Shown here: one piece after another, positions 1 to 36,467 of the stretch | Numbering within the stretch: position 1 is the stretch's first letter | How the letters are laid out: each line of letters begins with the position of its first letter | NCBI GenBank assembly: GCA_949295675.1 | Contig: CASFMA010000005.1 | Coordinates: 1-36,467 of the forward strand | Length of the DNA: 36,467 nt | DNA from: an uncultured Spirochaetales bacterium | GTDB taxonomy: Bacteria; Spirochaetota; Spirochaetia; Sphaerochaetales; Sphaerochaetaceae | Direction: 5' to 3' | Notes under the pieces: model-generated | Seen by the model: only the letters and a program-made list of their open reading frames with translations | What the model was told of the DNA's origin: nothing | Databases searched by the model: none | Program-made: the position numbers and the translations under genes

Positions 1-278
1 ATATTGCATATATTAAACATTTCAAGGCGCAAAAATACGAGGTGTACCCAAAGCAAATTATTAGGACCCTACTATTAATTTATTACTATGTAGAAAAATA
101 ATCAGATTGAATCGAAGCAGAATTTGTTTGTAATCTCCAAAAATCCTCCGATTTCTATTTTTGATACATTAAGGCTACCCCCCCCCAGTATGTTTTTGTC
201 AAGTGTTTTTTATATTTTTATTGGAAATTTTCAGCTTTGGACACAACAAATCAATTTACTGTATTTCAATGAATTATT

Positions 279-337
279 GCCATAACACTTAATTTGCATG
301 TGTTTCTGTAACCTTTTGGGGCATTATGTGTTATGGC
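279..337. repeat. Inverted repeat with 10-bp perfect arms
   Basis: The arms GCCATAACAC (279-288) and GTGTTATGGC (328-337) are exact reverse complements separated by 39 nt. It could be a large RNA hairpin or a regulator site upstream of the MATE gene. There is no T-tract after either arm, so it is not an ordinary terminator. Confidence 0.5.
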
Positions 338-403
338 GTTGATGAATATCTCTATCTGGCTTATGCAGGATACGATTATAGGACACCTGTCCCGAACTGT
401 GTA

Positions 404-438
404 TGGACAAAGGCAATGCTTTGCCCTAGATTAGCATC
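404..438 (+). promoter_or_regulatory. Promoter of first MATE gene, leaderless type
   Basis: TGGACA (404-409) is followed by a 17-nt spacer and TAGATT (427-432); the ATG begins 6 nt later. Transcription would start at or next to the start codon, and no Shine-Dalgarno sequence is visible. The spacer carries a small inverted repeat, GGCAA (412-416) and TTGCC (421-425), which could be a repressor site. Confidence 0.5.
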
Positions 439-1788
439 ATGCAGCAAAATACCGGAACTCTCCGCTTTGACAACAGGTATCTTTTCAATCTGATAGGACC
501 GCTTCTTATCGAGACACTGCTTTCAGTGACAATTGGAATGATGGACACGATCATGGTTGCCAATGTCGGTGAGTACGCTGTATCGGGCGTATCGCTGGTC
601 GATGCTGTCTCGAACCTCTTCATATTCCTTCTCTCAGCATTCGCAACAGGGGGTGCGGTCGTTGCATCGCAGTACCTTGGCAAGAAGGACGAGAAGAGCT
701 CATGCTTCGCGGCAAAGCAGCTTATATACCTTGCCTTTGCTTTCTCCGCGATTGTATCCGTCATCCTATTCATATTCAGGAAAGCCGCTCTTGCGCTTAT
801 CTATGGATCTATTGAAGCCGATGTGATGAACGCGGCAGTGGATTACTTCACGCCTATCCTCATATCATATCCGTTCCTTGCGCTCCTCAACAGTGCGAAT
901 GCGCTTTTCAGGGCGATGGGGAAAAGCCGGATAACAATGGTCGTGAGCATCATAATGAATGCCATAAACATATCGGGAAACGCATTCTTCATCTATGTCC
1001 TCGATATGGGCACATTCGGAGCAGGGCTCGCATCCTTGCTCTCCAGGATAGTCGCATGTGTCTTCATGCTGTACAAGATAACCAGGGTCAAGGAGACGAT
1101 ACACGTTGAGCATATCCTGAAGCCTGAGATATCATTCCCGATGCTTGGCAGGATAATGAAGATAGCCCTGCCTTCTGGCATAGAGAACTGCATATTCCAT
1201 ATCGGGAAGATCCTCGTAAGCTCAACCGTTGCATCGTTCGGGACAGCATCGATCGCGGCCAATGCGGTCTTCAACGCGCTGGGTACATTCGCGAACATAC
1301 CGGGAACAGCTGTCGGCATGGCGGCTGTCGCTGTCATAGGACAGTGCTGCGGAGCGCGTGAGTACAAGGCTGCATCGCATTATGGGTGGAAGCTGCTGGC
1401 ACTGACATACATAATGATGGGAATGACTAGCGCAGTGATGTTCATCCTTACGCCTGAGCTTGCGCTTCTCTACAATCTCTCAGACGCAGCTTATTCGCTT
1501 GCTGTCGAATCGGTGAGGCTCAACATGGTCCAGACACTGCTGTTCTGGCCACTCGCGTTCACGGTTCCGAATTTCCTCAGGGCCGCAGGAGACGCGAAAT
1601 TCACTATGTATGTGTCGATGGCGTCTATGTGGGTATTCCGCGTGCTTCTGTCAAGGATACTCGGAGTGAACCTCGGCATGGGCTTCATCGGCGTATGCTG
1701 GGGAATGTTCATTGACTGGTACTGCAGAGGAATCTTCTTCACTGTAAGATTCCTCCGCGGGAAATGGAAATCCAAGACTGTCGTATGA
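439..1788 (+). CDS. MATE family efflux transporter
   Basis: This 449-residue polytopic inner-membrane protein has the length and hydrophobic pattern of the multidrug and toxin extrusion family, whose members expel cationic drugs or metabolites using a Na+ or H+ gradient. Two similar halves are visible (about residues 10-215 and 235-440). The N-terminal half contains the typical LLIETLLSVTIGMMDTIMVA membrane segment, and a QYLGKKDE stretch follows the second helix. The gene stands alone and converges on rsfS with a 7-bp gap. There is no ribosome-binding site; a promoter-like -10 element ends 6 nt before the ATG, so translation is probably leaderless. The substrate cannot be told from sequence. 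A second, divergent MATE gene lies at 5788. Confidence 0.9.
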   Translation: MQQNTGTLRFDNRYLFNLIGPLLIETLLSVTIGMMDTIMVANVGEYAVSGVSLVDAVSNLFIFLLSAFATGGAVVASQYLGKKDEKSSCFAAKQLIYLAFAFSAIVSVILFIFRKAALALIYGSIEADVMNAAVDYFTPILISYPFLALLNSANALFRAMGKSRITMVVSIIMNAINISGNAFFIYVLDMGTFGAGLASLLSRIVACVFMLYKITRVKETIHVEHILKPEISFPMLGRIMKIALPSGIENCIFHIGKILVSSTVASFGTASIAANAVFNALGTFANIPGTAVGMAAVAVIGQCCGAREYKAASHYGWKLLALTYIMMGMTSAVMFILTPELALLYNLSDAAYSLAVESVRLNMVQTLLFWPLAFTVPNFLRAAGDAKFTMYVSMASMWVFRVLLSRILGVNLGMGFIGVCWGMFIDWYCRGIFFTVRFLRGKWKSKTVV

Positions 1789-1795
1789 CAGCCTG

Positions 1796-2140
1796 TCACA
1801 CAAGATTCTCAGTAGCCTTCCAGAGCCTTTCGAGGTTATAGAAGCTTCTCAGCTCATCGCTCATGAGATGTATCACGATATCACCGCAGTCAATCAGCTC
1901 CCAGCCATCATTGCCAGGAGTCTTATGCCTGTTGTTCACTTCCAGCCCGAGGTCATTAAGCTCACCCCAGAGCTGATGCACGACACCTTTCAGATGCCCT
2001 ACAGATGATACAGTCCCGATTATGAACGCATCGGTCCATGAACACTCGTTCTCCATATCGATGACAACGACATCCGAACACTTATGGTCCTCAAGGTATG
2101 CCTTGAGCTTCTCTGCTTTTTCCTTTATCTCGTTCTTCAT
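1796..2140 (-). CDS. rsfS: Ribosomal silencing factor RsfS
   Basis: RsfS (YbeB/Iojap family) binds ribosomal protein L14 and blocks subunit joining when nutrients are scarce. The 114-residue product has the family features: an N-terminal helix, a core VVVIDMENECSWTDAFIIGT strand-helix region, HRHK-like KTPGNDGWELIDCGDIVIHL, and a C-terminal YNLERLW segment. I place the start at the ATG at 2140 because GGAG sits 6 nt before it; a TTG 12 nt further upstream also keeps the frame. It is the last gene of the rplU-rpmA-obgE-nadD-yqeK-rsfS run, a common bacterial arrangement linking ribosome assembly with NAD synthesis. It ends 7 bp from the convergent MATE gene. Confidence 0.95.
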   Translation of the reverse strand: MKNEIKEKAEKLKAYLEDHKCSDVVVIDMENECSWTDAFIIGTVSSVGHLKGVVHQLWGELNDLGLEVNNRHKTPGNDGWELIDCGDIVIHLMSDELRSFYNLERLWKATENLV

Positions 2141-2174
2141 GCTTATCTCCAATTAATATGATCCAGCCTTTATA

Positions 2175-2756
2175 TCATGAAAAGCATCCACCGCTTCTGA
2201 TATATCCATAAAGCTCAGCAGAAACACCTGCCTCCTTCATCCCCTTAGTCTCAAAGTACTTCCTCTGCATGTCCATGATATGGAGGACCATTGCCTCAAG
2301 GGAAGGAAGCGAAAGAATGAGCGCTCTCTCCGCATCATCAAGGTGCTTGCGTCCCTTCTCCGCATAGTCCGCTATATATACCACAGCTCCATATACACCC
2401 ATCTCGACATGCCCAAGCGTATGATGCCGCACAGCTGTCTTCCAGAAAGCCGGGACAGGTCCCGCAACCTCATCAAAATGAACTGCGGCAAGCGCCCCAT
2501 GCAGGAGCATCGGCTCCTTATCCTCTTCAGGAAAGACCTCGATTCCCTTTGACCTGCAGAAGCCAGGAGTCTCCGGACCGCAGTCATAGCGATACGCATC
2601 GTGGAATATACCGATCGAAGCGGCATCCTGGACAGAGAGGCCAAACCTGTCCGCAAGCTCAATGGACATCTCAACCACCCCAAGGGAGTGATTGTATCTC
2701 TTCTCTGGCAGCTTTGCCTTCACAAACTCATTCAGCTCTATATAGGCCACGCTCAT
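2175..2756 (-). CDS. yqeK: YqeK-type HD hydrolase (Ap4A hydrolase)
   Basis: This 193-residue protein belongs to the YqeK branch of the HD superfamily, which hydrolyses diadenosine tetraphosphate symmetrically to ADP. The metal-binding HD signature is visible in order: H in YNHSLGV, the HD pair in GIFHDAYR, LLHGALAAV, then VRHHTLGH and a late D in VYIADYAEK. GGGAG lies about 8 nt before the ATG. Its 5' end overlaps the end of nadD by 29 bp, suggesting coupled translation. The nadD-yqeK-rsfS neighbourhood matches many bacteria and supports the call. Confidence 0.93.
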   Translation of the reverse strand: MSVAYIELNEFVKAKLPEKRYNHSLGVVEMSIELADRFGLSVQDAASIGIFHDAYRYDCGPETPGFCRSKGIEVFPEEDKEPMLLHGALAAVHFDEVAGPVPAFWKTAVRHHTLGHVEMGVYGAVVYIADYAEKGRKHLDDAERALILSLPSLEAMVLHIMDMQRKYFETKGMKEAGVSAELYGYIRSGGCFS

Positions 2757-3315
2757 CTATATACTCCCTCACGCTTTCTGAAAGCATATCCATCTGTCCG
2801 CTGCGTATGGCTGTGGAAGATGCCGTCACTACAGAGCTATGCACCATCATGACAAGGGCTGATGCAGGAGGTTCCGCATCCAGGTCCCGTGAAAAGCACC
2901 AAAACCTCACATTATCCTTCAGGTAGCCATAGTCATGCCACTTCTCAAGATCCGGAAGTATGTCATCGCCGATTATGAAGTTCACCCTGCCATCATCTAC
3001 GGCTTCGCTGTAGAAATGACGGATCGTGTCGGCTGTATAGCTCACGCCTCCGCGCTCTCCTTCCCATCTTGATATCTCGAGCATGATCTCATCATCGGGA
3101 TAGAGTGCCCTGTAATCCCCAATGGCAAGCGAAAGCATATCGACACGATCGGAGAACGAAGCGGGACAGCTTCCTTGCTTGAAGTTCGAGATATTTGCTG
3201 GAACTATTATAAGGCGCTCTATCGGAGTCATTGCAGCGACTTCATGGATGAGATGTATATGGCCTATATGAGGCGGATCAAATGACCCGCCCATCAGGGC
3301 AGTCCTAGGCTTCAT
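2728..3315 (-). CDS. nadD: Nicotinate-nucleotide adenylyltransferase
   Basis: NadD joins nicotinate mononucleotide and ATP to give deamido-NAD in NAD biosynthesis. The product (195 residues from the chosen start) opens with the nucleotidyltransferase signature ALMGGSFDPPHIGHIHL, containing the GxFDPxHxGH motif. The late ISRWEGERGGVSYTADTIRHF region is typical for NadD (SYTxDT). The start is uncertain: the ATG at 3315 begins directly ahead of the conserved strand, while an in-frame ATG at 3330 has a better-spaced AGGATGG. Either overlaps the end of obgE by 11-26 bp. The reading frame is open further upstream but that part lies inside obgE. Confidence 0.93.
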   Translation of the reverse strand: MKPRTALMGGSFDPPHIGHIHLIHEVAAMTPIERLIIVPANISNFKQGSCPASFSDRVDMLSLAIGDYRALYPDDEIMLEISRWEGERGGVSYTADTIRHFYSEAVDDGRVNFIIGDDILPDLEKWHDYGYLKDNVRFWCFSRDLDAEPPASALVMMVHSSVVTASSTAIRSGQMDMLSESVREYIDERGLYRAE

Positions 3316-4348
3316 CCCTGTAATGGGCATCTGTATCCATCCTGGACGTAAAGCCGCCATCTTCCTTCCTCTCACCGGAAAGCTCCAGAAGGGCTTTCCT
3401 GACAGACTCAACGGTATCATCCATATAGATTGAAAGAGGAAGGACCTTCATATCGCCATACTTTGCCTTGAGCTTCTCAAAACGCTCCGGCGTGCTATCC
3501 TCATCAATCTTCGACCCGATAAGTATGCTCTCCTTGGAGGCAAGCTCTTCGCTGTACTTCGCAAGCTCAGAAGAGAGAATGTCGTAAGCTTCAAGGTAGT
3601 TATCATCGGACAGGTCCACCATATAGCACAGTCCCTTTGTCCTTGAGATGTGCCTGAGGAACTTATAGCCCATGCCAGCACCCTCGCTTGCACCTTCTAT
3701 GATCCCAGGGATATCAGCTATGACCACATCCTGATCACCGTCGCGCAATACTCCAAGCACAGGTATCTTCGTAGTGAAAGGATAGCCTGCCACCTTGCTG
3801 CGTGCATTGGTGAAGAGATTGATCAGCGATGATTTTCCGGCATTCGGGAAGCCTACAAGGCCTATGTCAGCGATGATCTGGAGCTCAAGCCCTACCCGCA
3901 TCTCCTTTCCCGGAGTCCCGGGCTGCGCAAACTTCGGAGCCTGACGCACGGCTGTACGGAAATGCCAGTTGCCAAGGCCGCCTTTTCCACCTTCAAGGAA
4001 GACAAATCTGTCAAGTCCTGTCAGGTCCTTTATAAGCTCGCCAGTCTCAGCATCCCTTATGACAGTCCCCTGCGGAACAGGTATCTCCACATCCTTGCCA
4101 TTGCGCCCTGCGCATCTTGCGCCCTGCCCTGGCCTTCCGTTCTCCGCACGGAATGAGCGTGTGAGCTTCAGATGACCCAACGTCCTGAGATTGTCCTTGA
4201 CTACAAAGACAACGTCCCCGCCGCGGCCGCCATCACCACCGTCTGGGCCGCCTTTAGGGACGAATTTCTCCCGGCGGAAGGAGACACATCCATGTCCGCC
4301 ATTGCCGGAAGCGACATCAATATATGTTTCGTCGGAAAAACCGAACAT
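3305..4348 (-). CDS. obgE: Obg family GTPase
   Basis: ObgE/CgtA is a GTPase of late 50S ribosome assembly. The 347-residue protein has the glycine-rich Obg fold (residues 1 to about 158, with GGDGGRGGDVVF), then the GTPase domain: G1 GFPNAGKSS (166-174), G2 region around GYPFTT, G3 DIPG (212-215) and a G4 that reads SKID (279-282) instead of the usual NKxD. A short charged tail follows in place of the larger C-terminal domain of some homologues. The ATG directly abuts the rpmA stop codon, indicating translational coupling. Confidence 0.96.
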   Translation of the reverse strand: MFGFSDETYIDVASGNGGHGCVSFRREKFVPKGGPDGGDGGRGGDVVFVVKDNLRTLGHLKLTRSFRAENGRPGQGARCAGRNGKDVEIPVPQGTVIRDAETGELIKDLTGLDRFVFLEGGKGGLGNWHFRTAVRQAPKFAQPGTPGKEMRVGLELQIIADIGLVGFPNAGKSSLINLFTNARSKVAGYPFTTKIPVLGVLRDGDQDVVIADIPGIIEGASEGAGMGYKFLRHISRTKGLCYMVDLSDDNYLEAYDILSSELAKYSEELASKESILIGSKIDEDSTPERFEKLKAKYGDMKVLPLSIYMDDTVESVRKALLELSGERKEDGGFTSRMDTDAHYRDEA

Positions 4349-4615
4349 TTACTCGGCCTTAGCCTCGCTCTCCACGATTGAGCAGAACTTCCTGTTCTTC
4401 CTCTCATGGAAAAGAACTGTACCGGAAACGAGAGCAAAAAGGGTATAGTCCCTTCCGCATCCGCAGTTCTCGCCTGCATGGATCTTCGTTCCGTGCTGTC
4501 TTACGATAACCTCTCCAGCCTTGACAAACTGGCCGCCGAATCTCTTTACACCAAGGCGCTGTGCGTTGGAATCGCGTCCGTTGCGGGAAGAACCGCCACC
4601 TTTCTTATGTGCCAT
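4349..4615 (-). CDS. rpmA: 50S ribosomal protein L27
   Basis: The 88-residue product starts [17 protein letters not shown], the invariant N-terminus of bL27 that reaches the peptidyl transferase centre, and continues with [10 protein letters not shown]. It has no cleavable N-terminal extension of the Firmicutes type, which fits the absence of a prp (ysxB) protease gene between rplU and rpmA. A strong AAGGAGG precedes the ATG. It lies 11 bp behind rplU and directly before obgE. Confidence 0.98.
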
Positions 4616-4626
4616 TGCCTTCCTCC

Positions 4627-4938
4627 TTAGCCTTCGATCTTATCGACCGTAATCGTGGTATAAGTCTCCCTGTGTCCCTGGGTCCTTCTGTAACCCTTTC
4701 TCCTGCGGAACTTGTAGACCTTTACCTTCTCACCTCTGAACTCTGCGCCGACAGTCGCAAGGACCTTTGCACCCTCAACATATGGAGCTCCGAACCTAGC
4801 GTTATCACCGTCAACCACTGCCAGAACCTTACCGATCTCGTAAGAAGAACCTTCTTCGAGAGAAAGCTTATCGACAACCAGACTCTTGCCTTCTTCTGCC
4901 TTGTACTGCTTGCCGAGGATTTCTACTAGTGCGTACAT
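4627..4938 (-). CDS. rplU: 50S ribosomal protein L21
   Basis: The 103-residue product [18 protein letters not shown]... ends with [19 protein letters not shown], the conserved basic C-terminus of bL21, which binds 23S rRNA. The start at 4938 has AAGGA 8 nt upstream and gives the standard family length; the frame is open upstream but unlike L21. It is the first gene of the ribosome/NAD operon, divergent from the tetR gene. Confidence 0.98.
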
Positions 4939-4960
4939 GTGTTTTCCTTTATCTCGGATT

Positions 4961-4989
4961 CTTTTACAGCAATCGCGGAATGGATGCAA
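4961..4989 (-). promoter_or_regulatory. Possible rplU operon promoter
   Basis: On the minus strand TTGCAT (4989-4984), a 17-nt spacer and TAAAAG (4966-4961) lie about 22 nt before the rplU ATG. The hexamers are only moderate matches, so this is tentative. Confidence 0.3.
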
Positions 4990-5037
4990 TAGGTTTTCGC
5001 GATAAAGCCGCGCAATATCGCAAAAACATGACTTTCA

Positions 5038-5053
5038 AAACAAACGTTTGTTT
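5038..5053. promoter_or_regulatory. Palindromic operator for the TetR regulator
   Basis: AAACAAACGTTTGTTT is a perfect 16-bp palindrome 15 bp before the tetR start. A -10-like TAATAT (5056-5061) lies just downstream, so a bound repressor would cover the region between -35 and -10. The size, symmetry and position are typical of an autoregulated TetR operator. It could also affect the divergent rplU promoter. Confidence 0.75.
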
Positions 5054-5068
5054 GATAATATTGAAAGC

Positions 5069-5611
5069 ATGAAGATAAGCGGAAAAGATGCAATCGCAGA
5101 TGCTGCTCTCGACATCATCGCATTCGAAGGCATAGACAAGCTCACTATGAACACGCTCTCCGAAAGGCTTGGCATAAACAAGGCAAGCATATATCACTGG
5201 TTCAGCTCAAAGGATGAGATGATCGAGCATATATTCAGGAAAGGGCATGAGAGGCTGATGGCAAGGGGCTTCAGGCTGTCGCTTGAGGGGGATGCGGATG
5301 AGATACTTGGCCGTGCGGCTGAGGGCTGGCGGAGGATATTCTCGGATGATGATACGCTGCCCTATCTAAGGGCTGTCTACTCTCTCCGGTATACAGATCC
5401 AAGGGCCGAGGAGGAAGCCAGATCCATCAGGCTTATGATACAGAGCCAGATAGATGTCCTGATGGCGTCGATGGGCAAGGACGATAAATTCCTGTCCATG
5501 CTTTTCTCTTCCCTGCTGCTGCAGCACCTCGAGGCGATGCTGGATGGAGGCAACGATGATTTCTCACGGGATGCGGAGGCATTTGCATCATTGCTTGCGG
5601 AAAACAGCTAA
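5069..5611 (+). CDS. TetR/AcrR family transcriptional regulator
   Basis: The 180-residue protein has an N-terminal TetR helix-turn-helix (about residues 5-50: AALDIIAFEGIDKLTMNTLS, then RLGINKASIYHWFSSKDEM), followed by an all-helical ligand/dimer domain. Such proteins repress nearby genes, often exporters, until a small ligand binds. The ATG at 5069 is preferred over an in-frame TTG at 5048 that lies inside the palindromic operator. No good ribosome-binding site is present, and the -10-like element ends 7 nt before the ATG. The gene is followed by an intrinsic terminator and then by a MATE exporter, a likely regulatory target along with tetR itself. Confidence 0.9.
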   Translation: MKISGKDAIADAALDIIAFEGIDKLTMNTLSERLGINKASIYHWFSSKDEMIEHIFRKGHERLMARGFRLSLEGDADEILGRAAEGWRRIFSDDDTLPYLRAVYSLRYTDPRAEEEARSIRLMIQSQIDVLMASMGKDDKFLSMLFSSLLLQHLEAMLDGGNDDFSRDAEAFASLLAENS

Positions 5612-5714
5612 ACTTAACAAACTCTTTACCGTTTCTTGATGATTAACTGCTTTCCAGGCTGTAGCATATAGTCAGATTTGAAAGGCCTCCAATGGATCCA
5701 GGCCGCAATTGTGA

Positions 5715-5744
5715 GAGGAACGAAGGTAGTTCCTCCTTTTTTTT
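5715..5744 (+). terminator. Intrinsic terminator after tetR
   Basis: A 7-bp stem GAGGAAC/GTTCCTC (5715-5721, 5729-5735) with a 7-nt loop is followed by eight T residues (5737-5744). It separates tetR from the MATE gene. Since it also lies upstream of that gene it could act as an attenuator, but I recognise no riboswitch in the 100 nt before it. Confidence 0.85.
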
Positions 5745-5772
5745 GCACATGTGTTCCAGAATATCAGGGATA

Positions 5773-5787
5773 TGCTATCATCAAGGC
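5773..5787 (+). promoter_or_regulatory. Extended -10 promoter of second MATE gene
   Basis: TGC-TATCAT (5773-5781) is an extended -10 element ending 6 nt before the ATG at 5788. The -35 region is weak. An AAGG lies too close to the ATG to be a normal ribosome-binding site. Confidence 0.45.
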
Positions 5788-7170
5788 ATGAAGCGCTCGT
5801 ATGAGATAGATATGTGTTCGGGGCCTCTGGTTCCGAAGATACTTCAGTTTTCCATACCGCTGATGCTCTCCGGCATCCTGCAGCTGCTGTTCAATGCTGC
5901 TGATATCATAGTGGTCGGCCAGTTCACTGGAAGCACGGCGATGGCCGCGGTCGGATCGACAGGTTCGCTGAACAACCTCATCATCAACATCTTCATAGGC
6001 CTTTCGCTTGGAAGCAGCGTGCTCATGGCGCGCTATTATGGAGCAAAGGATGACAAGAACATAAATGAGCTTGTGCATACATCTGTGCTTCTGTCATTCA
6101 TATCCGGAGCAGCCCTGATAATCATCGGGATCATCCTTGCCCGGCCGCTTCTGTCCCTCATGGGCACGCCATATGATGTGATTGACCAGGCCGTCCTCTA
6201 CATGAGGATAATATTCATAGGGATGCCGGCGCTCATGACATATGATTTCGGAGCAGGCATACTCCGTGCCATCGGAGACACTAAGCGTCCCCTTGCCTAC
6301 CTCTTCATATCAGGAATCATAAACGTATTCCTCAATCTCTTCTTCGTGATTGTGTTCGGGCTCGGGGTCGCAGGCGTTGCAATAGCTACGATAATCTCGC
6401 AGTACACATCAGCGCTTCTTGTCCTCAGATGCCTCATGAAGGCAGACACATCATACAAGCTCAGGCTCAGGAGCCTCAGGATCGTGCGGAGCAAGCTTTT
6501 CCAGATATTCCGGATAGGAATTCCAGCCGGGGTGCAAGGAGCTGTCTTCAATATATCGAACGTGCTGATCCAGTCATCGATCAACTCTTTCGGCTCGATA
6601 GCTATGGCAGGCAACACGGCATCATCGAACATCGAGGGCTTCGTATATACTGCAATGAACTCGCTGTATCAGGCCTCAACAAGCTTCACAAGCCAGAATG
6701 TGGGTGCAGGAAACACAAAGAGAATCGTCAAGGTTCTCCTGTCATGTCTCGCGATCGTGACGATAGTAGGTGCGGCTCTGGGCTATATCGCAGTGGCGTT
6801 CGGGGACTTCTTCCTTGGCATCTATTCATCGGATCCTGAAGTGATCGCATATGGGCTGGAACGGCTGGGGATCATATGCTCGACATATTTCCTCTGCGGC
6901 CTGATGGACACTGCGTGCGGATCGATCAGGGGCCTGGGATACTCTATAGCCCCGACGATTGTCTCGCTTGCAGGCGCATGCGGATTGCGCATAGCCTGGA
7001 TCTACACAGCTTTCAGGATAGACCACACGCTTTTCATGCTCTATCTTTCGTATCCGGCATCGTGGCTTGTGACATTCATCGTCCATATGATCTGCTTCAT
7101 TGTCTTCTTCAGGAAGTGGAAAGACGGGACATCGAAAAGAGCGATGATAGCAAAGGCTGCCATGCGATGA
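5788..7170 (+). CDS. MATE family efflux transporter (second copy)
   Basis: This is a 460-residue inner-membrane protein of the MATE family, beginning MKRSYEIDMCSGPLVPKILQ and containing the family's NAADIIVVGQF segment in helix 1-2 and MARYYGAKDD after helix 2. It differs strongly from the exporter at 439, so the two are not recent duplicates. The start at 5788 removes a 32-residue non-conserved open extension that would run through the terminator upstream. It sits behind the tetR gene and may be its regulated exporter, although the terminator makes co-transcription unlikely. The gene converges on the PfkB kinase gene with a 7-bp gap. Substrate unknown. Confidence 0.9.
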   Translation: MKRSYEIDMCSGPLVPKILQFSIPLMLSGILQLLFNAADIIVVGQFTGSTAMAAVGSTGSLNNLIINIFIGLSLGSSVLMARYYGAKDDKNINELVHTSVLLSFISGAALIIIGIILARPLLSLMGTPYDVIDQAVLYMRIIFIGMPALMTYDFGAGILRAIGDTKRPLAYLFISGIINVFLNLFFVIVFGLGVAGVAIATIISQYTSALLVLRCLMKADTSYKLRLRSLRIVRSKLFQIFRIGIPAGVQGAVFNISNVLIQSSINSFGSIAMAGNTASSNIEGFVYTAMNSLYQASTSFTSQNVGAGNTKRIVKVLLSCLAIVTIVGAALGYIAVAFGDFFLGIYSSDPEVIAYGLERLGIICSTYFLCGLMDTACGSIRGLGYSIAPTIVSLAGACGLRIAWIYTAFRIDHTLFMLYLSYPASWLVTFIVHMICFIVFFRKWKDGTSKRAMIAKAAMR

Positions 7171-7177
7171 TAAGCAC

Positions 7178-8113
7178 TTACTGATGAGCCGCCAGGAAAC
7201 TGTCAATCTCAGCCCTGGCTGGCATCGAAGGCGTTGTGCCGATCCGTCCGACAGACAGCGCTGCGACAGAATTGGCAAATTCAGCTGCTTCCTTCAGCCC
7301 CAGCCCCTCGGTCAGTGCTGTGACGAGCCCTCCGCAGAAAGCATCTCCGGCACCTGTGCTGTCAACGCATCTGACATGATACGCCGGTATAATCTGATGC
7401 TCGCCTTCTGAATAGAGGAATACGCCACGTTCTCCGAGGGTTATCAACACATGCCTGATGCCCTTGGCAGCAAACCATCCAGCGGCTTTCATAGCGGCAT
7501 CCTCGCCGGATATCCTGATGCCTGTCAATCTTTCCGCTTCAGTCTCATTCGGTATTATAAGATCGATATTATGATAAAGCTCCTCGGGGAAATCCCTTAC
7601 AGGCGCAGGATTCAATACAACCATCCCGCCTGCCCTCCTTGTGATTTCCGCAGCCCTCATTATAGCCTTTATTCCAATCTCGAACTGAAGAAGAAGTATA
7701 TCACAGTGTTCCAGCAGGGGACGGACAGCCTCAGCTGACTTCTCATCCATCTTCTCGCAAGCCCCTGTGACAACCACTATCTCATTCTGCCCGCTGCGCT
7801 CATCTACTGTTATGAGAGCAACGCCTGTCGATCCGCATTCAGAGACAAAGACAGAGGAGGAAGACATCCCCAGCTCCTTCATCGTATCGAAAGCGACTTT
7901 GCCGAAATCATCATTTCCCACAGCAGTGACGATCTCGACATCAGCCCCTGCCTTATGAGCCGCAACTGCCTGATTGAAGCCTTTCCCTCCCGGGCCGATG
8001 CGGAAAGAAGATCCGAACACAGTCTCGCCAGGAACAGGATGCCGAGGAGCCCTGGCAGTCAGATCAACTATGAAACTTCCAAATACGACAATCTTCTTTT
8101 TATTCTCAGTCAT
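7178..8113 (-). CDS. PfkB family sugar kinase, ribokinase-like
   Basis: The 311-residue cytoplasmic kinase carries both PfkB signatures: an N-terminal GGKGFNQAVAAHKAGADV with the preceding PGETVFG, and a C-terminal DSTGAGDAFCGGLV with the catalytic aspartate and GAGD anion hole. Overall layout (FGSFIVDLTARAPRHPVPGE) is closest to ribokinase, but other pentose or nucleoside kinases are possible. The ATG at 8113 has GGAG 7 nt upstream and overlaps the preceding gene by 8 bp. As the last gene of a sugar ABC-transporter operon it probably phosphorylates the imported sugar or a product released from it. Confidence 0.88.
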   Translation of the reverse strand: MTENKKKIVVFGSFIVDLTARAPRHPVPGETVFGSSFRIGPGGKGFNQAVAAHKAGADVEIVTAVGNDDFGKVAFDTMKELGMSSSSVFVSECGSTGVALITVDERSGQNEIVVVTGACEKMDEKSAEAVRPLLEHCDILLLQFEIGIKAIMRAAEITRRAGGMVVLNPAPVRDFPEELYHNIDLIIPNETEAERLTGIRISGEDAAMKAAGWFAAKGIRHVLITLGERGVFLYSEGEHQIIPAYHVRCVDSTGAGDAFCGGLVTALTEGLGLKEAAEFANSVAALSVGRIGTTPSMPARAEIDSFLAAHQ

Positions 8114-9143
8114 CACAATCTCCAGATTCCGCAAGAATGGGTTTCTTTCCTGCTTTGAATTCCTGTACCAGGATCCCTTTTATCAGCTCGGTGGATCTCT
8201 CTTTCCTTGAGCGGCAAAGATAGATCACACAGAAAAAAAGCAGCAAAATACGTGTTTCAGCATCATCAAGGAAAAGATCCTTGATCTTAGAGCATGAATA
8301 CATCAATCTATTGCAATCAGGATCCCCCATGCCAACATCTTCAACTGACATTATGACAACTCGCTCCCAGAGATAGTCTTCCATCTCAGATCCAGAAGTT
8401 ATTGCTTCATATGCAAGCTTCAGCGATTCTCTCTCCAAGCCTCGCCTGATGGATTTCTGGAAGGCAGACTGCATAAGTTCCAGGTTAAGCCCATTCCTAG
8501 ATTCCATCTCATAATAATGGTTATAGCCAGTTGCCATAAATGGTTTAGGATCTGGCCCGCCATATATGCTTGAAAGCAATTCCCTAAGTCTTGCCTTATA
8601 AGGCTCGGCAAGCCCCGGGACCTCATTCGCGACATAGCTTCCACCATCTGGATCTAGGAAATCCAGCGGATTGTGCCCAAGCTTTCTCCCTTCATGATTA
8701 TGATGATCATATGCAAACGAAGGAATTCCTGCTGTCTCACCATCTGCAAAAGCTTTCTCTATTTCATCCAATGAAGCAGAAACGCTTGAATCATGGCTGC
8801 ATCTGCATAGATAACGTATGGCATGGATAAAGGACAACGCCATCATCCCTCCAGACTCTGGCATATAAGGTTCGCAATCATAGCAGATCCTATACAGATT
8901 GTAGACATAATCCAAAGCGTATGGTTCTGCCATGCCTATTACATTCAACGTGGTTCTGAACAACTCTTTCCAAAGGCATCTGAGGATGTATGTACTGGTG
9001 CGATACATATCATAAGCAATATCGATTGCATGATCCTGATCACCTTCAGCAATAAATACCCTAAGCGACCTTTCTGCTTCATGCAAAGGAAGCCCGGCTC
9101 TTGTGAATGTGTGGTTTTCCAGCTTATAAGCATCGTATTTCAT
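8106..9143 (-). CDS. RarA/MgsA C-terminal-domain-like protein, no ATPase
   Basis: I do not recognise this 345-residue protein as a named family. Its second half (QKSIRRG at 229-235, then SVEDVGMGDP at 266-275) closely resembles the helical C-terminal domain of RarA/MgsA replication-recombination AAA+ proteins (family pattern: HKSxRG ... ASEDVGxADP). The first half repeats the same layout in a diverged form (AEGDQDHAIDIAYDMYR ... IGMAEP at 69-74), and DHHNHEGRKLG (146-156) resembles the HD..GG stretch after that domain. No Walker A or B motif is present, so it cannot be a clamp-loader ATPase on its own. It is encoded between a sugar permease and a ribokinase, with overlaps at both ends. The start is 9143 (GGA and GAAG upstream) or 9155, an ATGA overlap with the permease. 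Function unknown. Confidence 0.7.
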   Translation of the reverse strand: MKYDAYKLENHTFTRAGLPLHEAERSLRVFIAEGDQDHAIDIAYDMYRTSTYILRCLWKELFRTTLNVIGMAEPYALDYVYNLYRICYDCEPYMPESGGMMALSFIHAIRYLCRCSHDSSVSASLDEIEKAFADGETAGIPSFAYDHHNHEGRKLGHNPLDFLDPDGGSYVANEVPGLAEPYKARLRELLSSIYGGPDPKPFMATGYNHYYEMESRNGLNLELMQSAFQKSIRRGLERESLKLAYEAITSGSEMEDYLWERVVIMSVEDVGMGDPDCNRLMYSCSKIKDLFLDDAETRILLLFFCVIYLCRSRKERSTELIKGILVQEFKAGKKPILAESGDCDD

Positions 9144-9151
9144 ATTTATCT

Positions 9152-9982
9152 TCATCCTTTGACACTGCCTGCGCACAAACTCTTCTCAACTTTCTCCTGT
9201 GCAATAAGATACAGGATCAAAGTCGGTATGATGCTGATGACAATCGCTGCAAAGCTTATCGAATAGAACGTTCCGAAATCACCTTTAAGGTTCAGCAGCG
9301 CTTGTGATATTGTCTTGAGATCCGACTGCGTTATCAGGACATTCGAAATCGGAAGTTCGTTATAAACAAAAAGAAATGAGATAATCGCGCAGGTTGATAG
9401 CGCTGGCTTGACTATCGGCGTGATTACGCGTATGAGAGTCTGGAAAAGACCGCATCCATCAATCGTGGCTGCTTCATCTATCTCACAAGGAACAGAGTCG
9501 ATGCTATTCTTCAAGATCAAGAACACCATCGAAAGATTCAAGCCAGCATATACTACTGAGAGTGCAAGAAGATTGTTATTCAGGCCAACAGAACTTACCA
9601 TCTGGATGATAGGGACTATTGCAGCCTGGATGGGGATCATCAGGGCAGCGATCAGGAATAGCGAGATGCCGCCGCTGAACGGTACCTTCTTCCTTGAAAT
9701 CACATATGCTCCCAGAAGCGTGACAAAAAGTATAAGGATTATAGAGACAGCAGATACGAAAAGGGAGTTGAAGACAGCGCGTATTATATTCGTCATGCTT
9801 TCAGCCCTGGCATAATTATCAAAATGCCATACATCAGGGAGCTTGAAATAATCTGTGAATATGCTCTGGTCATCCTTGAACGAAGATATCAATGTGAAAA
9901 ACAACGGGAACACCGTGCTTAGAAACCAAAGCCCGGCAAGTACGATATAAACGATGCGACCTGCTGTCCATCTTGTTTTCAT
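9152..9982 (-). CDS. Sugar ABC transporter permease (MalG type)
   Basis: This 276-residue inner-membrane protein belongs to the CUT1 carbohydrate permeases. About six membrane segments are visible, and the cytoplasmic EAA loop reads EIDEAATIDGCGLFQTLIRV, matching the EAAxxDGA...G consensus that contacts the ATPase. The N-terminus (LAGLWFLSTVFPLFFTLISS) is typical of MalG homologues. GGAGAGG stands before the ATG, and the start overlaps the stop of the MalF-type gene by ATGA. No ATP-binding subunit is encoded nearby, so a shared ATPase (MsmX/MsmK/UgpC type) elsewhere is likely. Confidence 0.93.
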   Translation of the reverse strand: MKTRWTAGRIVYIVLAGLWFLSTVFPLFFTLISSFKDDQSIFTDYFKLPDVWHFDNYARAESMTNIIRAVFNSLFVSAVSIILILFVTLLGAYVISRKKVPFSGGISLFLIAALMIPIQAAIVPIIQMVSSVGLNNNLLALSVVYAGLNLSMVFLILKNSIDSVPCEIDEAATIDGCGLFQTLIRVITPIVKPALSTCAIISFLFVYNELPISNVLITQSDLKTISQALLNLKGDFGTFYSISFAAIVISIIPTLILYLIAQEKVEKSLCAGSVKG

Positions 9983-10896
9983 ATGCCTCTCCTTCCAAAC
10001 CTAGCGGCATCACGATCTTTGAATATGGCATTGACTATGATCGTGATGATAAGGCTGAAGGCAACCATGATCACGGCAATAGCATTGGCATATCCGAACT
10101 GTCCATATGTGAAAGCCTGCTTGTAAAGCAGAGTGTTTGGAACTTCTGTGGCATAACCAGGGCCACCGCCTGTCAATCCCATTATGAAGTCAAAGACTTT
10201 GAATGTTCCTGTAAGTATGAATATGATGACTGTGCAGATGGTGGGCTTCAGCGCTGGAAGAGTCACATATAGAAGCTTCTGCCTGCTGTTTGCGCCATCT
10301 ATTGTCGCTGCCTCGTAGAAATCATCAGGTATCCCAGCCATGCTCGAGGAGAAAATGATCATCTGAAAACCTGCATTGCCCCACATGTTGATGAATGCGA
10401 TCGTCCACATTGCAGTTTTGATGTTTCCAAGAAGATTGAGCTTGCTGACAAGGCCGAGTCTTTCCAACAGCACAGGTATTGGCCCTGCACCTGGAAGCAG
10501 CAGGAATGTAAACATAAGACAAATTGCCATGCGGTTGATCACCACAGGAAGAAAATACATAGTCTTGACCAGCCTCAGCCCTCTGAACTTCTTATTGATG
10601 ACAGTTGCAAGAAAGAAGGAGACCGGAAGCGTGGCGAAAATTCCGACAAGTGCAAGAATCCCTATATTCTTGAAGGCCGTCAGGGTGTTCCTGTCATCCA
10701 TGAACCTGACATAGTTATCAAAACCTATGAATTTCTTCGGGACACGGGAAATCCCATTCCATGAGAAGAATGATAGATACAACATATCTACAAGAGGATA
10801 AATAACGACTGCACAGTACAGCACAAGTACCGGCAACAGCATCAGTACAGCTTCTGCAGTATACCGATTATGTCTGAGGATATTCTTTTTTCTCAT
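9979..10896 (-). CDS. Sugar ABC transporter permease (MalF type)
   Basis: A 305-residue CUT1 permease, the partner of the following gene. The first membrane helix (AVLMLLPVLVLYCAVVIYPL) is followed by the usual YLSFFSWNG...FIGFDNYVRF segment. The EAA loop is DFYEAATIDGANSRQKLLYV. AGGGGAG precedes the ATG. A stem-loop in the 74-nt gap behind the binding-protein gene probably sets the ratio of binding protein to permease. Confidence 0.93.
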   Translation of the reverse strand: MRKKNILRHNRYTAEAVLMLLPVLVLYCAVVIYPLVDMLYLSFFSWNGISRVPKKFIGFDNYVRFMDDRNTLTAFKNIGILALVGIFATLPVSFFLATVINKKFRGLRLVKTMYFLPVVINRMAICLMFTFLLLPGAGPIPVLLERLGLVSKLNLLGNIKTAMWTIAFINMWGNAGFQMIIFSSSMAGIPDDFYEAATIDGANSRQKLLYVTLPALKPTICTVIIFILTGTFKVFDFIMGLTGGGPGYATEVPNTLLYKQAFTYGQFGYANAIAVIMVAFSLIITIIVNAIFKDRDAARFGRRGI

Positions 10897-10923
10897 TGGC
10901 TCCCCTACCTGAAGAATGCTAAA

Positions 10924-10955
10924 GGGCTGCCACTGGAAATGACTTATGGCAGCCC
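10924..10955 (-). promoter_or_regulatory. Intercistronic stem-loop between binding protein and permeases
   Basis: The perfect 9-bp arms GGGCTGCCA (10924-10932) and TGGCAGCCC (10947-10955) enclose a 14-nt loop. On the transcribed strand only a short TTTAG follows, so it is at best a leaky terminator. Such structures after binding-protein genes usually protect the upstream mRNA and lower permease expression. Confidence 0.75.
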
Positions 10956-10970
10956 ATGCTCTACTGCAGC

Positions 10971-12293
10971 TTATTGCTGGAAGAGTTCGTCGTATAATGC
11001 CTGAAGATTCTCAGCTACAGTTTCCACATCAGCGCCAATGAACAGCGTCTGCAATTCAGTATTTGTGATATTCAGGACATCAGAACTATTCATGTAGGTC
11101 CCGATTATATCCGTAGTCGCTGATCTTGTAGCGTAGCCTTCCATGAAAGTCCTCATCGGATTGGATGTCTTCGAAACATCAAAGTCTATATCCAATGGGT
11201 ATACGCCTCCCATAGCGATTTCATTTGCATAATCCTCAAAAGTCTGCTTGCTCAGCATGAAATTAAGCAGTTTCCCTGCAGCTTCATATTCAGGAGAGCC
11301 GACAGGCGCGGAGATACAGAAACCTTCACTCGTTGTCGCAAACCAGATATCTTTATTCTCAGGATTGCTCTCAAAATATGGGAAGTTGACACAGTCGATA
11401 TCATCTGCGAAATCAAAGCTATTGAATCTATCCCAGAACCATGTAGCGGAGAAAAGCATCGCAATCTTTCCTTCTCCGAACTGAGCGACATTGTAATCGG
11501 TATCGAAGGAGATAGGATATTCACCGAAAATCCCTGAATCTATCATATCCTTGAAAACCTCCAAAGCATGTATCATCTCGGGATCTGTCCACTTTATCTC
11601 ATGCCTGACAAATCTATCCCTGAACTCCAGCCCATACATACGTACAACAAGCTCACTGAAGAATCTTCCAAGATCCGATGTAGTCTTTGCAGATAAGCTG
11701 AATGGAATAATTTCAGGATCTGCCTCATTCAATACATCTGCCATTTCAAAGACTTCTTCCCATGTCTCAGGCGTCTCAAGCCCATATTCCTGCAGAAGCT
11801 TGGTATTGACATATACCGGTGAATTGACAACTCCATTTGGGACCCCGTAGATGCCAGGAAGAGATTCAAACGCGAAAGACTCAAAGACCGCAGGATCTGT
11901 CGGACCTTCCCAGTCAGGGCTCTCGATGATAGGTGTAAGATCGCTCATCACCCCGCTCTCTGCCCATTCAAGATGAGGGAACGCATCAGAACAGATGAAT
12001 AATGTCGGCGTTGTTCCAGCTGCGACAGAAGCCCTTAGAGTGCTTTTGTATGAATCAGCTTCTGCAATTGATACATCCTCAACGATTATGTCAGGATTGA
12101 GTGCCCTGAATTCATCAAGCTTATCAAGGAAGAACTTATGCCGTGGGACTTCTGGATTAGTGTACCGTGAAAGATATGAGATCCTTACAGCCCCATCCAC
12201 ATTCTCAGCCTCCTTGGAACCACCTGCAAACAAAGTGGAAGACAATAATACCAGAACAACAAGCATGACACCCATGAATTTCTTCATCTCCAT
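10971..12293 (-). CDS. ABC transporter sugar-binding protein
   Basis: The 440-residue protein is a family 1 extracellular solute-binding protein that captures a carbohydrate in the periplasm. It has an N-terminal signal peptide (basic MEMKK, hydrophobic VMLVVLVLLSSTLF) with a predicted cleavage at LFA-GGSKEAE. There is no lipobox cysteine, a pattern I associate with spirochaetal binding proteins. The mature part shows typical elements: VRISYLSRYTNPEVPRH, SVAAGTTPTLFICSDAF and EEVFEMADVLNEADPE. AAGGAG lies 4 nt before the ATG; a second ATG two codons on is also possible. The ligand is unknown; the kinase downstream hints at a pentose-containing compound or nucleoside. Confidence 0.93.
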   Translation of the reverse strand: MEMKKFMGVMLVVLVLLSSTLFAGGSKEAENVDGAVRISYLSRYTNPEVPRHKFFLDKLDEFRALNPDIIVEDVSIAEADSYKSTLRASVAAGTTPTLFICSDAFPHLEWAESGVMSDLTPIIESPDWEGPTDPAVFESFAFESLPGIYGVPNGVVNSPVYVNTKLLQEYGLETPETWEEVFEMADVLNEADPEIIPFSLSAKTTSDLGRFFSELVVRMYGLEFRDRFVRHEIKWTDPEMIHALEVFKDMIDSGIFGEYPISFDTDYNVAQFGEGKIAMLFSATWFWDRFNSFDFADDIDCVNFPYFESNPENKDIWFATTSEGFCISAPVGSPEYEAAGKLLNFMLSKQTFEDYANEIAMGGVYPLDIDFDVSKTSNPMRTFMEGYATRSATTDIIGTYMNSSDVLNITNTELQTLFIGADVETVAENLQALYDELFQQ

Positions 12294-12310
12294 AAACTCC
12301 TTTTTATTCT

Positions 12311-13300
12311 CTATCTTGCCCTTAGCAGACTAGGTGTTAAAGTAATCCTTCTATTTGTCCAGCGGCCTTTGCTGTCCAGACGTTCCAGGATGATCTTTGC
12401 GGCAGTCTCTCCCATCTCCTTCGTAGGCCGCTGTATCACGGTGATGCCAGGATCATGGTCAAGAAGGTCTGAAACCTCATCAAACCCAATCACCTCAATG
12501 CCACTGCGGCCATCATCTCTCTGAGCCAAGGCCTGAAGGACCCCGATTGTCATCAGGTTATTTGATGAGAATATCGCGGTTATTTCCGGATGTGCATCAA
12601 GAAGACGATTTGCAAGCTCAAAACCAGATTTCCTGCTGAAATCACCAGGCATGATCAAATCAGGATCAACAGCGATTCCAGCCTCATTCAATGCAGTTAC
12701 ATACCCGTTCAGTCTTTCCCTGCCAGGCTTAGAGGATGTAGGACCAGCAATAAGCCCTATATTGCGATGGCCATTATGGATAAGTTCCATGACCCCATCA
12801 TATGCACCAAGTTCATTATTGACGAATACTCCATCAATTGAAGAGCTTCTGACATCTCTATCTACCAATACTACAGGGATGCGCAAATCCTTCAGTATGT
12901 TTTCTGACTGACATTCTTCATCTGCATCAGAGACAGGGGTGATAATCACACCGCTGAGATTGAGGGTCTTCAAAGTGTTGAGGATATTGATTTCCTCCTC
13001 CACATTTTCCTCGCTATCCATGATGATCAGCTCATAATCATGCTTATGCAATATACCGCGGATCCCTTTCAGGACATCAGTGAAAAATGGATTTGTTATA
13101 TCAGGAATTACAACAGCAATGACCTTTCTTTTCTCTGAGATAGATCTGAAACGTGACAGAAGCTTTTGATCATTCGAGCCTTCAATTGCCATTTCCAGAC
13201 GTCTGAGCTTGTCTGAATTACCACTTGTCTGGCCATTCAGGATACGGGAGATCGTTGCTATAGATATACCAGTAGCCTCTGATAATTCCTTCAGTGTCAC
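12311..13300 (-). CDS. LacI family transcriptional regulator
   Basis: The 329-residue repressor has the LacI helix-turn-helix at its very N-terminus (TLKELSEATGISIATISRIL), a hinge, and a periplasmic-binding-protein-like sugar domain (VIPDITNPFFTDVLKGIRG, IFSSNNLMTIGVLQAL, VIGFDEV). It starts with GTG at 13300, supported by AAGGAGG 6 nt upstream. It is the first gene of the sugar operon, 17 bp before the binding-protein gene, so it most likely represses its own operon and is released by the transported sugar or a derivative. The hinge helix reads differently from classical LacI, so its operator may be atypical. Confidence 0.93.
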   Translation of the reverse strand: MTLKELSEATGISIATISRILNGQTSGNSDKLRRLEMAIEGSNDQKLLSRFRSISEKRKVIAVVIPDITNPFFTDVLKGIRGILHKHDYELIIMDSEENVEEEINILNTLKTLNLSGVIITPVSDADEECQSENILKDLRIPVVLVDRDVRSSSIDGVFVNNELGAYDGVMELIHNGHRNIGLIAGPTSSKPGRERLNGYVTALNEAGIAVDPDLIMPGDFSRKSGFELANRLLDAHPEITAIFSSNNLMTIGVLQALAQRDDGRSGIEVIGFDEVSDLLDHDPGITVIQRPTKEMGETAAKIILERLDSKGRWTNRRITLTPSLLRAR

Positions 13301-13670
13301 TGATTGCCTCCTTTTCCTTACGATTACCTAACCCTGCAATAGCCCTGCTCCAACATCCTTTTCCTCCTCCAGTGTAAGGCAAAATGGATAATTTGCAAGT
13401 AAATTTGAAAATTTAATAAAATACTCCGGTTTTTTTTCAAAATTTTTCACATTCTTATGATAATCATTTAAGTTGCGCCTTTTGAGAGCTGAGCGAATTT
13501 GATTGAATAGACAAAAGCAGATGAGCTTAGGATTGAAACATAGATATTACGGAAATCCTGTATTTTTACACTTTTTTCGGAGTAGGGATTCAGCAAAACA
13601 GCTATATTCGCTGCCTGATTCCAGCAAGCACGAAAGCATGATAACATTCGCCATACATTCCCATCGGGAT
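13301..13670. other. Intergenic region upstream of lacI
   Basis: About 370 nt with no supported gene. It holds the putative lacI-operon promoter and operator in its left part and is AT-rich around 13380-13480. The right part leads into the argS terminator. Short open frames on the plus strand have no coding character. Confidence 0.6.
13400..13440 (-). promoter_or_regulatory. Possible lacI-operon promoter and operator
   Basis: On the minus strand TTGAAA (13440-13435), 16 nt, and TATTAA (13418-13413) form a plausible promoter. The inverted repeat TAAATTT/AAATTTA (13400-13406, 13409-13415, 2-nt gap) overlaps the expected start of transcription, where a repressor would act. The repeat is AT-rich and lacks the central CG of classical LacI operators, so it is tentative. 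Confidence 0.35.
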
Positions 13671-13719
13671 AAGAAAGCCGCCTTCATCGGCAGGGCTGTC
13701 CTGCCAGATCACAGGCGGC
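13671..13719 (-). terminator. Nested hairpin terminator after argS
   Basis: An outer stem GCCGCC/GGCGGC (13677-13682, 13714-13719) encloses an inner perfect hairpin GGCAGG/CCTGCC (13689-13694, 13700-13705). On the minus strand it is followed by TTTCTT (13676-13671), so it reads as an intrinsic terminator for argS. Confidence 0.6.
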
Positions 13720-13751
13720 ATATCATATATCAGGCTGATCAATACATGCCA

Positions 13752-15533
13752 TCACATGGTCTCAAGATAAGGTATTCCAAGAAGCAGGAAGCCATTCTTC
13801 ATCATCTGAAGGAGCGCCTTCACAAGCTTTATGCGGGAAAGGGATAGCTCCCTGGTCTCAGCCTTGAGTATCTGGTTGTCATGATAATAATGGCTGAATG
13901 TCTTGGCAGCATCATAAAGGGCAGCTGCTATGATTGACGGATCATAGCCAGCAGCAGCCTTCCTCACAGCTTCAGGGAAGTCCGCAATAGCCTTTACAAG
14001 CGTCTTCTCATCATCATTGACAAGAAGCTTACCATTGCTGGCGACACCATCGAAATTCTCTGCATCAGCCTTGCGGAGTATTGATGAAATACGTGCAGCT
14101 GTGTACTGAAGATATGGACCCGTATTGCCGCTGAATGATATCGAATCCTTGGGATTGAACACCATATCACGCTGAGGCTGCACCTGAAGGAGATAGTAGT
14201 TGAGAGCACCAAGCGCTATCTTGCGGGCAGTCTCCTCGACATCGCCGACCTCGTTCTCCCTTCCCTTCTCTATGATCTCTGCCTTGGCGAGAGCTGAAAG
14301 CTCTGAGAGAAGATCATCAGCGTCAACGACAGTCCCCTCTCGGCTCTTCATCTTGCCTTCAGGAAGGTTGACCATGCCATATGCCAGATGATGCAGCTCA
14401 TCAGCCCACTTGTATCCGAGAAGGCTTAGGATATAGAAAAGGACCTTGAAGTGGTAGTTCTGCTCAGTTGCCACGACGTATATAAGGCTATCGAAAGGCC
14501 AATCCTCATGGCGCCGCACAGCAGTGCCTATATCCTGCGTGATATACAATGTTGTCCCGTCACGTCGCAGGAGGACCTTCTTATCCAGCCCGATAGGCGC
14601 AAGATCGACCTGCACCGATCCATCGTCCTCCCTCCTGAACACACCAAGGTCAAGACCTCTCATGACCTCTCCGCGCCCAAGCTTGTATGTCTCGCTCTCA
14701 TAATAGAGCTTGTCGAAGGAGATACCCATGTTCCTGTAGCTCTCAAAGAGGCCGTCAAGCGTCCATTTGTTCATCTTCTCCCAGAGTGCCCTGACATCGG
14801 CATCACCTGCTTCCCATGCCCTGAGCATCTCCTGCGCAGCGGCATCAGGATCCACGAAAGACGGATCATCAGCAATGGCCGGATTCTCCTCCCTTGCCTT
14901 CTCGACCTCTTTCTCCCACTGGGCAAAACGCACATAGTAACGTCCGACAAAATGATCGCCTTTCTCACCTGTCGATTCAGGGGTCTCGCCATTTCCGAAC
15001 ATCTTGTAGGCAAGCATTGACTTGCAGATATGGACACCGCGGTTGTTGATGAGATTGACCTTCATCACATCCGCTCCGGTTGCCTTGATAAGCTGCGAGA
15101 CAGATTCTCCGAGCGAGTCATTGCGCATATGGCCGAGATGGAGAGGCTTGTTCGTGTTCGGGCAGGAGAACTCTATCATCACCTTGCGGCCCCTGCCGCT
15201 ATCATTCCTGCCATATTCATCACCATCGCCTATGGCCTTATCGATGATCTTGTCAGCCATTGCCGGGATATCGAAGCGGATATTAAGATACGGACCTGTA
15301 GGGATCATCTCCCCTTCCGGATGGTCGGCAAGACGTGATGCTATATCAGAAGCGACTGCCGCAGGTGACTTATGGGCAAGCTTTGCATATGGGAACATCG
15401 GGAAGGCCGCATCACCCATATCAGGCTTCGGAGGCTGCCCTATAGCAAGCTCCGGGATATCATCGGTAGACAGGTAGGAACGAAGTTCCTTCTCTATTGC
15501 CATCTTCCAGGCACTCTTCAGCTCATTAAGCAT
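13752..15533 (-). CDS. argS: Arginyl-tRNA synthetase
   Basis: This class I synthetase charges tRNA-Arg. The 593-residue product has the N-terminal Add-1 domain (residues 1-110, tRNA D-loop recognition), the HIGH motif as HLGH (132-135) within SCPNTNKPLHLGHMRN, the KMSK-like KMKSREG (394-400), and the anticodon-binding DALR domain at the end (YLQYTAARISSILRKAD). GAGG lies 6 nt before the ATG. It follows birA by 54 bp and may have its own promoter there. Confidence 0.97.
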   Translation of the reverse strand: MLNELKSAWKMAIEKELRSYLSTDDIPELAIGQPPKPDMGDAAFPMFPYAKLAHKSPAAVASDIASRLADHPEGEMIPTGPYLNIRFDIPAMADKIIDKAIGDGDEYGRNDSGRGRKVMIEFSCPNTNKPLHLGHMRNDSLGESVSQLIKATGADVMKVNLINNRGVHICKSMLAYKMFGNGETPESTGEKGDHFVGRYYVRFAQWEKEVEKAREENPAIADDPSFVDPDAAAQEMLRAWEAGDADVRALWEKMNKWTLDGLFESYRNMGISFDKLYYESETYKLGRGEVMRGLDLGVFRREDDGSVQVDLAPIGLDKKVLLRRDGTTLYITQDIGTAVRRHEDWPFDSLIYVVATEQNYHFKVLFYILSLLGYKWADELHHLAYGMVNLPEGKMKSREGTVVDADDLLSELSALAKAEIIEKGRENEVGDVEETARKIALGALNYYLLQVQPQRDMVFNPKDSISFSGNTGPYLQYTAARISSILRKADAENFDGVASNGKLLVNDDEKTLVKAIADFPEAVRKAAAGYDPSIIAAALYDAAKTFSHYYHDNQILKAETRELSLSRIKLVKALLQMMKNGFLLLGIPYLETM

Positions 15534-15587
15534 ATATTACCTCAGCACACACTATATAGATTTAAGCGAACAAATGAAAGAAGGACC

Positions 15588-16529
15588 TCATCTGAACCTT
15601 ATCGAGACCTCGCCGGACGACAGGGCTTCCTTCTCACCTCCCGGATACTCAATGAGAAGGTGCCCGTTATCATCAAGTCCGTATGCGTGGCCATTCCTCT
15701 CCCTGCCTGCCTTGATGACTGTGACATCAAGCCCTATAACGAAGCACTTAGCCCTGTACTCATCGATGAATCTTGTTCCCTGCAGCGCGAAAAGCTCCTT
15801 TGTTATCGCAGAGGCAAGCTCTCCTCGGGTCACAGGGGACTTGCCTTCCTCATACATGAAAGCCATCTTGTCCCGGATCTCGTACGGGATATCAGAGCTG
15901 TTCCCTGAAAGATTTACTCCTATCCCCACTATTGCCTTGTCCAGCCCCGAAAGCTCCATGTCCACGATCCCTTCAGTGAGGATGCCGACGACCTTCCTTC
16001 CATTGATATAAATATCATTCACCCACTTTATTGCGGTTGTGAAGCCTGTGAGACGCTCTATCGCACGGGACGCTGCAAGCGATGCGGAAATCGTCAGGAG
16101 ATCAGGCGACGGGATATCCCTTCCGGGAATGACTATCGAGAAATACACCCCGCCTTCCGGAGAGAAGAAAGAACGTCCAAGGCGCCCTCTTCCCCCATCC
16201 TGACGCCCGGCGATGACGGCAAACGGCGCATCCACGCCTTTATTCAGAAGATCCTTCGCCTCAATCATCGTGGAACTAGTTTCCCTCACGGCATAGACAG
16301 GTATCGGGAACAGCGCGGAAAGGACAGCAGGAGAGAGCACGTCAGCCCTGTCCAGGACATATCCTGAACCTTTTTGCGTCGATATCTGAAAACCATCATC
16401 CTGAAGCTGGGAGACTGCCTTTGATACAGCCATGCGTGAACACGATAGGCTGTCAGCGATCTCCTGGCCCGAAACACATTCCCCTTTGCGCGACAGCAGG
16501 ACCTGCAGAACTTCATCTTTGACAAGCAT
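15588..16529 (-). CDS. birA: Biotin-protein ligase / biotin repressor
   Basis: BirA activates biotin as biotinyl-AMP and attaches it to carboxylase carrier proteins. The 313-residue product is the long, regulatory form: a winged helix-turn-helix at residues 1-60 (VSGQEIADSLSCSRMAVSKA), then the ligase domain with GRGRLGR (113-119), FFSPEGGVYFS, the KWVNDIYINGRKVVGIL active-site segment, VGIGVNLS, and a small C-terminal SH3-like domain. The HTH means it may also repress genes, using biotinyl-AMP as co-repressor. There is no ribosome-binding site; TAGAAT ends 6 nt before the ATG. It is divergent from cysE. Confidence 0.95.
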   Translation of the reverse strand: MLVKDEVLQVLLSRKGECVSGQEIADSLSCSRMAVSKAVSQLQDDGFQISTQKGSGYVLDRADVLSPAVLSALFPIPVYAVRETSSTMIEAKDLLNKGVDAPFAVIAGRQDGGRGRLGRSFFSPEGGVYFSIVIPGRDIPSPDLLTISASLAASRAIERLTGFTTAIKWVNDIYINGRKVVGILTEGIVDMELSGLDKAIVGIGVNLSGNSSDIPYEIRDKMAFMYEEGKSPVTRGELASAITKELFALQGTRFIDEYRAKCFVIGLDVTVIKAGRERNGHAYGLDDNGHLLIEYPGGEKEALSSGEVSIRFR

Positions 16530-16535
16530 GGGCCT

Positions 16536-16541
16536 ATTCTA
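16536..16541 (-). promoter_or_regulatory. -10 element of birA, leaderless type
   Basis: TAGAAT on the minus strand matches the -10 consensus at five of six positions and ends 6 nt before the birA ATG. The -35 region is weak (ATGTTA at 17-nt spacing). Confidence 0.45.
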
Positions 16542-16566
16542 ACTGATTATGCCTTAAATAACATCT

Positions 16567-16591
16567 GCCAATAGCATGTTTTGTTATTGGC
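16567..16591. repeat. Inverted repeat in the birA-cysE divergent promoter
   Basis: GCCAATA (16567-16573) and TATTGGC (16585-16591) form a 7-11-7 inverted repeat. The right arm overlaps the cysE -35 element, and the left arm is close to the expected birA -35 region. It is a candidate operator for BirA itself or for a cysteine regulator. Confidence 0.5.
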
Positions 16592-16621
16592 GAAATCAGC
16601 GCAAGAGAGTACCATCGCCTT
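16587..16621 (+). promoter_or_regulatory. Promoter of cysE, leaderless type
   Basis: TTGGCG (16587-16592), a 17-nt spacer and TACCAT (16610-16615), with the ATG 6 nt further. No Shine-Dalgarno sequence is at the usual distance. Confidence 0.45.
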
Positions 16622-17518
16622 ATGAAAAACCCAGATGACTACTTGGATTCATTCCTCTCTTCATTCTCAAGGACGCACAGGAAGGAATTCTCGCGCGGCG
16701 AGACAGCCCTTCCAAGGATGAAGGATATAGAGACGCTGGAGGAGCAGTTCAGCACGCTCTTCTTCCCCGGGCATCAGGGAACAGGAAGCATGGAGAGCCT
16801 CAGGAAGGCTGTCAGATACAATCTTGAGAAGACCGCACGGCTGCTCGAGGACTCGATCAGGCTCTCGATAAAATATGAGAACCCGGAGATGAGCGACCAG
16901 GAGGCCCTGGAAGAAGCCGCAGCTCATGTAGAAGCCCTGCTGGATAATCTAGGCACCATAAGGGAAATGCTGAAGAAGGACGCTGAAGCTGGATTCGAGG
17001 GAGATCCTGCAGCACGCAATGTCCATGAAGTCATACTATGCTACCCATCGATGCGCGCATTGACAGTGCATAGGGTCGCTTCATTCCTGTTCCAGCGCAA
17101 AGTGCCTCTTGTCCCGCGGATGATGAGCGAGATCATACACTCCAAGACCGGAATAGACATACACCCGGGGGCCATGATCGGGGAAAGCTTCTTCATCGAC
17201 CATGGAACAGGCGTCGTAATCGGAGAGACAACTGTGATAGGCAACCACGTGAAGCTTTACCAGGGAGTGACGCTTGGTGCGCTTTCCATACCGAAGCAAG
17301 GGTGCGGCAAGCTGCTTGTGGGGGCAAAGAGACACCCGACGATCGAGGACAATGTCACGATATACGCCAATGCGACAATCCTTGGTGACATAACGATAGG
17401 ACATGATTCGACTATCGCGTCAAATGCGTGGATCAAGGATACGATACCGCCGAACTCTCTCGTGCTGGCACAGACACCTGAGATAAAGGTCAGGCCAAAG
17501 AAGAGACTTCCACAGTGA
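16622..17518 (+). CDS. cysE: Serine O-acetyltransferase
   Basis: CysE acetylates serine with acetyl-CoA, the first step to cysteine. The 298-residue product has an N-terminal helical domain (about 1-160, longer than the short CysE forms and like the EpsC/SATase type) and a C-terminal left-handed beta-helix of hexapeptide repeats. Conserved parts include SKTGIDIHPGAMIGESFFID, the catalytic-region DHGTGVVIGET, GVTLGA, KRHPTIEDNVTIYANATILG and the tail KVRPKKR. It ends overlapping the convergent mtaB by 29 bp. Expression appears leaderless; an inverted repeat overlaps its -35 element. Confidence 0.95.
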   Translation: MKNPDDYLDSFLSSFSRTHRKEFSRGETALPRMKDIETLEEQFSTLFFPGHQGTGSMESLRKAVRYNLEKTARLLEDSIRLSIKYENPEMSDQEALEEAAAHVEALLDNLGTIREMLKKDAEAGFEGDPAARNVHEVILCYPSMRALTVHRVASFLFQRKVPLVPRMMSEIIHSKTGIDIHPGAMIGESFFIDHGTGVVIGETTVIGNHVKLYQGVTLGALSIPKQGCGKLLVGAKRHPTIEDNVTIYANATILGDITIGHDSTIASNAWIKDTIPPNSLVLAQTPEIKVRPKKRLPQ

Positions 17519-18776
17519 CAGGATCGATGCAGGTGACAGTGCCTCTGTATATCAGGCCATTCACGGCAGCCCTTCCATCAGGGAGGGCTATCCTCGCCTT
17601 CAGATAGTTCCCTGTAGTCCCCTCGCCGCTCTTCTCGGCAAGCACCTCGACTTCCTTTCCAAGCTGCCTTTCAAGGTATTCGCGGCCCATCTGCGAAGAA
17701 AGAATCCTGAGTTTCTCAGCCCGCTCATCCCTGACTCTCTCCTCTACCCTGTCGCGTGCATTGAAAAGCGCAGTGCCAGGACGGGGAGAGAACGGGAATA
17801 CGTGCATGGCTGCAAAACGCATCCTCGAAAGAAAGCCATAGCTTTCCTCCCATTCCTTCTCACCTTCACCCGGGAGCCCGGCGATCACATCGCAGGCAAT
17901 GAACGGATCATCCTTCAGCTCCCTCATGCGGTTTATTATGTACTCGACATGCTCCATCGGATACACACGCCCTACACGGCGAAGCACCGCAGGAGATGCA
18001 GACTGCACCGGGATATGGAAATGAGGCTGCATGCGATGATCAGAGAGCGTATCGAGAAGCCTGTCGTCAACATGGTCAGGCTCCATCGAAGAAAGCCTTA
18101 TCCTCATGCCGTCGCCAAGCTTGGCAAGAAGCTTCTCGACAAGGCCGCCAAGGCCAGATCCGTCGTGGTCATACATCGTGAGATTGACACCTGTGAGCAT
18201 TATCTCATGGAAGCCTTCCGCCTCTATCCTCAGCGCACGCTCAACCACTGCATCAGGATCAAGGAAGACAGAAGGCCCTCTGGCAATAGTCGTCCGGCAG
18301 TAGCCGCAATGGTTGTCGCAGCCATCCTGCACCTTGAGATAAGCCCTTGAATGGTACTGGAAGGAAGAAGCATCGAACGCGAAGAGATCGGTATTGCGGT
18401 CAGTGAACGACAGAATAGCCTCATGCAGAGACAAGCCTGAGTCCAAAGCGCTCCTTATGTGCCTGGGCAGCGAGAGAAGGGATGCCTTCTCCTTAAGGGA
18501 GAACACCGTGACTTTATCTGAAAGGGCCATTATCTCATCAGCAGACATCGCGGCATAGCATCCAGTGGCTATGACCTCGCTATGCTTCGCAAAAAGGCGT
18601 ATCATGCGCCGCGCCTTCTGCTCAGCCTTCGATGTGACAGTGCATGTGTTGACGATGACAAGCTCTGCCTCCCGCGGCGCCGTGACAGAGAAGCCCGAAA
18701 GCTTGAAATGCTCCGCGATTGACTCACTCTCAGCCTGGTTCAGACGACAGCCCAGCGTATAGACGGAGATATTCAA
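17490..18776 (-). CDS. mtaB: tRNA t6A37 methylthiotransferase
   Basis: MtaB converts t6A to ms2t6A at position 37 of tRNAs reading ANN codons. The 428-residue protein has the UPF0004 domain with three cluster cysteines (C10 in TLGCRLNQ, C45 in NTCTVTSKAEQKARR, C73 in ATGCYA). It then has the radical-SAM motif CDNHCGYC (153-160), and a C-terminal TRAM-like domain. The CTVTSKA and NTCTVT text favours MtaB over MiaB. It starts with TTG at 18776, four bases overlapping the tyrA stop as TTGA, with GGGAGG just upstream. No alternative start would keep the first conserved cysteine. Confidence 0.94.
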   Translation of the reverse strand: MNISVYTLGCRLNQAESESIAEHFKLSGFSVTAPREAELVIVNTCTVTSKAEQKARRMIRLFAKHSEVIATGCYAAMSADEIMALSDKVTVFSLKEKASLLSLPRHIRSALDSGLSLHEAILSFTDRNTDLFAFDASSFQYHSRAYLKVQDGCDNHCGYCRTTIARGPSVFLDPDAVVERALRIEAEGFHEIMLTGVNLTMYDHDGSGLGGLVEKLLAKLGDGMRIRLSSMEPDHVDDRLLDTLSDHRMQPHFHIPVQSASPAVLRRVGRVYPMEHVEYIINRMRELKDDPFIACDVIAGLPGEGEKEWEESYGFLSRMRFAAMHVFPFSPRPGTALFNARDRVEERVRDERAEKLRILSSQMGREYLERQLGKEVEVLAEKSGEGTTGNYLKARIALPDGRAAVNGLIYRGTVTCIDPVTVEVSSLA

Positions 18777-19507
18777 CCTTCCTCCCTCCTGAGCGCGTTG
18801 AGGACCTTCTCTATAGCCACCTGCAGCGAGAGCCTCATCTCCTTCGCATATGGATTGTAGCGCTGCAGATCATAGAAAAGCTGGATGGGATCATTGCAAG
18901 TCTGCTCGACGATTGTCATGAGCGACTTGTAGCCCTGCGTGGCAATAGGCGTAGGCTTCATGCCCATCGCATCGAGCGTGCGCCCGACGAAGTGCGTGAC
19001 CCCCTGCGAGTACGCGGCCTCCTCATCATGCTCCTCTGCGCTCATCTCAAGCACATCAAGCTCCATGCCACGAAAGAGATCACGTATCCTGGTATAGCGC
19101 TCGTCTTCCTTTGGGGATATAGGGCACATCACGATCGGCAGCCCGCCAAGGCCGTTCGCGCCAGAATCAGGGCCGAACATCGGATGGGTTGCGATCATGA
19201 AGCGGTCGGAAGGTATGTTCTCCTTCATCCAGGATACCGGATAGATCTTCACGGAACAGGTATCCATGACAATCGTATTCTTCCCTATCCTATTCCCGAC
19301 AGCCTTAAGCACCCCCTCGAATGCTGATATCGCGACAGCGAAGAACAGGATATCCGCATTAAGGACCTCATCCTCAGTCCCCTGCTCCACACCATCGGGC
19401 AGGGTGTGGGTGCTTCTCGAATATGCTATCACACGGCAGCCCGCATCCCTTAGGCAGGATGCCCAGAACGTACCGAATCGTCCAAGTCCATATACCCCGG
19501 CTAACAT
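18773..19507 (-). CDS. tyrA: Prephenate/arogenate dehydrogenase-like protein
   Basis: The 244-residue protein begins with a Rossmann NAD(P)-binding motif (GVYGLGRFGTFWASCLRDAG) and contains the TyrA signatures VMDTCSVKIYP and ATHPMFGPDSG, where the histidine is the catalytic residue of prephenate dehydrogenases. GVTHFVGRTLD follows in the helical dimer domain. It therefore probably oxidises prephenate or arogenate on the route to tyrosine. It is shorter than enterobacterial TyrA because it has no chorismate mutase or ACT domain. The start lacks a ribosome-binding site and appears leaderless. Confidence 0.88.
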   Translation of the reverse strand: MLAGVYGLGRFGTFWASCLRDAGCRVIAYSRSTHTLPDGVEQGTEDEVLNADILFFAVAISAFEGVLKAVGNRIGKNTIVMDTCSVKIYPVSWMKENIPSDRFMIATHPMFGPDSGANGLGGLPIVMCPISPKEDERYTRIRDLFRGMELDVLEMSAEEHDEEAAYSQGVTHFVGRTLDAMGMKPTPIATQGYKSLMTIVEQTCNDPIQLFYDLQRYNPYAKEMRLSLQVAIEKVLNALRREEG

Positions 19508-19514
19508 GAGTGTG

Positions 19515-19543
19515 AGAATAGCATAACAAGCCGCTTTTGACAG
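19515..19543 (-). promoter_or_regulatory. Promoter of tyrA, leaderless type
   Basis: On the minus strand CTGTCA (19543-19538), a 17-nt spacer ending in TGC, and TATTCT (19520-19515) form an extended -10 promoter. The -10 ends 7 nt before the ATG. Confidence 0.5.
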
Positions 19544-19552
19544 CCCATTTCG

Positions 19553-20650
19553 CTATATTGACTCTATGTACCGCTTCTTGCCCGCAAGAGAGCTTCCTGA
19601 GATGAAGACATCGGCAACGCTCCTCGGCTCAACGTAGACCGTGTTGAGGGCATCCATTCCGGCAAGGGCCCTTATGTCGATATCGGAGACAGATGCAGGA
19701 ATGACAAGATCCTCTATGGCCGATGATTCAAACGCATACCCCGCAATATGGACAAGCGACCGCGGAAGCACCACAGACCTGGCCTGGGCTCTGCGGAATG
19801 CACCGGATGCGACTGAGAGCGTGCCATGCGGAGCGATATAGAGCGAGTCCTTCTTCCCCTCTGGGTACAGCACGAGCTTCCCGTCCCTTCTGGCAAAGAG
19901 CACGCCGGAGCGGCTTACATAGGCACTGTTTCCGAAACGGACATCGATAAACCCTGCATGGCAAGCATTCTCGGCAAGCCCTGACTTCAAGGACTCAGGC
20001 GCCTGCAGCTTTGATACAGCTGGGGGGAATGCTGGCTCACCGCAGAATTCAATGGACTCGACACCATCTGGGATCGAATACTCATCAGCTTTCTTAGCCG
20101 GCGGATAGAAAAGAAGCTTCTTTCCTTTGAAAAGGACCCCTTCCCTTGTGCTGAGCTCACCATCTTCAAGAGCGGCAATGCACTCAAGGAATGGACACTC
20201 CGATGGCTTTGCCGAAAACTCACCGAACCCGCCGTAGAATGAGAAGGTCCTGAACTGCACAGTTGCGGAGAATGCACCTTGCTGGACGCGGCGGAGAGTA
20301 TCCGGAGCTTCGAAATCCCGGTCCTCCTTCTTAGGCGGATAGAAGACAAGGGTCCTGAATGAACCATCGTACAGGACACCATCACGGCTCCTCAGCTTCC
20401 TGCCATCTGCGCTTACGCTCCCGACATTGCGCCAGGATGAGAAGCCCTCAGGATCTATGTACTCAACTGTCTTCGCAAGGCTGACAGATCTCACCTTGCT
20501 TGTCTTCCGCAGGAATCTCGGGCCGATCTCCACAGGGGTGTATCCGCCTATCTTCACAGGAATCGAAATCTCATCATCAGAACCAAGATATCTCTCGACA
20601 GAGCAAGTATCCTTGCCTGTCTTCTTTATCTCCCAATCACCTTCTCTCAT
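19553..20650 (-). CDS. BspA-type leucine-rich repeat protein
   Basis: The 365-residue protein looks like a member of the LRR_5/BspA group. Repeated units are visible such as SVSLAKTVEYIDPEGFSS, ARSVVLPRSLVHIAGYAFES and DLVIPASVSDIDIRAL, with the common I..xAF pattern. Between them are repeats of the form DGVLYDG..LVFYPPKK, EGVLFKGKKLLFYPPAKK and GVLFARRDGKLVLYPEGKK, a three-fold motif known from such proteins. There is no signal peptide or membrane segment, so it should be cytoplasmic, unlike surface-exposed BspA proteins. Function is unknown. A weak SD-like AGG is near; TAGGAT ends 9 nt before the ATG. It lies 12 bp after the methyltransferase gene. Confidence 0.75.
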   Translation of the reverse strand: MREGDWEIKKTGKDTCSVERYLGSDDEISIPVKIGGYTPVEIGPRFLRKTSKVRSVSLAKTVEYIDPEGFSSWRNVGSVSADGRKLRSRDGVLYDGSFRTLVFYPPKKEDRDFEAPDTLRRVQQGAFSATVQFRTFSFYGGFGEFSAKPSECPFLECIAALEDGELSTREGVLFKGKKLLFYPPAKKADEYSIPDGVESIEFCGEPAFPPAVSKLQAPESLKSGLAENACHAGFIDVRFGNSAYVSRSGVLFARRDGKLVLYPEGKKDSLYIAPHGTLSVASGAFRRAQARSVVLPRSLVHIAGYAFESSAIEDLVIPASVSDIDIRALAGMDALNTVYVEPRSVADVFISGSSLAGKKRYIESI

Positions 20651-20662
20651 AGCCTGGCTATC

Positions 20663-21292
20663 CTAGCACATAGGCTTTGCAGCAACAATACGCGCCCATG
20701 AGCGGCGTCCGCAGTCAGACCTTGCGATGCGGAACCCTGCCTCCTCAAGCGCATGGATTATCTCTTCAGGGCTGCGTATGGCAGCAATCCCGGAAAGGCA
20801 TGAAGGAGCGCTGTCAGGATCCATCGCCTCGAAAGCGACGGCAAGGGAACCGCCCGGCACAAGGACACGGAAAGCCTCAGAGAATGCCCTGCTGATATCC
20901 ATATAGTAGATGGAATCCGTCATGATGGCGGCCTGGAACGTTGATGAAGGAAACGGAAGATCATCTGCAGAGCCTGATACGAATACTGCACGATTCCCAT
21001 AACGCGAAAGCCTCCTCATCGAGCAGGAGATGGCAAGGGGCGAGATATCGAGAAGCGTGACGCATGGCTTCTCCCGGCGTCTGAGGAGACGGCCCGCAAT
21101 ATATCCTGATCCCGATCCGATATCAAGGAACGACATTGCGTGCGGCACGGCAGAAAGCACCCATGAGGCAAACGGACGGTGCGCTATGTCCATGATCAAT
21201 AGGACGACACGTCCAGCCCGGCCCTGCGGACAGGAGCATAGCGATACATATCTTCGCCCTATGGCTGAAAAACGGCTCTCTTTCCCTTTCAT
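20663..21292 (-). CDS. Class I SAM-dependent methyltransferase
   Basis: This 209-residue protein has the class I methyltransferase fold: motif I FLDIGSGSGYIAGRLL binds S-adenosylmethionine, the acidic end of strand 2 is LLDIS, motif II region is SADDLPFPSSTFQAAIMTDS, and FRVLVPGGSLAVAF follows. The layout is of the Methyltransf_11 (UbiE-like) group; the substrate cannot be inferred. The ATG at 21292 is used; a TTG three codons upstream is in frame. No ribosome-binding site is visible, and TATTTT (21305-21300) ends 7 nt before the ATG. It is divergent from pta. Confidence 0.85.
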   Translation of the reverse strand: MKGKESRFSAIGRRYVSLCSCPQGRAGRVVLLIMDIAHRPFASWVLSAVPHAMSFLDIGSGSGYIAGRLLRRREKPCVTLLDISPLAISCSMRRLSRYGNRAVFVSGSADDLPFPSSTFQAAIMTDSIYYMDISRAFSEAFRVLVPGGSLAVAFEAMDPDSAPSCLSGIAAIRSPEEIIHALEEAGFRIARSDCGRRSWARIVAAKPMC

Positions 21293-21346
21293 GTCAATCA
21301 AAATAGAAGTATATTATTTCTGGATGTGATCCAACTAGGAGTGATT

Positions 21347-22348
21347 ATGACATTTGCAGAGAAAATGAAGGGACTTGCCAAGGATGCTCATAAGCATCTC
21401 GTACTTGCAGAAGGCCTTGAGCCAAGAACTGTCAGGGCTGCGAGGATGATCGCCGATCAGGGCATCGCCGCATCTGTGACGCTTGTTGGAAAGGCAGAGG
21501 ATGTGAAAGCCAATGCAGCAAAGCTTGGCGTTGACCTTGCAGGAATCGAGATAAGCGATCCGTCAACAAGCGAGAAGAAGGCAGAGTTCGCAAAAGAGTA
21601 CTATGAATTGAGGAAGCATAAGGGAATGACTGAGGAACAGGCTGCCGTGGATATCACGGATCCGCTCAGATGGGGTGCAATGCTTGTGCATCTCGGATAC
21701 GCTGATGCGATGGTTGCCGGAGCTGAGTCAACGACAGCAAGCGTCCTGCGTGCCGCCCTCACGATAATAAAGACAAAGCCTGGCATCAAGAATGCCTCTT
21801 CCTGTTTCGTCATGGCTACTGATAAGAAGCAGTACGGAGTCAATGGCTCCCTTATCTTCGCAGACTGCGCTACAATCCCTAACCCGACTTCAGAGCAGCT
21901 TGCAGATATCGCGACGGAAGCAGCAAACAGCTGCCGTATCTTCCTTGGCGCGGAGCCTGTGGTATCCCTCCTTTCATACTCAACAAAGGGATCTGCAAAG
22001 GGAGAGCTCATAGACAAGGTGACAGCAGCTCTTGCGATACTCAAGGAGAAGGCTCCGGAGCTCAAGGTCGATGGAGAGCTCCAGCTCGATGCCTCAATCG
22101 TTGAGAGCGTTGCCTCCCTCAAGGCGCCAGGGTCAGATGTGGCAGGGCATGCCAACACGCTTGTCTTCCCTGATCTCCAGGCGGGAAACATCGGCTACAA
22201 GCTCGTCCAGCGCTTTGCCGGAGCTGAGGCATATGGCCCGATACTCCAGGGCTTCGCAAAGCCTGTCTCAGACCTCTCAAGGGGATGCTCAGAGGAAGAT
22301 ATCGTAGTGACAGCGGCAATCACGCTTGCACAGGCTGCGGCTATCTGA
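21347..22348 (+). CDS. pta: Phosphate acetyltransferase
   Basis: Pta interconverts acetyl-CoA and acetyl phosphate; with acetate kinase it makes ATP in fermentation. The 333-residue product is the short, single-domain form. It shows HLVLAEGLEPRTVRAARMI, DPLRWGAMLVHLGYADAMVA, the GAESTTASVLRAAL segment, IFADCATIPNPTSEQLADIA, and the C-terminal NTLVFPDLQAGNIGYKLVQR, which are all family hallmarks. AGGAG lies 7 nt before the ATG at 21347. A strong terminator follows. No ackA is present in the window. Confidence 0.96.
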   Translation: MTFAEKMKGLAKDAHKHLVLAEGLEPRTVRAARMIADQGIAASVTLVGKAEDVKANAAKLGVDLAGIEISDPSTSEKKAEFAKEYYELRKHKGMTEEQAAVDITDPLRWGAMLVHLGYADAMVAGAESTTASVLRAALTIIKTKPGIKNASSCFVMATDKKQYGVNGSLIFADCATIPNPTSEQLADIATEAANSCRIFLGAEPVVSLLSYSTKGSAKGELIDKVTAALAILKEKAPELKVDGELQLDASIVESVASLKAPGSDVAGHANTLVFPDLQAGNIGYKLVQRFAGAEAYGPILQGFAKPVSDLSRGCSEEDIVVTAAITLAQAAAI

Positions 22349-22369
22349 GATCAGCTATGAGAAATTCAG

Positions 22370-22400
22370 GAGGACTGTCATGCGGCAGTCCTCTTCTTTT
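22370..22400 (+). terminator. Intrinsic terminator after pta
   Basis: An 8-bp stem GAGGACTG/CAGTCCTC (22370-22377, 22386-22393) is followed by TTCTTTT. The T-rich side is on the plus strand only, so it serves pta and not rsmA, whose stop lies at its right edge. Confidence 0.85.
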
Positions 22401-23251
22401 CATGAGAGCTTTGATGAAAGGGCCTTCAATGTATCAAGCGAAAGCGTCTCAGCCCTCTCGCTTCCGTCAAGGCCTGTAGAGGCAAGCACATCCTCGATCC
22501 GCTCCTTCCCAAGAGATGAGAACCTAGGAGATGAGAGCAGGTTGTTCCTTATTGTCTTCCTACGCTGTGCGAACAAGGCCCTCACAAGGCTTATGAACAG
22601 AGGCCGTTCATCCTGTCCGACGAGGCTATCCTTCCTGCGCCTCATGACAACGACAGCGCTCTCGACCTTCGGCGCGGGATAGAACGATCCAGGCTTTATC
22701 GTCATGGCAATCTCGTTATCATAGTCAATCTGCGTGAGGATAGAGAAGGATGAGTACTCATCATCCCCGGCTCGGCTTGACATGCGCTCGCCCACCTCTT
22801 TCTGCAGGGTGAATACCATCAATGGAGGAAGCACGGACCGCTCAATCATCCTTGCTATGATCTGTGAGCCGACATTGTACGGCAGATTGCCGACAACCCT
22901 CTCTGGGCAGCCCTGCATCGAGAAAAGGGTATCAAGGGCATCCCCCTCGACCAGTGTGAAGTTCGTATCGTCACGGAAAGCCTCATCACGGAGTATCGAA
23001 GCAAAGCCATGGTCAATCTCAAAGGCCGTAACTGCGGCGCCTGACCTGACAAGAAGATGCGTTATCGCGCCAAGTCCCGGCCCTATCTCCCATACAGCCA
23101 TCCCCGGCTCCGGCCCGATGAGCCTCACGATCCCTTCCCTCGCCTCTGGCGCTATCAGGAAGTTCTGTCCGAACTTCTTAGTCATCGCAAGTCCGTGAGA
23201 TGATAGGACCTCCACTATTTCGCTTATGCTGCTGTAATTCAGGCTCCACAT
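22400..23251 (-). CDS. rsmA: 16S rRNA A1518/A1519 dimethyltransferase
   Basis: RsmA (KsgA) dimethylates two adenines near the 3' end of 16S rRNA. The 283-residue protein has the family signatures KKFGQNFLI, motif I WEIGPGLGAITHLL, FEIDHG, the catalytic NLPYN, LQKEVGERM and the C-terminal LFAQRRKTIRNNL. The start at 23251 gives an N-terminus that aligns with other RsmA proteins, and it overlaps the 3' end of comEC by 74 bp. No ribosome-binding site is visible; an extended -10 (TGC-TATCCT) ends 6 nt before the ATG, so rsmA seems to have its own leaderless promoter inside comEC. A later ATG at 23185 would remove the overlap but loses the conserved first helix. Confidence 0.95.
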   Translation of the reverse strand: MWSLNYSSISEIVEVLSSHGLAMTKKFGQNFLIAPEAREGIVRLIGPEPGMAVWEIGPGLGAITHLLVRSGAAVTAFEIDHGFASILRDEAFRDDTNFTLVEGDALDTLFSMQGCPERVVGNLPYNVGSQIIARMIERSVLPPLMVFTLQKEVGERMSSRAGDDEYSSFSILTQIDYDNEIAMTIKPGSFYPAPKVESAVVVMRRRKDSLVGQDERPLFISLVRALFAQRRKTIRNNLLSSPRFSSLGKERIEDVLASTGLDGSERAETLSLDTLKALSSKLS

Positions 23252-24545
23252 GGCTTGAGGATAGCAGACCTAGCGCATATAGAACAGTGGATAATGCGGC
23301 CAGCACGGCATACCCGGCAAGGGATGTAAGCTCCGGAAAGAGCGAAGAAGCCTGGAACAGCCACTCAGCGGCCCTATATGCTGGCTGCAGCAGAAATGAG
23401 AGCGGCGGAATCATCAGGACAAGGATCGACAATCCCATATAGAAGGAGATCATGGCAGTCAGAGGAAGCGACGTGATGATGGCCCCGAGCTGATAGCTTC
23501 CAAACGTATAGAGCGTGAGAGGAACAGAGAAGAGCAGTGCCGATATCGAGGCAGACGCTGAGATGGAGAGCGATGGCGGAACAGGAAGCAAGCACCTTAT
23601 CCCCCTGTCGATCCTTGATGAGAGGAGGAAGATGGCGGCAAGCGAGATATATGAATACTCAGCACCAAGGTCAGCTATGGCATGCGGGAACAATGAGAAC
23701 AGGATCTGAGCAGATATCATGAAAGCTTCATCAACGGAGAACCTCATTGACAGGAATATGCGGAACAGGAGCGCCCTGACAAGCGATGGCCTCCAACCTG
23801 AAAGGAATGAGAAGAAGAGAAGGAACAGCAATATAATGCAGTCCCTGAGCTTTTTCCATGGAACGATGGAGAGCGGAACAGAGAGCATCGAAGCAAGGAT
23901 TGAAAGGTGCATCCCGGAAAGGGCAAGGACATGGGACAGCCCGGAAAGCCTCGCATCATCAGCAAGTGAGTATGAGCCATCCTCTCCCGTTCCAAGGACA
24001 AGGAGCATGGCAAGCTCACCTGCCCCTTCAGATCTAAGCCGCCTCCTGATCCATGAGATCGCCTTTGCCCGAAGCTCTGCTGAAAAAGGCCTGTCAAGCA
24101 GCTCGGTTTCCCCGATGAAGATATCCCCGGAGCTATATCCTGAGACACGGACACGGTCGCCATAAAGTACATCGGCCTGCCCTGAAAGTATATAGACAGA
24201 TCCTCTGGCAGAGACGACAGTCCCACGCCTGTCCTCTGCAGCCTCCATCAGAAGCCTGTAGCCAGTCATCCTGTTCTTCTTCTGTGAGCTATCCTGTATG
24301 ACGCGCCCATATACCGCGACGATATCATCCGGGCCAAGGGCTGATGATGGCATGGCGGCAGACAGCGCGGAGGAGATGACGTAAAAGAGGACAGCAATGA
24401 CGACTATCTGGAGTGACTGCTCTATGCTACGGATTGTGCAGAGAGCGAAAAATGAGAGCATGGGAAGGAAAAACAAAGGCCGTGAGATGGCCCACGGCGC
24501 GAAATGGGAAAGATATATGAGCAAAGTCAGCATCAGGGCGTACAT
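23178..24545 (-). CDS. comEC: ComEC-type DNA uptake channel, membrane domain only
   Basis: ComEC forms the inner-membrane channel for single-stranded DNA in natural transformation. The 455-residue protein has N-terminal membrane helices and an OB-like DUF4131 region (about 70-170: DDIVAVYGRVIQDSS ... YGDRVRVSGYSSGD). The Competence domain follows, with LRSEGAGELAMLLVLGTGED and the signature GLSHVLALSGMHLSIL. The C-terminal metallo-beta-lactamase domain of full-length ComEC is absent, a form seen in some bacteria. AGGA lies about 5 nt before the ATG. It starts 27 bp behind the phosphoglucomutase gene and overlaps rsmA. The window contains no other competence genes. Confidence 0.9.
   Translation of the reverse strand: MYALMLTLLIYLSHFAPWAISRPLFFLPMLSFFALCTIRSIEQSLQIVVIAVLFYVISSALSAAMPSSALGPDDIVAVYGRVIQDSSQKKNRMTGYRLLMEAAEDRRGTVVSARGSVYILSGQADVLYGDRVRVSGYSSGDIFIGETELLDRPFSAELRAKAISWIRRRLRSEGAGELAMLLVLGTGEDGSYSLADDARLSGLSHVLALSGMHLSILASMLSVPLSIVPWKKLRDCIILLFLLFFSFLSGWRPSLVRALLFRIFLSMRFSVDEAFMISAQILFSLFPHAIADLGAEYSYISLAAIFLLSSRIDRGIRCLLPVPPSLSISASASISALLFSVPLTLYTFGSYQLGAIITSLPLTAMISFYMGLSILVLMIPPLSFLLQPAYRAAEWLFQASSLFPELTSLAGYAVLAALSTVLYALGLLSSSHVEPELQQHKRNSGGPIISRTCDD
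23258..23266 (-). promoter_or_regulatory. Extended -10 promoter of rsmA inside comEC
   Basis: TGC-TATCCT on the minus strand ends 6 nt before the rsmA ATG. The -35 region is poor, as expected for an extended -10 promoter. Confidence 0.4.
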
Positions 24546-24572
24546 ATTGTCCTATACGCCCTGGATGGCCTT

Positions 24573-26294
24573 TTATGACAATGCCTTCATGAATTCTCCC
24601 TTGATTGCAGCAACTCCATCCTCAAGAGCCTTGCGGCCTCCCTTCCCTTCTGTCAGGAACAGGTAGTACTTGATCTTAGGCTCGGTCCCGGAAGGACGCA
24701 CCACAAGCTTCTCGCCTGTCTTGAAGCGGAAGATGACGACATCTGACTTAGGAAAACCTGTATTCTCGCCAAGAAGATCCTCCATGACCTCTATAGTGCG
24801 GCCCGCGAGCTTGCTGCCAGGCTTGAGGGCACGGAGAGAGGCCATTATTCCCTTCATCGTCTCCTTTCCCTCAGCTCCGTCATATTCATTCGAGAAGACA
24901 ACCTCTGTAGAATAGCCATACTCAGCATAGATCTCATCGAGCCTCTGCTGCAGCGTCTTGCCGATAGATGCGTAGTAGCACATCATCTCGACAGCAGCGA
25001 CAGATGATGACACGGCATCCTGGTCATGTACTGAAGGAACTGTAAGGAAGCCATAGCTTTCCTCACAGCCGAAGAGGAAGTAGCGGCCAGGGTTGTTCCC
25101 GCTCTCAATCCTTTCGATCTCCTCTGCGATATACTTGAATCCGGTAAGCACATCCTTGCACTCACCTCCGTTCTTCTCAGCTATACGCCTGACTATATCG
25201 GTGGTGACAAGGCTCTTTGCGACGAACGGGATGCCATCCTTGAGCTTGAGCTCCTTCGCAGTGGTGAGAAGATAATCGACAAGCAGTGTCGCAATCTGGT
25301 TTCCCGTCAGAAGAAGATAATCTGTCTTAGAGCTGTCCTTAGGTATCGCTATTCCAAGCCTGTCGGCATCAGGATCCGTTCCGAGCACGATATCCGCCTT
25401 GACTTCCTTTGCAAGCTCTATGACCTTGCCCATCGCCTCAGCGCTCTCAGGGTTCGGGAGCTTGACAGTCGGGAAGTTGCCATCTGGCTCTTCCTGTTCC
25501 TTCACCACAGAGCATTTTATGCCAAGCTCGGAAAGCATGTGGCGGACAGGTACATTGCCTGTGCCATGGAGCGGAGTATATGCGACCATGATATCAGATG
25601 CCTTGATGAGCTCAGGCCTTCTCAGGGATGAGAGCACCATCCTGTAGTATGCCTCATCAGTCTCTGCTGGAACGCTCTGCAGCTTCCCTGTCCTCCTGGC
25701 CTCTCCTTCCGTGATGTTCTTTATGCGGTCAGGCGTGACCTCGTTGGCGAGCTTCGCTATCCCTATATCATGGGGAGGAGTCACCTGTCCGCCGTCTGAC
25801 CAATACACCTTATAGCCATTGTACTTCGACGGATTGTGCGATGCTGTTATCACGATGCCTGAAGTGGCCTTCATATGGCGTACTGCGAAGCTGAGCATCG
25901 GAACTGGATGGAGCGTATCATACAGATATACCTGCACGCCGTTCGCCGCAAGCACAAGGGATGCTGAAAGAGCGAACTCCTTTGAGAAAAGACGCGAATC
26001 GTAGGCTATGACAGTCGATGGCTCAGATACAGAAGAGAGAAGATACTCTGCAAGGCCCTGCGTCACCTTCCTTACCATGAAGGTATTGATCCTGTTCGTT
26101 CCCCCGCCTATGACGCCACGCATTCCAGCTGTCCCGAAAGCAAGGGAGGTATAGAAACGGTCATAAAGCCCGTCCCAGTCCTCCATCTCTATAGCAGCTT
26201 CGACCTCGTCCCTGAATACTGCATTGGTCTCCGCCTCAATATACTGACGCGCCTGGACCAGGATATCATCCTTCATCTTTTCCGTAAAATCCAT
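24573..26294 (-). CDS. Phosphoglucomutase / phosphomannomutase
   Basis: This alpha-D-phosphohexomutase interconverts hexose 1- and 6-phosphates, linking glycolysis with nucleotide-sugar or glycogen synthesis. The 573-residue protein shows the four expected motifs: the phosphoserine loop TASHNP (150-155), the Mg2+ site DPDADR (307-312), the sugar-binding GCEESYGF, and the C-terminal phosphate-binding RPSGTEPKIKYY. Its length and the GTAGMRG N-terminal motif match the PgcA-like phospho-sugar mutases of Firmicutes and spirochaetes. AGGAGGG stands before the ATG. A TAGAAT with a TGC extension (26321-26316) suggests its own promoter in the 35-bp gap after the phosphatase gene. Confidence 0.94.
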   Translation of the reverse strand: MDFTEKMKDDILVQARQYIEAETNAVFRDEVEAAIEMEDWDGLYDRFYTSLAFGTAGMRGVIGGGTNRINTFMVRKVTQGLAEYLLSSVSEPSTVIAYDSRLFSKEFALSASLVLAANGVQVYLYDTLHPVPMLSFAVRHMKATSGIVITASHNPSKYNGYKVYWSDGGQVTPPHDIGIAKLANEVTPDRIKNITEGEARRTGKLQSVPAETDEAYYRMVLSSLRRPELIKASDIMVAYTPLHGTGNVPVRHMLSELGIKCSVVKEQEEPDGNFPTVKLPNPESAEAMGKVIELAKEVKADIVLGTDPDADRLGIAIPKDSSKTDYLLLTGNQIATLLVDYLLTTAKELKLKDGIPFVAKSLVTTDIVRRIAEKNGGECKDVLTGFKYIAEEIERIESGNNPGRYFLFGCEESYGFLTVPSVHDQDAVSSSVAAVEMMCYYASIGKTLQQRLDEIYAEYGYSTEVVFSNEYDGAEGKETMKGIMASLRALKPGSKLAGRTIEVMEDLLGENTGFPKSDVVIFRFKTGEKLVVRPSGTEPKIKYYLFLTEGKGGRKALEDGVAAIKGEFMKALS

Positions 26295-26329
26295 TTCACC
26301 CTCCTAATGTTGATTATTCTAGCACTATA

Positions 26330-26992
26330 TCATAAGGACTGCGACAAAACTCGCGCCAGGGATGCAACATTTTCCGCACTCACCGCTATTCCCCTGGCCT
26401 CCAGCTCGTCCTTTGTGGAAAATCCATATGAAACTATCAAAGAGCGTACCCCAGCCCTCCTTGCCGTCTCCTCATCCACCCAGCTGTCACCGACATATAC
26501 GACATCATCCGGCGAAAGCGAGAACTGCTCCATCGCTGAAAGCAATGCCCCTGGATCAGGCTTGAGGGGGAACTTCCCGCATGCTCCCTGTACATAGTCA
26601 AAATCAACTGGCGATAGCTTTCCGATTATCTGATGCACGATCTCGTCGGCCTTGTTTGATATGACGCCCATCATGATGCCATGCTCCTTGAGAGATGAGA
26701 GAAGCTCTCCCATGCCGGGATACAGCGATGTATGATCTGCAGGATGCTTCCTGTAATATGAGAGCATAAGCTGGTACATGAGCTCCTGCTCGCCTTCCTC
26801 CTGTATTGGTGGGCAATGCTCGACGATCGCATTGGCAAGCGCACGCCGGAGCCCCCTGCCCACGTATCGCCTGACATCACATAGCGGGACGCTCTCGCCA
26901 TCATATGCCCTGATAGCGTAGTCTATCGCGGCCTTTATATCCTCAAGCGTATCGAACAAAGTGCCGTCAAGATCGAAGAAAACAGCTTTCAT
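26330..26992 (-). CDS. HAD family phosphatase, phosphoglycolate-phosphatase-like
   Basis: The 220-residue protein has the HAD motifs in order: nucleophile FDLDGTLFDT at the N-terminus, SNK, lysine in PLKPDPGAL, and GDSWVDEETARRAG. A helical cap between motifs 1 and 2 is of the Gph/PGP type. Phosphoglycolate or a related small phosphoester is likely the substrate, but specificity cannot be read. The start at 26992 directly precedes the conserved KAVFFDLDGT; there is no ribosome-binding site, and TATCCT (27004-26999) ends 6 nt before it. It is divergent from the RlmI-type gene with a 53-bp shared promoter region. Confidence 0.9.
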   Translation of the reverse strand: MKAVFFDLDGTLFDTLEDIKAAIDYAIRAYDGESVPLCDVRRYVGRGLRRALANAIVEHCPPIQEEGEQELMYQLMLSYYRKHPADHTSLYPGMGELLSSLKEHGIMMGVISNKADEIVHQIIGKLSPVDFDYVQGACGKFPLKPDPGALLSAMEQFSLSPDDVVYVGDSWVDEETARRAGVRSLIVSYGFSTKDELEARGIAVSAENVASLARVLSQSL

Positions 26993-27010
26993 GGCTAAAG
27001 GATAAGCCTT

Positions 27011-27045
27011 TTGACACATGAAATGCCATACATTACGATAGTGCC
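27011..27045 (+). promoter_or_regulatory. Leaderless promoter of the RlmI-type gene
   Basis: A perfect -35 TTGACA (27011-27016), a 17-nt spacer and TACGAT (27034-27039) are followed after 6 nt by the ATG at 27046. It is the clearest example in the window of a promoter too close to the start codon for any 5' leader. Confidence 0.7.
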
Positions 27046-28269
27046 ATGCTTACAATAACGATCAGAGAAGGCAGGGAGAAGCTTCTGCTCAAGCATCATC
27101 CATGGGTGTTTTCAGGAGCGATTGAGGATATAGACGGCAAGGATGGATGCGGCTTCGCCAAAGTCGTGTCGCATGATGGCTCATTCATCGCATATGGATA
27201 CTATGATGAGAAAAGCCATATAGTTCTCCATCTGCTTTCCTGGAACATCGATGATACCATGGACGAGGCCTATATCAGGACCCTCGTGAAACGATCCGTG
27301 CTGAGAAGGAGATCTCTTTTCGGCATGAAGGATACCACCTGCTTCCGCCTGATACACGGAGAAGCCGACTTCCTTCCGGGAATCGCGGCAGACTGCTATG
27401 GAAGGGAAATACGTCTGATCGTCTCATCGCGCTTTGCATCGGCATTCCTTCCAGCGATCGCGGCAGAGCTCGATGCCATGCTTCATCCTTCTATAATAGA
27501 GGCCACTGTAGACAGGTCCTTCGCATCTGCAGAGGGACTGCCGGAAAGGACCAGGACATTCAAGGATGGCATTGAATGCGGAGAGGACAGCAGCCGCGGC
27601 AACGTAAGGTTCATAGAGGATGGGATCATCTTCGAAGCAGCGCCAGGGAGAGGACAGAAGTCCGGATTCTACTGCGATCAGCGTGACAACAGGGGAATCG
27701 TAGAGAAAGCCGCTGCAGGAAGGACCGTGCTTGACCTCTTCTCATATACAGGGGCCTTCACGCTCCACGCACTGAGAGGCGGCGCCATCTCTGTCGATGC
27801 CGTCGATTCATCTGAATCAGCGCTGCGCCATCTGCTTTACCAGGTGCATATAAACGAGGATGAGAAGACAATAGCGCCAGGATCAAGGGAAAAGGTCACT
27901 ATCACAAGCGCGGATTGCTTCGACTATATAAGGACGGTAGAGAGCGGCAAGTACGATATGATGATCCTCGATCCGCCAAAGCTCGCGAAGACAAAAGCAG
28001 CGCTGGACAACGCGATGAAAGCATATAAGGATCTCAACAGGGTGGCGATGCTCAAGATAAGGAACAATGGGATAATAGCCACATTCTCATGCTCTGCGGC
28101 AATGAGCGTGGAGAACTTCCGCATGATGCTCTCATGGGCAGCAGCTGATGCTGGTGCAGAGATACAGCTTCTGCGTACGCTGAGCGCGGGGGAAGATCAC
28201 CCTGTAAGGCTGTCCTTTCCTGAAAGTGAGTATCTGAAAGGCTGCCTCATCCGGGTAATAAAGGATTAG
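27046..28269 (+). CDS. rlmI: RlmI-type rRNA (cytosine-C5) methyltransferase
   Basis: The 407-residue protein has an N-terminal PUA RNA-binding domain (HHPWVFSGAIEDIDG), a central RlmI linker domain, and a class I methyltransferase domain with KSGFYCDQRDN, motif I VLDLFSYTGAFTLHA, DSSESAL, and DPPKLAKTK. This order matches RlmI (YccW), which makes m5C1962 in 23S rRNA; the exact target is inferred. It has no ribosome-binding site but a near-consensus promoter ending 6 nt before the ATG. Its stop overlaps the convergent corA by 4 bp. Confidence 0.9.
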   Translation: MLTITIREGREKLLLKHHPWVFSGAIEDIDGKDGCGFAKVVSHDGSFIAYGYYDEKSHIVLHLLSWNIDDTMDEAYIRTLVKRSVLRRRSLFGMKDTTCFRLIHGEADFLPGIAADCYGREIRLIVSSRFASAFLPAIAAELDAMLHPSIIEATVDRSFASAEGLPERTRTFKDGIECGEDSSRGNVRFIEDGIIFEAAPGRGQKSGFYCDQRDNRGIVEKAAAGRTVLDLFSYTGAFTLHALRGGAISVDAVDSSESALRHLLYQVHINEDEKTIAPGSREKVTITSADCFDYIRTVESGKYDMMILDPPKLAKTKAALDNAMKAYKDLNRVAMLKIRNNGIIATFSCSAAMSVENFRMMLSWAAADAGAEIQLLRTLSAGEDHPVRLSFPESEYLKGCLIRVIKD

Positions 28270-29294
28270 TCCTCCCCTTCAAGTGTCTCCTTCTTGCGTC
28301 TCAGATACTTGATCTCGGAAGGAGTGCGCTCCCCTTTCTTCATCTTGCGCTTCTCGCCAAGCGATGCCTTCAGGATCGACCTGTTCCTCCTGTCAGATAT
28401 GATTATGTTGCCGACAGCTGCCACAAGGGCGCAGAGGAACAGAAGGAAGATCCAGGCATAGGGGCTGTCCATTCCCGGCAGATGGACATTCATTCCGAAG
28501 AATCCGGTGATGAACGTAGGGAACATCAGAGAAAGGGAGATGACTGTCAGGCGCTTCATGATCACGTTCATATTGTTTCCGATGACAGAGGCGAACGCAT
28601 CCATCGTGCCGGTGAGGATATCAGAATAGATATTCGCCATCGCGATAGCCTGCTTGTTATCGGTGATGCTGTCCTCCAGGAACTCCTCCTCCGCCTCATT
28701 GTTGACCTTGAAATAAGGCGTCTTCTGAAGCTTTTCAAGAAGCAGCTCATTGCCTGTAAGGCCAGTAGTGAGATATACAAGCGACTTCTGTATCTGCAGA
28801 AGCTGTATAAGCTCATAGTTCATGATTGATTTCTGCAGCTGTTCCTCGACTATATCCTTCTGCCTGTTTATGTACTTCAGCAATCTGATATATACAAGAG
28901 CCGCACGGCCAAGTATGGATATCACGAACCCTTCCTTTGTCTCGACAGGGCACTGCCTGAAGCGATGGCGGGCGAAATCATCGATGACGACGCTGTCACC
29001 GCGGCATATCGTGATCACCTTGTCAGGGAACAGGACTATGCCGAGAGGGATCGATGTGCGCTCAAGCGGTTTCTCATCATCCTCTTCGCTCGATGGAAGA
29101 CGGCAGATTATCACAGTATACTCATCTTCCTTCTCTATTCTGCTCTGTTCATCTATATCCATGATATCAGCAAGAAGCTCCGATGATATGAGATACTCAT
29201 CGGTAAGGATCGAGATATCATCCTTATCAAGCTCCCTGGCATCAATCCAGGTGAATTTCTGATTTGGGGATAAATCCGTTCTTTTTGTGATCAT
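28266..29294 (-). CDS. corA: CorA family Mg2+/Co2+ transporter
   Basis: CorA is a pentameric channel for Mg2+ and other divalent ions. The 342-residue protein has the large N-terminal cytoplasmic domain, a long stalk helix, TM1 (LTVISLSLMFPTFITGFFGM) ending in the signature GMN, the periplasmic loop NVHLPGM, and TM2 (AWIFLLFLCALVAAVGNIII). Unusually, about 45 mostly basic residues follow TM2 (RRNRSILKASLGEKRKMKKG and beyond), whereas typical CorA ends shortly after it. The ATG at 29294 has GGAGGG 6 nt upstream. A short leader ORF and a hairpin precede the gene. Confidence 0.93.
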   Translation of the reverse strand: MITKRTDLSPNQKFTWIDARELDKDDISILTDEYLISSELLADIMDIDEQSRIEKEDEYTVIICRLPSSEEDDEKPLERTSIPLGIVLFPDKVITICRGDSVVIDDFARHRFRQCPVETKEGFVISILGRAALVYIRLLKYINRQKDIVEEQLQKSIMNYELIQLLQIQKSLVYLTTGLTGNELLLEKLQKTPYFKVNNEAEEEFLEDSITDNKQAIAMANIYSDILTGTMDAFASVIGNNMNVIMKRLTVISLSLMFPTFITGFFGMNVHLPGMDSPYAWIFLLFLCALVAAVGNIIISDRRNRSILKASLGEKRKMKKGERTPSEIKYLRRKKETLEGED

Positions 29295-29306
29295 CTGGCC
29301 CTCCAC

Positions 29307-29342
29307 AGCCTTCTGACCACGCTCAGGAGATGACAGAAGGCT
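29307..29342 (-). promoter_or_regulatory. Hairpin in the corA leader
   Basis: Perfect 9-bp arms AGCCTTCTG (29307-29315) and CAGAAGGCT (29334-29342) enclose 18 nt, which include CTCC able to pair with the corA Shine-Dalgarno GGAG. The upstream arm begins exactly after the stop codon of the leader ORF. No U-tract follows, so control of translation is more likely than termination. Confidence 0.55.
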
Positions 29343-29390
29343 TCATATAGTACATCTAGGTAAAGGGTTAGTACTGCCGCCTTCGTCCAT
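29343..29390 (-). CDS. Putative 15-residue corA leader peptide
   Basis: ATG at 29390 follows GAGGAGAG at a normal distance and opens a 15-codon frame, MDEGGSTNPLPRCTI, ending at TGA 29345-29343. The stop codon touches the 5' arm of the hairpin before corA, so a ribosome at the end of this frame would disturb the hairpin. The ribosome-binding site itself can pair with an upstream CTCTC. It resembles the logic of proline-containing Mg2+-sensing leaders (mgtL), but this is inference; no homologue is known to me. Confidence 0.4.
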   Translation of the reverse strand: MDEGGSTNPLPRCTI

Positions 29391-29442
29391 TTTGTCTCTC
29401 CTCATCGAGAGGATGTTAGCACAACTGCAGATAAAGGAAAAC

Positions 29443-29473
29443 TCCCCGGAACGCGAAAAGATGCTCCCGGGGA
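29443..29473 (-). terminator. Terminator after the pyr operon
   Basis: A GC-rich 7-bp stem TCCCCGG/CCGGGGA (29443-29449, 29467-29473) with a 17-nt loop lies 8 nt beyond the pyrC stop. On the minus strand it is followed by GTTTTCC, a short U-tract. Confidence 0.6.
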
Positions 29474-29481
29474 AATGCGTG

Positions 29482-30516
29482 TCAGATAGCAGAATAAGGA
29501 TCGAGGAAATACTCTTTCCTCTCCGCTTCATACAGCCCGAGCGGATCGGGTGGCAGCAGGATATCCTCACAGCCAAGCCCGAATGTTTCCAGGACGTTTC
29601 CGCCGAAGGCCTTCCTGAGCCTGTCTTCGCTGCATCCGGCTTTCCTGAGCCTGAAGAGCAGGAGATCCATCCCTGGGAGCCCGGGGATGCCGGAAGCTCC
29701 CTTCTCCTTATCCTCTCTCGTATGCGGCGCATGGTCTGATTCAGCCCAGTCAATCGTTCCGTCAAGGAGAGCTGAGAAGACTGCAGCCCTGTCCTCCTCG
29801 CTTCTGAGCGGCGGGTTCATCTTCAGCATCAGGCTGCTGTTCTCCGCGTCCTTCCTTGAAAGAAGCGCATGGTGCGGAGTCGCACCCATCGTAATTCGAA
29901 GATCAGAGCGTACGGATCTGACATACTCTATAGTGCTTGCTGCAGATACATGGCAGATATGCAGCGTTCCTTCAAAACCTGTCTCAACGGCAATGGAGAC
30001 AAGATCCTTCACGCTCTCCGTCTCAGCCTCTGCCGGGCGCGCATCGCTATGTGTCCCATACTGACCGGGAACATAAAGCTCAGGATGCAGAAGCTCCTCC
30101 TTCTCAGCATGGACAGCCAGGACGCCTTTATAGCCAAGACGCTTCAAGGCCTGGAACACCTTCCTCTGGTTATCAATGCCTATTATCCCCATGTTGCCTG
30201 TACTGTGGCCGGCAAACATCTTCAGCCCGACAACCAGTGGGAAAAGCTCTGAATGGAGCGATACGACCTCCTCGATCTGTCTCTCATCATTGGTGAGGCC
30301 TGCATACAGATGATACGAAACTCCCGTCCTCTCCGCCGCCTCCCCTCCAAGGGCAAGGCGTTCAAGGATCACAGAACGTGACGTGCATGCCGGGTCTGTA
30401 TTCGGCATGTCAAAAAGGTGGGTAAAGCCCAGACGTGATGCAACAGATAATCCATGCAGCACAGTCTCCTTTCCGTCCTGCTTCCAATCTCTCAGATGGA
30501 CATGAGGATCTATCAT
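29482..30516 (-). CDS. pyrC: Dihydroorotase, compact form
   Basis: PyrC closes N-carbamoyl-aspartate to dihydroorotate. The 344-residue amidohydrolase begins almost directly with the metal site DPHVHLRD (His5, His7). It continues with FDMPNTDPA, VGLKMF (the lysine position of carbamylation), AVHAEKEE, HICHVSAAST and DHAPHTREDK, the aspartate being catalytic. It lacks the about 50-residue N-terminal beta-domain of typical class I bacterial dihydroorotases and resembles the dihydroorotase domain of animal CAD in that respect. Its ATG overlaps the pyrDK stop by ATGA with no ribosome-binding site of its own, implying translational coupling. Last gene of the pyr operon. Confidence 0.94.
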   Translation of the reverse strand: MIDPHVHLRDWKQDGKETVLHGLSVASRLGFTHLFDMPNTDPACTSRSVILERLALGGEAAERTGVSYHLYAGLTNDERQIEEVVSLHSELFPLVVGLKMFAGHSTGNMGIIGIDNQRKVFQALKRLGYKGVLAVHAEKEELLHPELYVPGQYGTHSDARPAEAETESVKDLVSIAVETGFEGTLHICHVSAASTIEYVRSVRSDLRITMGATPHHALLSRKDAENSSLMLKMNPPLRSEEDRAAVFSALLDGTIDWAESDHAPHTREDKEKGASGIPGLPGMDLLLFRLRKAGCSEDRLRKAFGGNVLETFGLGCEDILLPPDPLGLYEAERKEYFLDPYSAI

Positions 30517-32183
30517 AGGGTTACGTTATTCTCCTTCAGCGTCTTCCATGTGAAGAACGTGCCTTCCTTGCAAGGCAGATGAGAGCCGCATACGCACTCC
30601 CCGCACATGCCGATACCGCACATGGTGTTCTTCTCCATCGAAAGATATATCCTGTCATCAGGCAGGCCAAGCCTCTCTGCCTTCATTGCAGCTCCTTCCA
30701 TCATCTTCCCCGGTCCGACGACATAGAGTGCTGTGTCTCCGGCAAGATCAGACTCAGAAATCGTATCAAGCACGCGTCCAGGCTTGCCGTCATCAGCTAC
30801 GGCGGTGAACTTGCCATAGGAAGAAAGAACATCCTCAAGAGGCTCCTTCCCGTCTGAAAGCTTCACGACACCGACCCTTATATCCATGGCTGTGCCATCT
30901 TTTGCCAGCCTTTCTGCAATGAGCGGAAGGACCGCGGCTCCTGTGCCGCCTCCTATGAGAAGAGCCTTCTCTGTCTTCTCATAGACCATGGGGCTGCCAT
31001 ATAGTCCGCGAGTGTATATAGTGTCGCCTTCGCAGAGCTCGAAAAGAGATGACGTGAACTGCCCTCTCTTCTTTATAAGGAATGTCAGCGGATCATTCAC
31101 AGCTACCGAGAACGGCTTCTCTCCCTTTCCCGGAACCCATAGGAACACGAACTCACCTGGCTCTGCATGGCTCTTCCCGTCGAGGGTGAACACAACCACA
31201 TCATCGCCATAAAGCTCTTTCTTCACTATCTTGTGCGGAGTGTATTCGAGAGCATTCCCCTTCGACAGATAAGCAGACGTGTCCTTCCCGTTCTTGACTG
31301 CAGAGAAGAACGCTTCCCAGTCCTTCGGGTGGACACGGGAGATTGCAGAACCGATTCCGACGCTGTCAGCACCGGCTGCGACCATACGCCTTGCATCCTC
31401 TGCAGATGAGACACCGCCCATTCCAAGGATTATGGGATTATCGCCTATCCTCTCCCTTATGGCACGGATGGCCTTGATAGCCTCTTCCTTTACCCACTCT
31501 CCAGAGGCACCGCCCTTGCCGCCAAGGTTGTTGTTCAGGATCGGGGCACCGGACTGTGGCTCGATATAAAGCTTAGGGCCGACTGTGTTTATGGCGGAGA
31601 TGCCGTCCGCACCTGCTTCTATGACAGCTTCAGCTATATCGGCTATATCAGGGACATTGGGCGTGAGCTTCACGACAAGCGGTGACTTGCGTCCTGGATA
31701 AGATGAGACAATCTTCCTCACATAGTCAGAAGCGATGGCCTTATCTGTACCGATCGAGGCGCCGAACCCAGCAGCCGCGTGCGGGCACGAGAAATTAAGC
31801 TCCAGGATATCAGCAACAGGATCGAAAGCCTTTACAAGAGTTATGAAATCATCTGGATTCGACGCGGCAAGGGAGACACAGAGAATCGCCCTCATGCCCT
31901 TCTCCCTTATCTCCCTCAGCTCCTTCAGCGCTGTATCCATGCCTGGGTTGCGCAATCCTACAGAATTGCCGAAGTCGCCAGGGGACGGAGAACAGACCAC
32001 TGGCTCCCTGTTGCCCGGAGTAGGGACAACCTGGAAGCTCTTCGTCGTTATTATATCCACGCTGGGGATGGATCGGTCGAAAAGCTCTATAAGCTCCTTC
32101 TTCGTCGACGCGACGCCCGAGACAGTCGCGAGATGTATCTCTCCCCTCTTGTGGCTTCCTTTGAGAAAAGACAGCGCATCCAT
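30513..32183 (-). CDS. pyrDK: Fused dihydroorotate dehydrogenase PyrD-PyrK
   Basis: This 556-residue protein joins both subunits of the NAD-dependent class 1B dihydroorotate dehydrogenase. Residues 1 to about 305 are the FMN-binding PyrD barrel with the class 1 catalytic cysteine C133 in LNFSCPHA, IITTKSF and LGMGGVSS. Residues about 315-556 are PyrK: FAD-binding EKPFSVAV (355-362), NAD-binding LIGGGTG (409-415), and a cysteine-rich 2Fe-2S cluster (C522, C527, C530, then C532 or C538). Electrons would pass from dihydroorotate through FMN, the cluster and FAD to NAD+. In most bacteria these are two genes, with pyrK often first. The start overlaps the pyrF stop as TGATG. Confidence 0.95.
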   Translation of the reverse strand: MDALSFLKGSHKRGEIHLATVSGVASTKKELIELFDRSIPSVDIITTKSFQVVPTPGNREPVVCSPSPGDFGNSVGLRNPGMDTALKELREIREKGMRAILCVSLAASNPDDFITLVKAFDPVADILELNFSCPHAAAGFGASIGTDKAIASDYVRKIVSSYPGRKSPLVVKLTPNVPDIADIAEAVIEAGADGISAINTVGPKLYIEPQSGAPILNNNLGGKGGASGEWVKEEAIKAIRAIRERIGDNPIILGMGGVSSAEDARRMVAAGADSVGIGSAISRVHPKDWEAFFSAVKNGKDTSAYLSKGNALEYTPHKIVKKELYGDDVVVFTLDGKSHAEPGEFVFLWVPGKGEKPFSVAVNDPLTFLIKKRGQFTSSLFELCEGDTIYTRGLYGSPMVYEKTEKALLIGGGTGAAVLPLIAERLAKDGTAMDIRVGVVKLSDGKEPLEDVLSSYGKFTAVADDGKPGRVLDTISESDLAGDTALYVVGPGKMMEGAAMKAERLGLPDDRIYLSMEKNTMCGIGMCGECVCGSHLPCKEGTFFTWKTLKENNVTL

Positions 32184-33064
32184 CAGAGGGCAGCCTCATC
32201 AAAGAGCTTGTGGATAGCTTTCATGCACTGGTCAAGCCAGTCTTCAGGAGCAGCGCCTTTCTTCCATGGGTGCGTCAGTCCTGAAGATGAGTTTATGCGG
32301 GCAAGAGCAAGCTCATAGCCTGCTTCCTTCATCATCGATATGACATCACCTGCGCTTCCTCCCTGGCTGCCTACCCCTGGAATGAGCATCGGTATATCCT
32401 TTCCGGAATATATTGATGCGATCGCGCCAAGCTCCTTAGGGCTTGTTGCTCCGACTACGGCGCCTATTCCCGGATGGTCCGTGCTCCATGCGATGATATG
32501 ATGCGCGACTGCCGCATACAGAGGATAAAGCTCCTTCTCATCGACTTTGTCCAGCACGGTCTGGTCCTGGAAATCAACAGCGCCAGGGTTCGATGTGCGG
32601 TTGAGGACATACACTCCCTTATCCTGATAAGAGAACGGGAGGACAGAATCATGGCCCATATAAGGGGAGACTGTCACAGCATCGGCTTTCCAGCAATCGA
32701 ATGCCTCACGGGCGTAGTTCTCGCTTGATTTCGCAATATCACCACGCTTGCTGTCGAGGATTACGGGAATTCCTGGGAAATATGTCTCAAGGAGCTCAAG
32801 GACATCAACAAGGGCAAGAGAGCCTGAGAAATCCTCTGCCCTAGGATCATCGAGCGACTGATAATACCCTATATTCGGCTTGAATGCGGCAGGGGCAATC
32901 CCCTCCAGCCTCATCCTCCTGAAGAGCTCCGAGAAATATGAGCCGATACGCTCGCGTACAGAAGCCTCAGACTGAGGCAGCACGGAAAGCACGGGATCGA
33001 GGCCCATACATACGATATTGCCGCTTTCTTTCGCGCTCTCCCTGAGAAGATCTATGTAGCTCAT
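32183..33064 (-). CDS. pyrF: Orotidine 5'-phosphate decarboxylase, type 2
   Basis: PyrF decarboxylates OMP to UMP, the last step of the pathway. The product from the chosen ATG has 293 residues, typical for the long type 2 enzymes. The catalytic segment LDSKRGDI (about 103-110) followed by AKSSENYA is the type 2 signature, with MGLDPVLSVLP near the N-terminus and VGATSPKEL and LIPGVGSQGG in the phosphate-binding half. GGGAGGTGAAGG precedes the ATG at 33064, which overlaps the pyrE stop by ATGA. Confidence 0.96.
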   Translation of the reverse strand: MSYIDLLRESAKESGNIVCMGLDPVLSVLPQSEASVRERIGSYFSELFRRMRLEGIAPAAFKPNIGYYQSLDDPRAEDFSGSLALVDVLELLETYFPGIPVILDSKRGDIAKSSENYAREAFDCWKADAVTVSPYMGHDSVLPFSYQDKGVYVLNRTSNPGAVDFQDQTVLDKVDEKELYPLYAAVAHHIIAWSTDHPGIGAVVGATSPKELGAIASIYSGKDIPMLIPGVGSQGGSAGDVISMMKEAGYELALARINSSSGLTHPWKKGAAPEDWLDQCMKAIHKLFDEAAL

Positions 33065-33765
33065 GCCTTCACCTCCCTTGGGAATCCTCTCTTCTCTCCC
33101 CAGCCGAACGGATCCTCCCTCCACTCGTGGAGAGCGGCAGCCGCCTCGCCGGAGATGTATCCTGTCTTCTCGGCAGTCCTGACCATCACGTCATATGAGA
33201 GGATCGTGTGGAACTCGCAGGACTGTGCGGCAAAGGCATCCTCGGCTGTCTTGAATCCATATGTGAAGATCGCAAGGCAGAGATCGCAGACGCCTCCAGC
33301 GTTCCTTATCGCCTCAACAGCCTTCAGCGATGATGAGCCTGTAGAGATAAGGTCCTCGATCAGAAGCACATGCTTGCCATCATATGAACCGCTCTGGCCA
33401 AGGCCTTCAATCTGATGGCCAAGCCCATGGTCCTTCGATGATGACCTGACATAGCTGAGAGGCTTGTAGATCATATCAGCAAGGCTTGTAGCATGAGGGA
33501 TGCCGGCAGTGGCTGTGCCAGCTATATTGTCAATCTGGACATCCATCGAATCGAGTATGTCCGCAAACGCATCGCGGATCAGGGCCCTGTATTTCGGCTT
33601 TGCCAGGAACTGCCTGTTATCATTATAGATCGGCATGCGATAGCCAGACACCCATGTGAAAGGGTTATCTGTCGAAAGCCTTATGGCCCCCAGCTCAAAT
33701 GCGCCTTTTGCAAGTATAGGCCCGTAGTATTCAGTTATTTCTTCCAGTTTCTTCATGTTGCTCAT
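33061..33765 (-). CDS. pyrE: Orotate phosphoribosyltransferase
   Basis: PyrE transfers phosphoribose from PRPP to orotate to give OMP. The 234-residue protein has the PRPP-binding loop VLLIEDLISTGSSS (133-146) with the paired acidic residues, and the flexible catalytic loop region YVRSSSKDHGLGHQIEG containing the lysine used in catalysis. The hood segment FTWVSGYRMPIYNDNR is typical. It follows pyrBI by 19 nt. The ribosome-binding site is weak (GGTAAG); an ATG three codons later is an alternative start. Confidence 0.95.
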   Translation of the reverse strand: MSNMKKLEEITEYYGPILAKGAFELGAIRLSTDNPFTWVSGYRMPIYNDNRQFLAKPKYRALIRDAFADILDSMDVQIDNIAGTATAGIPHATSLADMIYKPLSYVRSSSKDHGLGHQIEGLGQSGSYDGKHVLLIEDLISTGSSSLKAVEAIRNAGGVCDLCLAIFTYGFKTAEDAFAAQSCEFHTILSYDVMVRTAEKTGYISGEAAAALHEWREDPFGWGEKRGFPREVKA

Positions 33766-33784
33766 ATTACTATCTTACCATCCA

Positions 33785-35371
33785 TTAATGCTTTTTCCAA
33801 ATTTCCTTGAAGCTGTGGAAACGTCCGCAGTATGCGCATGCGAAGTGTCCGTCCGGCGTACGTATGAACGATGATGGCACTCCCTCCCCGTTGACAGGGT
33901 TGGATATGCAGGCCTCGTTCTGGCAGCAGAGATCATCGAAGTTATAGATGCGAGGAGGCATGTGAGTCCTGTACTTCTCGACGACACGTCCGTCCTTGAT
34001 GATATTCAGCGTGCAGTGCGGCGCTACCGCTGCAAGCCTCTTGAGGTCCTTCCTCTCAAGCGTCCTGCAGCCGGGGCGGAAGATTATCCCCTTGTACTTG
34101 CCATCTGAACCTGTGGAGATCCACTCGCCGCCTCGTCCGTCATCCAGCCCCAGGACAGATGAGATAAGGCGCATATGCGTGCGGATATCACCAGGATCAT
34201 CGCCCTTGCAGATATGGTCGATTACTATCCCGTCTGATATCGGCCTTACGCCCTCTGAGTAGTTCTTGTCCTTCTTCTTACCTGATGGCTCGACGCGGAT
34301 TATATATTCCTCGGTCTTCAGATCTGAATCGTGCTCGCCAGGAACCGGAACGTAATCATCGCCAATCCGTCCTGCTATAAGGGAAAGAAGCACCATACGG
34401 CAGTACATACCGTTTATAGCCTGGCGTTCCCAGCCATTGAGGTCAGTCTTATCAAGCCATGTAGGGATCGTCGGATGCTCCTTATGGCGCGGAAGCGGAT
34501 GGTAGAACTTCGTACCTGGCTTGAGAAGAGGAAGGAAGTCCTTCCTGAACGTGATGGCCTCCCTCAGGACATCCTGCTTCTGCAGTATCCTCTCGCCCAT
34601 CCTTTCAAGCTGTGGGCGGGTGAAGTACCAGAGCCTTGCGACATCGCCTTTCCTAAGATACTCCTCGATTGATGGATATAGAGTAACCTCAAAACCGTTC
34701 TCGTTCATCTTCTCGATGTAGCTTTCAGGCATCATAAGCTCGCTTGGGGCAATCAGATCGACCTTGACGTGGTTGAAGATCTTCAGGCCGTCTGCCTTTG
34801 AATGCACGGTGCGTCCATGGTACAGGTCACCGACAAGCGCCACATGTATGCTGTCGAATGACATATCGAGATCCTCAAGGAAAGAGAACTCATCAAGGAG
34901 CTCCTGCGTCGGGTGCTCATGCTTGCCGTCTCCAGCGTTTATGAATGCGGGACGGTACGGAAGCCCGTTACGCTCAGCATACTCCGAGCATTCCTCCGAG
35001 AGCCACTTCGTCAGCCCTTCCACCTTGCTCCTCACTATGAAGATGCGGTTGCTGTACCCTGAAAGCATATTGAAGGTATCTGCATAGCTTTCACCCTTGT
35101 TTATTGATGATGAGGAACAGAGGAGCTCTGACACTTTCGCATGATGGAACTTCGCAGCGTTCCTGAATGACTCCTTCGTTCTTGTGCTGTCCTCAAGGAA
35201 GACCTCATAGATACCGAAGTCCGGATCATTGATCCTGAACTTATCCATAGTCTTCTCATCACCTGAAAGTATGGCCTCCTTCAGCTCATGCACCTTCTGG
35301 AAGAAGTAGCGGCGCTCATTGATTGAGAAATCCTCGATGACACACAACGACCTTGAAGCGAAAACATTCAT
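33785..35371 (-). CDS. pyrBI: Aspartate carbamoyltransferase, fused catalytic and regulatory chains
   Basis: This 528-residue protein makes carbamoyl-aspartate, the first committed step of pyrimidine synthesis. Residues 1 to about 345 are the catalytic PyrB chain with STRT (62-65), the 80s-loop lysine K92 in NKGES, HPTQE (153-157) and HPLPR. Residues about 385-528 are PyrI: the nucleotide-binding part (VRPISDGIVIDHI) and a zinc site C483, C488, C512, C515. It should therefore be feedback-controlled by CTP/UTP or ATP. Similar fusions are known from Treponema and Thermotoga. AGAGGTGAG precedes the ATG, which overlaps the stop of a leader ORF by ATGA. Confidence 0.96.
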   Translation of the reverse strand: MNVFASRSLCVIEDFSINERRYFFQKVHELKEAILSGDEKTMDKFRINDPDFGIYEVFLEDSTRTKESFRNAAKFHHAKVSELLCSSSSINKGESYADTFNMLSGYSNRIFIVRSKVEGLTKWLSEECSEYAERNGLPYRPAFINAGDGKHEHPTQELLDEFSFLEDLDMSFDSIHVALVGDLYHGRTVHSKADGLKIFNHVKVDLIAPSELMMPESYIEKMNENGFEVTLYPSIEEYLRKGDVARLWYFTRPQLERMGERILQKQDVLREAITFRKDFLPLLKPGTKFYHPLPRHKEHPTIPTWLDKTDLNGWERQAINGMYCRMVLLSLIAGRIGDDYVPVPGEHDSDLKTEEYIIRVEPSGKKKDKNYSEGVRPISDGIVIDHICKGDDPGDIRTHMRLISSVLGLDDGRGGEWISTGSDGKYKGIIFRPGCRTLERKDLKRLAAVAPHCTLNIIKDGRVVEKYRTHMPPRIYNFDDLCCQNEACISNPVNGEGVPSSFIRTPDGHFACAYCGRFHSFKEIWKKH

Positions 35372-35490
35372 CTACACTCACCTCTCGACAATAAAAAAGC
35401 CGGATAACACCCGGCACATAACAAACAAAAAAAGAAACACTCAGGCCCAAGAAACCATCTTGCTTTGTCCAAAGCCATTTCCAAGGTCAT
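35368..35490 (-). CDS. pyrL-like leader peptide of the pyr operon
   Basis: A 40-codon ORF starts at ATG 35490 behind a strong AAGGAGG (35502-35496, 5-nt spacing) and ends in a TGA that overlaps the pyrBI ATG as ATGA. Its middle is coded by a U-rich tract giving CFFFCLLC, directly followed by an intrinsic terminator hairpin that the ORF reads through. This is the plan of enterobacterial pyrBI leaders. At low UTP, RNA polymerase pauses in the U-rich tract, the translating ribosome catches up and prevents the terminator from forming. I infer the same control here. The peptide itself, rich in Cys, Phe and Leu, probably has no function after synthesis. Confidence 0.75.
   Translation of the reverse strand: MTLEMALDKARWFLGPECFFFCLLCAGCYPAFLLSRGECR
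35393..35415 (-). terminator. Attenuator terminator in the pyr leader
   Basis: Stem GCCGG/CCGGC (arms 35415-35411 and 35403-35399, extendable by one G-U pair), a 5-7 nt loop and six U residues (35398-35393). It lies inside the leader ORF and 22 nt before pyrBI. The preceding U-rich segment (35437-35421) is the likely pause region. Confidence 0.8.
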
Positions 35491-35528
35491 CTGAGCCTCC
35501 TTCGGACTAGGATATCAAAAAGTCTGCA

Positions 35529-35557
35529 GATATGTCTATACGGAAAAGAAAATGCAA
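35529..35557 (-). promoter_or_regulatory. Possible pyr operon promoter
   Basis: TTGCAT (35557-35552), a 17-nt spacer and CATATC (35534-35529); an overlapping TATAGA (35540-35535) could be the -10 instead. The region is bounded by the hsp20 terminator, so the promoter must be near here, but the exact elements are uncertain. Confidence 0.3.
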
Positions 35558-35572
35558 TCGCCTCCACAGATC

Positions 35573-35602
35573 ATAAGAAGAGGGCTGCATGGAACAGCCC
35601 TC
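35573..35602 (-). terminator. Intrinsic terminator after hsp20
   Basis: An 8-bp stem GAGGGCTG/CAGCCCTC with a 7-nt loop (35602-35580 on the minus strand) is followed by TTCTTAT. It begins 8 nt after the hsp20 stop and isolates hsp20 from the pyr operon. Confidence 0.85.
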
Positions 35603-35610
35603 CGTACCGG

Positions 35611-36042
35611 TTACTTGCCGATCTTCACTTCTATATGCCTTGGCTTCTCTTCAGGAAGCTTCGGAAGCGTAACAGTAAGTATTCCATTCTCGAAGCTTGC
35701 GCTTATCGCGCTCTCATCCAGTCCGTCAGGCAGGCTGAAGGACCTTGAGAATGATGTATGGCGCCTCTCCTTCACAAGATACTTGCGGCCTTCCTTCTCA
35801 TTATCCTTCTCATCAGTCTCTCCTGAGATATGAAGGACATGCTTCTCAACATAGAGCTTTACGTTGTTCTCGCTGAATCCTGGAAGCTCAGCCTTGATCG
35901 TGAACTCATCCGCTGTCTCCTCTATATCCACAGCAGGAACCTTTGCAGAGTATGCACCCCACGCATTCAGCATCGAATCAAAGAAATCATCAAAGAGCGA
36001 TACATCTCTCCTTCCATCATATTTAGATACTTCATTAGCCAT
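35611..36042 (-). CDS. Small heat-shock protein, Hsp20 family
   Basis: The 143-residue protein is an alpha-crystallin-type holdase that binds unfolding proteins without ATP. It has a short N-terminal region, the alpha-crystallin domain from about residue 35 (PAVDIEETADEFTIKAELPG) to 135, the conserved SFSRSFSLPDGLDE stretch, and the hallmark NGILTVTLPK. There is a short tail with EVKIGK in place of a strict IxI motif. AGGAGG lies 8 nt before the ATG. It is monocistronic, with a sigma-54-type promoter upstream and a strong terminator downstream. Confidence 0.95.
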   Translation of the reverse strand: MANEVSKYDGRRDVSLFDDFFDSMLNAWGAYSAKVPAVDIEETADEFTIKAELPGFSENNVKLYVEKHVLHISGETDEKDNEKEGRKYLVKERRHTSFSRSFSLPDGLDESAISASFENGILTVTLPKLPEEKPRHIEVKIGK

Positions 36043-36072
36043 TTTATGTGCCTCCTATACTTTCTATATCTA

Positions 36073-36086
36073 TGTCCTTTCGGACA
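36073..36086 (-). promoter_or_regulatory. 5' hairpin of the hsp20 mRNA
   Basis: TGTCC-GAAA-GGACA is a 5-bp stem with a GNRA tetraloop. The start of transcription expected from the sigma-54 site falls at its first base (about 36086), so the mRNA would begin with the hairpin, an arrangement that can stabilise transcripts. Confidence 0.5.
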
Positions 36087-36096
36087 CAAACAATAT

Positions 36097-36113
36097 AGCA
36101 AAAGGCGTGCCAA
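36097..36113 (-). promoter_or_regulatory. Sigma-54 promoter of hsp20
   Basis: The minus strand reads TTGGCACGCCTTTTGCT, matching the sigma-54 consensus YTGGCACGrNNNTTGCW at every fixed position except the weak r. The GG and GC dinucleotides are exactly 10 nt apart. A weaker sigma-70 reading (ATGAAA-N17-TATATT) overlaps it. Confidence 0.7.
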
Positions 36114-36399
36114 CTTTCATATTTATATATGGTATAAATAATTATATAAACTGATGATTTCATTCCAGCTTCTGCTTATGGACAAAATGAGCCAAGAGAG
36201 GACATCAGGGCGCGAAAAAGTGTCATTTTGATTCACTATCAATCGGGGAAAGCCCAAAACGAGGCAAATAAGGGCAAAAACAAAGGCAACCCACCTTGAA
36301 CCATTGTCCTTAGACGGATTGCCATCATTTTTCATCGATGGTCCGGAACCCACATCCACTGTTGGCTTTTGCCACTCAATGGTCCGGATTACATCTCTT
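36114..36399. other. Intergenic region between hsp20 promoter and tRNA
   Basis: No gene is supported with confidence. A minus-strand frame open through 36123-36390 would encode a short protein with one membrane-like segment (WVAFVFALICLVLGFPRLIV). It lacks a ribosome-binding site at its ATGs (36359 reading region, 36335), and I recognise no family. Two copies of ATGGTCCGGA (36338-36347, 36379-36388) lie 41 bp apart. Any enhancer sites for the sigma-54 activator would be expected here. Confidence 0.4.
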
Positions 36400-36467
36400 T
36401 AGCAGGGGCAGGACTCGAACCTGCGACCTCCGGGTTATGAGCCCGACGAGCTGCCAACTGCTCTACC
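36400..36467 (-). tRNA. tRNA-Met (CAT), initiator type, 5' end cut by window
   Basis: The minus strand shows the D-arm GAGC...GCTC, anticodon loop CTCATAA, T-arm GCAGG-TTCGAGT-CCTGC and acceptor strand CCCTGCT with discriminator A. CCA is not encoded. Initiator features are the three G-C pairs GGG/CCC next to the anticodon loop and A11-U24 in the D-stem. U72 would allow the unpaired 1-72 position if base 1 is C, but the first five bases lie outside the window. Confidence 0.9.

Follow-up and report, generated by a model that had tools for sequence, protein, structure and literature searches.

A candidate PyrL-type attenuator before a fused pyrBI operon in an uncultured spirochaete and its relatives

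Introduction

How do bacteria without PyrR adjust pyrimidine synthesis to supply, and does the short open reading frame (ORF) ahead of the pyr genes of an uncultured Spirochaetales bacterium take part in that control? Ribosome-coupled sensing of UTP is a textbook mechanism from enteric bacteria. A preliminary description of the DNA studied here (the window, i.e., the whole 36,467-nucleotide stretch of contig CASFMA010000005.1) proposed that the same mechanism operates before this spirochaetal pyrBI, independently of PyrR. Our comparative analysis makes it probable that a translation-coupled transcription attenuator resembling that of E. coli pyrBI governs the whole pyrBI-E-F-DK-C operon.

Results

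A fused pyrBI gene is followed by four further pyr genes

Profile matches bear out the earlier assignment of a fused pyrBI with four pyr genes downstream, all on the minus strand and, after the leader, in the order pyrBI, pyrE, pyrF, pyrDK, and pyrC. More specifically, pyrBI (33785..35371) joins the catalytic and regulatory chains of aspartate carbamoyltransferase (NF009916, E = 1e-242; Pfam OTCace_N, OTCace, PyrI, and PyrI_C); pyrE (33061..33765) and pyrF (32183..33124) score above the cut-offs of TIGR00336 and TIGR02127, respectively; pyrD (30513..32183) is fused to a pyrK-like electron-transfer domain (DHO_dh, 22-282; electron transfer subunit, 327-551); and the last gene (29482..30516) encodes a pyrC-like dihydroorotase whose TIGR00857 match (E = 7.5e-57) falls short of the curated cut-off. 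The DHODH-PyrK-like fusion is one protein of 556 amino acids. The source metagenome-assembled genome (MAG; G000) measures 1.77 Mb and is 78% complete, and the closest named relatives of its fused pyrBI protein are found in MAGs labelled uncultured Spirochaetaceae and Candidatus Ornithospirochaeta. A tRNA with anticodon CAT (read by eye) is truncated by the window end (36400-36467, minus strand).

A promoter-like site, leader ORF, U-rich tract, and terminator lie in close succession

The gene preceding the leader is hsp20; from locus to locus this upstream sequence varies, and the promoter and leader are retained. A sigma-70-like promoter site, TAGACA-N18-TATCCT, which the preliminary description had not listed, occupies 35509..35538 on the minus strand, as do all leader elements below, and the TAGACA/TGGACA-N17/18-TATYCT spacing is common to the window and its relatives. 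Judged from this site, the RNA likely starts at ~35502, immediately ahead of the Shine-Dalgarno sequence AAGGAGG (35496..35502) and ~12 nt 5' of the leader ATG. The leader ORF (35368..35490; 40 codons, MTLEMALDKARWFLGPECFFFCLLCAGCYPAFLLSRGECR) runs from the ATG at 35490 to a TGA at 35370-35368; this stop and the pyrBI ATG (35371-35369) share bases in the sequence ATGA. Within it lie an 18-nt U-rich tract (TTTCTTTTTTTGTTTGTT, 35420..35437; U at 15/18 positions), proposed here as the region of UTP-dependent RNA polymerase pausing, and an intrinsic terminator (35393..35415) made up of the hairpin GCCGGGTGTTATCCGGC (35415-35399) and T6 (35398-35393). The pyrBI ribosome-binding site, GAGAGGTGA, follows at 35378..35386. 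The Shine-Dalgarno sequence, the 40-codon ORF, the U-rich tract, and the GC hairpin with its U6 thus agree with the preliminary description down to the single base.

Just 5' of the U-rich tract, a further possible hairpin (35447..35486; -7.4 kcal/mol) might act in pausing, and hairpins resembling it are also present in two related loci (L003-L004); a specific function for it is at most weakly indicated. On average, RNA before the terminator hairpin folds somewhat better than its shuffles (z = -1.15), and such extra structure could help pausing. As the pause in E. coli pyrL is reported not to be NusA-stabilised (PMC9291695), we place little weight on a pause hairpin.

Taken together, these elements suggest the following course of events. 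Transcription would begin ~12 nt ahead of the leader ATG, and the strong Shine-Dalgarno sequence would recruit a ribosome without delay. With plentiful UTP, the polymerase would outrun the ribosome through the U-rich tract, hairpin 35415-35399 would form, and transcription would stop at about 35398-35393. With scarce UTP, the polymerase would pause in the tract, allowing the ribosome to catch up and cover the 5' arm of the hairpin, so that transcription would continue through pyrBI and the pyr genes behind it. The leader peptide itself would have no role beyond being translated.

The reading frame stays open up to the hairpin in diverged relatives

We assembled 152 distinct regions upstream of pyrB, drawn from genus members, 80 named contigs, and spirochaetes retrieved by a phylum-wide PyrI search. 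A terminator precedes pyrB in 120 of these loci (89 of the 120 being distinct), and 72 distinct leaders have a strong start. Starts were sought 30-115 nt ahead of the hairpin and ranked by Shine-Dalgarno score and start codon, blind to reading frame. When a frame was counted as open if it had no stop until within 9 nt of the hairpin, frame 0 was open in 68/72 leaders, as against 15 for frame +1 and 20 for frame +2; base shuffling predicted 21.5 open frames (z = 12). Since kinship inflates this statistic, the test was rerun with single representatives of 63, 49, and 24 clusters, of which 59/63, 45/49, and 21/24 were open (18.6, 14.2, and 6.9 expected; z = 11.5, 10.1, and 6.7, respectively). The exceptions include L096, in which the start was wrongly picked and an in-frame GTG fits, along with loci that probably carry no leader. 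Control terminators from the same contigs gave 10, 4, and 9 of 20 open by frame, i.e., little frame preference, and the same pipeline found E. coli pyrL (L120) as a positive control.

The peptide itself is not conserved: nine close pairs differ by 57.7 nonsynonymous and 17.3 synonymous changes (N/S = 0.88), and leader length ranges from 12 to 45 codons. Relatives thus retain the frame, the U-rich tract, and the terminator while the peptide drifts, the pattern that the preliminary description had named as supporting evidence. As the plan is repeated before pyrB in dozens of diverged relatives, with frame and U-rich tract beyond expectation, it is not a product of chance.

Stop codons keep to a published ribosome-terminator distance

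The ends of the ORFs bear on whether the leader ORF does no more than couple its translation to that of pyrBI through ATGA, with the hairpin incidental or a constitutive partial terminator. The overlap of leader stop and pyrBI start, part of the original description, holds for the window and is not a general feature of relatives: the ORF reaches the pyrBI start in the window and L004, in favour of such coupling, but about half of the relatives stop just before the hairpin. Among the open leaders, 35/68 ORFs end ahead of the hairpin, which indicates that something other than coupling to the pyrB start is conserved, and the terminator stems are maintained by compensating changes, 64 leaders showing 27 distinct stem starts. 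We consider this explanation very improbable and reject translational coupling as the main purpose of the ORF, as it is not conserved.

Stop codons fall at -9..0 relative to the hairpin in 34/72 leaders and at -20..-9 in 0/72, nearly all remaining stops lying within or past the hairpin. Terminators are reported to be repressed by a ribosome sitting on a stop codon only a few bases away, and 10-15 free nt let the hairpin fold (PMC4824070); a steep distance limit also applies in pyrBI (PMC4824070; see also PMC5021804). The lack of stops 9-20 nt upstream of the hairpin thus shows that the spirochaetal leaders keep to this published limit, as would be expected were a ribosome required to get as far as the hairpin. 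The distances from start to hairpin (median, 73 nt) and from hairpin to pyrB (median, 27 nt) are both conserved.

U is enriched beside the hairpin, and no antiterminator is found

The U content of leaders at -20..-10 from the hairpin is 0.51-0.56, twofold that of 52 control terminators drawn from 80 loci (0.24-0.26). Likewise, U at -25..-5 averages 0.49, whereas the opening codons of these ORFs have 0.25 and control terminators 0.23-0.26, and the richest 12-nt segment has a median start of about -18. Conservation of the tract thus holds in general, but some Sphaerochaeta-group leaders have a weak tract (L102, L104, L151, L090, L091, and L111; 4-8 U of 20), and there the pause signal must differ or be weaker.

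Such weak tracts, together with the frequency of C in the pyrimidine-rich segment at -30..-20 (0.29-0.34), would fit a translation-coupled attenuator whose specific signal is not UTP but general coupling, another nucleotide (CTP or GTP), or growth state. Nevertheless, the strongest base bias beside the hairpin is that of U, the architecture matches that of E. coli pyrBI, and UTP is the natural end product because the operon makes UMP; we therefore regard a signal other than UTP as unlikely. For E. coli pyrBI, pausing is reported as nucleotide specific in the title of a 1994 paper by Donahue and Turnbough, which PMC9291695 cites.

The presence of a leader peptide with a terminator, and of frequent Phe and Leu codons near the hairpin, is also what would be expected of amino-acid attenuation of the trp/his type, in which a ribosome stalled at specific codons favours an antiterminator. 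However, the Phe/Leu richness is a consequence of the U-rich tract and lies at no fixed codon position, and peptide and codons drift. In addition, upstream leader RNA pairs less well with the 5' arm of the terminator than shuffled sequence does (mean duplex z = +0.66), contrary to what an antiterminator would predict. With neither an antiterminator nor conserved control codons, amino-acid attenuation is disfavoured, and we give it hardly any credence.

PyrR is missing from most genus genomes

A further candidate is PyrR-type control, or another leader RNA that binds a ligand or protein. No Rfam family matched at the window leader, and the PyrR-binding RNA RF00515 was found in 0/48 genus genomes, so the fold that the preliminary description had named as counter-evidence was not found; the PyrR leader and the other Rfam families are rejected on these grounds. 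Moreover, the end of the -10 element lies 18-21 nt from the leader ATG in most genus members, so the transcript starts beside the Shine-Dalgarno sequence and has no room upstream for an RNA sensor. PyrR protein above the curated cut-off is absent from the 78% complete G000 and from 43/48 genus genomes, and it was recovered in 0/6 finished or near-finished leader-bearing relatives (G212 included).

On the other side, PyrR exceeds the cut-off in five of the 48 genus genomes (G003, G004, G005, G030, and G031), and PyrR is also present in five clostridial genomes that carry the leader. Independence from PyrR, as originally proposed, thus describes most of the genus but not these clostridial genomes, and the occurrence of leader or terminator alongside PyrR in both sets shows that one control does not preclude the other. 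The three leaders read in PyrR-bearing genus genomes (L100, L097, and L109) are shorter and have no Shine-Dalgarno sequence, which suggests a change of regulation there. As an account of the leader before pyrBI, PyrR-type or other ligand-dependent control appears most implausible.

No such leader attenuator was found before carA when the same genomes were examined (loci L200-L222, with L215 from the genome of the window). Nearly every genus member has repeated TGTTGCA motifs (TTGTTGCATTTTTGTTGCA ... GTTGCAACA) ~40-100 nt upstream of carA, and these look like putative regulator operators.

The leader extends beyond the genus

Outside the genus, the leader occurs in Bullifex porci (L073) and Sphaerochaeta halotolerans (L099), in Treponema-like genomes (L152, L153, L155, L157, L182, and L183; e.g., MIYSLITRSCKFCHPRLF, ending at the hairpin), and in Clostridia MAGs (L081-L085). 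This recurrence of ORF, U-rich tract, and terminator before pyrB agrees with the proposal that the plan is that of E. coli pyrBI. Evidence is weaker for the unfused pyrB of other spirochaete families (L141, L148, L235, L240, and L243), which show no Shine-Dalgarno sequence, and many other spirochaetal pyrB genes, of several lineages, have no such leader. The leader Shine-Dalgarno sequence, kept in relatives, is absent from L029, L030, L097, L100, and L109. In loci without it, the ATG stands very close to the -10 element (L029, L030, L086, L097, L100, L109, L141, L148, and L240), and their mRNA is probably leaderless.

In the clostridial MAGs (L081-L085), a fused pyrBI with 71-73% identity occurs together with the leader, which suggests horizontal transfer. 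A close fused pyrBI occurs in only 1/291 members of the clostridial class, so these cases look like rare transfers. One genus MAG (G013, contigs C7 and C8; L025, L053, and L052) holds two near-identical pyrBI loci, reflecting either a duplication or a mixed bin.

Discussion

A translated leader that ends at a terminator before pyr genes indicates that these bacteria probably sense pyrimidine supply by the same trick as E. coli pyrBI. Comparative support for this reading comes from selection on the frame up to the hairpin, the conserved terminator, the U-rich tract, and the lack of an antiterminator and of PyrR; from these patterns, we infer termination, pausing, and leader translation in vivo, with UTP as the signal. 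That a pyrL-type attenuator with an unrelated peptide is present in a phylum new for it is well supported by the loci compared. A literature search, which was not exhaustive and leaves room for a prior description, returned none outside enteric bacteria, and Naville and Gautheret 2010 make no mention of pyrB, UTP, or spirochaetes.

A broader history is offered tentatively, at a confidence just short of even: PyrL-type UTP attenuation may have arisen separately in spirochaetes and become a main pyrimidine control of a largely PyrR-less group, with drifting peptides, with leaderless forms in some lineages, and with transfer alongside fused pyrBI into a few Clostridia. If so, its occurrence in another phylum, with an unrelated leader peptide and conserved stop-hairpin spacing, would mark the mechanism as a general solution that was probably reached more than once. 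It would also account for pyrimidine control where PyrR is lacking and imply tight ribosome-polymerase coupling early in spirochaetal transcripts. The cultured relatives Bullifex porci and Sphaerochaeta halotolerans make attenuation directly testable, and the ~60 diverged leaders form a natural set for defining the requirements of a UTP-sensing pause tract.

Among known systems, pyrBI of E. coli and Salmonella is alike in its place before pyrBI, its strong Shine-Dalgarno sequence, its short ORF running into a terminator, its U-rich tract before the hairpin, its promoter near the leader, and the lack of an antiterminator. Pfam PF08052 (PyrBI_leader) matches E. coli PyrL (3e-34) but neither the window peptide nor two other leader peptides; the spirochaetal leader would thus work alike without belonging to the PyrL peptide family by sequence. 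Further differences are that the U-rich tract lies ~20-30 nt 5' of the hairpin in E. coli but adjoins it in spirochaetes, where the stop codon often immediately precedes the hairpin, a fused pyrBI heads the complete de novo operon, and some relatives are apparently leaderless. In E. coli rph-pyrE (orfE-pyrE), UTP-responsive coupling involves an upstream ORF whose end lies a short way ahead of the terminator, an arrangement shared by half of the spirochaetal leaders; that ORF is a real protein gene, whereas the spirochaetal one encodes a drifting peptide. PyrR-dependent attenuation (RF00515) likewise controls pyr operons by premature termination, but the genus lacks the PyrR-binding RNA and G000 lacks a PyrR protein above the cut-off. 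Finally, attenuators of the trp/his type share the leader peptide and intrinsic terminator, and they differ in the antiterminator and conserved control codons that the spirochaetal leaders do without.
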